Shown here piece after piece: positions 1 to 64,000 of a stretch of 64,000 bases of DNA; positions within the stretch are counted from its first letter, which is position 1, and every line of letters starts with the position of its first letter. The DNA is from Metallosphaera hakonensis JCM 8857 = DSM 7519. GTDB taxonomy: Archaea > Thermoproteota > Thermoprotei_A > Sulfolobales > Sulfolobaceae. A model generated the notes under the pieces. That model searched no databases. It was not told the DNA's origin and was given only the letters and a program-made list of their open reading frames with translations. The stretch spans positions 806,001 to 870,000 of the forward strand of contig NZ_CP029287.2 of assembly GCF_003201675.2 (NCBI RefSeq), written 5' to 3'. The translations under genes and the position numbers were made by a program.

Positions 1-285
1 GGAAGTGAAGGGAATAGTATAGGGTAACATGGTAAGTAGGGACAACAACCTTGATCCTCTCTTCACTAGATCCACTGTTATTGCCAATATGGTTCCGATT
101 ATTGCGGAAAATAGGGCAGTACAGAAGGAGAATATCAACGTGTTAACAACTATCTCCCCAACGGGGACAAGATCGAAAATTGAGAACGCAGATCTCAGAT
201 TCACACCCAGTAAAACGAAGGCACCCAGAAATGGGATTATTCCGAACACGGAAACGTAAACAAGGTAAGGATAGCTATACCTCAT
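1..285 (-). CDS. ABC sugar-type transporter permease, 5' part only (runs off the window)
   Basis: Only the first 95 codons lie in the window; the gene continues beyond position 1. The visible part has a hydrophobic segment at about residues 7-28 and a second at about 46-70, the usual beginning of a MalF/UgpA-type inner membrane subunit. I chose the ATG at 285-283 because the original stop codon of the upstream ATPase (TGA, 284-282) overlaps it in the classical ATGA arrangement once the intervening IS element is removed in thought. The pair was therefore translationally coupled before the IS arrived. With the 1174 bp element now between them, this permease may depend on read-through or a new promoter. 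Family assignment rests on context plus membrane pattern; substrate is not known. Confidence 0.75.
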   Translation of the reverse strand, partial: MRYSYPYLVYVSVFGIIPFLGAFVLLGVNLRSAFSIFDLVPVGEIVVNTLIFSFCTALFSAIIGTILAITVDLVKRGSRLLSLLTMLPYTIPFTS

Positions 286-346
286 GGGTTCCACGGTCCT
301 GAGAACTTTCTGAACTTGAGTTTAACTTCTTCTCCAACCCTAAGTC

Positions 347-1520
347 GGGAGTGTTCTCATGCAGTCATCTTATTCGATAACTACCTGTAAAATTATATCA
401 GATGTTCTCTAATATGCTGTACTCCCCTCAAATAGGCCAGGTTCAAGGGAGTCTCCTCGTCCGAGAAAACATGCGGGTTCATGACGTTCAACAGGGCCAG
501 GCTGTAGTCCGTCATCCCTCTGCTCCTGTTGACGGCCTTCGTGTCCCTGGCTAGCCGAGCTAAGTGCGACCTACAGAACGAGTTGTAACTCTCCGCGGTG
601 TGGGTGTACTTCTTGCCCACGACGTGGTGATCTAGGACTTGATAGATTGAGTAGGCGTCGGTGTAGTGGACCTCGCACTTGGGAAGAGAACTCCAGAGGA
701 AGCGGAAGGTGTTGTAGTCCCTGTCGCCGGTGACGAAGAAGGGAACTCCGTCGACCAGGGCGTTCCAGATCCAGAGGTTCTGTCGTCTAGGACCGCGTCT
801 CACGTGTACGTAAGTCCAGCTCTCGTCTAGAACCGCGAACTTCGCCCTGAAGGCCTTCAATTGGGCTTGCAGGATCAACAGGTTAACGTAGGCCTTCAAG
901 CCGGCCCTCTTCACTAAGCTGTAGACCGTGGTCAAGGGCCTTCCCTCAACCTTGGATATTCCCCTCAAGCTCATCCTGTTGGTGTACTCCTTCAAGATTC
1001 TCTCCCTCTGCTCCCTGCTCATCCTGTGACTCGCAGTTCCGTAAAAGGTCCTCCCGCAGACCTTACACCTGTACTTGCTCTTCCCTCTTGACGAACCGTT
1101 CCTGACCACGCGGTCCGAGTTGCAGGACGGACATCTCGGCCTCGCGTCCTTCCTCCTCTTGATCCCGAGTTTCTTGATGTAATAATACAAAGTGGAGGGC
1201 GGTATCTTGAGCTTGGTGACCTGCACTCCCATCACGTAAGCCGCGAGGGCGAAGGCGATTTCCTCTGGTCTGTGCTTTCGGGGCTTAAGGTTTAAATTTC
1301 TTAGAACGAGAAGTATAAGTTGTGCGAGGGCTACGAGGTTCATGGCATACACCTAAAGAACCTCGAGGTCCTCGCACATAAGTCTTTTCGATCCCACGCG
1401 TCCTCAAGTATTCAAGTCCACTCGTTGTAAGGACCACAAAAGCCCTTGAAGAGATTTCTGCCTCGCATTAATATTTTTACAGGTACTTATCGAATAAGAT
1501 GACTGCATGAGAACACTCCC
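347..1520 (-). mobile_element. Complete IS1-family insertion sequence (1174 bp, ISC1173-like)
   Basis: Imperfect terminal inverted repeats of about 40 bp (347-388 and 1478-1520, both beginning GGGAGTGTTCTCATGCAGTC when read inward) bound one transposase gene. The element is flanked by a perfect 9 bp direct repeat CCCTAAGTC at 338-346 and 1521-1529, the target duplication expected for IS1. Ends are therefore fixed by sequence. Length agrees with the ~1.17 kb IS1-family elements of Sulfolobus. The insertion lies at the 3' end of an ABC ATPase gene and separates it from the permease gene. The intact target duplication and open transposase frame suggest a recent insertion. Confidence 0.93.
393..1352 (-). 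CDS. IS1-family transposase
   Basis: 319-residue protein, longer than bacterial InsAB' because of an N-terminal extension. Order: helix-turn-helix-like N-terminus (about 25-65), a zinc ribbon with C74, C77, C96 and C99, a second DNA-binding helical stretch (110-155), then the DDE nuclease. The catalytic triad is visible as D176 (in VLDESW), D232 (in YTDAYS) and E254 (in AESYNS); the segment around KKYTHTAESYNSFCRSHLAR matches the InsB end that reads [20 protein letters not shown]. It is a single open frame, unlike the programmed frameshift in bacterial IS1. It lies wholly within the inverted repeats 347-1520 and looks intact and possibly active. Confidence 0.92.
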   Translation of the reverse strand: MYAMNLVALAQLILLVLRNLNLKPRKHRPEEIAFALAAYVMGVQVTKLKIPPSTLYYYIKKLGIKRRKDARPRCPSCNSDRVVRNGSSRGKSKYRCKVCGRTFYGTASHRMSREQRERILKEYTNRMSLRGISKVEGRPLTTVYSLVKRAGLKAYVNLLILQAQLKAFRAKFAVLDESWTYVHVRRGPRRQNLWIWNALVDGVPFFVTGDRDYNTFRFLWSSLPKCEVHYTDAYSIYQVLDHHVVGKKYTHTAESYNSFCRSHLARLARDTKAVNRSRGMTDYSLALLNVMNPHVFSDEETPLNLAYLRGVQHIREHLI

Positions 1521-2418
1521 CCCTAAGTCTGTAGGGATAAAATGCCCTGACCTCTTCTTCTCCTAAGGAAATATAGACCAAGTATCTATCACCTAAAAAT
1601 TCCACATCGCTAACTCTTCCCTTCACGTTGCCTTCCCCAATTTCCACGTCCTCAGGTCTTACACCAATCTTCCCCGTCAAATCAAGCAAGCTCCCATCAA
1701 TTAAGGACATGGGAGGGTTTCCAAAGAAAGTGGCGACGAATCTATCCTTGACATTTGAGTATATTTCCTCAGGAGTTCCGGTTTGGATCACCTTGCCAGT
1801 GTTCATTATTGCTATCCTGTCTGCCAACGCCATCGCCTCCACCTGATCGTGGGTAACATAGAGCGTTGTTATGTTGTTCTCCCTCTGTATATCCCTTATT
1901 AATTTCCTAGCAGAGACCCTTTGGATAGCGTCCAGATTAGACAGCGGCTCGTCCATAAGGAACACGCTTGGCTTCTTCATCAGTGCCCTGGCTAGAGCGA
2001 CCCTTTGTTGTTGCCCTCCAGATAGCTCGGAGGGGTACCTCGAAAGCATATCCCCGATTTTCAAGTTTGAAGCCAACTCTCCTGCCAATTTAACTGCCTC
2101 CTCTCTATTCATCTTCCCTTCCACTGGCATTATCAAGTTTTCAAGAACAGTCTTGTGAGGATAAAGGGCGTAATTTTGAAAAACCATGGCTAGGTCTCTT
2201 CTGTGGGGCGGTTCCTCTGTAACATCTTTTCCGTCAATTAAGATTCTGCCCGAATCTATCCTCTCAAGTCCTGCTACGGTCCTGAGTAGAGTAGTTTTAC
2301 CAGACCCGGAAGGTCCTAAAATTACAAAAAATTCTCCTTTTTTTATTTCAAGGTTTATGCTGTCTAGGGCCTTTATACCTCGATAACTTTTGCTTATTGA
2401 CTTGAGCTCAATGCTCAA
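1477..2418 (-). CDS. ABC transporter ATPase (MalK/UgpC type) with IS-derived C-terminus
   Basis: Nucleotide-binding subunit of a carbohydrate-type importer. Seen: Walker A GPSGSGKTT, signature LSGGQQQR, Walker B FLMDEPLSNLD, switch His in YVTHDQ, then a TOBE-like regulatory domain after about residue 225. I prefer the TTG at 2418-2416, 2 bases after the stop of the upstream binding-protein gene; a longer frame opens at 2457 but overlaps that gene. The last 14 codons (from GEC to the stop at 1477) come from the terminal repeat of the IS1-family element. Joining across the 9 bp duplication gives the native end: LRVGEEVKLKFRKFSGPWNP then TGA, overlapping the permease ATG. The ATPase core is intact, so the altered tail may be tolerated, but the TOBE fold loses its last strand. 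Confidence 0.92.
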   Translation of the reverse strand: MSIELKSISKSYRGIKALDSINLEIKKGEFFVILGPSGSGKTTLLRTVAGLERIDSGRILIDGKDVTEEPPHRRDLAMVFQNYALYPHKTVLENLIMPVEGKMNREEAVKLAGELASNLKIGDMLSRYPSELSGGQQQRVALARALMKKPSVFLMDEPLSNLDAIQRVSARKLIRDIQRENNITTLYVTHDQVEAMALADRIAIMNTGKVIQTGTPEEIYSNVKDRFVATFFGNPPMSLIDGSLLDLTGKIGVRPEDVEIGEGNVKGRVSDVEFLGDRYLVYISLGEEEVRAFYPYRLRGECSHAVILFDKYL

Positions 2419-2420
2419 GT

Positions 2421-3875
2421 TTAGGCACCGTAGTAGCTTTCTACTGCAGTTGCCCACTGTTGTGCCGCTGTCTGGAGAACTTGGCTGGGACTCATTGAGG
2501 GGTTAGTGAGATAGGCGTAAACCTGGTTATTGAAGTCGGTGATAAGGGAAATATACGTTGGCGGTATATTGGGTGGGTTAGCCCAGGCATTGAGGGCTGC
2601 ATGATATGTGGCGTTCAGCCATTCCCTTTGATAAGTGGGGATAGAGTTATTTTGAATTAATGCCTGGAATGCCTGTTCGCTGACCGGGAACTTACCGAAC
2701 TTAAGGAACGCGAGCTCCTGAACTTGAGGAGACACTAAGAATTGAAGGAATTCTTCGGCCAACTGTTGATGAGTGGAGTACTTGCTTACACCCAAAAGAT
2801 CTGTTCCTGTCTCAGCGTAACCTCCCGGAAGAGGGGCGAGATACGTGTCCTGGGCTACGCTAGAGTTTAGATAGGAAAGTTGGCTTGTGAAAAGGAAAGC
2901 TCCTGCTGCCTGAGGCATTAACTCGGGCAAGTTATCGTAGCTTATCTGCAGTTGAGAGGGATTCGGATCATACCTCACCAGTTGCGCATAGGTCTGTAGG
3001 GCTTCCACACCAGATGTGGAGTTAAATGAAGGTACGGGGAATTTCATACCCGATGGAATATATCCTGTAAACATTATGTTGAAGCCAGGGATTCCAGTTG
3101 AATTGTTGGAAAGGGATGCATTTCTGATATAATACCATCCATATACTGCCGGAAACGCGTCAATGATACCGTGTTGTACGTGATCGTCAATGAGAAATCC
3201 GTACTGGGTTAGGTTATGAGATGTGACGAACTGATCGGCCCATATTACCTCAGTCCAGTTTCGCCAATCACTTGGATTAAATGGGACGTGATACTCACTA
3301 TAGAACTCGTTTGCTAAGGTCTGATTCTCGAATATTGATGCCCTATAGGCCATGAGGTAGACCGCAGTTTCATAGGAAACTCCAACGATCTCTTTTTGTC
3401 CAGTGGTTACGTTGTAAATAACACCTCCAAAGTCCTCCTGAGCGCTTATTACTTGTGATAAGTTGAGGTTTAAGGGAGCTAGGTAAGGCGAGACCCTCTG
3501 CGCCGATGTAGAGGTGAAACCAATTATATCGTATTGAGATGAGTGGTCCGTAAGTGCAGTCAACTCCTTGTCGATATAATCACTAAAGGGGAATTGAATT
3601 ACCTGAACTTCGACATTGGGATGCTCCTGATGGAAAAGATTACCAGCGTACTGTATGAAGTTTGCGGACTCTCCAGAAAAGGTGACGACGGTCAAGGTGA
3701 CGTTAGTTAAGGGGGGAGGAGATGTTACTGGGGAGGTTGTGTTAGTCGACGTGGTAACATTTGTTGTAGATGGGACGTGAGTTGGTTTAGAAGTAAGCTC
3801 AATTACCGCTATGGCAGCTATTATTACCACAACCACTATCACTCCAGCTACAACTTTACCTGAGACACCTTTCAT
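2421..3875 (-). CDS. ABC transporter extracellular solute-binding protein (family 1, sugar type)
   Basis: 484 residues. N-terminal membrane segment at about 8-28 (hydrophobic VVAGVIVVVVIIAAIAV) followed by a Ser/Thr/Pro-rich linker (30-58) and a periplasmic-binding domain of type II with typical phrases such as LVSPQVQELAFLKFGKFPVS near the C-terminus. The Thr-rich linker and many N-x-S/T sequons suit a glycosylated, membrane-anchored binding protein on the archaeal cell surface. It is the first gene of the operon with the ATPase (2 bases downstream) and permease. A TATA box at 3898-3905 sits 22-26 bases before the ATG, so the mRNA is probably leaderless. Substrate unknown; family 1 proteins bind sugars, sugar polymers or glycerol phosphate. 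Confidence 0.9.
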   Translation of the reverse strand: MKGVSGKVVAGVIVVVVIIAAIAVIELTSKPTHVPSTTNVTTSTNTTSPVTSPPPLTNVTLTVVTFSGESANFIQYAGNLFHQEHPNVEVQVIQFPFSDYIDKELTALTDHSSQYDIIGFTSTSAQRVSPYLAPLNLNLSQVISAQEDFGGVIYNVTTGQKEIVGVSYETAVYLMAYRASIFENQTLANEFYSEYHVPFNPSDWRNWTEVIWADQFVTSHNLTQYGFLIDDHVQHGIIDAFPAVYGWYYIRNASLSNNSTGIPGFNIMFTGYIPSGMKFPVPSFNSTSGVEALQTYAQLVRYDPNPSQLQISYDNLPELMPQAAGAFLFTSQLSYLNSSVAQDTYLAPLPGGYAETGTDLLGVSKYSTHQQLAEEFLQFLVSPQVQELAFLKFGKFPVSEQAFQALIQNNSIPTYQREWLNATYHAALNAWANPPNIPPTYISLITDFNNQVYAYLTNPSMSPSQVLQTAAQQWATAVESYYGA

Positions 3876-3897
3876 ACGCTCATATGAAATTACAGGA

Positions 3898-3905
3898 ATA
3901 TAAAC
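3898..3905 (-). promoter_or_regulatory. TATA box for the sugar ABC operon
   Basis: GTTTATAT read on the minus strand, centred about 26 bases before the ATG at 3875; leaderless start geometry. Confidence 0.6.
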
Positions 3906-4352
3906 TTAGTATTTTCCGTAACATGACGATGTAGAGAGGTTCTAATCTCAAACCAACTTGTTCTAAGATTTAAAGATATATGTAAATCGCCTAGGAGGAA
4001 CGAAGGAATCTTCCCCTCTATAGATGCATAGAAAACCTGATTTAAGGGTCCAATATTAAAGCTATATCCATTAAACTCTGAAATTGAAGTCTATAACAAG
4101 ATAGTTTTCCTATGGAGTAGATCGTTACCATGCATGTATACTATCTTTCTCGTGAAGTTATACTTAGTCATAGTCTAAAGCGCAATGTAGCATCCAAGGT
4201 CACTCGATATATCAGAGAGGGTCATCTGCTCTTTAAAGTCTCAGGAAGTATAATACCATGTATTTATTGAAAATCTTGTAAGAGCTTGCAAATTCTTCTA
4301 TTAAAACTAATGTTCAGTTATCCATGCTAATAGCGTAATTTGGGAAAAAATA
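3906..4352. other. Intergenic region between divergent genes, no gene seen
   Basis: About 450 AT-rich bases between the binding-protein promoter and the next promoter. Stops interrupt all frames; I found no repeat of families A or B and no RNA gene. Confidence 0.6.
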
Positions 4353-4362
4353 TTTTTATAAT
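4353..4362 (+). promoter_or_regulatory. TATA box
   Basis: TTTTTATAAT preceded by an A-run (BRE-like), centred 24-25 bases before the ATG at 4381; leaderless geometry that also supports that start. Confidence 0.6.
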
Positions 4363-4380
4363 TAGTGATAATCTAGAGAC

Positions 4381-4752
4381 ATGAATAACGTATCTGCAAT
4401 GAACAAGTCATTGCGGTTAGTAGGGGGAATTCTGATGATCTTGTGGTCAGGTATTCATCTTTTTCTAGCTAAAGAATTGCTGAAGGTTCTCCCCGTAGTC
4501 GGAGAGTTCTTTGTGATAGATGCTGTACTAGTTATAATTGGTGCTCTCGTGATGTTCATGGGCTTTAGACTTCTTTACATTCCTGTTTTAGTTCTAAATT
4601 GGGCCAATTACCTCCTTTTGGCTGAGTCAAGGATATTCCCAGCTCCGGTTCTAGGATTCCCATTGCCTGCAATAAATAGCTTCGTTGTGGGAACTTTCTT
4701 TCTAGATATTATCATTATTGCCGTGAATACTGTTGTATTTGTTACCAAGTGA
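4381..4752 (+). CDS. Small membrane protein of unknown function
   Basis: 123 residues with four hydrophobic segments (about 10-30, 37-62, 63-80 and 98-120), little between them and a short charged N-terminus. No motif that I recognise. The promoter directly upstream and the clean start argue that it is a real gene. It stands alone, followed 170 bases later by an MFS gene with its own promoter. Function cannot be inferred. Confidence 0.75.
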   Translation: MNNVSAMNKSLRLVGGILMILWSGIHLFLAKELLKVLPVVGEFFVIDAVLVIIGALVMFMGFRLLYIPVLVLNWANYLLLAESRIFPAPVLGFPLPAINSFVVGTFFLDIIIIAVNTVVFVTK

Positions 4753-4854
4753 AAGGAGTCTCTATGATACTCTCTTATTTGGGTAATATGGGGTTGAGAA
4801 CTATTTAGCCACACTGTGGAGCGTCGTGTATGATAAACCTAATAAGCGATAAAC

Positions 4855-4880
4855 ATAATTTTATTTTCTTTTTCATTCCA
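4855..4880 (+). terminator. T-rich tract, possible terminator
   Basis: Several T runs about 110 bases after the stop of the small membrane protein gene; archaeal termination commonly occurs at such tracts. It could equally be part of the following promoter region. Confidence 0.35.
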
Positions 4881-4895
4881 CAATTTTGAAATTAA

Positions 4896-4905
4896 CTTTT
4901 TAAAT
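4896..4905 (+). promoter_or_regulatory. TATA box for MFS gene
   Basis: CTTTTTAAAT, centred 26 bases before the ATG at 4927; leaderless geometry. Confidence 0.6.
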
Positions 4906-4926
4906 TATAATGACTTTTCGTCAGAC

Positions 4927-6114
4927 ATGAGATCCAATTATATTGGAGCTTATCTCTCTTGGGTAATGGACTCCTACGATCTAGGAGCTGTAGTGATTAC
5001 GGCAACAATTCTGGAAAAGGTGTTCTACCCTACGCTGGGTCTATTAGGGGCTGTCTTACCTATTATTTTCACGGTGATCTCCAGACCGCTCGGCGGATTT
5101 CTTTTCGGGTTCTTTGCTGACTTAAAGGGCAGGAAGAAGGCTTTAGTGATAACTGTACTGGGTTATTCCTTATCCATTGGTCTTACGGGGCTTATCCCCC
5201 CATACGCTCAAATCGGAGTTTTAGCACCCTTAATAGTATCTTCGCTGAGAATAGTTCAAGGAATATTCATTGGCGGTGACGTATCCAGTTCCTTTACTCT
5301 TGCCATGGAGAGCGTATCCAAGTGGAGAGGGTTTTTGTCCGGAGTGATGCAATCTGGAACCCTCTTAGGTTTTGTGTTGGTTGATTTGTTATTCACCTCT
5401 CTTGCAAGAACACCAGGATTCTTCGTCTCTGGGTGGAGATACATCTTCTTCATTGGCGTTATCCCTGCAATATTAGCTCTAGTTATTAGGGTAAAGGTTA
5501 GCGAGCCGAAAATCTACGTTGAAGCGGAAAAGGGAAATCCCACTAGGGGGTTATCCCCACTATGGCAAACAATCTTGGTCATGATAGGTTTCTGGGTCAT
5601 GATCTATGCCGGACCTCAGTTCATTCCTGTTTACTTGGGGCAAGTTCTTCATCTCTCTCCTCAAACATACGGCTTCCTAGCTTTAATTATGAACGTCATA
5701 GGCATCCCTGCGATGATGATATCCGGCCTTCTATCGGACTTTTTGGGTCGGAAAACCATGGGTCTGGCAGGAGTTGTCATTGGTCTCATTACGGCCACTT
5801 GGTTCTACCTAGCAGGTTCGCCCACTATTGCCTCGTTGTCCGTTTTCGGATTTGGAATGAATCTGGCCTCAGCAATATCGCCCTCATATCTTGCTGAGAG
5901 GTTCAAGACGTTCAGTAGAGCCACAGGAGTTGGGTTCTCTTATAATGGGGCATTTATTGTAGCAGGATTTACTCAACTCTTCATATCTCAGCTCTCAGCT
6001 TTAACTTCGGTTTCTCATTCAGCAGTTATAATTCTTGGCATTGGAGCAGTGCTTGCGGGAGTTGGATTAGCAGTCGGACCTGAAACCCTAAAGGTCTCAG
6101 CTTTAAGCTCATAG
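4927..6114 (+). CDS. MFS transporter, metabolite:H+ symporter (MHS)-like
   Basis: 395 residues and about 12 membrane segments. The loop 2-3 motif reads [19 protein letters not shown], the form found in the MHS branch (citrate, alpha-ketoglutarate, proline/betaine symporters), and the equivalent in the second half is [11 protein letters not shown]. The N-terminal WVMDSYDL is also typical. It would act as a proton-coupled organic-acid or metabolite carrier in the cytoplasmic membrane. Single gene with its own leaderless promoter. Substrate unknown. Confidence 0.85.
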
Positions 6115-6194
6115 GGATAACAGATAAAATATTAAGAAATATATAATCAAAATAAGGTAGTTTTTCACATAACCTATTTCAAAAGAAAAAATTT

Positions 6195-6578
6195 TCAATA
6201 TCTATATCTTCTTCTCGGTTCGTCTTCTACTACTTTATTCGAGACGTTGTTCTGAGTGTTTACCTCGAATGTTCCTTGAGTTTCCATGAGTTTCCCAGTT
6301 CTACCCAGGGATAACCTCATGGAGCCTCTATGCACTGAGACGAAACCATCTTCGATGGCGAAAACCTTGCCCTGAGACATTTTTGGGATATTAGAATCCC
6401 AAACACTCATGAGGATGGAACCGGTCTCATCTCCAACAAGCACATCCATGACCTGATGTGAAGAACCGTCCTTTCCGACTACGTCTCTCTTTTCTCCGAG
6501 ACTAACTACCTTTACAGTCACGTCTGCCCTTCTTCTGGGCGCTAGATCTTTTACTTTCAACTTTTGTGTACCTGACAA
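6195..6578 (-). CDS. SSB-like single-stranded DNA-binding protein (OB fold)
   Basis: 127 residues. One OB fold (about 8-100) with the crenarchaeal SSB pattern: VTVKVVSLGEKRDV, then MDVLVGDETGSILMSVWD, then a strand with GSMRLSLGRTGKL. The C-terminal tail is short and basic-aromatic (RRRYRY), unlike the long acidic-ended, Gly/Arg-rich tail of Sulfolobus solfataricus SSB (148 aa), so this may be a paralogue rather than the main SSB. The frame opens with TTG at 6578-6576, with a TATA-like CTTTAATAAT at about 6594-6603. Role inferred: binding of single-stranded nucleic acid. Confidence 0.85.
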   Translation of the reverse strand: MSGTQKLKVKDLAPRRRADVTVKVVSLGEKRDVVGKDGSSHQVMDVLVGDETGSILMSVWDSNIPKMSQGKVFAIEDGFVSVHRGSMRLSLGRTGKLMETQGTFEVNTQNNVSNKVVEDEPRRRYRY

Positions 6579-6861
6579 CTAATACGCACAGGCATTATTA
6601 AAGTGAGGGGTCCAAGGGCTTATTATAGAATTGTTTGCCGATTTAGAGTTAATTCTCTTCTTAAGGGCCTAAACTCATGTTTAGTTAGACGAATGAGGGC
6701 AAGCTACAGCCTGAAGGCCCTTCTCATAAATGCCTGGAACTCGTCATTTTAGCTATATCAAAATTGTCTCATATTTGACCTCTAACTGGATCGGACCTTA
6801 AAGAATGAAGTTCTATATCCTAAAAGATTATCAAATTGTAGTCTTACAAGCTAAGGAAAAA
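6579..6861. other. Intergenic region, nothing identified
   Basis: About 280 bases between two minus-strand genes, with the SSB-like gene's promoter at its left end. No open frame of note, no repeat recognised. Confidence 0.5.
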
Positions 6862-7782
6862 TCATGCCTTCAATGCCTGTTCCAACTGCTTAAGGTTCTC
6901 CTTGTAAGCTTCATAGAAGTCTTTCATTGCTGAGTTAAGATGCCATCTGTCCTTCTCATCCAATAGTGATTCTAGGGAAGGTCCTATGCTCGATCCAACC
7001 ACAGTTGGAGCACTCACGTGAATGATTTCCTTCTCATACTCCTTGGGAGTTGCAATACTCATTACCCTGTTCTCACTGAGCGTTATTGATTTGATAATAT
7101 CTGCGATTATGGTTCCTGGGCCCCACGTAGTACCTCCTATTACCCTTATTATCTCCCCAGGGATTTTCTTTACGTAATCACTTACTTCGTCCTTATTGAT
7201 GTTATATTCGTCTACCGGTTTCCCCTTAACTTTTACAGTGCTCCACAGGACAACTGCGTCCTCTCCGTGTTCTCCCCCAACGAAGCCATCCACAGAGGTA
7301 ACAGGAACCTTCAGTTTCTTGGCTATATATGACCTCATTCTCATTGTCTCGACCTGGTCTCCTGCACTTATGGTGAATTGTTTTGAGTACCTCATAAAGA
7401 CAGAGGCCATCATGTCCACAGGATTGGCCACCATGAGATATATGGCTCCAGGGTTCTTGGGGGCGAGTTTCTGGCCTAGATCGATCATTATTTTAGCATT
7501 ATCTACAAAGAGATCTCTCCTGCTCATTCCAGGTTTCCTTGGTTTTCCTGCAGAAATCACGACTAAGTCCATTCCAGAAACGTCATCAAGAGAATTCGTT
7601 CCTAAAACTTCTACCTTTATCCCCTTAGTGGCGAAGGCATGTCTAAGCTCGTGTTCATACTTCTCTGGAAGCTCAGGGATAATATCATAGATTACGGCCT
7701 CGTCCACTGCCCCGCTTACAAGTGCGGAATAAGCTATTGTCTGCCCTATTTTACCTGCACCCACGAAACCTACTTTGGACAT
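6862..7782 (-). CDS. mdh: Malate dehydrogenase (LDH/MDH superfamily)
   Basis: 306 residues. Rossmann motif GAGKIG at 8-13, acidic D33 at the end of beta-2 (NAD preferred), substrate loop [10 protein letters not shown] with R82 in the position that specifies malate over lactate, R88, N120, and the catalytic His at H172 in GEHGED. The usual Asp partner of the catalytic His (in LDxARFR) is here E145 in VETMRMR, with R148 as the substrate arginine. It interconverts malate and oxaloacetate in the cytoplasm, for the citric acid cycle. Monocistronic, start ATG with a TATA box (ACTTATAAT) about 36 bases upstream. Confidence 0.93.
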
Positions 7783-7984
7783 TTTTGCTCATTATAGATA
7801 TCAAGAACATCATTATAAGTGCTTAGGGTTTCAGTTACGAAAATTTCAGGTTCGATTTGACAAGGATATAGAAGGATTCAATAACTTAGAAAAATGCTAA
7901 TTTTTGAAAATTTCATTGAGAATTATATTTGCTGTCCGCAATAATGACGGGCGATCAGGTCTATTGCATAATACTCGGTTTACG

Positions 7985-8470
7985 TTAGTTTATGGCTTCA
8001 GCCGTTATTGAGGGCGAGATTATTAATGAACCGGAGGAGGTTGAAATATGTGGGAAACTTATTATCACTTGAGCGTTCTCTGTGGGTCCAATTACTAGAT
8101 CCTTATCTGCAACGAAGTGTATTTTAATAACGTTGCTGGGGATCGAGATAGGAGTTCCCAATACTGAGATGGAGGCATTCTTCACGTACAGGAATATTTC
8201 ATTATATTTACCAGCGGGGAGTCTGGAGGAAATAAGCTCCGTGAGGTTCGAGCTCAAGGTATAAATAATAGTCTTATTTGAGACTGTGACCCAAGATCCA
8301 TTGACCTTATGTAGCATGATGGATGTAATTGTCAGGGTGACTTGAAGGCCTGGCGCGTCCTGCGCGTAGACTGTGACAGGGCCGGTATTTAGATAACTAT
8401 ATCCAAAATAGCCTGCAATAATCAGAACTACAATAACCACTCCTATAATCCAAGCTTTCATTTGTATCAT
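7985..8470 (-). CDS. Membrane-anchored DUF4382-like protein
   Basis: 161 residues. N-terminal membrane anchor (about 4-25) and an extracytoplasmic beta-rich domain with the DUF4382 pattern: VYAQDAPGLQVTLTITSIML, a middle LPAGKYNEIFLYVKNAS, and a terminal FPHISTSSGSLIISP. Several N-x-S/T sequons fit surface exposure. Biological role unknown for the family. Alternative start is the ATG three codons later. It stands alone between the mdh gene and a miniature element. Confidence 0.75.
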   Translation of the reverse strand: MIQMKAWIIGVVIVVLIIAGYFGYSYLNTGPVTVYAQDAPGLQVTLTITSIMLHKVNGSWVTVSNKTIIYTLSSNLTELISSRLPAGKYNEIFLYVKNASISVLGTPISIPSNVIKIHFVADKDLVIGPTENAQVIISFPHISTSSGSLIISPSITAEAIN

Positions 8471-8519
8471 GAAATGAATTGTCTAATAAATGTTTATTTA
8501 AGAAATGATACATGGATTT

Positions 8520-8677
8520 GGCGATTCACGGGTCTTTGCGAATTCAGTTTGTTTATCGAATTAGAACGAATTTTATTGAATAATCTCATGGGTTAGTTAG
8601 GAACTCACACTTAACAATTCCCTTTATTTAATCCATCTTTGCTATAATTACAATCTACAATTGATACCAGAATCGCC
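8520..8677 (+). mobile_element. Miniature element, family B, copy 1 (158 bp)
   Basis: Begins GGCGATTCACGGGTC and ends with the inverted complement of that theme (GATACCAGAATCGCC). Aligns through most of its length with 49215-49377, including TTAACAATTCCCTTTATTT. Lies between the DUF4382 gene and the ParA-like gene. The end sequences resemble those of the IS256-family element at 22996-24244. No clear target duplication remains. Confidence 0.75.
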
Positions 8678-8690
8678 TTGTAACCAACTA

Positions 8691-8707
8691 AGTAACTATA
8701 AGTTACT
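8691..8707. promoter_or_regulatory. Palindrome AGTAACT-ATA-AGTTACT
   Basis: Perfect 7+3+7 inverted repeat about 220 bases before the ParA-like gene and just outside a miniature element. Could be an operator or chance in AT-rich DNA. Confidence 0.3.
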
Positions 8708-8895
8708 AAGTGTCATTATAATTAACATCAAAACCTTTAAAGTGTTTTTGATTCATCTTAATTTTAGATATCGTAGTTATTCTAAACTGGTTTCCAGAAA
8801 CTCCCTCATCTATGTCCTATGTATCATATCCAGATCACTTACTACTTTCGAATCTGCGGGATAACATAGAAGATTGGCCCAAATTCTTCTTACAA

Positions 8896-8905
8896 ATATT
8901 TAAAT
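8896..8905 (+). promoter_or_regulatory. TATA box for ParA-like gene
   Basis: ATATTTAAAT centred 27-28 bases before the ATG at 8928, arguing that translation starts there and not at the ATG at 8913. Confidence 0.6.
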
Positions 8906-8927
8906 TTATACCATGTATGATAACCAT

Positions 8928-9677
8928 ATGCTTTCTATTGAAGTAACAGGGATCAAGGGAGGGGTAGGCAAGTCCACCATGGCAGCGTTGCTTTCCTTAT
9001 CTCTTCTGAGAATGGGAGGGGACGTTCTATTAATGGATCTGGATCCATTAGGTTGGAGTTCCTATCTTTTGGGTATCAGGGGCGAAGGTGTACTCACTTC
9101 TACTCATCTAGATGATAGTAAGGAACATTGGTCTGACATAACGTTCGAAGATAGGAGACTACGAGTTATTAAGATGCTCGGTAACGGACAAAAGTTAGAT
9201 CTGGCTCTTGAGGATTATTTGAGGAATGAAGCAGGAATTGATCAGTTAAAGAGGGTAATTGCTTCTGCTCTGAAAGATAGTTTTCAGTTTATTATCATTG
9301 ACTCCTCCTTGAGCTCTAAAAATGGAACCAAAACCTTAGAATACTTAATAAGGACTATTGCTAAGCCCTCCCTTCATATGAGAAGGCTATATGTGACCGA
9401 TCTAAACAGGATAAGCATCGAAACCCTTCTAAATAATATTGTCAAGGAGGATGTAGAGAATTTAGGCGTGATTATAAACATGGTACCTCCTATTCCATCC
9501 CATGTGGAGATGGCCGAGTCTTACGCCACTATGTTTAAGGGCGTGGTGAGTGTTATTCCGTTTATAGAGAATCTCTTTAACATTGAGACGTTGTCACCGT
9601 CCAGCATACCTCCTCAGGTTATGGACCTTGCTGGGATAGTTCATAAACCTGTTCCAGATTTTCTCCTAATTGTTTAG
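8928..9677 (+). CDS. ParA/MinD-like P-loop ATPase, copy 1
   Basis: About 249 residues. Deviant Walker A GIKGGVGKST near the N-terminus with the signature lysine, Walker A' as LLMDLDPLG, then a conserved LLGIRGEG and, towards the end, VIINMVPPIPSHVE. Family members move or position plasmids, chromosomes or surface structures by ATP-driven dimerisation. No parB-like partner gene is adjacent. A divergent paralogue lies at 63069-63821 and shares the layout of the motifs (IRGKG, INMVPP). Start chosen at 8928 from the TATA position; an in-frame ATG at 8913 would add five residues. Partner and cargo unknown. Confidence 0.8.
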   Translation: MLSIEVTGIKGGVGKSTMAALLSLSLLRMGGDVLLMDLDPLGWSSYLLGIRGEGVLTSTHLDDSKEHWSDITFEDRRLRVIKMLGNGQKLDLALEDYLRNEAGIDQLKRVIASALKDSFQFIIIDSSLSSKNGTKTLEYLIRTIAKPSLHMRRLYVTDLNRISIETLLNNIVKEDVENLGVIINMVPPIPSHVEMAESYATMFKGVVSVIPFIENLFNIETLSPSSIPPQVMDLAGIVHKPVPDFLLIV

Positions 9678-9920
9678 GTTATATTGATTCCTAACTCGTG
9701 GATATTCTACGAACTGAGATACCCTGAATATAGTTTATGAATTACTTTTATTTTGTTTTTGAATATATAGCTAAACATATAATTTAATTGGTAATGATAT
9801 ACAGGTTGTAACTATAACTCAACCAACCAATGAATCCTCATCTACAGTAATCTCTTAAAATCAGCACACGCTTTACTATTGCTAGGCCAGGCTCTAGGAC
9901 TTAGTGACTTATCTCATCTT

Positions 9921-9930
9921 TTTTAATTTA
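9921..9930 (+). promoter_or_regulatory. TATA box for aldo/keto reductase
   Basis: TTTTAATTTA centred about 24 bases before the ATG at 9949; supports that start over the ATG at 9904. Confidence 0.55.
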
Positions 9931-9948
9931 TGCCTTCAATCCTATGCT

Positions 9949-10746
9949 ATGAACCTTTGCGACAAAAAGATATCTAAGATAGGTTTCGGGACTTGGAAGA
10001 TAGGAGGGGGATATTGGTCTGCAGATAGAACTAGGGATCCACATTGGATAGATCTTTTACGTTATGTAATGGATAGGGGAATCAATCTCTTTGACACCGC
10101 CGAAATGTACGGAGGTGGCCATACGGAGGAACTGCTAGCTCAGGCCTTAAAACAATATGATCCAGAGGATTTCCTTGTTGTAACCAAGGTCTGGAATAAT
10201 CACCTCGCCTATGAGGAGCTAATTAAGTCGGCTAAGGCTAGTCTGAAGAGGCTCGGTTTAAAGACCATAGACCTTTATCTTATACATTGGCCTTCCCCTA
10301 GCGTTCCCATCAGAGAGTCCATAAGAGCCATGGAGAAACTTGTGGAAGATGGGGTAATTAGATGTATAGGAGTAAGTAACTTCGACGTTACCCTAGTTCA
10401 AGAGGCCATGGAAGCCTCGGGGAAATATCAAATTGAAGTAAATGAGATAGAGTATAGCTACCTGAAGAGGGATCCAGAGAAGGAGCTCATACCATTTCTG
10501 AGGAGAAACGGTATAAAGGTAATAGCCTATACACCGTTGGGAAGAGGCGACGTGGCTAAGGATAAAGGTATTCAGGAGATAGCTAATAAATATAACTCAA
10601 CCCCCATACAAGTGGCATTAAATTATGTAGCAAGGACAGCTATCCCCATACCCAAAGCCTCCACCAAGGCTCACGTTGACGATATTGCTGGAGCCCTAGA
10701 ATGGGATCTTCGAGATGAAGACTACAATTTTCTGGCAAGTCGGTAA
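9949..10746 (+). CDS. Aldo/keto reductase family oxidoreductase
   Basis: About 265 residues, a TIM-barrel NAD(P)H-dependent carbonyl reductase. The catalytic tetrad is visible: Asp and Tyr in FDTAEMYGGG, Lys in VVTKVW and His in YLIHWPSP; GVSNF and the coenzyme-phosphate segment IPIPKAST follow. It lacks the long loops of large AKRs, typical of prokaryotic AKR5-type enzymes. Start set at 9949 by the TATA box; the frame also opens at 9904 but the extra residues do not match the family. Physiological substrate unknown. Confidence 0.88.
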   Translation: MNLCDKKISKIGFGTWKIGGGYWSADRTRDPHWIDLLRYVMDRGINLFDTAEMYGGGHTEELLAQALKQYDPEDFLVVTKVWNNHLAYEELIKSAKASLKRLGLKTIDLYLIHWPSPSVPIRESIRAMEKLVEDGVIRCIGVSNFDVTLVQEAMEASGKYQIEVNEIEYSYLKRDPEKELIPFLRRNGIKVIAYTPLGRGDVAKDKGIQEIANKYNSTPIQVALNYVARTAIPIPKASTKAHVDDIAGALEWDLRDEDYNFLASR

Positions 10747-10780
10747 ATTAGGTTAGCTATGCTAAAATCTTAGGGCTAAA

Positions 10781-10790
10781 CTTTTTATAC
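10781..10790 (+). promoter_or_regulatory. TATA box for Nramp-related gene
   Basis: CTTTTTATAC centred about 27 bases before the ATG at 10813; leaderless geometry. Confidence 0.6.
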
Positions 10791-10812
10791 GATAAACTAA
10801 AGAATACTTACG

Positions 10813-12015
10813 ATGGATCGTAAAAGGATTACGGCCGGGCGTAATTGGAAAAATTTGCTGATTTTGTTTGGTCCCGCTTGGCTAGTAATGATGGCTGACA
10901 TGGACGCCTCGAGTACCATAGGTGCAGCAGAGACTGGAGCCCTACTCAAGTACTCCCTGGTCTGGTTCCTACTTCTACTTGCAATTCCTCTCTACTTCAT
11001 TCAGGAGACCTCTGGTAGGATTGGAATAGCTACGGAGATGGGACTTGGGGAGATAATAAGGAAAAATTACTCTAGGAGAGTTTCGTTGTTAATGACTCTC
11101 CCCATGGCATTAACCGATGTTCTAACTTACGCTGTGGAATACGCCGGCGCTGCAGTGGGATTTGCGGTGTTTGGAGTCTCAACGTATTTGTCTGTTCCCA
11201 TTATCTTCATAGTCCATCTCCTTATTGTCATCGGTAGAAAGTACGAGCAAGCAGAAAGGGTTCTCCTGGTGCTGTCGCCTCTTCTCTTTCTAGGGTTTGC
11301 CCTTGTACTTATTGAAAGCGGAATTAAGCCTTACCCGTTATTCTACTTCTCCTTGTCTTCAAGCTATCTTTTCCTGGTTGCAGCTAACGTTGGGGCTGTG
11401 GTTATGCCCTTCATGTTATTCTTTCAAGCTTCAGCCACAGCAATTAAGTTTTCAGTTAGGAAGACCTCGATTCCCAAGAGCTTGGCGGTTAATAGAGTTA
11501 GGATCGAGACTGCAGTGGGTGCAATAGCAACGGAGCTTCTTATGGTCATGGTGGAGATGTCCATGGCGGGCGCGGATCCCAGCACGAACTTCCTTTCTCC
11601 CAGGTCGCTGTCCTCAGCTCTTAGTTCCGTAGCTGGTTCATTCTCTCCAATATTTTTCAGTATAGGTCTCATTTCTGCAGCATTCTTGGCACTTGTTGTA
11701 ATTTCCTTGGGAAGTGCGTGGGGAGTTGTAGAGGCCCTTGGAGTGAAAAAGGATAAAACCTATTTAGTTTACCTCCTGGAAAGCGTTCCCGCTGCTTTGA
11801 TCGTATCCCTAATACCCGTAGGGAGTTTAGCTCAGGCCATATTGAATCTCCTAGTTTTCCTTGTGTTCGCGTTGATAGGACCTGGGATAGTTCAGGGACT
11901 TATATCCTCTAATCCTAAAGTGATGGGAGAATTAAAAAATAACAAGGCTTACTCCTTAGCCTACTGGCTTAGTCTAGGATTCGTGCTTCTCTTTGGAATT
12001 TTGGCAGTTCTTTAG
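10813..12015 (+). CDS. Nramp-related membrane transporter (divalent metal carrier-like)
   Basis: 400 residues with about 11 membrane segments and the LeuT-type Nramp plan. The TM1 motif DPGN is replaced by D31-A-S-S34 in GPAWLVMMADMDASS; the first Asp is kept but the Asn ligand is Ser. In TM6 the metal-ligand Met is kept as M198 in VGAVVMPFM, while the canonical His-Asn after MP are Phe-Met. Canonical members move Mn2+ or Fe2+ with protons; the changed ligands suggest a different substrate, as in the Mg2+- or Al3+-transporting relatives. Own promoter; no linked regulator. Confidence 0.8.
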   Translation: MDRKRITAGRNWKNLLILFGPAWLVMMADMDASSTIGAAETGALLKYSLVWFLLLLAIPLYFIQETSGRIGIATEMGLGEIIRKNYSRRVSLLMTLPMALTDVLTYAVEYAGAAVGFAVFGVSTYLSVPIIFIVHLLIVIGRKYEQAERVLLVLSPLLFLGFALVLIESGIKPYPLFYFSLSSSYLFLVAANVGAVVMPFMLFFQASATAIKFSVRKTSIPKSLAVNRVRIETAVGAIATELLMVMVEMSMAGADPSTNFLSPRSLSSALSSVAGSFSPIFFSIGLISAAFLALVVISLGSAWGVVEALGVKKDKTYLVYLLESVPAALIVSLIPVGSLAQAILNLLVFLVFALIGPGIVQGLISSNPKVMGELKNNKAYSLAYWLSLGFVLLFGILAVL

Positions 12016-12020
12016 TCTCT

Positions 12021-12350
12021 TTAGAAAGTGATTACCTCGTATCCGTTATTCACGTACTTTGATAAAGTTTCTCCCATCGGAGTCAATCTCAATCCCATCT
12101 GAATTAACGTGTCCTTAATTCCCATGTTCTCTGCTACGCCAACACAGGCAGAGTCCACACTTCCGTTCTTGAGAAGTTCCTCGAACATGTTCTTAAGGTC
12201 TCCCTGAAGGCTGGTTAGGCTCTTTTGACTTGGGCCGAAGAACAATACCTTAAGGTCTTCATATCTCTTATTTTTAACTGAGTTGTATGCCATTCTCAAG
12301 GCCAACCCTAGCTTCTCATCTCCTGACATTACAAGGAAAACTACTTTCAT
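12021..12350 (-). CDS. DsrE-like small protein
   Basis: 109 residues with the alpha/beta DsrE/YchN-type fold: MKVVFLVMSGDEKLGLALRMA at the start, a middle VLFFGPSQ, and VDSACVGVAENMGI containing the only Cys. Proteins of this group handle sulfur relay or act as small oligomers of unknown role. Its stop lies five bases from the stop of the Nramp-like gene on the other strand. Whether the Cys carries persulfide cannot be told from sequence. Confidence 0.75.
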   Translation of the reverse strand: MKVVFLVMSGDEKLGLALRMAYNSVKNKRYEDLKVLFFGPSQKSLTSLQGDLKNMFEELLKNGSVDSACVGVAENMGIKDTLIQMGLRLTPMGETLSKYVNNGYEVITF

Positions 12351-12445
12351 GGCAATAGTTAGTAAACCAAATTCATTTAAATCGCTTTTGCCAGATCCCC
12401 CGGAAAGAAGAGTTATTAAACTGTAAAGCTAATTTAGTAGGTAAA

Positions 12446-13213
12446 GTGTCTGAAATGTTAGGACTGTTCGTATCTCACGGTTCACCAACAATACTGGTTG
12501 AGGACATACCTTGGAAGAAGCTAATGGTCGAGTTGGGGAAAAAAGTGAAGGAGGAGACGAATCCAGATACTATAGTTGTAGTAAGTCCACACTTCATATC
12601 GTGGAACGGAAGGCATCTTGTAGAGGTTCAGGAGCAATTGGAATGTATTCAGGACTACTACGGTTTCCCTGACGAGTTATACAAGTTCTGTTACTCAGCT
12701 AAGAACGACGTGGAACTGGCCTCGAAGATATTGAAGGAGGGAAGCGCGTCTGGGCTTGACATGGAAGAGGACACCTCTTGGGGATTGGATCACGGTGCAT
12801 GGATTCCATTAAGCTACATGTTCCCCGGTACCAAAGTCGTTACCGTTTCCATAACGGACGGTTCCCCTATGGAGCATTACAAATTGGGGGAGGCTATAGC
12901 CAGAGCGTCCGAAGGAAGAAGAGTGGTAGTATTGGGAACTGGTTCACCTACTCATAGATTAGATGGGATCTATCTCAAAGTTAAGCCGAGACAATCTAAA
13001 TTTGATCAGTTGCTCATAGAGATGCTAAAAGAGGGAAGATTTGAGGAAATCATGGAACTTCCCAAAAGGAAAGAGTGGGTGGAAGCTCAACCGGAAGGTC
13101 TCCTAAACCCACTTTACGTTGTGTTGGGCTCATCGAAACCGAAAAGTGCTGAAATAGTGGGGTATGATGTACCGTGGGGAGGAGTAAGTATGTTGGCAGT
13201 AAAGTTCCAATAG
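12446..13213 (+). CDS. Class III extradiol ring-cleavage dioxygenase-like protein (LigB/DODA type)
   Basis: About 255 residues. The metal-binding His residues are visible in FVSHGSP near the N-terminus, VVSPHFISWN and GLDHGAWIPL; GTGSPTHRLDGI follows. This is the YgiD/4,5-DOPA dioxygenase pattern, in which one Fe or Zn is bound by three His. A role in aromatic ring opening is possible, and a hydratase-like gene of a meta-cleavage family lies at 44594-45187, but they are far apart. The frame opens with GTG at 12446; an ATG at 12455 is the alternative start. Confidence 0.82.
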   Translation: MSEMLGLFVSHGSPTILVEDIPWKKLMVELGKKVKEETNPDTIVVVSPHFISWNGRHLVEVQEQLECIQDYYGFPDELYKFCYSAKNDVELASKILKEGSASGLDMEEDTSWGLDHGAWIPLSYMFPGTKVVTVSITDGSPMEHYKLGEAIARASEGRRVVVLGTGSPTHRLDGIYLKVKPRQSKFDQLLIEMLKEGRFEEIMELPKRKEWVEAQPEGLLNPLYVVLGSSKPKSAEIVGYDVPWGGVSMLAVKFQ

Positions 13214-13235
13214 ATTTGCCGGATAACTGCTCATG

Positions 13236-14021
13236 TTACTGATGATCATCCCCCTTCTTTATGGCTAAGTTTCTGAACTCAAGGTAGATCAAGAATTGTC
13301 CACCAATCAACAAGAACTCAAGCTCAGGAATCACGAAGAAAGCTACTATACCTATTAGAGTTAAGATGGAGGCTATCTTAATGGGGGATCTTCCCAACAT
13401 ATTGCCCAGTTTATACATTCCCATGGATAGGGCTATTCCACCGATTAGGAACAATATAAATCCTAAATCTATGAGTCCCACAGCCAACGGATTTTTGGAA
13501 AGTTCGGAGATGTTTAGCTTGGTAACATTAACGTTTACTACTCCGATTCCAGACACTAAAAAGAGGAAACCTGGAAGGAGGAGGAGCGATAGAATCGATT
13601 GGCTTCTCAGCTCTTTCCCCATCAATCTAAATCCCACGGAGTAACTTCCTGTACTTAATCCTAGGAATACCACTGATATCAGACTGAGAACATCCTGGAG
13701 AATTTGATTAACGGGAGGGATAGATAGGAACAAGAATAAAACGCCTATAACCAAGTAAAGAGCACCATCCCTAAATCTTAGGAAAGGTTCAGGGCTCTGC
13801 TCAACTCTTTCCTCTTCTAGCTCAAAGGTCCCGATCCTTAGTGGGTATCTGCACCTTTCACATGTTGCCGCGTTTCCCTGATTCTCGTAACCGCATCTGG
13901 GACATTTCATGGGCGTTGGAGGCATGTAACTTTGAGTTGCGGTAGAGAGCGGATACCTGCACCGCTCACAGAGCTGTACTGTATCGGGATTCTCGTAACC
14001 GCATCTGGGACACTTCTTCAT
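13236..14021 (-). CDS. Membrane protein with two N-terminal zinc ribbons (DUF973-like)
   Basis: About 261 residues. Two near-identical zinc ribbons: CPRCGYENPDTVQLCERCRYPL, repeated about 40 residues later as CPRCGYENQGNAATCERCRY. An acidic linker and then about five membrane segments follow. Organisation resembles the DUF973 family of Sulfolobales. I use the ATG at 14021 (MKKCPRCGYE); the frame opens eight codons earlier. The tandem ribbons probably arose by duplication. Function unknown; it might sense or bind a partner at the cytoplasmic face of the membrane. Confidence 0.75.
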   Translation of the reverse strand: MKKCPRCGYENPDTVQLCERCRYPLSTATQSYMPPTPMKCPRCGYENQGNAATCERCRYPLRIGTFELEEERVEQSPEPFLRFRDGALYLVIGVLFLFLSIPPVNQILQDVLSLISVVFLGLSTGSYSVGFRLMGKELRSQSILSLLLLPGFLFLVSGIGVVNVNVTKLNISELSKNPLAVGLIDLGFILFLIGGIALSMGMYKLGNMLGRSPIKIASILTLIGIVAFFVIPELEFLLIGGQFLIYLEFRNLAIKKGDDHQ

Positions 14022-14058
14022 TGATCGAATTCCTACACAATACATATTAAACGTTCAT

Positions 14059-14538
14059 TCATGGATGACGCTCTTCATTGGACTCTAGGACCCACCCGTA
14101 ATCTTTCATCACAGTTTCATTACCGTAGGAACTCCAGTTGAAGAATCTCCTTAACTTCATCCCAGTTTTCATCTCAATTACTCTCTGTAGGGCCATCTCT
14201 AGAATATTGGATGCGGGCCAGGCCATTACGAAAGCCATTGTAAGGCTTATCCAGGGGAGAGGGGAGAGGAAATAGGACAGGATCATGGGAATAACTATTA
14301 GGAAAATTACTATGGTCAGAGTCCTATTCGCCTCCCTTCTATTTGATCTGAACCTAGGTTCAAACCTTATAACCCCATCTTTTTTGAGGTCTTTAAATTT
14401 CGATAGCAATTTCCATTCACGGTAAATTAATAGAAAAATGGAAAGGGGTATTATTAGAGTGAACATCGTAAAGTCTGAAAGGATACCTATGAGACTACCT
14501 ATTCCTACAAAGAGAAATGAGAAAAGGAATTCCCTCAC
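14059..14538 (-). CDS. Membrane protein of unknown function
   Basis: About 160 residues from a GTG at 14538 (VREFLFSFLFVGIGSLIG). Four hydrophobic segments in two pairs, with a basic loop (KFKDLKKDGVIRFEPRFRSN) between them, and a C-terminal soluble tail. The frame reaches back to an ATG at 14598, but that would overlap the end of the ATPase gene by 40 bases; a GGAG lies just after the ATPase stop. It is the last gene of the opp-like operon by position. No family recognised. Confidence 0.65.
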   Translation of the reverse strand: MREFLFSFLFVGIGSLIGILSDFTMFTLIIPLSIFLLIYREWKLLSKFKDLKKDGVIRFEPRFRSNRREANRTLTIVIFLIVIPMILSYFLSPLPWISLTMAFVMAWPASNILEMALQRVIEMKTGMKLRRFFNWSSYGNETVMKDYGWVLESNEERHP

Positions 14539-14557
14539 TGTGACTAGGGGTCTCTCC

Positions 14558-15499
14558 TCAGTATAGGAAGCATGCGACGTAGTGGTCACTGGAAACACCC
14601 GTCAAATCTGGTTCCTTCTCCTTACAGTGGGCCATTGCAAAGGGGCATCTTGGGTAGTATTTGCAACCCCTACCATTATAGGGTTCAGTATCCTCCTTAA
14701 CCTTCAGGGAGAAAAAGCTCGCTCTCCCAGACGGATCGGGTATGGGGACGGCTGAGATTAAAGCCTGAGTATAGGGATGGAGTGGTTTCTCAAGTAGCAC
14801 ATCTGCTGTCCCGTGTTCTATAACCTTACCTTGATACATTACGTAAATTCTGTCCGCTACGTAGCCCAAGGTAGAGATGTCGTGTGTAATCATCATTATT
14901 CCTATGCCCCTTTCATCCCTCAGTCTTTGAAATATCTCAAGGACTCCAGCCCTGATGGACATATCCAACATGGAGACAGGCTCGTCAGCTACTATAAACG
15001 ACGGATTGAGGACCAATGCCCGGGCGATGGCCACCCTTTGCAACTGCCCCCCTGAAAGTTGATTTGGAAGGGAGTTTGCGTACTCTTCCTCAGGGGTAAG
15101 CCCCACGTCTCTCAACGAATGAAGCACCATCTCCCTTTCCTGTTCCTTGTCCTTAGCTAAACCGTGAACCATAATTCCCTCAGCAACAATGTCGTATACC
15201 TTCAACCTTATGTCCACTGCTTCATATGGATTTTGATAGATTATCTGATTCTGACGTCTGAACTCTCTCTCCTGTTTTCCTTTCAGCTTTAATACGTCCT
15301 TTCCGTTCCATAGAACTTTCCCCGATTGAGGTCTTTGCAGATTTAGGATGGTTCTCCCAAGGGTAGTCTTCCCACTGCCTGATTCTCCCACAATTCCCAC
15401 GATCTCCCTATCCCTCACGCTCACGCTCACGCCGTCTAAGGCTTTAACTACCACGTCCCTAGACTTGAAATATACTCTAAGGTCTTTTGCCTCAATCAT
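14558..15499 (-). CDS. Peptide/oligosaccharide ABC transporter ATPase, OppF/DppF type
   Basis: 313 residues from the ATG at 15499, which overlaps the stop of the preceding ATPase gene as ATGA. Walker [10 protein letters not shown], signature LSGGQLQR, Walker [13 protein letters not shown], switch His in MITHD, and the C-terminal oligopeptide motif with Cys ([20 protein letters not shown]) typical of the OppD/OppF pair, which in some members binds an Fe-S cluster. It energises the permeases encoded upstream. Ends just before the membrane protein gene at 14538. Confidence 0.92.
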
Positions 15500-16488
15500 T
15501 TCCTGGTCACCGCGTGGCAAGCGACGTAGTGGAATCCCTCAATCCTGGAGAACTCAGGCTCTCTCTCCCTACAAATGGGCATGGCCAAGGGACATCTAGG
15601 TGCAAACCTGCAACCCTTCGGAGGGTTCTCAAGATCTGGCGGAAATCCAGGAATGGCCACAAGTTTCTTCTGCTTTCGTAACCTTAAATCAGGAATAGCC
15701 TTGATCAAGAGCTGGGTATAGGGGTGAAGAGGGTTACTGAACACCTTCTCAACGTCCCCGAACTCCACTAATTTCCCGGCATACATTATGGCAATGCTGT
15801 CGCTAACGTTGGCCAAAAGGGATAGATCGTGGGTTACGAACATCATACTGAACTTTCTGCTGTCCTGAAGAGATTTCATGAGTTCAATTATCTTGGCCTG
15901 GGTTATGACGTCTAGAGCGGTAGTTGCTTCATCAGAGACGATCATTGAGGGGTTGAGGAGGAGTGCCATAGCGATCACAACCCTCTGTCTCTGTCCACCT
16001 GAAAGTTCATGGGGGAACATATCGGCTTTCTCCTGGGGAACTCCCACGCTCTCTAAGGACTTATAGATTCTCTCTAAGGCCTCGGCTCTGGAGACGTCTT
16101 CATGAGCCTGAATGGTCTCCAACATTTGGTCCCTTACCTTATAGACTGGATCTAATACGTCCATGGAAGCCTGGGGAATGTAGGCTATGTCCTTCCAGAC
16201 GACCTCCTTCCTAAACATCTTCAGATCCATGTTTAAGATGTTTTGTCCCTTGAACTTAACTTCCCCAGATATAACCTGGGCATTCCTGGGCATTACCCTG
16301 AAAATTGTGGTAACTAAAGTGGATTTACCACATCCAGACTCCCCTGCCACTCCCAGAACCTTGGACCTGTCAAGGAATAGGGAAACGTCATCCACCGCCT
16401 TCACGAACCCAGTCTTGGTTTTATAGTAAGTTTTGAGGCTGTTGACCTCAAGGAGAGTGTCTGTGGATTCCTCAAACAACTCATTCAC
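15496..16488 (-). CDS. Peptide/oligosaccharide ABC transporter ATPase, OppD/DppD type
   Basis: 330 residues, GTG start at 16488 inside the end of the permease gene (8-base overlap). Walker [10 protein letters not shown], signature LSGGQRQR, Walker [13 protein letters not shown], switch His in FVTHD, and a C-terminal Cys-containing segment ([20 protein letters not shown]). Partner of the OppF-type ATPase. Tight overlaps across four genes show an operon with translational coupling. Confidence 0.92.
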
Positions 16489-17896
16489 CCCTTAACTTAT
16501 ATGGACTCAGCACGTCGAGCATTGCGGATCCAAAATAGTAAAACGCAGTACTCAACAAGATAATCCCAATGCCTGGAGGGAGAACCCACCACCATGCGAA
16601 ACCGTTAGCGAATGAGAGGTCATTGGTGGCGAAGCCCAGCATGTTACCCCATGTTGGGAAACCTATGATTCCTAGACCCAAGAAGTCCAATCCAGATTCG
16701 GCCAATATGACTCCAGGAACGTCGTAGGCTAACTGAGCGAACAGTATTCCCATCAAGTTGGGAACTATATGCCTAAAGAGTATTCTAAACTTTCCCTCTC
16801 CCAGTGCCCTTGATGCCTCAACAAAGGTTCTGTTCCTCAAGGTGAGAGTTTGCCCCCTAATGATCTTAGCAGTACCTGGCCATGATAATAACGAAATAAT
16901 TAGGAGTATTAGGACTGCCTTGTTTACGTTAACTATGGCTCCCGTTAGATCAAAGATTGATATTAGAACAATAAGTAAAGGAAGACCGGGTATGAGGAGG
17001 AAGAAGTCTGTGAAGGCGTTTAAAGCGAGATCCGTAAACCCACCGACGTATCCGGCTAGTAAACCTATGATGAGACCGATGCCAATAATTAACGCTGAAG
17101 CTACTAGGGATAGATATAGATCGAACCTAGCGCCATAAACAAACTCTGAGAACACGCTCGCTCCATTATCGTCAGTGCCGAGCCTACCATAGGCGTAACC
17201 TAGGGACGAATAATGGGGATTGGAGATGAGGAAGGTCTCAGGTGAATTCCCAGTATTATCAACGGAAAGGACCACGGTGTAAACCCCAGGTCTTGGCAAT
17301 AGGAGCTTGGGAAGCTCTATGGATGCAAGAGCTTGATCCTGGACAGGCAACGACTGAACGTAGGGTGAGTTGCTTGGATTTACGTTCTCCGTGGAAAACG
17401 TAATGTGGTTGAGTTTTCCGGGAGTGACACTAACTGACGGAGGGACAGGAATAGGGGATAGTTCCATGAGATCGTTTCCACCCATGAACAGGTTAACTTG
17501 GAAGTCGCTAGTTGAAGGGGGAACAAGATTGAAACTTAACAAAATGTTATATGGTGAACTCCAATTCCATTTTAAGGAATAAGTTACATTAACCTCGCTA
17601 TTTCCAGGTACCACGACCCTTAGATAGGTGGAGTTAAGTATGGTTATCCCGTTCCCATTACTTGTTGGTACTAACGTTATCCTGACGTTAGGGGGTAAAT
17701 CGTGGTATTGTGGGAAAATTGTTGCCCACGAAGGGACAGCGTAGGGCGCAGCTATGAACTGTTGTGACACTTGATAAGGGTTATTATAAGATGTTATGAC
17801 CGGGGCCAGAAGGGCTAATACGGCGAAGAAAAGGATGATAATAACAGAGAAGACGAAAGTCTTCCTGCTGATAAGATCACTTACTACCTTGTTCAT
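16481..17896 (-). CDS. Peptide/oligosaccharide ABC transporter permease, OppC/DppC type, with extracytoplasmic insert
   Basis: 471 residues, long for this family (about 290-300). TM1 at 14-32 is followed by a roughly 200-residue extracytoplasmic insertion (about 35-240) rich in beta-strand-like and N-x-S/T sequences, then five membrane segments with the EAA loop ([21 protein letters not shown]). The insertion is common in the archaeal OppC-like subunits and may interact with the binding protein. Start ATG overlaps the stop of the OppB-type gene by 4 bases (ATGA). Confidence 0.9.
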
Positions 17897-18897
17897 TCGT
17901 ATCTCACCCTAGGATCTATTAGAGGGTATATGAAGTCGAGTGCTAGTAAAATAATTACAGCGAATAGACTAATAATATAGAAGTCCCCCCCTAGAAGAGG
18001 AACGTCTAAATTCTCAGCTCCCGTCACCAAAAGCCTACCAAGGCCTGGAATGTTGAAAATGTCCTCTATGAACACAACACCCGCGAATAGAAACGCTATA
18101 TCAATTCCCACTCTGGTAACCACAGGAATTACAGCGTTCCTGGTTATGTGTTTGTAAAGTATCTTTCTTTCATCAATGCCCCTTGCCCTCAAGTAGTTGA
18201 CAAAGTTACTACCCATTAGCTCAATTCCGTTGTTCCTAAATAATATGTTCCTTACGCCATAACTTATTACCGTAATGAATAGGATCGGCAGGGTAAGAAA
18301 CTTCAGAAGGCTAACCCAATACGTGAAACCCACCAAAAGATGACCGTTAGAGGTCGTTATTGCCTCAGCAAGGTTCGTTGGAAATATTCTAAGATAAAAA
18401 CCAAAGAAGTAGAGTACAATCTCTCCTAACCAGAAGGCTGGGATGAAATAGGTCATGATAGAGGTGAAGCTGACTGCGGTGTCTCCTATCTTTCCCTGTC
18501 TTGAGATCGAATATAATCCCAGAACAAGGGCCAATATGGTGCTAAGTATTAAACTTGGTACAACCAGTAGGGCGGTGACTGGAAACCTTGCCTCAATCAG
18601 TGATATTACAGGTTGATCGTAATGCATGGAGATCCCCAGATGGAAAGTGAGAAGCGACTTAATGTAAACGAAGAACCTCTCATCTAGGGGAAGGTTCAAT
18701 CCAAACTGGTTATCAAGGGCTTGGACTAACTCGCTCCTTGGAAGACCCTTATAAGTCAGGGGAACGTAAAGTTCTGCTGGATTTATCCCGTATATTGTGG
18801 GTAGTACCTGAAATATAACGAAATTGAAGATAATTATTCCGAACAGTAGGGCCAGTCTCTCGGCTATTCTCTTCGCCAAATACTTTAAGAGGGCCAT
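17893..18897 (-). CDS. Peptide/oligosaccharide ABC transporter permease, OppB/DppB type
   Basis: 334 residues, about six membrane segments. N-terminal YLAKRIAERLALLFGIIIFN and the EAA loop LRARGIDERKILYKHITRNA are typical of OppB. First gene of the four-gene transport operon. A TATA-like TTTTTTAAAAAC lies about 45 bases upstream, with a perfect palindrome between it and the start. The cognate binding protein is probably the one at 20647-22926 on the opposite strand. Confidence 0.92.
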   Translation of the reverse strand: MALLKYLAKRIAERLALLFGIIIFNFVIFQVLPTIYGINPAELYVPLTYKGLPRSELVQALDNQFGLNLPLDERFFVYIKSLLTFHLGISMHYDQPVISLIEARFPVTALLVVPSLILSTILALVLGLYSISRQGKIGDTAVSFTSIMTYFIPAFWLGEIVLYFFGFYLRIFPTNLAEAITTSNGHLLVGFTYWVSLLKFLTLPILFITVISYGVRNILFRNNGIELMGSNFVNYLRARGIDERKILYKHITRNAVIPVVTRVGIDIAFLFAGVVFIEDIFNIPGLGRLLVTGAENLDVPLLGGDFYIISLFAVIILLALDFIYPLIDPRVRYE

Positions 18898-18900
18898 TCA

Positions 18901-18917
18901 TTATCATGTAATGATAA
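18901..18917. promoter_or_regulatory. Candidate operator palindrome of the opp-like operon
   Basis: TTATCAT-GTA-ATGATAA, a perfect 7+3+7 inverted repeat directly upstream of the first permease ATG and downstream of the TATA element. Position fits a repressor site blocking the initiation complex. Confidence 0.5.
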
Positions 18918-18939
18918 CCCCATCGTTTTTAAAAAACTT

Positions 18940-19204
18940 TATGTTATTCTCTGGAGGTATATGTCTAAAATGTTAATAAGTTCTCCTTTCAAACTTTAAA
19001 CAATTCAAATTAACCAGAGTAAATCAAGGGACTTAATCTAGTTTGATTACTTAAATCATCAATTATATAGAATGGCCTTTTTTATTTTATAAAAAATATA
19101 TTTATACTGAAAGCCGTTCACGATTAGGCTTCTGTTAAACGACTCTAGATGAAGAGAACTGGAAAAACTCTAAATAACAGTGGAGTATCAGCATACTAAA
19201 TATA
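18940..19204. other. Intergenic region between divergent transport genes
   Basis: AT-rich, no open frame. Holds the opp-side promoter at its left end; CTCTAAATA at about 19169-19177 may be the TATA box for the gene at 19205. Confidence 0.45.
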
Positions 19205-20359
19205 ATGAGTAAGAAAAGAAAAGACTCAGGGATGCGATTAACGAACGTGGCTCTTGTTGTTATTGCATTAGTAATTATTTTTGCTGGCGTCATCTTACTT
19301 CAGGTCCACTCTAATTCAACTACCCTTATCCTCGTAAAGGACGTAAGTTCCATAAACCAGATCGTTGAAGTGAATCCGAATACCATAGCTTTCGCAGGTT
19401 CCTATAACTCGGGTAACAGATCTTATGGAGTGGCAGGTTTGGTATTTATTCAAAATCACTCTTACGTCTTTTTCAATGTAAGCAATTATTTTATGAACGG
19501 CTCGATTTACACATTAGGTTATAATGGAACTACGTACCTTCTAGGAGGAGCAAGGTACGTACAATTAGGGAACAGTTCAGTCCTTGCACCTACGGCCATT
19601 TTACTTGAGGGTAACAGGGTTTATAATATCTCAGGTGAAATTCCGAACTTTTATGTACCTGGACAGATCTTCGCCGTAAGTTGGGAAAACGGATATTGGC
19701 TACTCGGTGGATCGTCCCTAGTTGTTGAACAGTCAAGCAAGTTCCAGGTCCCGTTTCTCCTCAAATTAACCACAAATATAACAGACATAACCAACAGGTT
19801 ACCCTCCTTCTTCTATACCCCGCTTAGTGTTGGGAGCGGAATATTCACTATTTCGTCTTACGGTAATAGTTCTTTCGTTGGGGGTACTCATTTATTTAAT
19901 TATACAATTGCGATATATAATGGAACCTCCTTTGTAAGTAGTGAAGACGATCTAGGAGCTGTAATTACATCAGTTAACACGCCCCTAGGTTGGTTATTTG
20001 GGGGGTTTAATTACTCTTTGACTGATACACAGATAACTACCACCCTACTGGGTCTCTATAACGAGTCCGGTATACATTTCATTAAGCTCAAGTATGAAGT
20101 CGGGGTAGTCAACTCCGTAGGATACGGAGACGGAAAGTATTTGGTATCACTAAGGGTTCCCGTAGTAAACAACTTCACTGGAATCTCGTCTGAAGAGGGA
20201 ATTATCCTCTCTGGCAATTCTCCCTACTCCTTGACCCAGGCCTATTCCAGGTTAAACACCACTGTTAACTCGATTTTAGACGTGGGCAGTATTATTGTTG
20301 GAGGGGGCTACATCTTTAGCGGTTCTGGGGAACAGGGAGCTATAATCGTGATAAAATGA
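19205..20359 (+). CDS. Membrane-anchored beta-propeller-like surface protein
   Basis: 384 residues. N-terminal anchor at about 13-33, then an extracytoplasmic part with a recurring strand ending in Gly-Gly: TYLLGGARY, YWLLGGSSL, SSFVGGTHL, GWLFGGFNY and SIIVGGGYIFSG, spaced by roughly 45-60 residues, like blades of a kelch-type propeller. Many N-x-S/T sequons. It is divergent from the opp-like operon and lies before the binding-protein gene, so it may be an accessory surface component of that transporter. No enzyme motif seen. Confidence 0.75.
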   Translation: MSKKRKDSGMRLTNVALVVIALVIIFAGVILLQVHSNSTTLILVKDVSSINQIVEVNPNTIAFAGSYNSGNRSYGVAGLVFIQNHSYVFFNVSNYFMNGSIYTLGYNGTTYLLGGARYVQLGNSSVLAPTAILLEGNRVYNISGEIPNFYVPGQIFAVSWENGYWLLGGSSLVVEQSSKFQVPFLLKLTTNITDITNRLPSFFYTPLSVGSGIFTISSYGNSSFVGGTHLFNYTIAIYNGTSFVSSEDDLGAVITSVNTPLGWLFGGFNYSLTDTQITTTLLGLYNESGIHFIKLKYEVGVVNSVGYGDGKYLVSLRVPVVNNFTGISSEEGIILSGNSPYSLTQAYSRLNTTVNSILDVGSIIVGGGYIFSGSGEQGAIIVIK

Positions 20360-20600
20360 ACAGAATATATGAGGGAAAAATCTCTTTTCATTGATTTTCC
20401 TGAACTCACTTTATTTCAGGATTTAGCGATGCAAAGTTTTGGGCTGGATAGAGTTAAAATCATAGTTCAGGAGGAAGACTCCTCATGCGACGAGACCATT
20501 TCATGGATCGTTTTATTAAGTTTGATTTCTAAAGAATAGGATTAGAATCTTTTAATTCTATTAAAAGAACTTCAGTAAGCTATTCGTGATTTATGAAAAA

Positions 20601-20608
20601 GTTTAAAT
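20601..20608 (+). promoter_or_regulatory. TATA box for binding-protein gene
   Basis: GTTTAAAT preceded by an A-run, about 43 bases before the ATG at 20647, leaving a short leader that contains a GGGAGAG ribosome-binding site (20633-20639, spacing 7). Confidence 0.6.
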
Positions 20609-20646
20609 CAGTTGATTGTCTCCACTTTAAATGGGAGAGATGTGTA

Positions 20647-22926
20647 ATGAATAAATTGTTTATTTTAGTCGCTATATTTTTAGTATTTGCCATGATAATA
20701 TCAGTGCCAATTGAAGTTTCTGGCTTTGCAATAGCAAATTTCGACACACCTATCCTAACTCCTTCTCAAGCCATTTACAACGAGCCTTGGGTCGGTACTA
20801 TTGTATATACATATGCATATAGCACACATACGGACGAGTTCAACGCCCTCCTTGATGGCAAGGTCGACTTCATTACGTTAACTCATATATCAGAGATCAA
20901 CGAGCTAAAGACAGCCCCGTACAACAAAACCGCATTTCTGGCAGTAGCCCCACAGGAGAGCTTCGGTCAAGTAGTCTTCGCCTTCGGTAACAATCTAACC
21001 TCAAACCTCTATTTTAGATATGCAATAGCCTCTCTAATTAATCCACAGAACGTTACCTCCTACGTTCTGGATAATGGTGTGCTAGGCGTAGACGAGCCAT
21101 ACTTCGTTAACCCAAGCCTCTCTGTTTACAGCCAATGGTTCAACCCTCAGGTAGAGTCATACTATCAACAATATGAGTCATACAATCTCACTAGAGCGGT
21201 GATGTATCTGGAGGAAGTTCCAGGGGTAACCCATAAAAACGGCCAGTGGTATTATAACAATCAACCACTTAAGCTCACGTTTTACTACACCTATCCGCCA
21301 GAGACACTGAAGAGGTTCGCGTATCTACTCTCAGATTCTGCCGCTGCAATTAACCTATCCATAACTCCAGTGTCGGAGACCTTCGGGACGCTTATTACTC
21401 AAGCTACAACTCCGCCATTTAATGATTTCAACCTCACTACCTTCGGTTGGATTAGTTTGGGCCCCTTCCCTAACTCTTGGATGAACGGAATATACACTTC
21501 ACCTGGGAACGTTGGTGGTTTCTCTAACTCCACTGTTGATCAGGCACTACAGAACGCGTTAAATGCCCCAACTCTATCTCAAGAAATCAGCTACACGAAA
21601 GAGGCGGAATATCTATTACAGCAACAAGAGCCTTACGTGATCTACACTTGGAGCAACGCAATTCAGGCCGTATACTTGCCTGGATGGGCGAACTATATCT
21701 ACCTATCAAGTGGAACGCCCACATACGCTATCAATCTGCTGGATGTTCACCCAACTAATCAGGCATTAAATGGAACATTCATATTCTCATCCATCTCCAG
21801 CGATCTACCGAGGCACATAAATATATATGCTAGCGTTTCGTTATACGCTTTCAACACCTTAGATGACATGTATGATAGCTTGGGAATTTCCCCGTTCAAC
21901 AACCCAACTCAGGTGTTACCCTGGGTCGCCTCATCGTGGACTGTCCAGAAGCCCGTGACCATGACTCTTCCCAATGGCGACAAAATAGTTAACGGCTCAA
22001 TTATCACAGTGAACCTTGTTCATAACGATACATGGATAGACGGTGTTCCCCTAACTGCGTATGACGTGAACTTCACGGTCTGGTACTACGATCTTCCAGG
22101 AATGATGGGGACTAACACCTTTGACGGCGTTACTCTAAACTACACTTACCTCTCCAGCGAAGGCTTCATTAACACTGACCTCTTTGGTACAATTCCCTCT
22201 CTGATATGGACAAATGTTACCAACCCCTATCAGATCGTGTTCTATCTGAACTCCTCCTCATACGTTAATGAGTACTTGGTACTCACGGAGTATCCAATAA
22301 TGCCTGCCCATGCCATAGGTCCGGTTAACGTGGTAACCCTATATCACTCAACGTTGGCTCCTGAAATCTCGTCTGGACCATACATGTTCTCATCATTCAA
22401 CAGTGAGGCTAAGACAGTGAGCGTAACCTATAACCCATACTACTTTAGAATTAACCCCTTGATATTCCTACAGAACGTCACTGAAGGCAACCCAACCAAT
22501 TTCACAGCGAAATTCCAGTACTACACTTGGGACAATTCCACCTCTTCATTGGTGCCTAATCCAGTTAACGGAACAGCGGAAATGTGGCTAATGTATCTCA
22601 ACGTGTCAGGTGAGAGTTACGGAAACGCTACAATGCCTGTGCCCATGAAGATGACTTCACCTGGAACTTACGTGGGAACAGTTAACACAACTGGTTTGAA
22701 ACCTGGCATTTACGAGATAGTCAGTAAGGTAACTTGGGATAATGGAGCTAGAGAGCTGTTCAGCTACGGATCGCTAAACGTTACGCCTTCTAAGGTAGTT
22801 ACTCCAACTACTCCACCACCCTCAGTTACCACGTCATCCTCTACAACCACTTTAGAGGTAGTTGCTGGAGTAGTAGTTGCAATAGTAATAATAGCTGTCG
22901 TTGTAGCTGTAATTAGGAGAAGATAA
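20647..22926 (+). CDS. ABC transporter solute-binding protein, family 5-like, with halves in swapped order
   Basis: 759 residues from the ATG at 20647, which has a good ribosome-binding site; the frame reaches back to 20593. Signal or anchor segment at 3-24. Residues about 30-350 resemble the second half of family 5 proteins (FRYAIASLINPQNVTSYVL, later FNLTTFGWISLGPFPNSW). Residues about 385-600 resemble the first half (VLPWVASSW; NDTWIDGVPLTAYDVNF; SGPYMFSSFN). An Ig-like domain (about 605-725), a Thr/Pro-rich stalk and a C-terminal membrane helix (about 733-755, ending RRR) follow. It would sit on the cell surface and deliver peptides or oligosaccharides to the nearby opp-like permease. Rich in N-x-S/T sequons; looks strongly expressed. 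Confidence 0.88.
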   Translation: MNKLFILVAIFLVFAMIISVPIEVSGFAIANFDTPILTPSQAIYNEPWVGTIVYTYAYSTHTDEFNALLDGKVDFITLTHISEINELKTAPYNKTAFLAVAPQESFGQVVFAFGNNLTSNLYFRYAIASLINPQNVTSYVLDNGVLGVDEPYFVNPSLSVYSQWFNPQVESYYQQYESYNLTRAVMYLEEVPGVTHKNGQWYYNNQPLKLTFYYTYPPETLKRFAYLLSDSAAAINLSITPVSETFGTLITQATTPPFNDFNLTTFGWISLGPFPNSWMNGIYTSPGNVGGFSNSTVDQALQNALNAPTLSQEISYTKEAEYLLQQQEPYVIYTWSNAIQAVYLPGWANYIYLSSGTPTYAINLLDVHPTNQALNGTFIFSSISSDLPRHINIYASVSLYAFNTLDDMYDSLGISPFNNPTQVLPWVASSWTVQKPVTMTLPNGDKIVNGSIITVNLVHNDTWIDGVPLTAYDVNFTVWYYDLPGMMGTNTFDGVTLNYTYLSSEGFINTDLFGTIPSLIWTNVTNPYQIVFYLNSSSYVNEYLVLTEYPIMPAHAIGPVNVVTLYHSTLAPEISSGPYMFSSFNSEAKTVSVTYNPYYFRINPLIFLQNVTEGNPTNFTAKFQYYTWDNSTSSLVPNPVNGTAEMWLMYLNVSGESYGNATMPVPMKMTSPGTYVGTVNTTGLKPGIYEIVSKVTWDNGARELFSYGSLNVTPSKVVTPTTPPPSVTTSSSTTTLEVVAGVVVAIVIIAVVVAVIRRR

Positions 22927-22960
22927 TTTTTTATTTTTTCTTTTGAATTTTATTTTTTGT
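22927..22960 (+). terminator. T-rich terminator after binding-protein gene
   Basis: Four runs of four to six T within 34 bases immediately after the stop codon, typical of archaeal intrinsic termination. Confidence 0.6.
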
Positions 22961-22995
22961 GTTTAAGTAGTTTCACTTTAATCTTTCTGTGGGAG

Positions 22996-24244
22996 GGGCG
23001 GCTCAGGAGTCCATTGCGAATTGTATTTTCTAGCTCTGAATTAGGCTTATCCAATGTACAAATTATTGGGTATATTTCGGATAAAGTGAGAGGAATGAAG
23101 AAGACTGTAATATTATTACAGTGATGAGAAAATAGGCCGATAGGTTGTAGTAGAGCGCTATGGCCCGCGCGAGCTGTAGTATCCTCCAGGGAGAGTGAAA
23201 CAACCCGAACCTCCTCCTCTCCAGGAGGGAGTTGAAGGACTCGACCAGGTTGTTGGACTTAAGCCACTTCCAGAGCTTCTTGTCGGCGATGAGGTAGCTT
23301 AGAAGAGTCGGGTTGGTCTCGGGCTTGATCTTGCCGAGCTCGGCTGACGAGGTGATCGCGTCTAAAGCCTCCCTTTCCTCCTTGGTCGCGCGACGCTTGA
23401 GGTGGACCAGGCAGCCCTGCCTCCCCACGTGAAGTTCAAGGAAGATCGCCCTGTCCAAGGCCTTGATCCCGTCAGCTACCACCAGGACGAAGCTGGTCTT
23501 CTTCCAGACCCTGACCAGGAGACTCCAATAGATGGCGTCCTCAGCCTCGCTTATGATGACCTCGAGGACCGCCCTCTTTCCCTCCCGGGTCACGCCCATA
23601 GCCACCAAGAGGACCGCCTTTCGTCCCTTGAGCTTCACGTACTTCCCGTCAACTATAACGTACTTGAAGTCGTTGCCCGTTTCAATCTCGGGCATCCAGA
23701 GCTTGGCGTTCAACTTACCTCCCTTCACTGAGTAGACCAACATTAGGGACGCGAAGACCTTCCTCTCCTCCCTTAACAGAGTCTCCTCGACCTGGGTCCT
23801 CACCCTCCCTTTACCGTAAAGCACTGGCAGCTTCACCGATATCCACTCCAACTCGTACTTCGTCTCCCTCCCCACCATCACGATCTTGAACCCCTTCAGG
23901 AACCTGTAGCTCGCGTAACCCTTCCTCTTGACCTCCTTACCCCTTTGGTAGTTGGGACTAATCCTCTCAGCTTCCTCCAAGGCCATCCTCTCGATCTCCT
24001 GGACCGGTTTGTTTAATAACTCATCGGGTAATATCTTGGGGACGAGCGTGAGGGATATCTTCCCAGGTCCCTCTACGAGCTCCCTAATCCGGACCCCGTA
24101 GAGGGTTACCTCGTTCACAGTTGATAGTTCCATGATATTACCTCATGCTCGTCCCCTATTAGTGTTACCGAAAATGTAGAATCAATTTCTACTATCTAAT
24201 TCTATAGAAATAAATTGAAATCGCAATGGACTCCTGAGCCGCCC
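22996..24244 (-). mobile_element. Complete IS256-family insertion sequence (1249 bp)
   Basis: Inverted ends starting GGGCGGCTCAGGAGTCCATT at both sides (22996 inward and 24244 inward; identical over 24 bp), one transposase gene inside, and a perfect 8 bp target duplication TGTGGGAG at 22988-22995 and 24245-24252. All three fit IS256, whose members duplicate 8-9 bp. Length is close to the 1.25 kb elements known in Sulfolobus. It inserted just beside a decayed family A miniature element. Intact open frame and perfect duplication suggest recent movement. Confidence 0.93.
23063..24133 (-). CDS. IS256-family (Mutator-type) transposase
   Basis: 356 residues. DDE triad visible as D162 (VIVDGKYVKL), D221 (VVADGIKAL) and E298 (NNLVESFNS); the CLVHLKRR segment near 241-248 matches the family's C-x2-H motif between the second D and the E. 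N-terminal half is the DNA-binding region. The ATG at 24133 is about 110 bases from the right end of the element. Intact over its full length. Confidence 0.92.
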   Translation of the reverse strand: MELSTVNEVTLYGVRIRELVEGPGKISLTLVPKILPDELLNKPVQEIERMALEEAERISPNYQRGKEVKRKGYASYRFLKGFKIVMVGRETKYELEWISVKLPVLYGKGRVRTQVEETLLREERKVFASLMLVYSVKGGKLNAKLWMPEIETGNDFKYVIVDGKYVKLKGRKAVLLVAMGVTREGKRAVLEVIISEAEDAIYWSLLVRVWKKTSFVLVVADGIKALDRAIFLELHVGRQGCLVHLKRRATKEEREALDAITSSAELGKIKPETNPTLLSYLIADKKLWKWLKSNNLVESFNSLLERRRFGLFHSPWRILQLARAIALYYNLSAYFLITVIILQSSSFLSLYPKYTQ

Positions 24245-24258
24245 TGTGGGAGTTCAAA

Positions 24259-24325
24259 GCCCTACAGGGTATAGCTGTGTATCTTATGTACAAATCGCAT
24301 TTCCTTACACTTTCATAAGGAGACC
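24259..24325 (-). mobile_element. Decayed miniature element, family A
   Basis: Reads GGGTATAGCTGTGTATCTTA... on the plus strand and aligns at about 70 percent by eye with the inverse of the element at 41077-41147, including TTCCTTACACTTTCATA. No target duplication remains. Confidence 0.55.
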
Positions 24326-24728
24326 AAGTTGAGTTACCTCTGAGTGACGTTGCTCATATTCATTATCCTTCCCCAGATCGAGAGCTAGCTGTCTCAACTA
24401 ATCCTAAGTTTAACCTCTCTCATCCCTTCAATGAAAGTAGACGAAGGTTTAAAGTACGGTGCTCGCGCGCCAACTTCAACTGATCTTTAACACTCTGAAC
24501 GTCTCCTCGTCCTATACACATGAAACTTAAACCCTATCTTCAACATTGATATTTACTATCTTGTCGAAGATTTAAAGAACAATGAAGGGAGTTATACTTA
24601 ACGATGTTTCTCCCTATGGACGTATAAAAATATCTCAGGTAAAAATACATAGGCATATCTGGTAGCTCTCATGTCTCAATGACGAGGTAAGAGATGAAGC
24701 CTATGACCACGCTTGATGGTCCTTCTAT
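24326..24728. other. Intergenic region, no gene seen
   Basis: About 400 bases with stops in all frames between the decayed element and the end of the peptidase gene. No RNA gene or repeat recognised. Confidence 0.5.
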
Positions 24729-26342
24729 CTAACCTTTACAATTCTTATCTAGAAATTCCACAACCCTTATCACTGAATCCATGAGATTTTCTCTTTTACT
24801 AAATCCATGACCCTCGTTCTCATAGATCTTATAATCAATCTTCCTTCCGAGTCTCTTCATTTCCTCTACCACCTGCAACGTTTCCTCTGCAGGACACCTG
24901 GGATCGTTCTCTCCAGCTAATATTAGGAGAGGGGCTTTTATTCTATCTAAGAAGAATATTGGTGACCTTTCCCTCAGAAGTGCCTCGTCGTTCCCAATCT
25001 TAACTTCATCGTATTGCCTCAGAACCTCTCTCTCCTTCTCTTTCTCAGTAAACCAATTCACGAATGGAACGACTGCAGCTGCAGAGCACCACATTTCAGG
25101 ATATTTTGTCACGGCCATCATGGTCAAGTATCCTCCGTAACTTGCGCCTGTGATAGCTATCTTTCCCACATCCAACACCTTTGCAGACTCTACCACGTCT
25201 CTTAGGTCGCCACCCCCTAGGTCCTTGTCATTCAGGTGATTGAACCTTCTTCCCCGTCCAGTAGATCCCCGGTAGTTGGGACATATAACCTTGAATCCTA
25301 CGTCAACGAGCATTTGAATTTCAGCCGAGTAACCGTTGAGACACTCGTAGTCAGGTCCTCCATGAATGTAAACAACCCCTCTACTTTCGTTACCTCTCTC
25401 GTAAAGGAGAGCATCTATCTCTTCACCTAGGGAGTTATATTTCACCGTCCTAGGTCTCACGAAATTTCCCTTCACCTCCTTCATGGAATCAGTGATTCTA
25501 TCTAGGGTTGCTGAGTATCTGAATAGGTCGGCGCTACTATCGAAAGTGGATGCAAGAAAGTACAGATCCCTATCTACCTTGAGGTCCCTTGCTACACCTT
25601 CGTGCATCAACGGTTTCCCGTCTATCACTGGAATTATATCTCCACGTATATCTACAGTATAAACGAGTTTGTCTTTCCACATTAGCGCTTCGTATTTGTC
25701 CTGGTCACTTGTTACAAGCCAGTTCACCGTGTGATCTCGAAGTGAGAGTTTACCAATATCCGAGAAGCCTCTATGATTACTTAGGAAAAGAAGCGAATCG
25801 CCCGTGAAGCATTGGGTCGAGCTTGGAGATTGCTCAGATTCGGGGTAGGATAAAACGAATTCCTCACCCGTCTTATTATCCACGAGAGTAATGTCGTCAT
25901 CGTAAATTCCAGAAGAGTATGCAACCCACCTTCCCCCAGGAGACACGCATATTCCCAACACGGGAAGTTTACCTTTGCTTACTTTGGTTATTTCTCCCCC
26001 GTCGTAGAGGTAGAGATGAATTGTCTCCTTATCTCGATTTGAGAGGAAATAGAACCTATCCTCCTTAAGGAAAACTGGATTCATGTTATCAAAACCGTCG
26101 GAGAGGATAGGGTGAGGAACGTCGTCAATTAAGTATATTGATCTCACCTCAGATCCGCCCTGGTCCGCCACAACGGCTAACCTCGATCCAATCCAGTGAA
26201 CCGATTCTGGTTCCTCTATCTCAACCTCCCCTACGCCATGAATGTGGACCCTGGGTCTGTCCTTAAGTATTACATATGCAATCCTCCCATCATTTATATC
26301 GAAGTCGAGGACGGGGGTATAATTCAGATATGAAAGGTTCAT
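24729..26342 (-). CDS. S9 family serine peptidase (acylaminoacyl-peptidase / prolyl oligopeptidase type)
   Basis: 537 residues. N-terminal beta-propeller (about 10-280; phrases such as FYFLSNRDKETIHLYLYDGG) and C-terminal alpha/beta hydrolase. Catalytic triad by motif: S401 in GASYGG, D480 in GENDPR, H512 in NEGHGF. Oxyanion-side motif YIHGGP lies upstream. It would cut short peptides or remove acylated N-terminal residues in the cytoplasm; no signal peptide. A ribosome-binding site AAGGAG precedes the ATG by five bases. Flanked by IS material on both sides yet complete. Confidence 0.92.
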   Translation of the reverse strand: MNLSYLNYTPVLDFDINDGRIAYVILKDRPRVHIHGVGEVEIEEPESVHWIGSRLAVVADQGGSEVRSIYLIDDVPHPILSDGFDNMNPVFLKEDRFYFLSNRDKETIHLYLYDGGEITKVSKGKLPVLGICVSPGGRWVAYSSGIYDDDITLVDNKTGEEFVLSYPESEQSPSSTQCFTGDSLLFLSNHRGFSDIGKLSLRDHTVNWLVTSDQDKYEALMWKDKLVYTVDIRGDIIPVIDGKPLMHEGVARDLKVDRDLYFLASTFDSSADLFRYSATLDRITDSMKEVKGNFVRPRTVKYNSLGEEIDALLYERGNESRGVVYIHGGPDYECLNGYSAEIQMLVDVGFKVICPNYRGSTGRGRRFNHLNDKDLGGGDLRDVVESAKVLDVGKIAITGASYGGYLTMMAVTKYPEMWCSAAAVVPFVNWFTEKEKEREVLRQYDEVKIGNDEALLRERSPIFFLDRIKAPLLILAGENDPRCPAEETLQVVEEMKRLGRKIDYKIYENEGHGFSKRENLMDSVIRVVEFLDKNCKG

Positions 26343-26415
26343 GTAACTCCTTATACGGACAGGTAAATATCTTCTGTTTAACTTGATTGAGGTTAAGAGG
26401 GCGAAAGTCCCTCCC

Positions 26416-26510
26416 GGGCAGTTCAGGAGTCCATTGCGAATTGTTTTTGGACTCCGAATTAGGGTTATTTAATGTAAAAATTATTAGATATATTCCGATA
26501 CAAGTAAGAG
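26416..26510. mobile_element. Solo end of the IS256-family element (relic)
   Basis: About 95 bases matching the left end of the element at 22996 (GGGCAGTTCAGGAGTCCATT against GGGCGGCTCAGGAGTCCATT), continuing through the region that encodes the transposase C-terminus with scattered changes. The rest of the element is missing. Confidence 0.85.
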
Positions 26511-26540
26511 AAATAGTGATCTTCCAAGTTATCTGAGCAT

Positions 26541-26612
26541 TCGTTAGTGTTTCTGATAAGTTCTTAGCTAATGACCAGAGGTGCTTATGGTAAATATTTG
26601 TTGGAAATACTA
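26541..26612 (+). repeat. Dispersed repeat C, copy 1
   Basis: GTTAGTGTTTCTGATAAGTT and following bases match 34881-34950 with scattered differences (AGTTCTTAG, ATGACCAGAGGTG). Both copies are non-coding and lie in relic-rich DNA. Possibly the end of a lost IS. Confidence 0.6.
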
Positions 26613-26628
26613 GTTTAATGTCCTCCTA

Positions 26629-26805
26629 TTGATTGAAGAGAACCTACTACCGCTGTCAGGTAACGTGTATATCAACAAATTACTACCGATCTCAGGGCAC
26701 TCCATCTCAGCTCTTAGTAGAGGTATCGCATTGCCTCTTATAGTTAGAAAGGGAATTTCTACCGCATTAACCATGTTAGCTCTTCTCGCCTTCTACCACC
26801 GTTAA
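26629..26805 (+). pseudogene. Possible coding fragment of unknown origin
   Basis: A 58-codon open stretch from a TTG (begins LIEENLLPLSGNVYINKLLP, ends LLAFYHR). It lies between two repeat relics, has no promoter or good start, and resembles nothing I recognise. It may be a fragment of a gene destroyed by IS activity, or chance. Confidence 0.25.
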
Positions 26806-26860
26806 AATATCATATTGACTCCTTTTGTAGCCCTTCTTCGTCATTATTTCCTCGACTTGG

Positions 26861-26977
26861 TCAAATAAAGGAAATTGTTAAGCGTGAATCCTTACCTAGT
26901 CCATACAAGATCTTTCAATTAAATTCGTCTCGTTTTGATAAATAAACTGAATTCTCTAAGAAGACGTGAATCGCCCT
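26861..26977 (-). mobile_element. Miniature element, family B, copy 3 (truncated)
   Basis: Read on the minus strand it begins GGGCGATTCACGTCTTC and continues with AATTCAGTTTATTTATC and TTAACAATTTCCTTTATTTG as in the copies at 8520 and 49215. The second inverted end is not recognisable. Confidence 0.7.
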
Positions 26978-27011
26978 AACTATCGTTGAAGGAGTAATTT
27001 CCACTATATTC

Positions 27012-27064
27012 CAAATATTTTTACTGTTTATTATGGGATAAGATGACTGCACGGAAACATTCCC
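27012..27064 (-). mobile_element. Solo end of the IS1-family element (relic)
   Basis: AATATTTTTACTGTTTATTA then GGATAAGATGACTGCA and GGAAACATTCCC match the right end of the element at 347-1520 (1470-1520) with scattered changes. No transposase remains. Confidence 0.75.
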
Positions 27065-27152
27065 TACACGAAAACTTACCAGGGAGAAAAAGCCTATTCC
27101 ATTGAGGCCTAGGGTCAAAATTAAGATTTATACATATAGGGTGAAATACATT

Positions 27153-27162
27153 CTTTTAATTA
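27153..27162 (+). promoter_or_regulatory. TATA box for photolyase
   Basis: CTTTTAATTA centred about 24 bases before the ATG at 27181; leaderless geometry. Confidence 0.55.
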
Positions 27163-27180
27163 CTTCATGAACTGTCAGAT

Positions 27181-28527
27181 ATGCAGTGTACTTTTATCTT
27201 TAGACGCGATCTCAGGCTTCACGATAATACTTGTCTTCTAAGAGCCTTACAGAAGTGTGATGAAGTCGTTCCGCTCTTTATATTGGATCCCAGGCAGGTA
27301 GGAGATAATCCATATAAGTCTCCATTTGCCCTAGGTTTCATGTACGCTTCACTGATGGAATTAGATCAGGAGTTGGGTGAGAGGGGTAGCAGACTCTACG
27401 TAGTCAAGGGAGTAGCAGAAGACGTGGTTGCTCACTTAAGGTCAGAGAGGCTCTACTTCAACGAGGATTACACACCCTTCAGTCAAATGAGGGACTCGAA
27501 GATTAGGGAGAGGTTCAGGGGAGAAGTGATTTCTTGCGAAGATCTACTCATAACAAAAAAGGAGTTCTTCGTGAGAAAAGGAAGGCCCTACTCGGTCTTC
27601 ACTCATTTTTATAACGAAGCGAGGAAATTAACAGTAGACAAACCTAGGAAAAACACCTTCAACAATTTCGCTAACGTGAATCTTCCTGGGGTAGAGTTAT
27701 TGGAATCGTTAAGGGACCAGATCAGAGAGAGCGTAATACCTGGAGGAAGGAGTGCAGGTTTACGGGCCCTTGAGAAGGCAAGGATGATAAATTATGAGAA
27801 GAGGAATTTCCCCGGAACCGAAGGAACCACCAGGCTCTCTCCATATCTCAAATTCGGAGTGCTATCTCCAAGGGAGGTCTATTATCAGGTTAATGAGGAG
27901 ATTCAGAGACAACTATACTGGAGGGACTTCTACACACTCTTGGCTTACTACAACCCACATGTATTCGGTCACTCGTATAGGAGGGAGTACGATTGCATCA
28001 AATGGGACAATAATGAAGTCCATTTTGAGTTATGGAAACAGGGGAAGACCGGTTATCCCATAGTTGATGCAGGGATGAGAGAACTAAATACGACAGGCTT
28101 CATGCACAACAGGGCGAGGATGATAACTGCATCCTTTCTGGTCAAGGTACTCCACGTGGATTGGAGGGAGGGAGAGAGATACTTCGCCACAAAACTAGTT
28201 GACTACGATCCATCAGTAAACAATGGGAACTGGCAGTGGGTTGCTTCGACTGGAGCAGATTACATGTTCAGGGTCTTTAATCCCTGGATTCAGCAGAGGA
28301 AGTTTGACCCAGAAGCAGTCTATGTGAAGAAATGGGTGCCAGAACTTAGGGAACTCTCACCAGAGGCTATTCACGAGATTTACAAACATAAGGTTCCAGG
28401 TTACCCCTCACCGATCATAGACTACGCAGAGGAGGTCAAGAAGGCGAGGCGATATTACGAGGAGAGTAGAGCCCTATGTGAAGGGGAGAGAAAGAACTTC
28501 AAGCTATCCGACTTCAAGACAACATAG
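27181..28527 (+). CDS. phrB: Deoxyribodipyrimidine photolyase (class I, cryptochrome/photolyase family)
   Basis: 448 residues. N-terminal antenna-binding domain starting with the usual FIFRRDLRLHDNTCL; C-terminal FAD-binding helical domain with REVYYQVNEEIQRQLYWRDF, FMHNRARMITASFLVKVLH and NNGNWQWVASTGADYMFRVF. All the FAD-contact and DNA-repair segments are present. It repairs cyclobutane pyrimidine dimers using blue light. Start by TATA position and by the match of the first residues to the family. Confidence 0.94.
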   Translation: MQCTFIFRRDLRLHDNTCLLRALQKCDEVVPLFILDPRQVGDNPYKSPFALGFMYASLMELDQELGERGSRLYVVKGVAEDVVAHLRSERLYFNEDYTPFSQMRDSKIRERFRGEVISCEDLLITKKEFFVRKGRPYSVFTHFYNEARKLTVDKPRKNTFNNFANVNLPGVELLESLRDQIRESVIPGGRSAGLRALEKARMINYEKRNFPGTEGTTRLSPYLKFGVLSPREVYYQVNEEIQRQLYWRDFYTLLAYYNPHVFGHSYRREYDCIKWDNNEVHFELWKQGKTGYPIVDAGMRELNTTGFMHNRARMITASFLVKVLHVDWREGERYFATKLVDYDPSVNNGNWQWVASTGADYMFRVFNPWIQQRKFDPEAVYVKKWVPELRELSPEAIHEIYKHKVPGYPSPIIDYAEEVKKARRYYEESRALCEGERKNFKLSDFKTT

Positions 28528-28744
28528 GATCACGTTCCCGATCTGGTTTAGGATTAGATCCAGGCCTTGATATAATTAACAGAGAAGGAGCTTTACATAG
28601 ATATGTGAAAAGCCTGATTTAACTGTAAATTATACAAGTAAAGAGAAGAATTGGGATAAGGTTCTCTTGGTGAGTATGTCCCCTTTAGCTTTGGCCCCAG
28701 TTCACGAAGTCCCCGAATTAGGGAGGTATTAGGGGTAGAAATCC

Positions 28745-29734
28745 TCAACTAACCTTAATGAAAATTCTCCCATCCCTGTTTCCATCTCTCAAGGCCAATA
28801 GAGCGTCTTTCCCTTCATCAAGATCGAATACTTTCCACGTCTTCACCTTTAGATTCCCAGCTATTCTTTCGAGGTCGATGAACTCCCCCATGTTCCCCCG
28901 ATTAGTCCCGACGATGGAAACGTGCTTGGAGTAAATCCTGTTCATATCGAGCTGAACTTTTCCTCCAGTAAGACTGCCGAAAGAGATTATCTTCCCGTGA
29001 TTCCCGACAAGCCTTAGTCCCAGGTCCCAATATTTCTCCCCTAGAGAGTTCAATACCACCGAACCCATCTTCCCTTCGGTTAATTCCCTTATAGTACCCT
29101 CCGCACCATTGTAGTCAGTCACTACGTCGGCTCCCATTTCCTTTACCCAAGGTTTAGAGCTGATCGCTATCACCTTGGCTCCCATCATCTTCGCTAATTG
29201 TATGGCAAAAATTCCAGTGTTGCCCGAGGCCCCAATCACGACTACAGTGTCGTCTGGGCCGACTCCTACCGATCTCAGGGCGTGATAGGGTGTTAGGGAA
29301 GCTATTGGGAGGCTAGCCAAGATCTCGTCTGGAAGATTAGAACGAATGACGTTTCTGCTTGGGATAACTATTTCTTCGGCATATCCGCCCTGACTTTCCA
29401 CCCCTATTCTCTTCCCTTGAATACAATATGTCTGATCTCCTCGGAGACATGATTCGCAAGTCCCGTCAAACAAGCGAGTGTACACGGCAACCCTATCACC
29501 TGGGGAGACGTGAGTTACCTCCTTACCTACTTCCTCGACTATTCCGAAGAACTCTGAACCTGGAATATGTGGTAAGGGAGAGACAGGGAGAGACTCCACC
29601 GCCATTAAGTCCACGGGATTCACTCCTGCCAAGACTATCCTAAGTTTAACCTGACCACTATCAACAGTTGGCGAAGGAACATCTCTTACCACCAGGTTGT
29701 CTAAACCCCTCCTCTCAAAGATTAAGGCTCGCAT
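28745..29734 (-). CDS. Zinc-binding alcohol dehydrogenase-like oxidoreductase (MDR superfamily)
   Basis: 329 residues. GroES-like N-terminal domain (PHIPGSEFFGIVEEVG) and Rossmann domain (VIGASGNTGIFAIQLAKMMGA). The catalytic-zinc Cys near residue 40 is absent (GVNPVDL), and of the structural-zinc lobe only C93, C96 and C104 are seen. This is the quinone-reductase / acryloyl-CoA-reductase-like end of the family and not a classical zinc alcohol dehydrogenase. NAD(P)H-dependent reduction of an enone or acyl-CoA is possible; Metallosphaera needs such an enzyme in its carbon-fixation cycle, but the link is inference. Confidence 0.85.
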   Translation of the reverse strand: MRALIFERRGLDNLVVRDVPSPTVDSGQVKLRIVLAGVNPVDLMAVESLPVSPLPHIPGSEFFGIVEEVGKEVTHVSPGDRVAVYTRLFDGTCESCLRGDQTYCIQGKRIGVESQGGYAEEIVIPSRNVIRSNLPDEILASLPIASLTPYHALRSVGVGPDDTVVVIGASGNTGIFAIQLAKMMGAKVIAISSKPWVKEMGADVVTDYNGAEGTIRELTEGKMGSVVLNSLGEKYWDLGLRLVGNHGKIISFGSLTGGKVQLDMNRIYSKHVSIVGTNRGNMGEFIDLERIAGNLKVKTWKVFDLDEGKDALLALRDGNRDGRIFIKVS

Positions 29735-29838
29735 GTTGTACCAATTAAAGTACAGGAATTTAATTTACACTTTGATTCTTTGACTTCTCTAAATCAAACA
29801 GTGGAGAAAGTTTAATTAGTGGTACCGAACAAGAGGTT

Positions 29839-30075
29839 GTGAGTTTACTACTCAAATTGAATAGGGTCACATCAAGGGCAGTCGCGTTCTTACTGCTTGC
29901 TTCCCTCAGGGTGTTGGCTCTCCATCAGCTCATGTTCATTATTATTCCCTTCCTCTTTGAGGTTGAATCTGGTTCATTCTTCTTGATCAATTTAGCTTTG
30001 ATCCCGTTGGCGGCAATTCTCCTTCTAATTTCTAGCCTCATTTACGTTGCTAGGAGAATTAGAGGAATTAGGTAG
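29839..30075 (+). CDS. Small two-helix membrane protein (hypothetical)
   Basis: 78 residues from a GTG, with hydrophobic segments at about 15-38 and 46-70 and a basic tail (ARRIRGIR). A TATA-like AGTTTAATTA lies about 30 bases before the start. Its last 51 bases overlap the end of the convergent MFS gene. No family recognised; it could be a chance frame. Confidence 0.45.
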   Translation: MSLLLKLNRVTSRAVAFLLLASLRVLALHQLMFIIIPFLFEVESGSFFLINLALIPLAAILLLISSLIYVARRIRGIR

Positions 30076-31155
30076 ATTAACGTCCTTAAACATGACGAAG
30101 AATAAACCTGTTGACACGCTGTACATAAGCCCAGTGAAAATAAATGGAAGCCATAGGATCCCCAGTGAAAGGAAGTAACCTCCTAGAGTTGGACCCAAGG
30201 ATCTAGGGATTGAGTCCATAAGTTGAATAAAGGTTTGGGCTCTCCCTCTCTCTTCTCTAGGAACAAGTTGGAGGATCAGGCTGGAAAAAAGTGGAGATGT
30301 CATGTTCATGAGAACGTTTCTCAACACGTATAAGGAGGAAGCTAGGAGAAACGTCGGGGCAAAGGGAATCATTACAAGAACAGCTATTGCAGAAACGTGA
30401 GTGTAGACTATTGCTCTCACCTTTCCAAACTTATTTCCTAGCCTTGGAGCCAAAAGGGTTCCAAGGGATAGGGAAAGTTGTGAGGCTACGAAGACCGGAG
30501 TGAGAGATAGTCTTGACACGTTAAAGGATAAACTGAACCAAAGCGAAATCAGGGGGAGGAGAGCGCCGGCTCCCAGTCCTATGAGGGAATCAACCGCGAA
30601 CTTTTGAACCACGCTTGCAGATCTAAGCTTTAGGGTAACAGGCCTCCTTTCGTATTTTTCTCTGACAAGGAGTACTAACAGAAGAGAGGATCCAAGAACC
30701 AGAATTTCGACCATGTAGAGGTAAAAGAAGGAGAGCGAGCCCCCCACAAGGTTACCCAACACCACGAAGATTTGGGATAGGGCAGTCTGAAGGCTGAGGG
30801 ACTTCTCTAGATCCTTGGTTTTTTCTGAAAGAAAAGAGGTCGTTAAACTTCCGCCGAACTGATTTACCACAAGATAGCCATAGGGTATTTTCACGATCCC
30901 AAAAACGAAAATCCCTAGGATGGAAAGCACCCTGTTGATTACTATGAATTTCTTCCTACCATACGCGTCTGAGAGGATAGATACAACAACAGAGATAGCT
31001 GACCCTGTGATTGTCCCAGCTCCCAGCACGAGACCTATGAAGAGGGGATCGTAACCAAGGCTCTTGAGATAGAGTGAAGTTGCGAGCGAGTTTGCTCCCC
31101 AGAGAATACCCAGAATTGAGGAGGAGAATATTAGGAGCCTTACCTCTTTGTCCAT
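30025..31155 (-). CDS. MFS transporter
   Basis: 376 residues, about 12 membrane segments, with a loop 2-3 motif of the form DAYGRKKFI and, in the second half, GNKFGKVRA. Drug-efflux or metabolite exporter type; substrate unknown. Its start codon is three bases from the stop of the upstream FAD-linked oxidase gene, so the two form an operon, which suggests transport of the oxidase substrate or product (perhaps lactate or glycolate). This link is inference. Confidence 0.85.
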   Translation of the reverse strand: MDKEVRLLIFSSSILGILWGANSLATSLYLKSLGYDPLFIGLVLGAGTITGSAISVVVSILSDAYGRKKFIVINRVLSILGIFVFGIVKIPYGYLVVNQFGGSLTTSFLSEKTKDLEKSLSLQTALSQIFVVLGNLVGGSLSFFYLYMVEILVLGSSLLLVLLVREKYERRPVTLKLRSASVVQKFAVDSLIGLGAGALLPLISLWFSLSFNVSRLSLTPVFVASQLSLSLGTLLAPRLGNKFGKVRAIVYTHVSAIAVLVMIPFAPTFLLASSLYVLRNVLMNMTSPLFSSLILQLVPREERGRAQTFIQLMDSIPRSLGPTLGGYFLSLGILWLPFIFTGLMYSVSTGLFFVMFKDVNLPNSSNSPSNVNEARN

Positions 31156-31158
31156 TTC

Positions 31159-32496
31159 TCATCTATCGCTCTTAGCCTCTCGATAGGCCAACTCAACGTA
31201 TTTTCCCGGATTCATTATTCCCTTTGGGTCTATGATATCCTTTATCTGTTTCATGATCTCCAGAACCTTTATCCCTCCGTGGGCCTTCACTTGGATCCCC
31301 ATCAATTTAGCCTTCTGTACTCCAATCCCATGTTCTCCAGAGACCGATCCTCCCAACTCTATTGCAACTTTTCCCACTTCCTCAAATAGCTCCTCAGCCC
31401 TCTGCCTATCTGAGAGGAGTATATTGGGATGGAGATTTCCATCTCCAATGTGGGCAATTATTGGCATCTTCACTTGATACTTCTCCTCAAGTTTCCTGAT
31501 CCTCTTTATTGCATCCATTAACCTTGAAACTGGAACTACAATGTCCTCTACGTACATCTCCTTTGAAATGGCCTTGAGGGCTATGGCCGACTGTGCCCTT
31601 AGTGAGTACACTCTTTCCCACTCTTCCTGGTTTAACTGAACGGTGTCGCCTCCCCAGCGATTCAGTATCTCCATCATTCTGTCAAGGTCCTGAGCTAGAA
31701 CCCTAAGCATCAGAAGACCTCCCTTGGACTCTCTCAGTCCCGCGTTCAGTTGAGAATTAAGGGCGTGCACTACGTCGTTATCGATATACTCGGCTATTTC
31801 AGGGAGTATCCCAGCTCTCCTCATGTCTTGGATTACTCCTGCTGTGGAGTCTAAATCAGGCATGTACGAAAGCAATGAGACTTGAGTTTCCCTGGGAACC
31901 GGTATTATTCTAAACCAAATCTCGGTAATAATCCCGAGAGTTCCTTCGCTCCCCGTAAAAAGATGAACTAAGTCGTAACCGGCCCGATTCTTTCTGAACG
32001 GTTCCCCAACTTGAATAACTTCCCCCGTAGGTAGGACAACTCTCAGGGCTAGGACCCAGTCTCTAAACGTTCCGTACTTCACCCCTCTCATACCTCCAGA
32101 GGAATTGGAGACAGCACCCCCTATTGAGCAGAGGAAAAATGAGGCCGGATCGGGAGGAAGAAGGAATCCCCTTTCCATCAATTTTCTATTTAGGAATTCC
32201 AAGTTGACCCCAGGTTGGGCTCTTACGTACCAATCAACTTCGTTTATCTCCAAGATCTGAGACATGTTCTTCATGTCCACTAGGATACATTCTTCACAGG
32301 AAACCGCACCCGTTAGGCTCGTTCCTGCACCCCAAGGGACTATTGGTATTCCCCGCTCATATGCGTATTGAACTAACTTGACAACCTCTTCCTCATTTTT
32401 TGGAAATGTTACGAACAAGGGTTTAACCTTAAAGTTCACGAAGTCTTCTCTTTCCTCAATCTTAGTTTCTATGCCAAGGTTGTCTATCCCGCCCAT
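31159..32496 (-). CDS. FAD-linked oxidase, glycolate/D-lactate dehydrogenase GlcD type
   Basis: 445 residues. PCMH-type FAD domain: [20 protein letters not shown], then [40 protein letters not shown] and [12 protein letters not shown]-terminal lobe with [12 protein letters not shown] and the closing [17 protein letters not shown]. It oxidises a 2-hydroxy acid to a 2-oxo acid. No GlcE or GlcF partner follows; an MFS gene does. Starts at ATG 32496. Confidence 0.92.
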
Positions 32497-32639
32497 ACCA
32501 TCATTAGTGGAGATCCTTTATAATCTTAAGGGGAGGAGGAAAAATAAGGGATTTATGCTTACAATCCTCGCTTTACTTTAGGGAAAGTAGTAGGTTTTCT
32601 GGTCATTTCCTCCGTGTCAATATGAGCCTATCCTAAAAT

Positions 32640-32767
32640 GAGGATGAGTGCTTACCTCGTTGCCCCACCTAGCTGGGGACGGAGGGTAGGACTCCCCAGA
32701 TCCTAGGGGTTCCTCCAACTCAGAATCTGAATCAAACCTTATGTCGCTGACGTACCCACTGAGAGAA
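32640..32767. ncRNA. GC-rich stretch with two hairpins, possible small RNA
   Basis: In an otherwise AT-rich spacer, two inverted repeats of the same form stand 15 bases apart: CCCCACCTAGCTGGGG (32663-32678) and CCCCAGATCCTAGGGG (32694-32709). In hyperthermophiles GC-rich islands between genes are often structured RNAs. A 63-codon minus-strand frame (32617-32808) covers it but has no protein-like composition. No known RNA family recognised; strand undetermined. Confidence 0.3.
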
Positions 32768-33661
32768 TCAATGCAGTTTATTTCCACATGACGAGCAAAA
32801 TTTAGCACTGGGAGGATTCATGGCTCCGCATTGGTTACATTTGACCTGTTGTTGTGACGCTCCACAGTTGGGGCAGAACTTAGCCGATCCCGGTATGGTT
32901 TCACCACAGCTCCAGCATTTGGTTGATGCCTGTTGGCCCACCCCAGTTTGAGTTTGCTGATTTCCACCCTGAGGAGGACTCTGAGTCGAAGGCTGGCTCG
33001 GAGAAGAGTAAGGCTTTGTCTGTTGGGCCTGATATGGCTGATATCCCGGCTGGTTTTGGTAGGGTTGAGGAACCTGAGGTCCCGGATACATTGGAGGGGC
33101 TTGAGTAGCTAGCATCATTATCATGTTCATGATCTGTTCCTCCTGGGAGTACTGCTTATACATTTCATAGACATCTAGACCACCTCCAGCCAGGGTGAGA
33201 AGTGAGCTGTGGAGAACCTCGTCGCTTATTAAGGCAGTTGCTCCTGCCGTTATCAGGTCCTGCATAAGGTTGGCGATTCCAGTCTCCACCATAAGCATAC
33301 CCTGCCCCTGACATAACCTAATAGTGTAAGCCTTGTTACTATCTGTTATATAACCCAGTAATGACTTGTGCTGGGCTTGGATCACAGCCATATTGTAACC
33401 TATAATAGGGAAGGTTTGAAATCCCTGACCCATGAGGAACATCGAGACCTCTTGTACGAGGTAACCTAGATTTATGGGATACTGGAGAGGAATTATCTGT
33501 TGTTTACCTCCTAGCCCTGTTGACTGTTCACAGGCTAAGATTGATGAGAAGTTGGAGCCATAAGGATTACCAGAGCCATAAGGATTACCGTATGGATTGC
33601 CCTGATATGGAGATCCGTAAGGACCTGGCTGACCGTAAGGATATGGATATCCCATAAGCAT
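32768..33661 (-). CDS. Zinc-ribbon protein with Pro/Gly/Tyr-rich N-terminus
   Basis: 297 residues. The N-terminus is a low-complexity PYG repeat (about 5-35), the middle (40-165) a folded domain of unknown type, followed by a Pro/Gln-rich linker (about 190-240). At the C-terminus lie two zinc ribbons: CWSCGETIPGSAKFCPNCG and CNQCGAMNPPSAKFCSSCG. Such domain mixtures occur in the SPFH/virion-core-associated and other membrane-scaffold families, but I cannot assign one. Probably cytoplasmic; own promoter region shared with the divergent SDR-like gene. Confidence 0.75.
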   Translation of the reverse strand: MLMGYPYPYGQPGPYGSPYQGNPYGNPYGSGNPYGSNFSSILACEQSTGLGGKQQIIPLQYPINLGYLVQEVSMFLMGQGFQTFPIIGYNMAVIQAQHKSLLGYITDSNKAYTIRLCQGQGMLMVETGIANLMQDLITAGATALISDEVLHSSLLTLAGGGLDVYEMYKQYSQEEQIMNMIMMLATQAPPMYPGPQVPQPYQNQPGYQPYQAQQTKPYSSPSQPSTQSPPQGGNQQTQTGVGQQASTKCWSCGETIPGSAKFCPNCGASQQQVKCNQCGAMNPPSAKFCSSCGNKLH

Positions 33662-33872
33662 TTTTAGTTCAACCTTAATATAAAAGTATCATCTGCGAAA
33701 CAAAACCTAGGATTTTACGGTTATCATTTTCGCGAAGCGCTTAACCCATCTGCTCATTCCAGGTACATTGTAATCCTAAATCAAGTTAGAAATTTCTCGG
33801 AGATCCTATCTCTTCCAAAAAATTTTCATCAAGATAACACAGAAATTTAAAGATATCAGTATTCAATTTAAT

Positions 33873-34814
33873 ATGAAATTTCTGTTGATAGGCCTAGGCT
33901 TCATTTCAACCCATGTGGCACTTTATTTAAGTGAAGCCGGGGAGGACGTTACAATCACATACAGGACACTGAATCCGGTAAAGGAGGAATATTTAGCCCT
34001 GCTCAAAGGGAAAGTTAATTCCATTAATGTAGATCCGCTTTCCTCGGACTTCGTCAGCACGGTGAAAGGGCATGACGTTATCGTGAACTTCGTGGGGGAG
34101 ATCTCTGGAGACGAAAGAAAGCTAAAGATTGCTAACGTGGAGGTACCTAGGAAATTGGCCTACATGGCCTTTGATAATGGGAAGATCTTCATCCATCTCA
34201 GTGGGGCCACATCAACAGGTGAGACTGGGAAGAACGTAAAGGAGGAACCCGATCATTGTGCCAACTCAAAGGCATCAACTCCCTTCGAAATATCAAAATG
34301 TGAGGGCGAGAGGGAAATCATGAGAGCAGCCATAGAAAGAGACGGAAATGTGGCCATTCTTAGACCTTCCTTAGTCTATGGCAGATATGCGGCGCACATA
34401 CAATTTGTGACCATGTATAGGCTAGCCAAAGCTAAGTTGATACCCCAGATACCCCTCGAAATGGCAACCGTGAGCGCATGGTCCATAGGTAAGGCCGTTT
34501 TAAATCTTGGAAGGAAATCACCCAAGAGGGAGTTCCTTTACGCGAGTGAATGTGGTAGCGTCAAGGTATCCAGATTCTTTGAACTTATGGCTCGAGAAAC
34601 GGGAGGAGGGATAAGGTTTCCAGTCCCACTGTCTCTGGCTAAGATCGCACTACCTGGAGAGATAAGGAGTCTACTTAAATATTCCGGCACAACGTACGAC
34701 TGTTCTAAATTCAGGGAGGTGGCGGGTAATCTTAGTTTCGATGAAGAGGAAGTCAAGGCCAACGCCAAATTCTTGAGATACCTTGATGGAAAAAGAAAAC
34801 TAATTCCTACATGA
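33873..34814 (+). CDS. NAD(P)-binding SDR-like protein (atypical/extended)
   Basis: 313 residues. Rossmann start MKFLLIGLGFISTHVALYLS, an adenine-binding DVIVNFVGE, and HLSGATSTG in the place of the active-site Ser. The YxxxK motif appears as F-E-I-S-K, with Phe in place of Tyr, followed by RPSLVYG. This resembles the atypical SDRs related to the complex I NDUFA9 subunit, which keep NAD(P)H binding but have lost catalysis. Function unknown. Confidence 0.8.
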   Translation: MKFLLIGLGFISTHVALYLSEAGEDVTITYRTLNPVKEEYLALLKGKVNSINVDPLSSDFVSTVKGHDVIVNFVGEISGDERKLKIANVEVPRKLAYMAFDNGKIFIHLSGATSTGETGKNVKEEPDHCANSKASTPFEISKCEGEREIMRAAIERDGNVAILRPSLVYGRYAAHIQFVTMYRLAKAKLIPQIPLEMATVSAWSIGKAVLNLGRKSPKREFLYASECGSVKVSRFFELMARETGGGIRFPVPLSLAKIALPGEIRSLLKYSGTTYDCSKFREVAGNLSFDEEEVKANAKFLRYLDGKRKLIPT

Positions 34815-34880
34815 GGTCGAGGCCAAGGATTAAGCTATTGAAAGTCTATTTTAACGGACTATTTTGATGCGTATTTTTCA

Positions 34881-34950
34881 TAGTTAGTGTTTCAAGTAAG
34901 TTCTTAGTTAACGATCAGAAGTGTCTATGGGAAGCGTTTCCTGGAAGTCC
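34881..34950 (+). repeat. Dispersed repeat C, copy 2
   Basis: Matches 26541-26612: GTTAGTGTTTCAAGTAAGTT, then CTTAGTTAACGATCAGAAGT. Non-coding. Confidence 0.6.
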
Positions 34951-34981
34951 TAACGTTAGTACTAAACAAGATTGGACCCCC

Positions 34982-35018
34982 CGTGAGTTGGGCGAAGAAA
35001 AACCAACCCAGTCTCACG
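34982..35018. repeat. Imperfect hairpin in intergenic DNA
   Basis: CGTGAG...CTCACG (6 bp) with an inner GGG/CCC pairing around an A-rich loop. May be a remnant of an IS end or a terminator-like RNA structure. Confidence 0.3.
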
Positions 35019-35068
35019 TAAACGTCCCGATGGATCGAACATGACTTCACTTCATGAAATGTGATAGT

Positions 35069-35115
35069 CTTGTATAGTTGTGTACTTTGCCCGAAAATAT
35101 CTTCTCTATATAATC
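35069..35115 (-). mobile_element. Possible decayed family A element
   Basis: GTATAGTTGTGTACTTTGCC resembles the inverse of the 41077-41147 element (GGGTACAGTTGTGCATTTTA). Only one end is recognisable. Confidence 0.35.
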
Positions 35116-35253
35116 CATTGGGGGATATGGCCTAACATTAAATGGGAGCCAAATCGGGATCAGGCTAACCCTTATCTGAATCCAGTCACGATCAAAGGGG
35201 ATTAATTCGTAGAAGCCCAATTTGCTGAAAATATTTCACTCCATTACTTTTCA

Positions 35254-35937
35254 TCAATAATGCCTTATCATAAGTAAGGCTAATATCTCGGTATAAGGTA
35301 TAACGAATAGGTTTAGGATAGGCACTAGAGACAAAATACCGCCTAAGAGCAGTATCAAAGACGATAACCCATCCTTAGAGAAGGCCTTTGAATACCAATT
35401 TAAGGACTCACCGAGACCAGCCCTAGTCCCGTTCGCTATTGAAGAAGCAACAATGTAAACTAATATTAAGACCAGCCCCTCAATAATGAAAGAGCCTGGA
35501 ACTCTAAACGCTGAGAGCAATCCAAATATTATTCCTACTAATAGTGCTGTCGGCAAAATTTTCTGGGCCGAATTCACCGTGCTATTCCACGCTAACCCAA
35601 GATCTGGGACTCCTCCACCAATGACGCTCATGGCTTCAAATGCCTCGATTAAGATTAGAAAAGTTATTATTATTCCGGATACTAAACCAATCACAAAAGA
35701 AACCCCTTCAATGGCAACAATTGATAGCCCAGCTAGGGCAAGAGCTACTCCTATTGCTCCTATCACGAAACCAACGATCAGTGAAATGATCAATGTGATT
35801 ATTGCGGGAATAATCATACCTAGATTTCTTGAAAAGAAGTCGAAAGCTTGCAAATAGAGAGGTCTATAATTATAAGTCGGCCATCCTCCTCCATAACTAC
35901 GTGTCCGGCCTAACGCATTGAAGATGCTTGATATCAT
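35254..35937 (-). CDS. Multi-pass membrane protein of unknown function
   Basis: 227 residues. A soluble Tyr/Gly-rich start (about 1-30) is followed by about five or six hydrophobic segments, the first rich in Ile and Val. Pattern reminds of small bacterial and archaeal membrane families with glycerophosphodiesterase-like or DUF7847-like domains, but no motif decides. Stands alone. Confidence 0.7.
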   Translation of the reverse strand: MISSIFNALGRTRSYGGGWPTYNYRPLYLQAFDFFSRNLGMIIPAIITLIISLIVGFVIGAIGVALALAGLSIVAIEGVSFVIGLVSGIIITFLILIEAFEAMSVIGGGVPDLGLAWNSTVNSAQKILPTALLVGIIFGLLSAFRVPGSFIIEGLVLILVYIVASSIANGTRAGLGESLNWYSKAFSKDGLSSLILLLGGILSLVPILNLFVIPYTEILALLMIRHY

Positions 35938-36324
35938 ATCATAGTTTTATATTTTACAATTTTATAAAGTTTAGGTTTTAAGGATATGTAACTAGAGACA
36001 TACTTTGAAAGATGAAGATAATAGGATTGAAGATAACTCGGAAATAATGGGAGTTGTTGCATTCAGCTTGAATCAGGGGATTCTATTGAGAGATTGTTAT
36101 GTGGGCTTGTTTGAAAAGAGGAGTACAATCATCATTATATCATTTTATAGTATATATTAAAAACGAAAAATAGATTCCTAGGATTATATTGGATCTGGTT
36201 TACATAGCTATCCTTACCTGGATTTCAGCTTCTGTTTTAGCTAAAGGTAGATCTTCATCAATTGGGCCAAGATATCGTCTCTTGTCAGGAGAGAACTTAA
36301 CTATTTGATCATGATAAATAACTC
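35938..36324. other. Intergenic region, nothing identified
   Basis: About 390 AT-rich bases between divergent genes. Only short frames and no repeat of the families named elsewhere. Confidence 0.5.
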
Positions 36325-37941
36325 ATGGAGCAAACAACAACCAGGACAAGTGCGGGAGTTATTCTCGCTCTATTAAAGGAAGAAGGAGTGGACAAAATAT
36401 TCATGGTATCAGGAACCGATTACGCTGCATTCATAGAGGAGAAAGTTAGAGATCCTTCCTTACCTGACTTCATAGTCGTGCCACACGAGATAACCGCATC
36501 TGCCATGGCCTTAGGTTACTCTCTGGGAGGTAAAACAGGCTTAGTAGCAGTTCATACGGTACCGGGTACCTTAAACGCTCTCGGAATTGTGTCCAATGCT
36601 TTCACCAGCCGGATTCCCTTGGTCGTGTTAGCCGGCAGGTCACCATACACGGAAGAAGGAAATACCGCGAGTAGAAACCTCAGGATCCATTGGACTCAGG
36701 AGACCAGAGATCAAGGAGAGTTCGGCAGACAATACTTCAAGTGGGACTTTGAGATTAGGGATCCGTCTCAGGTTTCTATAGCCCTCCGTAGGGCACTACA
36801 GATTGCGCTCAGCGAACCGCGGGGGCCGGTTTACTTAACGATTCCTAGAGAGGTGAGTGTTATGGAATCTAAACCGAGGAAGGTCAAGATGAGACCCTAT
36901 GAACCTGGACCTTCGAGAGAAGCCTTGGAAGAAGCTTCCAAAATTATAGAAGAATCAGAGAAGCCAGCGATCATAACATGGAGAACTGGAAGGAGAATTG
37001 AGTGGTACAATGCCTTGGAGAGGTTCGCAAACAGGTTGGGAGCACCAGTCCTCAACTACGTTGGTGAGGTGGTCAATTATCCTTCAAAGGGAGTCATGGC
37101 CTTAGATAAGATGAGCCTGAACGAACCCGATCTAATTATCGTTGTCGAGTCTGAAGTCCCCTGGATACCCAAGAGGGTAAAAGTAAACGCTCCTGTGATA
37201 AAAATTGACGTTGAGCCAGCCTACACTTATATACCATATTATGGTTTCCCGTGCGATCTCTGTATTCAGTCGACTCCGTTGGCTTTAGACGAGATCAAAG
37301 TCCTGGGCAAGGATAGGTGGACTGATGAAATAAAGGAAAGAGTAATTAAAAACAGGGAAGAGAAGTTGGCAGAAGTATCGAGACTTGAGAACTCCTCTAA
37401 GGTTCATCCGAGGCTCTTATCCAGTTACATCTCAAGGTTCAAGGCAATCGTGGTTAACGAGTACCCCTTCAATCCCAGATACGGAGATTTCGAGTACGGA
37501 GAGTATTACTCCGATTTGGCCGAGGGATATCTTGGATGGAGCCTGGGAGCTGGGTTGGGAGTGAGAATGGCAACCAACAAAGACGTTATAATAACCACCG
37601 GAGACGGGTCCTTTATATTTGGAGTTCCTGAGGCGTTCTACTACACTGCATCAACTTACTCCATTCCAGTCATGGTGGTAATCTACGATAATGGAGGTTG
37701 GTTGGCCTCAGCCGAGGCTGTCGAGGAGGTCTTCCCTGAAGGACTAGCCAAGGCTAAGAAGATCTTTCCAGGGGCAGATTTCAAGAGATATAATATAGGG
37801 GAGACAGTGAAATCCTTTGGAGGGTTCTTTAAGTTAGCTGAGACTCCAGAGGAGGCCAAGTCTGCATTACAGGAAGGATGGAACAACATGAAGAAAGGCG
37901 GTATCTCAGTGATTCAAGTAGTAGTGGAGAGGACAAGGTAA
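36325..37941 (+). CDS. Thiamine diphosphate-dependent enzyme (acetolactate synthase / benzoylformate decarboxylase family)
   Basis: 538 residues with the three-domain POX plan. Catalytic Glu is E55 in VVPHEITASAMALGYS; the Mg/ThDP motif is GDGSFIFGVPEAFYY...IYDNGGW near the C-terminus. The middle domain is present. It lacks the FAD-binding features I would expect in true acetolactate synthase, and no small regulatory subunit follows, so a decarboxylase or lyase of 2-oxo acids is as likely as a synthase. Its stop codon abuts that of the convergent ATP-grasp gene. Confidence 0.87.
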   Translation: MEQTTTRTSAGVILALLKEEGVDKIFMVSGTDYAAFIEEKVRDPSLPDFIVVPHEITASAMALGYSLGGKTGLVAVHTVPGTLNALGIVSNAFTSRIPLVVLAGRSPYTEEGNTASRNLRIHWTQETRDQGEFGRQYFKWDFEIRDPSQVSIALRRALQIALSEPRGPVYLTIPREVSVMESKPRKVKMRPYEPGPSREALEEASKIIEESEKPAIITWRTGRRIEWYNALERFANRLGAPVLNYVGEVVNYPSKGVMALDKMSLNEPDLIIVVESEVPWIPKRVKVNAPVIKIDVEPAYTYIPYYGFPCDLCIQSTPLALDEIKVLGKDRWTDEIKERVIKNREEKLAEVSRLENSSKVHPRLLSSYISRFKAIVVNEYPFNPRYGDFEYGEYYSDLAEGYLGWSLGAGLGVRMATNKDVIITTGDGSFIFGVPEAFYYTASTYSIPVMVVIYDNGGWLASAEAVEEVFPEGLAKAKKIFPGADFKRYNIGETVKSFGGFFKLAETPEEAKSALQEGWNNMKKGGISVIQVVVERTR

Positions 37942-38874
37942 CTAAATCTCTTCCCACATGGTTTTCACTCCTCTCACCTCAAGGATGTACAGCTTCTTAT
38001 CCTGGAGAGCCCACTCTAAATTTACATGTCTACCAAAAAACTCCTCGATCCTTAAGGCCAGATTAGCCAGCTCTATTGCTTTCTCGTCTGTCAAAGACGG
38101 CTCAAGTGCCTTTCCTCCGAGCGGAATTTCCCTTATGCCACCGTACTGCGGATCATATCTTAACATGAGGTGCTTGTTACCGATGTTCTTCTCAGCTATT
38201 ACCCTGTCTCTTTTTGGAAGAACGAACCTATCCGGGGTCACTAATCCCCTCGTAACTGCCTGACCTAAACCCCAAGAAGATTCGATAATTACCCAGTTGG
38301 GGTTACCCGTAACCGGATGTATAGTGAACACGGTCCCTGCAGCTTCAGGATCAATCATCTCCTGGACTAAAACTGCGATATCCAGTGGGATACCCTGGGC
38401 AATCCTATAGGCTAGGGATCTAGGATTGAAGTAACTTGCCCAAGCCTGCTTAATGAAGAAAGGTAGGTCTATCTTGTTTACGTAGAGGAATGTCTCCATT
38501 TCGCCTGCGAAGCTCGGTCCTGACATCCCACTGGTGATAGTCGGTCTAACAGCCACCAGATTGCTTGAAATTTCTCTGGCATAGTGTTCTATCTCTAGGG
38601 AGATATCCAGAGGAAGCTCGGTTCTAGTAATTATGTCCTTGACGATTTCATATCTCCTTGAGAGGTCCTTCGGATCCTCTAAATTTATACCGCGCAGAGC
38701 TTCACTGACCTTATCCTTAGTTACGTCCATAAATCTCCTAAATGCAGACCTTGTAATTACGAAACCCCACGGAACCCTAACTCCCATTCTAGACAGTTCT
38801 CCCAGGTAAGCCGCCTTTCGTCCCACCGACCTTACCATGTTAGATGATGATTGATCAATCGTGAACACATACAT
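37942..38874 (-). CDS. Stand-alone PEP-synthase-like ATP-binding domain (PPDK_N)
   Basis: 310 residues covering only the ATP-grasp part of PEP synthase/PPDK: GRKAAYLGELSRMGVRVPWG, then VAVRPTITSGMSGPSFAGEM (usual VRSSA replaced by VRPTI, with R110 kept), VLVQEMIDPEAAGTVFTIHP, and the closing LEWALQDKKLYILEVR. The phosphohistidine swivel and PEP-binding barrel are missing and not encoded next door. Comparable split forms occur in phenylphosphate synthase and rifampin-phosphotransferase relatives. It may transfer phosphate with separately encoded partners. Substrate unknown. Confidence 0.85.
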   Translation of the reverse strand: MYVFTIDQSSSNMVRSVGRKAAYLGELSRMGVRVPWGFVITRSAFRRFMDVTKDKVSEALRGINLEDPKDLSRRYEIVKDIITRTELPLDISLEIEHYAREISSNLVAVRPTITSGMSGPSFAGEMETFLYVNKIDLPFFIKQAWASYFNPRSLAYRIAQGIPLDIAVLVQEMIDPEAAGTVFTIHPVTGNPNWVIIESSWGLGQAVTRGLVTPDRFVLPKRDRVIAEKNIGNKHLMLRYDPQYGGIREIPLGGKALEPSLTDEKAIELANLALRIEEFFGRHVNLEWALQDKKLYILEVRGVKTMWEEI

Positions 38875-38933
38875 ATTGAGACGTTAAACAATACAAGGAT
38901 TTAAACATGTCCTAAACAAGGTTATGTAAAAAA

Positions 38934-39488
38934 TTATTGGAGAATTTTCTCTAATTCCTCTGAGGTCACTACAGGGAAGAAGTCTTTCATGTTGGTCAGT
39001 GACCTTTCATGGCCTTCCTTGTTGAACGAAGAGACAGCGTCGCTTACTATGACTGGCATGAAACCTAAGGCGAAGGCATGCCTGGCACTGGTTTCAACCC
39101 CGATCTCTGTGGCAATTCCAGTGAAAATAATGGCGTTTCTACCAGAGTTCCTGAGCAGGAGCTCGAAATTGGTACCTACGAAAATACTCCAAGTGTTCTT
39201 TTGTAGTATTATCTCGCCCTCTAAAGGTTTCTCGTATAGTTCCAAGTCTGCGCTGGTGAATCTGAATTGCCTCGATGAAACTTTAGAGGAGTAAGGCTCG
39301 AACCCACTTGGAAAAGGTGTAATCTTTGTGTAAACTACAGGAACTTTTGACTTTCTAGCCGCATTGATTGTTCGCTCTAAGGCCTTTACAAATTGTTCTT
39401 TGTTAAATATTCCATTAACTAACCCATTTTGTACATCCCAAACAACAAGGATTGAATTACTTGGTGTTAAAATCTGTCTTAGATCCAT
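38934..39488 (-). CDS. Isochorismatase-like hydrolase lacking the cysteine
   Basis: 184 residues of the isochorismatase fold. D18 in VVWDVQNG and K97 in LQKNTWSIF occupy the catalytic Asp and Lys positions, but in GIATEIGVETSARHAF the nucleophile Cys is G130. True isochorismatases (EntB, PhzD) also have Gly there and hydrolyse a vinyl ether without a thiol, while nicotinamidases and other amidases need the Cys. An isochorismatase-type or other non-thiol reaction is therefore more likely. Single gene. Confidence 0.85.
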   Translation of the reverse strand: MDLRQILTPSNSILVVWDVQNGLVNGIFNKEQFVKALERTINAARKSKVPVVYTKITPFPSGFEPYSSKVSSRQFRFTSADLELYEKPLEGEIILQKNTWSIFVGTNFELLLRNSGRNAIIFTGIATEIGVETSARHAFALGFMPVIVSDAVSSFNKEGHERSLTNMKDFFPVVTSEELEKILQ

Positions 39489-40229
39489 GAAAAGTTCATA
39501 CTCTAAAACGTTAAAAAGTTAATTATAAGATCGTCCGGCTTATCATTAACTCGATGACACTGACACCAGCTCAGGTCGTAAAGGACAAGGTTAAATTCAA
39601 TAATAATTTCGTTTGAGCCCCTAACTTACGAGAGAATGTCCGGAATGCAAGTATTTCGACGAAACTATTGATATAATAACGAGAATTATTCTGGATATAA
39701 GGTTATATCTGGATGTTCTGTAAACCTTCTATCATGATACTCCTTCACAAGATAGATGATTTGTATTTACTGGTAGAAAATATGGAAAAACATAAATCCC
39801 TTTATCAATATAAATTGAATTTTTTACATTCCGGACATTCTCACGAGTTAACTTTTGCTTACCTTGACCTTTGAAGACTAAGGAAGTATACTTTCTCATC
39901 GGCGAGGTTAGTGAATGAGGGACGTAACGATTTCTTAAAGTTCTCACAGGAACGCTAAGCTAAGATGAGAAATTCTCTTGCAAACAGTTCTCGAACCTAT
40001 CAGGAATCCGAATCGAGAGATGTCTGGATTTCATCAAGCCAGGATTATTCTTAGAGTTCAAAGATTCGACCGATCCTTCAACACATTTTCTGTTACCGCA
40101 TAGCTTCATCCTTTAAGACAATGACCATATGATAAATAATATATTATTCAGATATTATCAGGGAACATTATAATTCTTGATGCAGATATTTCTGTGTAAT
40201 TCCACCGTATAATCGATATAAATAAAAAA
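39489..40229. other. Long non-coding region
   Basis: 740 bases without a convincing gene. It contains the inverted-repeat pair at 39622-39862. A 71-codon minus-strand frame (39732-39947) has no start context or recognisable sequence. The rest is AT-rich with short frames. Confidence 0.55.
39622..39862. repeat. Inverted-repeat pair, possible miniature element
   Basis: Bases from 39622 (TAACTTACGAGAGAATGTCC then GGAATG) recur in inverse orientation ending at 39862 (GTTAACTCGTGAGAATGTCC then GGAATG), about 30 of 36 alike, facing inward around about 170 bases of AT-rich DNA. No target duplication found, no coding content. Confidence 0.45.
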
Positions 40230-40874
40230 TTAAAGATATTTCTTTACAAGATTCTCAAATTCCGTGTAGTCCTGTATTTTCTCGATTTTCAGAGTGGTAG
40301 CCTTCGGCAAGTTCACTATCATCTGGAGGTTAGCCTGAATTGGAAGTCTCTTGGCAATATACTCAGCAACTCCCTGAGGGTCCTGTTTCATTAACTCTAT
40401 CCCTTCCGAATAAGCTGCTACAAATTCGTTATGTTTACCGTTTACGCTTGCGGCGCAGCTTCCTGGAACATTAAGTAACTCCTCAAAGGACTTGCCCTTT
40501 CCAAAGGGAGAAGGTATGACTATGGAGTCTACGTCTCCTTTATTCATCATTTCCATAAGTTTGGGCATTTCATCAGCGTATAATATCTCGCCCTTAATTC
40601 CTTTTTTGTCAAGGAGGGCTCTAGCCAACACATCGGCCGCGCTACCCTTCCTCCAAACTCCTATCCTCCTCCCTACGTCAGGAGACACTACCATTAAGCC
40701 TTTCACGGTTATGTAGTCCATTCTTATGCCTCTTCTAACTAAGGAGACCGTGGAGTCTAAAATTACGTCTGCGCTACCCTCTTTTCCAAAATCAATGGAT
40801 ATCTCCTTGTTTTTCATGGTTGACGCTATCATTGGATATGATACAGGTCCTGGTGCAGCTATTACCTTTAACAT
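40230..40874 (-). CDS. DUF3834-like periplasmic-binding-fold protein without signal peptide
   Basis: 214 residues. Opens directly with the first strand of a type II binding fold (MLKVIAAPGPVSYPMIASTM) and shows its hinge-type phrases (SADVILDSTVSLVRRG; GDVDSIVIPSPFGKGKSFEE). There is no signal peptide, so it acts in the cytoplasm, perhaps sensing a small ligand. I match it to the Sulfolobales family DUF3834 from memory. A palindrome lies between TATA box and start. Confidence 0.75.
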   Translation of the reverse strand: MLKVIAAPGPVSYPMIASTMKNKEISIDFGKEGSADVILDSTVSLVRRGIRMDYITVKGLMVVSPDVGRRIGVWRKGSAADVLARALLDKKGIKGEILYADEMPKLMEMMNKGDVDSIVIPSPFGKGKSFEELLNVPGSCAASVNGKHNEFVAAYSEGIELMKQDPQGVAEYIAKRLPIQANLQMIVNLPKATTLKIEKIQDYTEFENLVKKYL

Positions 40875-40886
40875 GGTTATCTAATA

Positions 40887-40901
40887 GGTATCTCTGATAC
40901 C
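40887..40901. promoter_or_regulatory. Candidate operator GGTATCTCTGATACC
   Basis: Perfect 6+3+6 palindrome directly downstream of the TATA box (CATTTAAATATG, 40901-40912) and 13 bases before the ATG of the DUF3834-like gene. Nearly the same palindrome occurs at 51838-51852. Confidence 0.55.
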
Positions 40902-40912
40902 ATTTAAATATG

Positions 40913-41352
40913 TTTGCCAAACATCTATTTAGCTGGATAGATGAGTGTATTCGCGACGTCAACGCGACATTATTTACATTCGTTTAACCTATATCATCTG
41001 TGGTGAGGGAGGACTTCAAGTATTCTTCCTTCTGGGGAAACTCGATCTCCGGATTCGTAAGAAAGCTATGACAATGGAGGCTTCTATGTATAGATGTGTA
41101 AGAAACGTCATTTTCAGGTAAAATACACAACTGTACCCGGTAGCCCCATGACAATGTGCGCTAGTCCATTGAATTTTAAGGCATGTCTGTGTTCAAGAGA
41201 AAGGGGGTTTTCGCTCATGTTCCCAATAAGTTCCAGCCAGGGGACAATGTTATCAGTGGAAACAAGTATTTGCAGCATCACTTTTGTCCCTCTTGACGTT
41301 TAAGAGTTTGCTTGAGGGATAGTCTTTTAGGTATTTGGAATAAGGCAATGGT
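40913..41352. other. Intergenic region holding a miniature element
   Basis: Apart from the family A element at 41077-41147 and its target duplications I see no gene. A short frame overlapping the element (41094-41303) is chance. Confidence 0.55.
41077..41147 (+). mobile_element. Miniature element, family A, intact copy (71 bp)
   Basis: Imperfect 22 bp inverted ends (GAGGCTTCTATGTATAGATG at left; GGGGCTACCGGGTACAGTTG read inward from right, about 16 of 22 alike) around a 27 bp core. Flanked by the perfect 9 bp direct repeat ATGACAATG (41068-41076, 41148-41156). Matches 49033-49102 (inverse) and 51453-51523 almost throughout. Too short to encode anything; must be moved in trans. Confidence 0.9.
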
Positions 41353-41946
41353 ATGTCTTGTCCAAAAATCCTTGTTCTATTCTACGGATATGGGACTATA
41401 GTAGATCTGGCCATGGAGATAGCTGAAGGAGCAAAGGCAGAAGGTGCTGAGGTTAGAGTGGTCAGGGTACCAGAGCTTTTCCCCAAGGAGGTAGTAGCTA
41501 AATTCAACGTAGATCTTAGCAAGATCGAGAAAATACCAGAAGCCACAATGCAGGATCTTGAGTGGGCAGACGGAATTGTCATGGGCTCACCAACTCGATA
41601 CGGAAACGTAACTGGACAGCTCAAATTCTTCTTGGATCAAACAAGAGACCTCTGGCTCAAGGGAGCGCTATACGGTAAGCCCGTGGGTTTCTTCACCGAG
41701 GCATCCACAATACATGGGGGACATGAGAGCACGATCCTAACAATGAGCGCCTACGCTTATCATCAGGGCATGGTAATAGTTCCCTTAGGTTACGCCATTA
41801 AGGAGATATCTATGACTACTACAGGAGGGTCTCCCTACGGTCCCAGCCATCTAGGTAGTCTCAAACAAATGGACGATAATGAAAGAGCTATTGCTAGGTT
41901 TATGGGCAAAAGGATAACTGAGGTCGCAAGGAAACTTAGATGTTAG
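41353..41946 (+). CDS. wrbA: WrbA-type NAD(P)H:quinone oxidoreductase (flavodoxin-like)
   Basis: 197 residues. Phosphate-binding loop of the flavodoxin fold near LFYGYGTIVDLAMEIAEGA, then GIVMGSPTRYGNVTGQLKFF, FFTEASTIHGGHESTILTM and GGSPYGPSHL, all typical of WrbA. FMN-dependent two-electron reduction of quinones. In the phosphate loop the usual S/T-rich YSxTGN reads YGYGTI, a mild departure. Its stop overlaps the convergent gene by 11 bases. Confidence 0.92.
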   Translation: MSCPKILVLFYGYGTIVDLAMEIAEGAKAEGAEVRVVRVPELFPKEVVAKFNVDLSKIEKIPEATMQDLEWADGIVMGSPTRYGNVTGQLKFFLDQTRDLWLKGALYGKPVGFFTEASTIHGGHESTILTMSAYAYHQGMVIVPLGYAIKEISMTTTGGSPYGPSHLGSLKQMDDNERAIARFMGKRITEVARKLRC

Positions 41947-42229
41947 TTTTCTTCGCTCTCCTTCTACTTCTATTGTCCCTTCTTGGGATAGCCCGGAATT
42001 CCACAATTCTGGAGAGGGCCTCTCTAGGGCTAGCTACTCCCTTCAAGATCTCAGCTAGACCTCGCTCACCCAAATAGTTTAACCAAGCTACGATGTGCCC
42101 CTCTCTTAAATGGTACTCCACACATGCCGGATCTTCCCTAGTTAATCTAGACATCTCCTTTTCCAGCTCGCTCACATCCCTTGCTATTCCCACAACCCTA
42201 TCATAACTTTTGAAATAGAACGGCTCCAT
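41936..42229 (-). CDS. Conserved small protein of unknown function
   Basis: 97 residues: MEPFYFKSYDRVVGIARDVS, an acidic helical part (ELEKEMSRLTRED), VEYHLREGHIVAWLNYLGER with two His, then a basic C-terminal tail (RRDNRSRRRAKKTN). Composition and layout suggest a compact helical domain with a nucleic-acid-friendly tail. A DUF5752-like match is possible but unsure. Downstream of the PHS-type transporter with 32 bases between. Confidence 0.65.
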   Translation of the reverse strand: MEPFYFKSYDRVVGIARDVSELEKEMSRLTREDPACVEYHLREGHIVAWLNYLGERGLAEILKGVASPREALSRIVEFRAIPRRDNRSRRRAKKTNI

Positions 42230-42261
42230 GAGTTCTTTATTCTCATTACCATCCCTTTTAA

Positions 42262-43611
42262 CTATTGTTGCGCATGACCCTCCTTAACTATTCTCTCCAG
42301 TTCTCGTCCCTTAGTCTCTGGGATCACGAATAGTGTAATGAGGGTAGATATTAGAGCGATTCCAGAATAAAACCCGACCATAGCTCCTAGACCGTAATGA
42401 GAGAGAAGGAGAGGAAAGGCAGTTATGTTGAGGGCTGTGGCAAGTCTATCTACACTCACACTTATAGCCTGGCTAGTTGCCCTAACCTTAGTAGGTACCA
42501 GCTCTGGAGTTACCATGGCTGATCCTATTATAGACGCTGGGCCTATTGCGGAGAAGAAATAGTTAAGCATATAGAAGGAGAAACCTAGAATCGCTGCCTC
42601 TCCCACCAACTTTGAGACTGAAAGTTGAGTTTCAGGCAATCCGAAGATTCTCGGGTCTGATAGCAGAAGAGAGTAAGCGAATAGCCATATCGCCACTCCA
42701 GCATATCCCATGACGATGAGTGGTTTCCTCCCCATTCTGTCTACCAGAAATATGCAGATAATCTGGCCTGGAATACCAGCAAGAAATTGAGCGACGTAAG
42801 TGAATTCTATTGGCGATAGACCCAAGTTGGAGGCGATGGTTATGGGACCGAATATGGCGAATGTCGAGGAATACATATCATAGAGCAACCAGAGAATTGA
42901 AGCAGCAATAATCAGGACGGCTGAGGAGGAAAGCCTCTTCAAGAAGGGGGTATGATCCCTAGCCTTTGGAAGCGGTTTCCCTATCTCATTCTCTATCTTC
43001 TTAACGTCCTCATGTTCTGGATTTATCCTTGACACAAACATCATGGTCTCATAAATCTTTCTTCTCATTACGAACACAGATATTGCGGGTATTGCACCAA
43101 CTCCTAGAACTACTCTCCATAGCAAAGATGGACTCAGATGAGCCATCAATCCCATCTGCTCGACGAATGCGGCTAGGACTGCGCCCAATCCCCACATAAC
43201 TGCGAAAGTAATTATCATCATCTTTCCCCTGTTTTTCTCTCCCGCGTTCTCGGCTACAATCACTGGAGAGAGAACGTAATCCGCTCCAATCCCAATTCCC
43301 AGAATTAATCTGGCCAAGAGGAGTTCGCTATATGACTGAGAGAAGGCCTGCAGTCCCGCTCCTAAGGCCATAACTAGGACATCTACTCCGTAAATCCTTT
43401 TCCTGCCTATTTTGTCCGCTAAGAGACCAAAGATAAGTGCAGCTATAGCGGCCCCGAAATAGGATCCCGCCACGAGTAGACCCAGTTCGGCTCCAGTAAA
43501 GGTGAAAGATGAGGATATGAAGAAGGACGATAACGAGATGGAATAGAGATTATATCCGTCAGTTAGAACTCCCATTCCCGACACTATGACGTTTCTCCAA
43601 GTCAGCGAGGC
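42262..43611 (-). CDS. MFS transporter, phosphate:H+ symporter (PHS)-like
   Basis: About 449 residues from the ATG at 43611. N-terminal [27 protein letters not shown] is the archaeal version of GMGFFTDAYDLF of the PHS family; loop motif [15 protein letters not shown] and second-half [10 protein letters not shown], with ETKGRELE near the end as in sugar/phosphate porters. About 12 membrane segments. A TATA box (CTTTTTAAC, 43636-43644) lies 29 bases before this ATG, so the upstream TTG is not needed. May carry phosphate or an organic anion. Confidence 0.85.
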
Positions 43612-43635
43612 CATAACAGTTAGTAAATACAACCT

Positions 43636-43644
43636 GTTAAAAAG
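43636..43644 (-). promoter_or_regulatory. TATA box for PHS-like transporter
   Basis: CTTTTTAAC on the minus strand, 25-33 bases before the ATG at 43611. Confidence 0.5.
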
Positions 43645-43668
43645 TTTTAGTATCTACTCCATGAAATA

Positions 43669-44292
43669 TTAAGCCTTGAGAAACTTCTCCACAAAAGCTA
43701 AGATCCCTCTTCTCTCCAGGTTCACTGTGAAGAGTGCAGTCCATCCTCCCAAAAGCCAACCCGCAATAACGTCATATGGCCAATGAACTCCGACGTAAAC
43801 CCTTGAGTAGGAAACTAGAATTGCCTCTATCATCATTACCACCCACAGCCATCTGGGTGCTAGCTTGGCTAGGACTAGGGCCCCGTCGCTCACAATGAGG
43901 GCATGTCCTGAGGGGAAACTGTAATCGGTTGGAGGAGGAACCAGTAGGTAGTCCGGATGAATGTAAAGGAAAGGCCGACCTTGAGCGAAGGCATACTTAC
44001 TGATCTCTCCGACAATGATCGCGAGAATGAAGGACGCAGCTAAGGTTATGGCTACCCTCCTGGTCTTCTTGAATATCAGGAGGATTGCGGTAAGGGGAAT
44101 CCATACATACTCCCTACCGTATTTACTAAGGAACACCATTACTGGATTTAATTGAGATACTTGGTGATAATTAATGGCTTGGAAGAGGTATACGTTTAAG
44201 GGCATGTTTGGCTCAGAGACGATCTTTACCCAAATTCCAATAACTAGGAAGGCGATGAGAGTCAACCAGTAGTATTTCATCGGAAATGGCAA
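43669..44292 (-). CDS. PAP2-family membrane phosphatase
   Basis: 207 residues, about five membrane segments. All three acid-phosphatase motifs are present: KYAFAQGRP (K-x6-RP), PSGHA, and [12 protein letters not shown] (SR-x5-H-x3-D). Substrates of this family are phosphatidate, polyprenyl pyrophosphates or similar lipids; in archaea dolichyl pyrophosphate recycling is possible. The active site faces outside. Single gene. Confidence 0.9.
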
Positions 44293-44593
44293 GAGGCTAT
44301 CTAACTTTAAAATATTTTGGTCAGTACTTCTTCATGGACATACTTGGATATATTTCCAAGGAACTGCTTTATGAACTATTTCTATTTTTAGAAAGATTAA
44401 GCATAAGCTCATTTCTAAACTGAACTTCAATTTTGAATTTAGGAGGATACAATAAGCTTAACAACTGTGAGAGTCGAAGTTTAACCCACAAACAACCAAG
44501 AGATTATAGTCGTCTTTATCTTCCAAGGACTTCATTTAGGCGTCCTAGGTATTTTGTCACAAAATTTAGTCTCGTATTAAGTATCCTCTTAAT
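44293..44593. other. Intergenic region, nothing identified
   Basis: 300 AT-rich bases, no open frame or repeat recognised. Confidence 0.5.
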
Positions 44594-45187
44594 TTAAACC
44601 GCCTTAACTTGAAAGGTCTTCTTTCCCTCAACTCTTATTACGTCTCCCTTGGAGAGTTTGACCGGACCGATGAATGCTCCACACGATACATATCCTGTCT
44701 GGTCAGGTCTCACAACGTTAGCTGGATTATAGTTGGGTGCGCCCTCTCCCATAAGATCCCCGTTAATAAATAACTTAAAGTGCCCATAAGGAGGTTCAAT
44801 TTCTTTACCCACAAAAAGTCTCCCCGCAAAGGCATCGTCGGCTATCATGTAGTGCTTCGGAAGATCCCATGTGTTAAACCTAGTGGCTGGGACCTCCAGA
44901 CCAACGAAGCTCTTCTGAATCTTCCCATCCTGAACAAGAGCTATAATCTCCACCTCCAATTTGTGAGTTTTAAACCAGAGTTCCAACTCGTTTTTCGTTA
45001 TCATTTTCTTGGTTAGCACTCCCCATATACCTGACTTAGTTATCTTGTAACCGCCTAATCCCTCCCTCTCTATCAACATCTTGGAAAACCTTTCGCCTAC
45101 CTCTTTAGCCTCGTCCTCGGTTAGCTCAAAAGGTTCAATTTCATTTCTTGAAAGGTAGGCTTCCATCAAGAGTTCTGCCTTATCCAT
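44594..45187 (-). CDS. Short 2-oxopent-4-enoate hydratase-like protein (MhpD/FAH family)
   Basis: 197 residues against about 260 for MhpD. The N-terminal helices and [15 protein letters not shown] correspond to the family's GYKIG...T; the first metal ligands appear in [11 protein letters not shown] (E-x-E), with [18 protein letters not shown] and [17 protein letters not shown] after them. A stretch is missing compared with the family. Substrate would be a 2-hydroxyalka-2,4-dienoate or an acyl-pyruvate. Divergent from the molybdopterin enzyme with only 51 bases between. Confidence 0.75.
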
Positions 45188-45238
45188 AAACTTACATTCC
45201 TAGATTACGTTTAAAAGTTATAGTGCAGAGAACTCATC

Positions 45239-46975
45239 ATGGTAATAGCCTGTACCAGAGATTGTTACGACATATGTGTTTTCGATGACCAATATAATCC
45301 CATAAAGGAAGAGCCAACGGCTGGTTTCACCTGTTCAAGGGGAAGGACTGACCTGAGAAGAAATGAGGTCAACAGGATCACTGGCGCCTACATAGACGGA
45401 AGGGAAGTTCCCCTCACTGAGGCCATAGCTCGGTTGGCGAAGAAGATCAGGGAAGTTGAACCTAAACAAATTTTGCACGTGGAATATGATGGAAACCAGG
45501 GTCTACTAACTTGGTATTACCCGGCGAGACTGTGGAACGTTCTTGGCGCAGTGAGCACTGACTACTCCATCTGTAGTTTAGAGGGTCATGAGGGAATAAA
45601 GGCGCACTACGGCAGTAGCATGGGTGCCCTACCAGAGGAGATGGAAAGTTTCAGGTCGGTAGCGTTCTGGGGTTCTGAGGCCGTCTTTAGTTTCATTCAC
45701 GGATGGAAAATGTTCAAGGACATGTATAAGATAGTTGTGGACGTTAGAATGAGCGAAACTGCTAAGCGGAGCGAAAGGGCCTACATTATAAAGCCCGGAA
45801 GCGATGCCCACTTGGCAATAGCCTTAATGAAGATATTCATCGAGGAAGGATATGCTAAGCCCGGCCTCGTTGATCTAGAGAAACTGAAACTCAAACTCGA
45901 CCTATTCGATATGAATCAACTCTTGAAAGATGTGGGGCTTTCAGAGGAGGAGGTCAAGGAGCTCGCTGACCTCTACGCGTATTACCAACCTCTCACGGTG
46001 ATCGGTTTCGCTCTGGGCAGATCCTGGAATGGGGGATTCTCTGCAGGCTTGGTGTCAATGTTACCCGCAGTCCTGGGTATTAAACACGGCTTCTTTTACT
46101 CCAATTCCTACGGTTGGGGGATAGATTTCGCCTACCTACGCGGAACCCATATGTTCAAACCTGAAACCATCGGCATGGGTGAAATTGGGGAGAACATTGA
46201 GAGGTTTAAGATCATTTTTGTCTGGAACTCAAATCCAGTTGTCACTCTTCCAGGAGGAAACGCTATTAAAGAGGCCGTGGAGGAAGGTAGGCTGACTCTC
46301 GTAACTCACGACCCCTTCTGGTCAGATACCGCAAAGCTATCCAACATAGTGTTCCCGGCCCCTACATTTTTGGAGAAGGAAGACGTGGTGTATAGTTATT
46401 GGCATCCATATTTGGTCTATAACAGGCCAGTGAGACCTGCCAAGGGAATAACAGAGGTCGAACTAATGAAGAGGGTGGCAAAAGAGCTTAACCTGGATCA
46501 TCCCTTAATCGATGAGGATCCATGGATAGCTGTGGACAGAGCGCTTAGTAAAACGGGGGTTACCGTGGAGGAGCTCAGATCTAAGGGAATGGTTAGGATA
46601 TCTCCGCTACGTGGTACAGGAAGGGCCGAAGTGGACCCTTTCCCTACTCCCCAGGACCTCGATTTACCAAGGGGAGAAGTTATCGTTTTCTCTGCTCATC
46701 CTAACTACACCAATTCCCAGTTCACTGAAATATACGGTAGAAAAGACGCAGTGATCTACTCCAGAAAATATGAGGGAGAGGGAGTTCTCGAGAGCAGAGG
46801 GGGAAGAATCAGAGTTAAGTTCGTTAAGGACGATCTTCCTGAAGGGGTCCTTTTTGCATATAAAAGCAACTTAGTCGCCGGAAATACTACACTCAACAGC
46901 GTTCTAAGACCTCCAAGGAACAGATTTGGAGGGCCTAGATTGAACGATGAAGTAAAGGTAATCCTCGACCCTTAG
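45239..46975 (+). CDS. Molybdopterin oxidoreductase, short form
   Basis: 578 residues, small for this superfamily (usually 650-900). N-terminal 4Fe-4S cluster from C5, C9, C13 and C32 (C-x3-C-x3-C-x18-C), the probable Mo ligand C112 in YSICSLEGHEG, then VAFWGSE, FVWNSNPVVTLPGG and THDPFWSDTAKLSNIVFPAP as in dinucleotide-binding domains, and a C-terminal barrel (FSAHPNYTNSQF). No signal peptide, so cytoplasmic. No partner Fe-S or membrane subunit is adjacent. Possibly a formate dehydrogenase-like or thiosulfate/polysulfide-type relative. Confidence 0.87.
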   Translation: MVIACTRDCYDICVFDDQYNPIKEEPTAGFTCSRGRTDLRRNEVNRITGAYIDGREVPLTEAIARLAKKIREVEPKQILHVEYDGNQGLLTWYYPARLWNVLGAVSTDYSICSLEGHEGIKAHYGSSMGALPEEMESFRSVAFWGSEAVFSFIHGWKMFKDMYKIVVDVRMSETAKRSERAYIIKPGSDAHLAIALMKIFIEEGYAKPGLVDLEKLKLKLDLFDMNQLLKDVGLSEEEVKELADLYAYYQPLTVIGFALGRSWNGGFSAGLVSMLPAVLGIKHGFFYSNSYGWGIDFAYLRGTHMFKPETIGMGEIGENIERFKIIFVWNSNPVVTLPGGNAIKEAVEEGRLTLVTHDPFWSDTAKLSNIVFPAPTFLEKEDVVYSYWHPYLVYNRPVRPAKGITEVELMKRVAKELNLDHPLIDEDPWIAVDRALSKTGVTVEELRSKGMVRISPLRGTGRAEVDPFPTPQDLDLPRGEVIVFSAHPNYTNSQFTEIYGRKDAVIYSRKYEGEGVLESRGGRIRVKFVKDDLPEGVLFAYKSNLVAGNTTLNSVLRPPRNRFGGPRLNDEVKVILDP

Positions 46976-47304
46976 AATAGCTAATGACTTGTGCCTTCTT
47001 ATATAGACCCGTGGGAAACATCTTCACCTGAAACGCTAAACCATATACCGGTGAGGAGAAAACCGCAAAATGTTACACCTGGTATGTTGGCAGTAATTTG
47101 CTTATCTTCACCGATTAAATTAGTCCATCTTAACAGATTTAGATCTTAGGAACAATGGGAGCTTGAATGAAGAACAGTAATTAACTTTTTAATTATTCTA
47201 AAGAGGTTAGGATCAAGATGATGACATCCCAACTATCCTGGAATGACTTAAACAATTCAAGGGGTGTTAGATACTAAGTCCTCTAAAGAGAGGTATCGAC
47301 GTTG
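46976..47304. other. Intergenic region with a short palindrome
   Basis: Nothing coding. CCTCT-AAAG-AGAGG at 47279-47292 lies 12 bases before the MFS start and could be a leader hairpin or an operator. Confidence 0.4.
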
Positions 47305-48543
47305 ATGAACAAATCCTTGAGATGGATGTGGTCCGCTCTGGTCTTCGGTATATCCAGCGGTCCTCTTTCTACTTTAGTCACGCTAAACATTATAGACTTG
47401 GGGGGAGGCCCCCTTATGGTTGCTTACGCCATAACGCTCTCAAACGTTGTTTTAATTCCTGCGTCTATGTTTTGGGGCTTCTTGGCAGATAGGTTTGAAA
47501 GGAAGAAGATCATCCTTTCTGGATTTGGCTTTGCTACCTTGTTTTTGGCTCTTGCCTCCTTGAGTAATAGCATACCCGAAATTGATCTGGAGTACGCAGG
47601 TTTTACTTTCTTCTCCACAGCTTACAGTACTCCCATGAATCTCTTGATCATGGAATCCACAGACAAAAAACGTTGGGCCTCGAGTTTCTCTTTCCTTTCT
47701 ATGCTTTCATCGATCGGAAACCTGATCGGTCTCCTCATATCCACTTTTCTGGTCTTGATAGTGAGGATCACAGAAATATATGGGCTTCTTGCCTTCTTCT
47801 CTGCGCTAGCCTTTATTTTTTCTCTCTTGTTTACACCTAAATCGATGATGCTGGAAAGAACCTCCCTACTACATAGTATAGAGTCCTTTGCAGTGAGATT
47901 TAAGATGCTTCCTTTGATGTTCCTCCATGTACCGAGGCCGAACTCCTTCAAGATGTTTAGGTTGAGCAGACTTACAACGAAACCCATAAATTACGTTCCT
48001 CTTCTCTACATCGCGATAACTATTTTCTATATTTCCAGTGGGCTTTTCAATACCCTTTACCCAGCCAGCCTTTACGATAAGGGCATAGATAAGAGTATAG
48101 TTTTAGGCATAATCACTGTGGGAATGCTGTTCCAGATACTTACCTTTCATTTCGTGGGTCACTACTTAGAGAACAGAGATGAGAGGGAGACATCATTTAG
48201 GTCCTTGGTACTGAGAGGGTCTGGATACATCGTCATGGGGATTTCTCTTATAACCCCTATAACTGCAATCATCCTGGGCTTTCTTTTCTATCCTTTGTCA
48301 GCAGGAATAGCCTACTCCATGTTTTACGCAGCCTCAAACACTCTCATCTTCAAGATTGTGGGAGGAAGGAGACAGGGTACTACCCTAGGTGTATATAGCA
48401 CGCTCGTGGGAATTGCGCTTTTCTCCGGGTCATTGGCATCGGGTTATATATCCAAGGCTATCGGTTATATGGGGGACTTCATAATTGCTGGAATTCTTTT
48501 GTATACCTCGGCTCTAATATTCAGATACCTTGAAGAGGGGTGA
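47305..48543 (+). CDS. MFS transporter
   Basis: About 412 residues, 12 membrane segments, N-terminal half loop [10 protein letters not shown] in the place of the D-x-x-GRK motif, and a long central loop (about residues 180-225). The ATG at 47305 follows a TTG in the same frame. Type and substrate not determined. Ends 28 bases before a decayed family B element. Confidence 0.82.
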
Positions 48544-48570
48544 AGTTGATCAGGAGTAGATATCTGAGTG

Positions 48571-48732
48571 GAGCGATTTAGAGGCTAATTTTAAATTGTA
48601 ATTTAGGAATATGATTGATCCAATAAAGTAAAGTATAGAACGCAAACTCCTTCTTAGTTGGCTCCACAAACTGAGTTAACCCCGTTATAGTTCTTTAAAT
48701 AAACTGAAATTCTAAAATGACCTGAATCTCCC
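48571..48732 (-). mobile_element. Decayed miniature element, family B, copy 4 (162 bp)
   Basis: Ends GAGCGATTTAGAGGC (left) and GGGAGATTCAGGTC (read inward from the right); the interior TTTCAGTTTATTTAAAG corresponds to TTCAGTTTATTTATC of the other copies. Same length as copy 2. Confidence 0.55.
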
Positions 48733-48787
48733 GATAACCTTTAAAAATCTTGTGGAAAACCATTTAACTTCTCTCGTTTTATTGTTT

Positions 48788-49023
48788 ATGATTGTAAAGA
48801 TTGGCAAGAAGGGATGAGTTTACTTGCCGAAGGCGATTAGAGAAAAGAGTAAACCAAAGGAGTTCTACGTCCTGGAATTACCGTACGGAATAATGCTTGG
48901 TCCTGGGGTAAAAGATCTGATCAAGGTCCTGGAGGATGAGGGGAAAGGTTACCTAACCTTGACATTTAGGAGTTGAGGGGAGCAATAATGGAAGAGGCCG
49001 AGAAAGAAATCAGTTTACGCTGA
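48788..49023 (+). pseudogene. Decayed VapB-type (AbrB/SpoVT fold) antitoxin gene
   Basis: Reads MIVKIGKKG-stop-VYLPKAIREK and continues with PKEFYVLELPYGIMLGPGVK, the usual swapped-hairpin AbrB antitoxin. An in-frame TGA at 48815-48817 breaks it after nine residues. After DEGKG a frameshift is needed to reach the expected C-terminal helix (ELRGAIMEEAEKE), which is preceded by another stop. The partner toxin follows. No function can remain. Confidence 0.8.
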
Positions 49024-49180
49024 TACTGATTTGGGGCTACCGGGTACAGTTGTGCATTTTACCTAAAATGACGTTTCTTACACTTCTATACACGGAAGCC
49101 TCACTGATTTTTCCCTTGCGTTACTCAAGGATAGAGATTGATTGAAGAGAAAAACTTCATCATTCCTGAGAGAATATTAG
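49010..49180 (+). pseudogene. Decayed VapC-type PIN-domain toxin gene, split by a miniature element
   Basis: SVYADTD (49010-49030), the start of a PIN domain with its first two acidic residues, runs into the family A element at 49033. After the element and the second copy of ACTGATTT the same frame resumes: DFSLALLKDRD, then a TGA where Trp is usual, then LKRKTSSFLREY. Joined, it gives the normal N-terminus of a Sulfolobus VapC (YADTDFSLALLKDRD). The remainder of the toxin is lost; a family B element lies 35 bases further on. Confidence 0.8.
49033..49102 (-). mobile_element. Miniature element, family A, inserted in vapC relic (70 bp)
   Basis: Inverse copy of the element at 41077, one base shorter in the core. 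Flanked by the perfect 8 bp direct repeat ACTGATTT (49025-49032, 49103-49110). It shows that the insertion came into a coding sequence. Confidence 0.92.
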
Positions 49181-49214
49181 GTATAACATTACAAAAAGTC
49201 GAAAGCCTCGCCCT

Positions 49215-49377
49215 GGGCGATTCACGTCTCCTTTGCAAGTCCAGTTCATTTACAGAAGTAGAATGAATTTAATTGAACGTCCTCGTATGGACTGAGTGAG
49301 GATTCGCGCTTAACAATTTCCTTTACTTGGCCCATTTTTACCATAATTAGGATTCGCAATGGAAACCTGAATCGCTC
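49215..49377 (+). mobile_element. Miniature element, family B, copy 2 (163 bp)
   Basis: Ends GGGCGATTCACGTCTCCTTT (left) and GAGCGATTCAGGTTTCCATT read inward from the right, about 20 of 25 alike. The right end extends as TGCGAATCC and matches the end of the IS256-family element (GGGCGGCTCAGGAGTCCATT, TGCGAATTG) at about 21 of 28. Interior aligns with 8520-8677. Confidence 0.8.
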
Positions 49378-49570
49378 AACGATTTTAGAACCCAAGATAA
49401 GCTCGACGCATAGAATAATTTAAACTAATGGGAGGCTATGTCAATACCATAGATAAGGATGCGTTTTGATCCACCGTGAGAGGAAGGGACCACTTCGTCA
49501 AAACCGTACCCCATGAAAATCAGGTTCAAACCAAGTTAGGATGAAATGATGGGAGAAAACATATTACCTG
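49378..49570. other. Intergenic remainder, nothing identified
   Basis: About 190 bases after the miniature element with no recognisable remains of the toxin gene; includes the promoter region of the next gene. Confidence 0.4.
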
Positions 49571-50065
49571 ATGGAAGCTTTATACCCAATGCAAGTTCTT
49601 TTAGTCGCAGGAATAGTAGTTCTAGTTTTGGGTCTAGTACTGGTGTTTGGTCTCTATCCTTACATAGATTCTCAGGCAACTCAAGAGATTACCAATGGAC
49701 TGAACGCAAATATGACCTCCAAACTGTTGGACGTAAATTCCTCCATTTCAGTTCCTTATAATGCTAACGGGAAAGGAATATTCATATTCTATTATAACTC
49801 ATCATATCCTCTCGAAGTTCAGGGTGCCCCAGAAAACGATTCCTCTGTCTCCAGTGCAGGGACTTATTACGTTATTCCCAACGGTTCTGGAGAGATAACC
49901 TTGATCGATAATTGGAGTCATCCAGTCTCTGTGAAGTATTCCTCCACTTATTACTTTGTAAAGAACGGAGGTATACTAGGTGTCCTTATCCTTGCAGGGA
50001 TTCCTCTCATCATAATTGGGGCTTTCATGACCATCTTTGGGTTTATAAGGAGAAGACAACGGTGA
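49571..50065 (+). CDS. Two-helix membrane protein with extracytoplasmic domain (hypothetical)
   Basis: 164 residues: membrane segment at about 9-30, an extracytoplasmic beta-rich part (35-130) with several N-x-S/T sequons and YYVIPNGSGEITLIDNWSHP, a second membrane segment at about 134-155, and a short basic tail (RRRQR). Typical of small Sulfolobales surface or secretion-linked proteins of unknown role. Stands alone beside relic DNA. Confidence 0.72.
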   Translation: MEALYPMQVLLVAGIVVLVLGLVLVFGLYPYIDSQATQEITNGLNANMTSKLLDVNSSISVPYNANGKGIFIFYYNSSYPLEVQGAPENDSSVSSAGTYYVIPNGSGEITLIDNWSHPVSVKYSSTYYFVKNGGILGVLILAGIPLIIIGAFMTIFGFIRRRQR

Positions 50066-50186
50066 AGAGGTTACAAGAATTTTTGCCCATATTTGATTCA
50101 ACATGGTGATGCATATGCGACCGAACGGGACTCAGAGAAACCAATCTCATGTTAAGGAACTAAATTAGAGCAAAAATCTAAGAACG

Positions 50187-50870
50187 TTAGCTCAATAGGA
50201 TCTTAGGCAGCGTCTCTTTGGCCTTTTCGAGGTGCTTTCTTATTGCCTTTCTGGCTTGACCTGAGAATGGGCCCTTGTACCACTCCGTAATATCCAGGTT
50301 TAACTCGTTCCCAGTCTTATTGGAAACGAATCTCCAACCGAAGCTGATCCTCATCATGGGCAACTTTTGATAGGCCGTATAATACACTATATCTCCTTTT
50401 GGAAGGACGTTCTGTGTTACAAAAAGGGGAGTTTCCCAAGTTATGAACCATTTCATATGAAGAATATAGCTCCCTGGTGCCACCCTATCCACAGCTTTAA
50501 CTTGCGGAACAAATGACATGAGGATTGTAGGATCGTTTAATCTTTCCCTCAGTACAGTAGATCCCAGTACTAGTCTCTCTGTGTCGCTAACTCCCTCAAT
50601 CTCGTCAATTTTAGTAGACCGTTGATCCTTATATATTACAAATCTTACGAATTCTCCTTCCTTCAATACTTCGTACTTAAGCCCTAGGGACTTGCAAAGG
50701 GATGGGAGAGTAACATCTATTGCGGGCTCATGATCAGTTAAAACAACAAGCTTTCCTGATGGTATCTTCTGAAGCTCCTTGGCTGCCTTCATTTCTGGGA
50801 TAGGACATTCCTCTCCTCTTACGTCCAATACGAACTCCTGCTTATCCACGGAGGACACGAAAATCACCAT
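50187..50870 (-). CDS. TusA-SRPBCC fusion protein
   Basis: 227 residues. Residues 10-80 form a TusA-type sulfur carrier with the CPxP motif (C22 in [17 protein letters not shown]) and the family's closing part ([20 protein letters not shown]). Residues about 90-227 look like an SRPBCC/START-like barrel ([20 protein letters not shown] to a long C-terminal helix, [20 protein letters not shown]), similar in size to DUF3211-type proteins of Sulfolobales. TusA passes persulfide sulfur to partners; the second domain could bind a hydrophobic ligand or an acceptor. Single gene. Confidence 0.82.
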
Positions 50871-51774
50871 TTAATTTTCTATATGATAATTGAAGATCTT
50901 CTAGTTATTAAACTTATGTATTCTTAAAAACTTATACAGGTAAATAGGTAATATATCTTGTTAATTATTTTTAGTATGAGATACAAAATCTATCTATTCA
51001 TATTTATGAACTTTCAATACTAGCTCTCATTAAAGTCATGAAGGAAACGAATTGCTGAGTATAAAAGCCTCTAAATGTGAATTGCGTAGGGACTCTCATA
51101 TATTAATGAGACAACCTCACTTAGAGTGTCAGGATTATAGCATAGCAATGGAGGATATGGGCCTTCTTGAACCTTAAACAAAGTTGTGGATAGAAGGTTA
51201 AAACCCTAGATTGCGCTTTCTCCTTAAATCTTAGAGGAGTTTCTACGTTACTTTAAGAGTAGTGGTAAAGTAGAAGAGTTAAAGGTAAGTCAGAAAAGAA
51301 GTTACAGGATGAATCTCAGTAGCTTCTCTTCAACTGGTTAGAAATACAACTCTTTACCAAGATTGGTAAGATGGCAAATGGTTCCAATTTAATATGTCTT
51401 TTGGAATTGTGAAGAATGAAATGAGTGTGATCTTGGGGAGATCTCCCTTACTGAGGCTTCCATGTATAGATGTGTAAGAAACGTCATTTCCAGGTAAAAC
51501 ACACAACTATACCCGGTAGCCCCTTACTTCCCCTTAGCTCAAATGCAAAGATAAATTCTTTAATATCAAAATTTACGAAAACATTAAGGACAAGTTATAC
51601 TTCCTGAGACTTTAAAGGTCAACGTAACTTTCTCTGATGCACCGAGTGGCTTTGGACGTTGCATTGCATTTTATACTATTACTAAGTATATTACAGAACT
51701 TTGTTACGATTTTCACAGGAATAAGGAGGATTGATAATCTTGAGAGGGTTAAAAGTTGGTAACACTATCAAAAA
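50871..51774. other. Long non-coding region with a miniature element
   Basis: About 900 bases with no convincing gene. It holds a family A element (51453-51523) and a 36-codon open piece near 51230-51345 (contains EFLRYFKSSGKVEELKVSQK) that could be a recombinase remnant but is too short to judge. Confidence 0.5.
51453..51523 (+). mobile_element. Miniature element, family A, intact copy (71 bp)
   Basis: Differs from the copy at 41077 at only a handful of positions. Flanks: TTACT on both sides, extended to CCCTTACT (8 bp) if the last three C of the element are counted as target. Confidence 0.85.
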
Positions 51775-51786
51775 CTTATTTTTATT
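51775..51786 (+). promoter_or_regulatory. TATA box for MFS gene
   Basis: CTTATTTTTATT centred about 26 bases before the ATG at 51806. Confidence 0.5.
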
Positions 51787-51805
51787 CTTTCTTTTCTTGA
51801 AATAA

Positions 51806-53056
51806 ATGTTTTTGATACAAAGATTTAAGAAAGATTTGGTATCACTGATACCTATTATGGAGTCCAAATACTTTAGGGTATTAACTTTCACTTCGTTAGC
51901 TCATTTTGCAAATGATGGGGTATTCCTCATTTTCCCTCTGCTAATAGTATACTACACGACCGAGGAGAAAATCAGTGTAGTTTTTCTTGGGGGTTTGGCC
52001 ATCGTTTATACACTATTGTCTGGCCTCCTCTCACCGTTGATTGGAGACTTCGCAGACAAGAGGGATAAGGATCCAGAGTTCATAGCCCTTGGAATTCTCG
52101 TTGAGGCTATGGCCATAGGGTTTTTTACCCTCTCCTTCCTCGTAAGATTTCTTGCAATTCCTTTCATAACTTTGGGTGCTCTACTATTGGGAGCTGGACA
52201 AGCGTTTTATCATCCTCTAGGGGGAGCTATGTTATCCAGAACTTTCGGGAAGACCTCGGGGAGAGCCTTAGGAATAAATGGATCCATGGGAAGTTTAGGA
52301 AGAGCGCTAATACCGTCAATTATCTCTTTCATGATTATTGGGTTAGGGGAGATTCTTGGGCTTGGCATATTTACTCTTTACATGGCGATTGTGGCTTTCA
52401 TAATCTACGTTGGTCTCATGAATATAAGGAGAGGAAGTTCTTCCTTAGTTAGGAAGTCAAGCGAGAAGTTAGACAGAAGCTTTTACAAGTTCTTGATCAT
52501 CCTTGGAGCTTTAGTTTTCCTTAGAAGCATGTTCATCACAGGAACAACTACTTTCTTGGGGGAGTTCATATACCAAGTTTACCTTTCCAAGGCTTTCACG
52601 GGCCTGTTTCTGACAATTGGATTTTTGGGCTCGGTCGTGGGACAACCATTCTTCGGTTGGCTAACGGAGAGAATTGGAGGGAGAACAACCTTCATAGTAA
52701 GTAGTGTATTGAGCATTGTTTTCTTTGGTCTCTTCTTGGTGTTTCCAAGGGACCTATACTTATCATTGATCTCATACGTCTTGTTCACCTTTGCCGCTTT
52801 CACTGCTTTTCCTATTCTTCTAGGATATATTGGACAAACCTTCCCCAAGAACTTCTTCACAGTGGCTAACTCTTACGTATGGGGTGTAGGGAACACAATA
52901 GGGGGTGCTGCAGGTACAGCCTTGGTAACAGGTCTGCTAGACGTCCATTACACAATACTCTTCTCCTTCTATGTACTGTTCACAATTGCTATTATATCAA
53001 CAGTCTTAAGTCCGCTAATTCCCAAAGCTTCATCTCTGGGTAAAAAGTCCGAATAG
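51806..53056 (+). CDS. MFS transporter, fosmidomycin-resistance-like
   Basis: 416 residues, 12 membrane segments. N-terminal [20 protein letters not shown] and [17 protein letters not shown], later [12 protein letters not shown], fit the group of small-molecule exporters around fosmidomycin resistance protein (H-F-x-N-D motif). Start at 51806 by the TATA box; an ATG at 51857 (MESKYFRV) would fit the core of the family better and would put the palindrome at 51838-51852 into the leader, five bases before it. Confidence 0.82.
51838..51852. promoter_or_regulatory. Candidate operator GGTATCACTGATACC
   Basis: Perfect 7+1+7 palindrome at the very start of the MFS gene; differs by one base from the palindrome at 40887-40901 in front of the DUF3834-like gene. 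Confidence 0.5.
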
Positions 53057-53241
53057 GAAGAAAATTGTTACCGATGGCCTTATTGTACCCATCTTATTAT
53101 CATCTAACCTTGTTATCATCAAGAAATTTCCAAGAAATTTTAATATTAAACTAGATTGCATAAAAATCAAATCTAGATCATATAGAAGAAACAAAGTTTT
53201 AATAATGAAAATATTCAAGTATTCCAAAATATTACAATAGA

Positions 53242-54375
53242 CTAACCCCTTATTTGTTCAAGAGGTCTTCCCGTAGTTTTAGCTCCCCACTTAGCCACCA
53301 TTAGGCCCGAAAGAGCCGTTACCCCGGCAAGCATAAGGAATGAATCAATGGGACTCCTAACGTAAGCTGATGAGAAAATTATGGGACCAATCGCACCTCC
53401 CAAGTGACCTATTCCATCTGCTATTCCGTAACCTAATGTCCTTATTCTAGTGCCGAAGATCTCAGAGGTATACGTGTACATGACGGGGAACTTGAAGCCT
53501 TGAAGGAACATCTCCATGAAACCTAAGAATAGGAACATAATTCCTCCTGTAAAGAACCAAGGCACTAGAACTAGACCGGCCAATACGTTTACCAGGGACA
53601 CGCTGTATTTACGCTCTAACTTATCATTAAGGAGTGTTGCAATAACTACCCCGAGTGGATCGCCATAAAGAATATAAGTGAAGTACAGGGATGTGTTCTG
53701 GAATCCGTGGGATCCGAGGAACTGAAACACGGGATCCGAGAAAAGCGCGTAACCTGTGAAGTAACTAAGGAACCATACAAGAGTCATTACCACAATTCCC
53801 CAGTCCCAAGTCATTCTACCTCTCTTTATCCTCCACATAGAAGATTCAGGTAACTTCAATCTGCTAATGAAGGCTATTACTGAGACCAATAATCCGGCTA
53901 AGAACAGGAAACGCCACTGACCGTTGATAAGAACAGCTATGGGACCGACCACCAGCGTGGTTAGGAAACCAGAGGCAGTGACTAATCCAACCGATCTCCC
54001 CCGCTTATCCGGGGACACAGTCTCAGCTATGTAGGCAGGAACCACGCTAAGTTCTCCCTCGATTCCCAATCCTATGAGGAGCTCAGCTGGGATAATCCAA
54101 GAGAAAGATTTAGCGACCAACCCCAGCAATGAGCCGAGAGAAACTAAACTCATTGACAGAAGTAAACCAAATTTCCTGCCCCGTAACGAAGACAAGAAAC
54201 CGTTAATCGCACCACCCATCGCATAACCGATCATTTCAGCCGAAAGTGGTAAGCTGGCTAGAACAGGTGAAGCGTGAAATTGAGTACTAGCGTAGTTAAT
54301 GATGTAGGGTACGTTGAATATGTCCCAGAAAGTTAAGGACATACCCAATGATAAAACCACTAGTTTCCAGTTCAT
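53242..54375 (-). CDS. MFS transporter, sugar-porter/SV2-like
   Basis: 377 residues, about 11-12 membrane segments. SAEMIGYAMGGAINGFLSSLRGRKFG corresponds to loop 2-3, and GLGIEGELSVVPAYIAETVSPDKRGR to the family's PAYIAE signature with the arginine loop. PLEQIRG at the C-terminus recalls the ETKGR-LE end of this group. Transport of a sugar or organic acid is likely; substrate unknown. Monocistronic. Confidence 0.85.
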   Translation of the reverse strand: MNWKLVVLSLGMSLTFWDIFNVPYIINYASTQFHASPVLASLPLSAEMIGYAMGGAINGFLSSLRGRKFGLLLSMSLVSLGSLLGLVAKSFSWIIPAELLIGLGIEGELSVVPAYIAETVSPDKRGRSVGLVTASGFLTTLVVGPIAVLINGQWRFLFLAGLLVSVIAFISRLKLPESSMWRIKRGRMTWDWGIVVMTLVWFLSYFTGYALFSDPVFQFLGSHGFQNTSLYFTYILYGDPLGVVIATLLNDKLERKYSVSLVNVLAGLVLVPWFFTGGIMFLFLGFMEMFLQGFKFPVMYTYTSEIFGTRIRTLGYGIADGIGHLGGAIGPIIFSSAYVRSPIDSFLMLAGVTALSGLMVAKWGAKTTGRPLEQIRG

Positions 54376-54675
54376 ACAGGGAACTGAAGTTTAAATAATA
54401 TAAGCTTTACTAGTTATCTTTAATTGACATAGGATATGAAGAGAGAGTAAAGGCTGTTTTCAGGGAACTTCTATATCAATTCACGGCTGGATCCCTCGTG
54501 GCCTAAATTAGATCGAAGGACTAGACACCAGCGGTTCAAATGGACTTACCCTTATCTCCAGTCCTAAACCAATAACTTACTAGAAACGCCAATAATAGAA
54601 AAACAATGATAGCATCTTGGCAGTAATAAGGGGAAAATAAGGAGGACAAGGTAAGGAGTCGGGCCAATTGCCTCC
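54376..54675. other. Intergenic region, nothing identified
   Basis: 300 bases. A GGTTCAAAT string near 54535 resembles a tRNA T-loop, but no cloverleaf can be folded around it. Confidence 0.5.
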
Positions 54676-56307
54676 TCAGGGATCGTAATCCATTCCCATG
54701 AAGTACCCCCTAGATATGGACTGACCTATACTCGGTTGCCTCTTTACTATCTCTCTGAACTCAATCTCACCCTTTCCTTCTTTTACTATGGAAATTCCCC
54801 TTTCATTATACGCTCTCTCCAAGAGATACCTCCTTGTCCTATCCAACCCGTTTAAACTTCTCTCAGTTATGATGACTTTATTATTCTCACTCCATTTGAA
54901 TGCGTAGTCTTGGTAAGCGTAAAGGTTTGAGTCTATTAGGATCTCGGTACCCTTAAAGTCTTGATACCTGGGTTGAGTTTCCTCTGGAACTGCCCATAGC
55001 CCGTCATTCTTACTACCCGTCACGTTCAACTGAATCTCAACTTTCAATCTCTTTAGTTCGTTTTCATAATATTCCAACAATGAAAGGAACTCCCTCTTCC
55101 ACGGATCCATTAACCAGTTGAGTTGTCCCCCAAGTTTCTCTTGCTTTTCCAATAGCGTCACTTTAAATCCCCTCTTAGCGAGGATCCTAGAGGCCTCCAG
55201 CCCCGTCAGTCCTCCCCCTATCACGGTCACTTTACCTGTGCCGGGTCTAATGGGTAATATTTCCCATCCTAACTCAGGGTTTACATCACATCTTACCTCC
55301 CTGCTGGCGAACCCCCTGCACATTTGGTTACATCTTATGCAATACCTCACCGGTTCCCCATTAAGGTTCTTGGGCAACCAGTCTGGATCGGCCAGGAGTT
55401 GTCTACCTAGAATGACCGCGTCAGCCACCTCTAGAACCTCCTCGGCCTCTTTCAATGTTATAATGGAACCGGCCAACATGAGAGGAACTCTGGGCTTGCG
55501 AATCTGTTTGGCATACTCTAGAAAGGCAGGTCTCTTCCAATACATGGGCATGGATGCTCCCAGAGGACCGTCCCTTCCGGCTGAGAGGTTAATATATGAT
55601 AGTTTATCCTCAACTCTAGAGATGATCTTGGAGACTAGTTCTGGAGTAAGTCCTTCATTGTCAAACTCGGTGATGCTAATTCTCATTCCCACCGGAATAG
55701 AGACGGCACTCCTTACTTCCTTGAGGAGCTCCTCAAGGAACAGCACTCCGTCCCTGAACTTATCGTTCCTTTTATTAGTAGCTGGAGATAGGAATTGAGC
55801 AACTAGGTAACCATGGGCGCCATGGATTTCTATACCATCAAATCCGGCCCTCTCAGCTCTCTCAGATGCCTTCACGAAATCATCGATTACCCGGGCTATA
55901 TCGTCCTCACTCATTTCCCTTACAGGATCCATGATGGGGATGGGAGATGGAGCGATCGGCTCGTTTCCCCAAATAACGCTTTTCCTCGTCTTCCTCCCCA
56001 CGTGAACCAGTTGCACGAATATCTTGGATCCTCTACCGTGAATCGCGTCAGTTAACCTGGAGAACTTGGGCACTAGCTCATCGTCGTAAAGACCAAGCTG
56101 ATTAGGCGAACCTCTAGCGTCCTTCCTGTTCACATATGTGTATTCGGTGATGATCAAGCCGGCTGAGGACGTTCGTCGTGAAAGATAGGCAATATGTTCC
56201 TCGCTAGGGTAACCCTGTGGGGTTCCGAGGTTGGATATCATAGGGGACATAACGACCCTGTTTCTCACTCGCACATCATCTATATTGAAAGGTTCCAGAA
56301 GTTTCAT
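54676..56307 (-). CDS. NADH:flavin oxidoreductase (2,4-dienoyl-CoA reductase/OYE type) with shortened C-terminal domain
   Basis: 543 residues against about 640-670 for FadH-type enzymes. N-terminal FMN barrel: [66 protein letters not shown] 4Fe-4S site follows as C-x2-C-x3-C-x11-C ([20 protein letters not shown]). The C-terminal part has a dinucleotide fold ([20 protein letters not shown]) but the second nucleotide-binding half is reduced and the last 80 residues match nothing I know. Reduction of enoyl-CoA or other enones is expected. Start ATG at 56307. Confidence 0.88.
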
Positions 56308-56377
56308 GGACTTACATGTATCTCTTGGAAAATTAAAGATTGATATCTAAATCCATTAACAGCATTAATATCTATGA

Positions 56378-56752
56378 ATGGGAGATAATGATAAAAAAGT
56401 TTTAAGTTTTAAAAGTGGCACTACATATATGCGCGTTAAGTCCATCAATGTGGAAAGGAACAGAATAGAGTTCTGTTATAACCAAATATCAGTGGTAGTA
56501 TATCTCCTTGAAAACGAAATGAGGATAGCTGAGGAGATCACTTATGAGGTAACCACGGGTCCTGTAATTTCAAACCTGCAAATAGTTCTTAAGGACGGTA
56601 AGGTCATTCTTTCTTCCCCCTTTGGAGAGAATACGCTTGAGAATCCTGGTAACGTTATTAAGGGTATCCTTGAAATCATTGAGGGAATAAGGGAGAAACA
56701 TCCCAAAGTCTACGATAAGTATATGGATTTCCTGAAGAAATATAACTCTTAG
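56378..56752 (+). CDS. Small soluble protein of unknown function
   Basis: 124 residues, mixed alpha/beta: MGDNDKKVLSFKSGTTYMRV, then beta-rich (VVVYLLENEMRIAEEITYEV) and a C-terminal helix of alternating charges (LEIIEGIREKHPKVYDKYMD). No family recognised. Divergent from the OYE-type gene, and its stop overlaps the next, convergent gene by 4 bases. Confidence 0.65.
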   Translation: MGDNDKKVLSFKSGTTYMRVKSINVERNRIEFCYNQISVVVYLLENEMRIAEEITYEVTTGPVISNLQIVLKDGKVILSSPFGENTLENPGNVIKGILEIIEGIREKHPKVYDKYMDFLKKYNS

Positions 56753-57108
56753 GGTAAAATCCCTAATTCCTGCACGTTTCCTTCCATGTCCTCAAATACC
56801 ACTTGTCCGTCTTCCTTTATGACTACGTAACCCGGTTTACCTCCACAGTTGTAAGGGAAAGCGAGTAGGCCAGGAGTTTTAAGAGCAGATACTGCGTATA
56901 TTGGCATCAAGGAGTCGTCCATGTTTAGGGCCATGCAGTTTGGGATCACCTTGAATAGTGCGTTTAGTACATCGTTGAGTAACGATTCGTATTCGTCTCC
57001 AACCTGTCTCATGCGTTTCACCTTCTCAATCATGACCACAATTTCCCAATCTGGGGTCATAAAGTAATCTTTTACTTGGGAGATGTTTTGGATTATTGAC
57101 GGGAACAT
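56749..57108 (-). CDS. Small protein of unknown function
   Basis: 119 residues with an acidic helical N-terminal half (VKRMRQVGDEYESLLNDVLN) and a beta-rich C-terminal half (PGYVVIKEDGQVVFEDMEGN). Two Cys (CMALN, NCGGKPGY). Convergent with the preceding gene. No family recognised. Confidence 0.6.
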   Translation of the reverse strand: MFPSIIQNISQVKDYFMTPDWEIVVMIEKVKRMRQVGDEYESLLNDVLNALFKVIPNCMALNMDDSLMPIYAVSALKTPGLLAFPYNCGGKPGYVVIKEDGQVVFEDMEGNVQELGILP

Positions 57109-57327
57109 CCTTTATTTCTACAGCAACTCTCTAGGGCCCAGAAATTTCATGGATGTTAGTTTTAAGGGTCTGGCTCATATACCTTACATCTTACGAAGGA
57201 TTCTTGTGGGACTTTTTCATTTTGCCCATGTTTCAATTGGGGCCTAAATCCAGAAAGATCCTCTTTATTCAACAAAGGAATCCAACGTCCCATTAAGTGA
57301 GTCTGTATAACCTTCTTAACAATTAAG
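57109..57327. other. Intergenic region, nothing identified
   Basis: About 220 bases without repeats or frames of note. Confidence 0.4.
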
Positions 57328-57747
57328 CTAACTTAATTCGCCGCAATTATTTATTCCCATATTCATTTTCTGTATAAGTTTCTTAGTCGCAACATTGAGT
57401 AATTCGTTTCCAGTATTTTTGGCTATTTCGCGCATAGCGTAGATGGATATTGGGAAACGTGAGATACCCAACACTCCCTTCACTCTAATTACGTCATTGA
57501 GTTTAATTTTCTTACATTCTGGGATCCTGGATATTACTTCTACCTCAAACGCAACACATCCAGCTTTGATGCAATGTTTCATACAATGAATAAGTATTCC
57601 ACTCTTTCCCTCAATTAATACGTCTTGGAATATGTTCCTAGAGGCCATAATTTGTCCATCTATTCTTATCATAACTACGACTTGATTCTCCAAGTCCTCC
57701 AGGTTTCTTTTTACAACATTGTTATCCATAACCTTATTGGCACCCAT
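57328..57747 (-). CDS. Cysteine-containing small protein of unknown function
   Basis: 139 residues. The middle part is Cys/His-rich (IHCMKHCIKAGCVAFEVEVI, with PECKK after it), then a beta stretch (KLNDVIRVKGVLGISRFPIS) recalling an OB fold, and a helical end closing in NNCGELS. A metal site is possible. The gene is divergent from the APC permease and shares a 46-base promoter region with it. A second ATG six codons in is an alternative start. Confidence 0.6.
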   Translation of the reverse strand: MGANKVMDNNVVKRNLEDLENQVVVMIRIDGQIMASRNIFQDVLIEGKSGILIHCMKHCIKAGCVAFEVEVISRIPECKKIKLNDVIRVKGVLGISRFPISIYAMREIAKNTGNELLNVATKKLIQKMNMGINNCGELS

Positions 57748-57750
57748 AAG

Positions 57751-57760
57751 CTTTTATACT
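57751..57760 (+). promoter_or_regulatory. TATA box for APC permease
   Basis: CTTTTATACT, about 38 bases before the ATG at 57793; predicts a leader of about a dozen bases. Confidence 0.45.
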
Positions 57761-57793
57761 TTAGGGTTACCCAAAATTTAGGTTATCCCAAAA
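57760..57793. promoter_or_regulatory. Tandem 17 bp direct repeats in divergent promoter
   Basis: TTTAGGGTTACCCAAAA (57760-57776) is followed without a gap by TTTAGGTTATCCCAAAA (57777-57793), 14 of 17 alike; the first holds the palindrome GGGTTACCC. They fill the space between TATA box and start codon of the APC gene and cover the probable TATA region (CTAAATTTT) of the minus-strand gene. A likely regulator site. Confidence 0.55.
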
Positions 57794-59376
57794 TGTCCAA
57801 TCAAAAAGCCATTCCTAAACTAAAGAGAGGTGTAGTTGGAACCTTAGAGGCCATTGCCCAAGAAATAGCAGCCATGGCTCCTGCCTGCGATACTGTAGCG
57901 TTCATAACGTCGGCGGCTGCTTTCGCGTTCGTCCTTACTCCCCTAGCATTCCTTCTTGCAATGCTGACAATGTTTATAGAGGTCAACACGCTCTACCATC
58001 TTTCGAAGAGGCACGCCAGTGCAGGCGGATACTACGGGTACACTGCAACGGCTTTTGGGCCTTTTGCGGCAATTATTAACGGACTGATGTATCCCGTCTA
58101 TCAAATAGCTAGTACTGCCGCCATCCCTGTCTATGTTGCGGGCGTGGTATTACCAGGAGTTCTAAGTTACTTCTGGGGAATCAGTCTCCCAGGGTGGATT
58201 TGGATTCCATTTATCTTAACTTTCATATTAGTACCGATCGGTCTCTCCGTAATTGGGATAAGACCTCAAATGAAATATATCAGATATGCAGCGTTAACAG
58301 AGATCGTGTTCTTAGCAGTAACTTCCCTTTACATAATATTGAAAGTACCTGACAATACATTGAACGTCTTTAATCCCTTCGCCTGGAACTCAGTATACGG
58401 AAGTAACTTTGGTCCACTTGGCGGTCCCATAGCTGGATTGGGACTGGGTATGATATTCGGTTTAACCAGCTTCATTGGATACGGGGGATCAGCTCCTTTA
58501 GGTGATGAGGTAAAGAGTAGTAAGGCAATAACTAAGGCATTAATGATGGGTGTTACCATAGTTGGAGTAATTTTGACCGAGGTTAGTTACGCGCTCACGG
58601 TGGGATGGGGTACAAACAACATGGTAAGTTTCGCCAGTAGTAACATTCCAGGAATAATTGTATACTCCCACTTTATGGGCATCTTAGGCGGGCTTATGCT
58701 GGCTTTGTTCGCCTTTAACTCCGCGTTTTCCGATAGCGTGGCAATGCAATCCAACGCGGGCAGGGTTTATTTCGCACTGGGACGGGACGGAATACTGCCG
58801 CGATTCTTCTCCTACGTCCATGAAAAGTGGGTAACTCCAAGTAAGGCTCTTCTATTCGTGGGTATAGCCTCGAGTCTCCTTGCAATCCTCTCTGGATTTC
58901 TTGTAGGCTACTTCTCCGGAGTTACTCCCTCAGATATGATGAGTTTGCCCGCGAGTTCTTCCCTGGTATCTCAGGCACTTAGCAACACCTTTCAGTATCT
59001 AACTACGATAGCCCTTGTGGGTTTCATTGTGGCCCATTTCATTAATAACACCGCTGTAATGGTGATGTTTTACAGGCTTAAAGAGAAACACATGGGCATC
59101 AATAAGTTACTTCATCCTATTCTACACTATATACTCCCTGTCATAGCAACTGTCGTGTTTGCGTTTGTGCTATACGAATCCGTATGGCCCCCACAATTTC
59201 CGGTAACAGAGGCGGTAATCACAGGTTCAGGGCTCCTCATATTCTCCATCATTTATACCCACTGGATAAAACGAAACAAACCAGAAGCCTACAGGAGAGC
59301 CGGTCTCACTGTGAATATAGTAGAGGAAGAGAAGACTGAGGGACTTGATTCGAATTCCAGCAGTGAAGATACGTAA
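57793..59376 (+). CDS. APC-superfamily amino acid permease
   Basis: 527 residues from the ATG at 57793 (MSNQKAIPKLKRGVVGTLEA); the open frame reaches back to 57625 but through the neighbouring gene. About 12-13 membrane segments with the APC start EAIAQEIAAMAPACDTVAFI, GLTSFIGYGGSAPLGDEVKS in TM6 region, and SNAGRVYFALGRDGILPRFF in the loop before TM9. Proton-coupled amino acid or organic cation uptake likely. Acidic cytoplasmic tail. Followed by a second APC gene after 80 bases. Confidence 0.88.
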   Translation: MSNQKAIPKLKRGVVGTLEAIAQEIAAMAPACDTVAFITSAAAFAFVLTPLAFLLAMLTMFIEVNTLYHLSKRHASAGGYYGYTATAFGPFAAIINGLMYPVYQIASTAAIPVYVAGVVLPGVLSYFWGISLPGWIWIPFILTFILVPIGLSVIGIRPQMKYIRYAALTEIVFLAVTSLYIILKVPDNTLNVFNPFAWNSVYGSNFGPLGGPIAGLGLGMIFGLTSFIGYGGSAPLGDEVKSSKAITKALMMGVTIVGVILTEVSYALTVGWGTNNMVSFASSNIPGIIVYSHFMGILGGLMLALFAFNSAFSDSVAMQSNAGRVYFALGRDGILPRFFSYVHEKWVTPSKALLFVGIASSLLAILSGFLVGYFSGVTPSDMMSLPASSSLVSQALSNTFQYLTTIALVGFIVAHFINNTAVMVMFYRLKEKHMGINKLLHPILHYILPVIATVVFAFVLYESVWPPQFPVTEAVITGSGLLIFSIIYTHWIKRNKPEAYRRAGLTVNIVEEEKTEGLDSNSSSEDT

Positions 59377-59456
59377 TAAGGTACTTCGACCTCTCTTAAT
59401 GAAGGGGACCCTCTCATTAGTTAAAAATTATTATCTAAAATTTCTAATTCCTATCC

Positions 59457-60707
59457 ATGAAAAAGCTAACCTTCTACCAGGCCCTCTTTATAGGTCTTGG
59501 GAACATTATAGGCGCGGGTATATTCGTGATGGCAGGCTCTACCATATCAGCCGCTGGGCCTGGGGCAATTTTAGCCTTCGTGGTAACGGCGATATATGCT
59601 ATGACTGTAGGTCTTAATAGCGCCGAGCTTTCCTCCGTTTACACCGACGTTGAGGGAGGGGTTTACAGTTTCACGCTAAAGACAATGGGAGAAATGACGG
59701 GTTTCTTGGTAGGGTGGTTTAGAGTAATAGCGTACTCTATTAGCGGAGCTGCAACTGCGCTAGGTTTCTCCGGCTATATGGTGCAATTAGGTATCAATTC
59801 AGCATTATACTATCCAATGGCACTAGGGATCATCTTAGTGCTGCTGTTTCTAGACTATCTTGGACTCAGATTAGTTGCCGATGTGGAGTCTGCCCTGGTG
59901 ATTGTGAACCTGATTGGCCTCGTGATATTCACCTTATCTACCTTGGTAATAGCAGGTTTCAGGCCCAACAATTTTACGCCTTTCCTTCCACATGGTATAG
60001 GAGGCCTTTTCCTTGCGTCTAACCTAGCTTTCTTTGCCTACTCTGGGTTTAACACCATAGCCACATTGACTCCTTCAACGGAGAATGGTGAGAAAGTGAT
60101 TCCCAAGGCTATCATATGGTCCCTGATCATCACCTCTATCCTTTACATTTCAGTTATTTTCGCAATGGTGAACGCGGTTCATTGGACGTTATACGGTGTG
60201 TCCTCCGCACCTCTTTCTTTAACCTTAAGTGAGGTTCACGCACCTTTACCCGTCTATTACGTAATAAGCGGGTCCGCACTCATAGCTACCGTGAGCGTTA
60301 CTCTTTCAATCATTGTAGCCAGTCAGAGAACCTTGGAACAACTAGTGAAGGACTTCCATCTTCCCCTTCGTAGTCCTCTAATTGCGGTGGGCCTCATTAT
60401 GATACTTTCTTTATTTCTGGGAAATGTTGAGAGTATTGCCTTGGCTAGTAACTTCGGAATAGTGTTCTCCTACATGTTAACTGGGCTTGAAGTGATAATA
60501 ACCAGATATAGGGGGCTCCGAGGAACGTTTAAATCTCCGGGGTATCCAGTTTTGCAACTGATTTCAACTGTTCTATCTGCTATCTTCCTAGTATCCCTTG
60601 GGTTACAATCCTTGGAGATTGGTATTATTACCCTTTTCATAGGCATATTGATTTATGAAGTCCTCAGGGAAGTACAGAGACATCCCAAGGGTAAGTCCTT
60701 CATATAG
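59457..60707 (+). CDS. APC-superfamily amino acid permease
   Basis: 416 residues. N-terminal FYQALFIGLGNIIGAGIFVM has the G-x-G-x-I-F substrate-binding motif of TM1; the TM6 region reads FFAYSGFNTIATLTPSTENG. Twelve or so membrane segments. Different subgroup from the gene just upstream. May be cotranscribed with it. Substrate unknown. Confidence 0.88.
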   Translation: MKKLTFYQALFIGLGNIIGAGIFVMAGSTISAAGPGAILAFVVTAIYAMTVGLNSAELSSVYTDVEGGVYSFTLKTMGEMTGFLVGWFRVIAYSISGAATALGFSGYMVQLGINSALYYPMALGIILVLLFLDYLGLRLVADVESALVIVNLIGLVIFTLSTLVIAGFRPNNFTPFLPHGIGGLFLASNLAFFAYSGFNTIATLTPSTENGEKVIPKAIIWSLIITSILYISVIFAMVNAVHWTLYGVSSAPLSLTLSEVHAPLPVYYVISGSALIATVSVTLSIIVASQRTLEQLVKDFHLPLRSPLIAVGLIMILSLFLGNVESIALASNFGIVFSYMLTGLEVIITRYRGLRGTFKSPGYPVLQLISTVLSAIFLVSLGLQSLEIGIITLFIGILIYEVLREVQRHPKGKSFI

Positions 60708-60800
60708 TGAGTAGTAGAGGATTTCTCGTTGAGAGTAGGTAAGATGAAGCGAGTAACTATCTCTGAAAATTAATAATTAACTTTTCACATATGTATTTGT

Positions 60801-62492
60801 ATGATCCGAGATTTCATGAAAAAATTCATTGAGTTTCAAAACTCTCCCAGCGAGGAAGGTCTGAAAAAAATTACTGAGGAACTAAGTAAGACTGACCTAA
60901 GGAAATTTAATTGGGTTAGGGACGTGTTTGAGGACATACATGTAAGAACGAGAGGTCACAAAATCGCCCTCTTATGGAGAGATATGAACACGGGAGAGGA
61001 AATGAAACTGACCTATCATGAACTTTCCTCTCTTTCCAATAAAGTACTCAACACGCTGAGGAAACATGGTTTGAAAAAGGGAGACGTAGTTTACCTTATG
61101 ACCAAAGTACATCCAATTCATTGGGCCGTCTTCTTAGCCGTAATTAAGGGAGGTTTAGTGATGGTGCCTAGCGCAACTAACCTCACCGTTTCTGAATTAA
61201 AGTACAGGTTCTCAGATCTTAGACCAAGTGCGATCGTATCAGATTCGTTAAGGGCGTCGGTGGTCGATGAAGCCTTAGGCTCTATGAAGGTTAAGAAGTT
61301 CCTAATCGACGGGAAAAAGGAAGGATGGGATACCTTAGAAGAGGAGTCTCCGCAAGCTGAAGCCGAAGATACGTTGGGAGATGACGTCATAATCAATTAC
61401 TTTACCTCAGGAACTACAGGAATGCCCAAAAGAGTCATCCACACCGCCACCTCTTATCCTGTAGGTTCGATATCCACAGCTACCATTATTGGAGTGAGGG
61501 AATCAGACTTCCATCTTAACCTAAGTGCCACAGGCTGGGCTAAATTCGCGTGGAGTTCGTTCTTCTCACCGCTTCTAGTGGGTTCAACGGTAGTGGCCAT
61601 AAACTATGAGGGAAAATTGGACCCAAAGAGGTACATTCACGAAGTTGAGGACATGGGAGTCACTAGTTTCTGCGCCCCACCAACTGCATGGAGGCAATTC
61701 ATCACTCTAGATCTCAACGAGTTCAAGTTGGAAAAACTTAGGTCAGTTGTTAGCGCTGGAGAACCCCTCAATCCCGAGGTCATAAAGACCTGGAAGGAAA
61801 AATTCGGCCTAATCATTCGCGATTTTTACGGACAGACTGAGACTACAGCCATGATTGGGAACTTCCCCTTCATGACCGTTAAACCCGGCTCCATGGGGAA
61901 ACCACATCCAATGTTTAACGTCGTGATTTTAGACGATGAGGGAAGGGAGATCAATAAACCCCATGAAGTGGGTCATGTGGCATTAAAGACCGTGCCTAGA
62001 CCCGTCGGTCTTCTCCTACGCTACTCCGATGAAAGGAAGAACCAGGAAGCCTTCAGGAACGGGTATTACTACACAGGAGACAAGGCGTATTTCGATGAAG
62101 ATGGTTACTTCTATTTTGTGGGAAGAGGAGACGACGTAATAAAGACCTCTGACTATAGGGTTGGACCCTTTGAGGTCGAGAGTGCGCTCCTTGAACATCC
62201 GGCAGTAGCCGAAGCGGCAGTTGTAGGAATCCCAGATCCAGTAAGATGGCAACTTGTTAAGGCCTTCGTTGTTCTGAAAAAGGGTTATTCTCCATCAAGG
62301 GAGATAGCTGAAGAAATAAGGAATAAGGTAAAAATCTTGCTCTCTCCCTATAAGGTCCCTAGGGTCATTGAGTTTGTCGATGAGCTTCCTAAGACCATAA
62401 GCGGAAAAATTAGGAGAGTTGAGCTGAGGAAGATTGAGGAGGAGAAGGCGAAGAGGGGAATCAGGGGTGAGCATGAATACGTATTCCAATGA
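60801..62492 (+). CDS. Acyl-CoA synthetase, 4-hydroxybutyrate-CoA ligase type
   Basis: 563 residues. AMP-binding core: phosphate loop YFTSGTTGMPKRV, FYGQTETTAM, YYTGDKAYFDEDGYFYFVGR, hinge after DVIKTSDY, and the C-terminal catalytic Lys in ELPKTISGKIRR. From memory it is strikingly close to the 564-residue ligase Msed_0394 of Metallosphaera sedula, which activates 4-hydroxybutyrate in the 3-hydroxypropionate/4-hydroxybutyrate carbon-fixation cycle and also accepts other short acids. Function here is inferred from that similarity. AlaX gene overlaps its end. Confidence 0.9.
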   Translation: MIRDFMKKFIEFQNSPSEEGLKKITEELSKTDLRKFNWVRDVFEDIHVRTRGHKIALLWRDMNTGEEMKLTYHELSSLSNKVLNTLRKHGLKKGDVVYLMTKVHPIHWAVFLAVIKGGLVMVPSATNLTVSELKYRFSDLRPSAIVSDSLRASVVDEALGSMKVKKFLIDGKKEGWDTLEEESPQAEAEDTLGDDVIINYFTSGTTGMPKRVIHTATSYPVGSISTATIIGVRESDFHLNLSATGWAKFAWSSFFSPLLVGSTVVAINYEGKLDPKRYIHEVEDMGVTSFCAPPTAWRQFITLDLNEFKLEKLRSVVSAGEPLNPEVIKTWKEKFGLIIRDFYGQTETTAMIGNFPFMTVKPGSMGKPHPMFNVVILDDEGREINKPHEVGHVALKTVPRPVGLLLRYSDERKNQEAFRNGYYYTGDKAYFDEDGYFYFVGRGDDVIKTSDYRVGPFEVESALLEHPAVAEAAVVGIPDPVRWQLVKAFVVLKKGYSPSREIAEEIRNKVKILLSPYKVPRVIEFVDELPKTISGKIRRVELRKIEEEKAKRGIRGEHEYVFQ

Positions 62493-62937
62493 GGTAAGGG
62501 CCCATACAGCACTCCACGTAATTAAGGGCTCACTTCAGAAGGTTCTTGGAACAAAGCTAACATACTCGACTTACGTGAAAGATAATCACGGTAGAATCGG
62601 CGTCCTAGCTAATGTGAAACCGAGAGAAGAAGAAATTGAGGAAGTAATGAGAGAGGCTAACGGGGTAATTGAGAAAGGTCTACCTGTACTCAGGGAAATT
62701 CTCCCAAGGGATGATGCTGAACGAATTTACGGTAAGGACGTTTACGACTACTTCCCCGTTCCCAGCGAAGTTAGAGAATTAATCGTTATTAAAATACCTA
62801 ACTGGAACGTCAATGCGTGTTCTAGGGACCACACCGCTAATACAAGGGAGGTAGGTCAGGTCCTTCTGGATTACTGGAGATACAAACAAGCGAAGGGCTT
62901 ACTGGAAGTCGCATTTAACCTGGCTCGATCCGAGTAA
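62473..62937 (+). CDS. alaX: AlaX-type alanyl-tRNA editing protein
   Basis: 154 residues from the ATG at 62473, with GGGGTGA upstream as ribosome-binding site and a 20-base overlap with the ligase gene. Zinc ligands of the editing domain: H11 and H15 (HTALH) and C116 and H120 (CSRDH). It would hydrolyse mischarged Ser- or Gly-tRNA(Ala) in trans. Short AlaX without the N-terminal glycine-rich domain. A longer frame opens at 62434 with a run of Arg, which is not family-like. Confidence 0.85.
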   Translation: MNTYSNEVRAHTALHVIKGSLQKVLGTKLTYSTYVKDNHGRIGVLANVKPREEEIEEVMREANGVIEKGLPVLREILPRDDAERIYGKDVYDYFPVPSEVRELIVIKIPNWNVNACSRDHTANTREVGQVLLDYWRYKQAKGLLEVAFNLARSE

Positions 62938-63003
62938 GTTCCGTGCCCTGTATGAAGCTGGGGGGTTCCAATGTCTGGAGTAATTAGTCCTCAATGTCAT
63001 ATT

Positions 63004-63069
63004 GAGCCTTCTGTACATAGATGTGTAACCGTTATTTTCAGACAATACACACAAATATGGTCTTTAGCC
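63004..63069 (+). mobile_element. Decayed miniature element, family A
   Basis: GAGCCTTCTGTACATAGATG, then TTATTTTCAG and CAATACACACAA match the 41077 copy with several changes and a small deletion. It touches the stop codon of the ParA-like gene. Confidence 0.65.
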
Positions 63070-63821
63070 TAAATTTTGGACTCAATGGCTTTCGCCAGAG
63101 GTTCCAGGGAAGATAACGACGGCATGCTTTCAATTTTTCCTGTAAATTCGAAGAGTTCGTCCATGAAAGGAACAGTCGTTACGGAGTCATACCGTGATAG
63201 GCCACCTATTTCCTCGTAGGGAATAGCGTAATTCGGTGGCACCATATTAATTACAAGTGATCTCCCAACTACGTTCATATTCTTAGCCCACCTATTCCAT
63301 ATGTATTGATCATAGTCTAGAGTCATCTCTATGTTCATTTTAAGCGAATCCGAGACGAATACCCAATAGGATTTAGTGTGTGGAAACTTCCTCAAGTAAA
63401 TCCCTATCTCTAGACTGTATTCAAGCTCTCCAGGCTCGACCATCCCTCTATTGTCGTATATTACATGATCGTGCGGAAGAGATATGATTTCATCGTATTT
63501 CTCCCTAATCTGACTTCCTATGTCTTCTCTAGAGAAGAGCTGAGAATCGCTTATCAATCTGGGTCCATCACCGTAGAACTTAACCACACGTAAAATGCCT
63601 TTCCCTATGTTTAGCGTGGTAAAGTAGTTGCCCGTCTCGTTGTCCACAATGCTTGCAACAAGTCCCTTACCTCTAATACCGGCTAACCAAGATATGTAAC
63701 CAGTCATATCTCTATCAACGAGAAGTATTTTCTTCCCTCTTTCGAGAAAAGTTCTAATGAGTAGCAGTGTCACAATGGATTTACCGACTCCTCCCTTAGC
63801 TCCCAGAACAACGATCCTCAT
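63069..63821 (-). CDS. ParA/MinD-like P-loop ATPase, copy 2
   Basis: 250 residues. Deviant Walker A GAKGGVGKSIV at the N-terminus, Walker A' LLVDRDMTGYISW, LAGIRGKG, and LVINMVPPNYAIPYEEIGG toward the end. It is a divergent paralogue of the gene at 8928-9677: the same motif order and the shared INMVPP and IRG-x-G phrases. In place of the usual D-x-D-x-x-G it has DRDMTG. No partner gene is adjacent inside the window. Role (partitioning or positioning) inferred only. Confidence 0.8.
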   Translation of the reverse strand: MRIVVLGAKGGVGKSIVTLLLIRTFLERGKKILLVDRDMTGYISWLAGIRGKGLVASIVDNETGNYFTTLNIGKGILRVVKFYGDGPRLISDSQLFSREDIGSQIREKYDEIISLPHDHVIYDNRGMVEPGELEYSLEIGIYLRKFPHTKSYWVFVSDSLKMNIEMTLDYDQYIWNRWAKNMNVVGRSLVINMVPPNYAIPYEEIGGLSRYDSVTTVPFMDELFEFTGKIESMPSLSSLEPLAKAIESKI

Positions 63822-64000
63822 TATGCATAATTTCTATATAACAACAAAATATATCTTTGCCTTTTAATTCAATAGCTGATGAGGTCGCTAGTAAGATATA
63901 TGGAATAATTAATCGTTGTGAACCTGCTTTCTAGAGTAGTTACTATTTTTGTCATCAGTATATAAGAGCCTTTAGGAAGGGCTACCTTACAGTATAAATG
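63822..64000. other. Right edge, upstream DNA of the ParA-like gene
   Basis: AT-rich promoter region (GTTATATAG about 17 bases before the ATG). The rest, up to the window end, shows no complete gene. Confidence 0.4.

Follow-up and report, generated by a model that had tools for sequence, protein, structure and literature searches.

The window, a stretch of 64,000 nucleotides of the Metallosphaera hakonensis genome, encodes an extracellular, circularly permuted family 5 binding protein of 759 residues (20647..22926, forward strand), in which the canonical C-terminal half of the family precedes the canonical N-terminal half. We hold with good confidence that this protein is a working, membrane-tethered receptor of an Opp/Dpp-type importer, that its permutation is ancient and probably came about by loss after duplication, and that it is coupled to an ectodomain of the permease OppC that probably docks it. 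The whole-domain profile SBP_bac_5 (PF00496) matches the receptor above its curated cut-off of 32.4 bits and over both halves, in an order that departs from the canonical N-to-C one and makes the protein a permuted variant: profile positions 148-365 match receptor residues 49-287 (Pfam; whole-protein E 5.3e-22), and positions 2-147 match the second half when it is scanned alone (Pfam; E 6.4e-11). Once the residues are rewritten in canonical order, the two stretches merge into a single contiguous match covering 2-365 of 368, which scores 98.1 bits against 78.9 bits as encoded. The exchange of halves within a family 5 protein, proposed in a preliminary description of this DNA, is confirmed by this alignment in both orders, and the permuted outcome also by dozens of relatives. 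The halves are complementary, present in one copy each, swapped, and joined through the old termini, as in natural circular permutants. The same swapped and merging match rules out a linear PF00496 match or a different family. An error of assembly or frame is likewise ruled out by the identical order in independent genomes; since orthologues of 77-90% identity in such genomes, several of them single-contig, keep the order, the swap is neither chance nor an assembly fault. The other two PF00496 genes of the genome show one colinear stretch each, and the 567-residue frame is also classed as linear by the half-profiles. In principle, a lone chain of odd order could swap halves with a second chain or pair with a neighbouring protein, but this is very improbable here, given that each half is single and complete in one chain, that the joint is short and that the chain, once put back in order, is matched by a single family profile over its full extent.

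The layout of the protein, all on the forward strand, can be read from the N-terminus onwards. An in-frame ATG upstream, at 20593, would add 18 residues, and homologue alignments begin at 20647. Direct reading of the sequence gives a signal sequence at residues ~1-26 (20647..20724), and a hydrophobic N-terminus is present in 60 of the 69 frames of the permutation type termed P1, defined by the canonical C-half before the N-half with a single shared breakpoint. The canonical C-half, at residues ~46-366 (20782..21744), is delimited by the PF00496 match and by its half-profile. It is followed by the new joint between old C- and old N-terminus, bearing the motif LLDVHPTNQALNG (21745..21759); the linker proper amounts to a few residues, and a joint motif L(L/F)(D/N)xH...GG is shared by many P1 proteins (alignments A1 and A3). 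The canonical N-half then occupies residues ~372-604 (21760..22458; PF00496 2-147 and half-profile) and terminates in SGPYMF...NPYYF. Beyond it lie a beta-rich, possibly Ig-like domain with predicted strands at residues ~605-715 (22459..22791) and a Ser/Thr/Pro stalk with a C-terminal membrane helix at residues ~716-759 (22792..22923). The preliminary description had placed an Ig-like domain and a C-terminal anchor at this end. The anchor is plain from the sequence. For the Ig-like domain, a beta-rich segment of about 100 residues is plausible, with strands at pLDDT ~60-86 inside an otherwise poor AlphaFold model and weak MG2/CARDB/Big-type matches in the tails of relatives; a Pfam scan of the receptor's own tail gave no match. 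The AlphaFold runs, based on a shallow alignment of seven sequences, yielded poor models for the full length and for the core (pLDDT 38 and 35).

The P1 breakpoint is constant throughout, at PF00496 ~130-148. In the receptor of the window the break corresponds to a loop that follows the conserved N-P-x-Y strand and leads into the next strand-helix (PF00496 ~146-148), probably on lobe I, and the profile-to-PDB alignment (1dpp: profile positions 44-341 = residues 208-493) maps it near residue 205 of DppA. From the domain boundaries of DppA and OppA we take residue ~205 to be in a lobe I loop and both canonical termini to be on lobe I as well. With the break and both canonical termini on the same lobe, the rotation should spare lobe 2 and the hinge, and we infer from these sequence relationships that the cluster C fold would be kept. 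A short linker would join the old termini, the new C-terminus would bear the beta-rich domain, the stalk and the membrane helix, and the two lobes would still close on the ligand as a Venus flytrap before passing it to OppB-OppC. It could also be supposed that the rotation was favoured by anchoring, through a shift of the site where the core gives way to the stalk and the membrane helix. This reason was raised for TpMglB-2 (Tp0684) of Treponema pallidum, a naturally permuted, tethered glucose-binding protein of an ABC importer, by its authors (PMC4990184), and a C-terminal membrane helix is detectable in 49 of the 69 P1 frames. However, a terminal membrane helix is also found in 21 of 43 linear members, so the canonical topology tolerates an anchor, and the new and the old C-termini are both probably on lobe I. 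An advantage of anchoring is in our view rather unlikely, and tethering alone as the cause of the permutation is weakened by the linear members.

The gene neighbourhood is that of an Opp/Dpp-type importer, with two permeases and two ATPases encoded at 14558-18897 on the reverse strand: oppB (17893..18897; PF00528, E 2.2e-30), oppC (16481..17896; 471 residues; PF00528 and OppC_N), oppD (15496..16488; Walker and signature motifs by reading) and oppF (14558..15520; motifs by reading). The oppB, oppD and oppF genes are conserved neighbours. These genes are divergent to the adjacent receptor gene, and between them lies a forward-strand gene (19205..20359) for a membrane-anchored protein of 384 residues, a possible accessory that has no Pfam match and that keeps the same position in several Sulfolobaceae genera (L034, L037, L174-L176, L179). 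In Sulfolobales archaeon HS-7 the receptor and oppBCDF form a single co-directional run, and P1 genes usually have oppBCDF as neighbours, a context that recurs in many families. The conserved motifs, this context and the anchor make it most likely that the receptor is still a flytrap delivering to OppBC. Its ligands would be peptides or small oligomers; peptides are a guess, by analogy with the transporter family. Family 5 binding proteins also take nickel, heme and oligosaccharides. Two further genes lie near the importer on the reverse strand: directly downstream of the receptor, a transposase-like gene of IS256 style by eye (23063-24133), and a probable gene for an S9 prolyl oligopeptidase/acylaminoacyl peptidase, with the motif GASYGGY (24729-26342).

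The permuted order is widespread. The survey of Sulfolobales homologues that the preliminary description had suggested found the same swapped order in most Sulfolobaceae genera examined, with P1 orthologues falling into two subgroups, one at 50-90% and the other at 30-37% identity; the relatives include Metallosphaera javensis (90%), M. yellowstonensis, Candidatus Aramenus and HS-7. A search across the order had hinted at an invention of the Sulfolobaceae only, which the phylum searches ruled out. A profile of the Sulfolobaceae P1 proteins matched more proteins outside the family, with several matches spanning the new joint, and half-profiles run on the retrieved reading frames placed the C-half ahead of the N-half in those outside Sulfolobaceae. 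A phylum-wide search with A3, a diverse set from which rebuilt half-profiles agree with the first ones, returned many further P1 proteins, so that over the retrieved loci P1 is counted in ~28 families of the phylum beyond Sulfolobaceae. As a control, family 5 proteins of related genomes and of bacterial plasmids test as linear with the same half-profiles. Four genomes of ammonia-oxidiser type, identified by archaeal AmoA, carry C-half-first receptors: those of G381 and G215 qualify as P1 by the half-profiles, and those of G448 and G306 have an N-half too divergent for the profile. These receptors (L122, L131, L121 and L130, respectively, in G381, G215, G448 and G306) are long, at 822-977 residues. 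No opp genes were found within the 16-18 kb examined around the receptors of G381, G306 and G448, which must then use a distant transporter or have another role. A tandem pair of P1 receptors occurs in genome G494 (L173, 6651-11490, forward strand), possible raw material for further rearrangement. The viral contigs searched held no relative of the receptor. Outside Thermoproteota the search for P1 covered plasmids, where the receptor of the window found no match and other P1 proteins gave two-piece matches; those retrieved were linear or belonged to a second permutation type.

This second type, P2, runs in L116-L120 from the late C-half through the N-half to the early C-half, with a break at ~PF00496 287. 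It was found at L116-L120, L138 and L161-L165, in Thermoproteota, haloarchaea and alphaproteobacteria, including plasmids of alphaproteobacteria (Nitratireductor, WP_206544944.1; Ketogulonicigenium; Roseomonas; Maritalea) and haloarchaea (Halalkalicoccus, Haladaptatus). Permease and ATPase genes adjoin the plasmid-borne P2 genes, and database records label the proteins merely 'ABC transporter substrate-binding protein'. At least two changes are required for P2 in the MAFFT-based tree, which suggests that this type may have arisen more than once. Searches of the PDB with L138 and with A3 gave no permuted chain among the best 60 matches listed of each.

The P1 order has a correlate in its permease partner. 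The OppC of the window reaches 471 residues through ~195 residues inserted between TM1 and the GTDDNG core (residues ~45-239; 17180..17764, reverse strand), as delimited by the alignment of inserts across P1 loci. The insert is beta-rich by reading and found no Pfam match; it is a probable extracellular beta domain. Across loci, the inserts align as a single domain, with A.YAxPxWxxxFP...LPP, then FxYxYxPP, then GxYTLxL...GxxYGLLGTD. A long-insert OppC (at least 200 residues) stands at 26 of the 27 P1 loci that have an OppC neighbour; the script counted 2 of 44 at linear or P2 loci (Fisher p 5.5e-16, a value overstated by the shared descent of the loci). Of these two, L206 is mis-assigned: the gene is linear, and the OppC closest to it is part of a P1 operon. 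At the other, L224, the OppC beside a P2 receptor carries an insert apparently unrelated to those of P1 loci. The fair count is therefore 26/27 for P1 against 1/43 for linear or P2 loci. The L224 OppC (4006-5775, reverse strand) carries a different insert of ~300 residues, beta-propeller-like by eye. In the reverse check, two additional long OppCs adjoin receptors that start with the C-half. The sole P1 exception is L208, an operon with a short OppC from which the insert is absent. This locus and the ammonia-oxidiser P1 proteins with no opp genes nearby indicate that the insert is not strictly required.

The receptor and its permease partner appear to have changed together, and the most economical reading of their pairing is that the OppC ectodomain probably docks the tethered receptor. 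A serious rival, to which we give a substantial but clearly minor share of our belief, is that a single neutral permutation took place in an operon in which OppC had beforehand, or acquired afterwards, an ectodomain for another job (e.g. S-layer contact), the two being co-inherited and physically uncoupled. P1 is nearly a single clade, so that co-inheritance alone could explain the association, and the insert-less L208 also speaks for this reading; yet the pairing is kept between receptors of 20-30% identity, holds in divergent and co-directional gene arrangements alike, and recurs in the second copies of two genomes. Docking and the order of events can be combined into a broader proposal, which we rate a little short of an even chance: a phylum-wide class of importers whose receptor was permuted first (compare L208) and whose permease then gained the docking ectodomain, a class that would reach the ammonia oxidisers, with a separate P2 class in haloarchaea and alphaproteobacteria.

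At the evolutionary level, the P1 permutation would be old and would have occurred probably once, or nearly so, in Thermoproteota. In an IQ-TREE analysis with columns in canonical order, the P1 proteins form one side of a branch (support 99/96). The alignment behind this tree relied on profiles built from P1 proteins, and the tree was therefore repeated with other alignments. The MAFFT-based tree requires 2 changes for P1, the long-branched L209 straying, and is compatible with a single origin; FastTree on profiles from linear proteins did not recover the P1 clade. Taken from these sequence comparisons, a single origin of P1 is likely. L208 branches beside linear proteins in one tree and, being without the insert, would fit a permutation that came first and an OppC insert that came second. 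Regarding the mechanism, the preliminary description had offered circular permutation and tandem duplication with loss of the outer halves as two possibilities; these are outcome and usual route, not rivals. Duplication followed by loss is the usual route to circular permutation, and here the most likely course would be a duplication-fusion that then shed the outer halves, although no N-C-N-C intermediate was seen among the relatives examined.

Canonical family 5/cluster C proteins (AppA 1xoc, DppA 1dpp, NikA, OppA) show sequence homology to each of the two P1 halves (E 7.5e-65 for A3 against 1xoc) and share the operon partners of the P1 receptor. Among the matches listed, the related PDB chains all match linearly and none spans the new joint, whereas the P1 order is rotated; unlike canonical members, the P1 receptor has a beta-rich tail, a stalk and a C-terminal membrane helix, and its partner OppC is enlarged. 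TpMglB-2 and the P1 receptor are both natural circular permutations of tethered ABC-importer binding proteins, but TpMglB-2 belongs to the Type I/cluster B sugar-binding family and has another breakpoint. The P1 receptor matches PF00496 only, which sets it outside the TpMglB-2-like 'cluster Bc'; it is the same kind of event in separate families. OppA_Ss (SSO1273) of Saccharolobus solfataricus is described as a glycosylated oligopeptide-binding surface protein encoded with an ABC transporter and is proposed as a receptor for the virus ATV. It resembles the receptor of the window in being a Sulfolobales surface binding protein with ABC transporter genes, and it may be an orthologue.

Natural permutation is known for ABC binding proteins from TpMglB-2; for the peptide/nickel/oligosaccharide family, no description of permuted members was found in the literature searched, outside which most subscription papers fall. 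Standard linear models split many archaeal family 5 proteins in two, those of ammonia oxidisers included, and natural breakpoints become available for receptor engineering. The age of the permutation, its wide distribution and its link to an altered partner permease make it possible to test what purpose the rotation of a binding protein serves.
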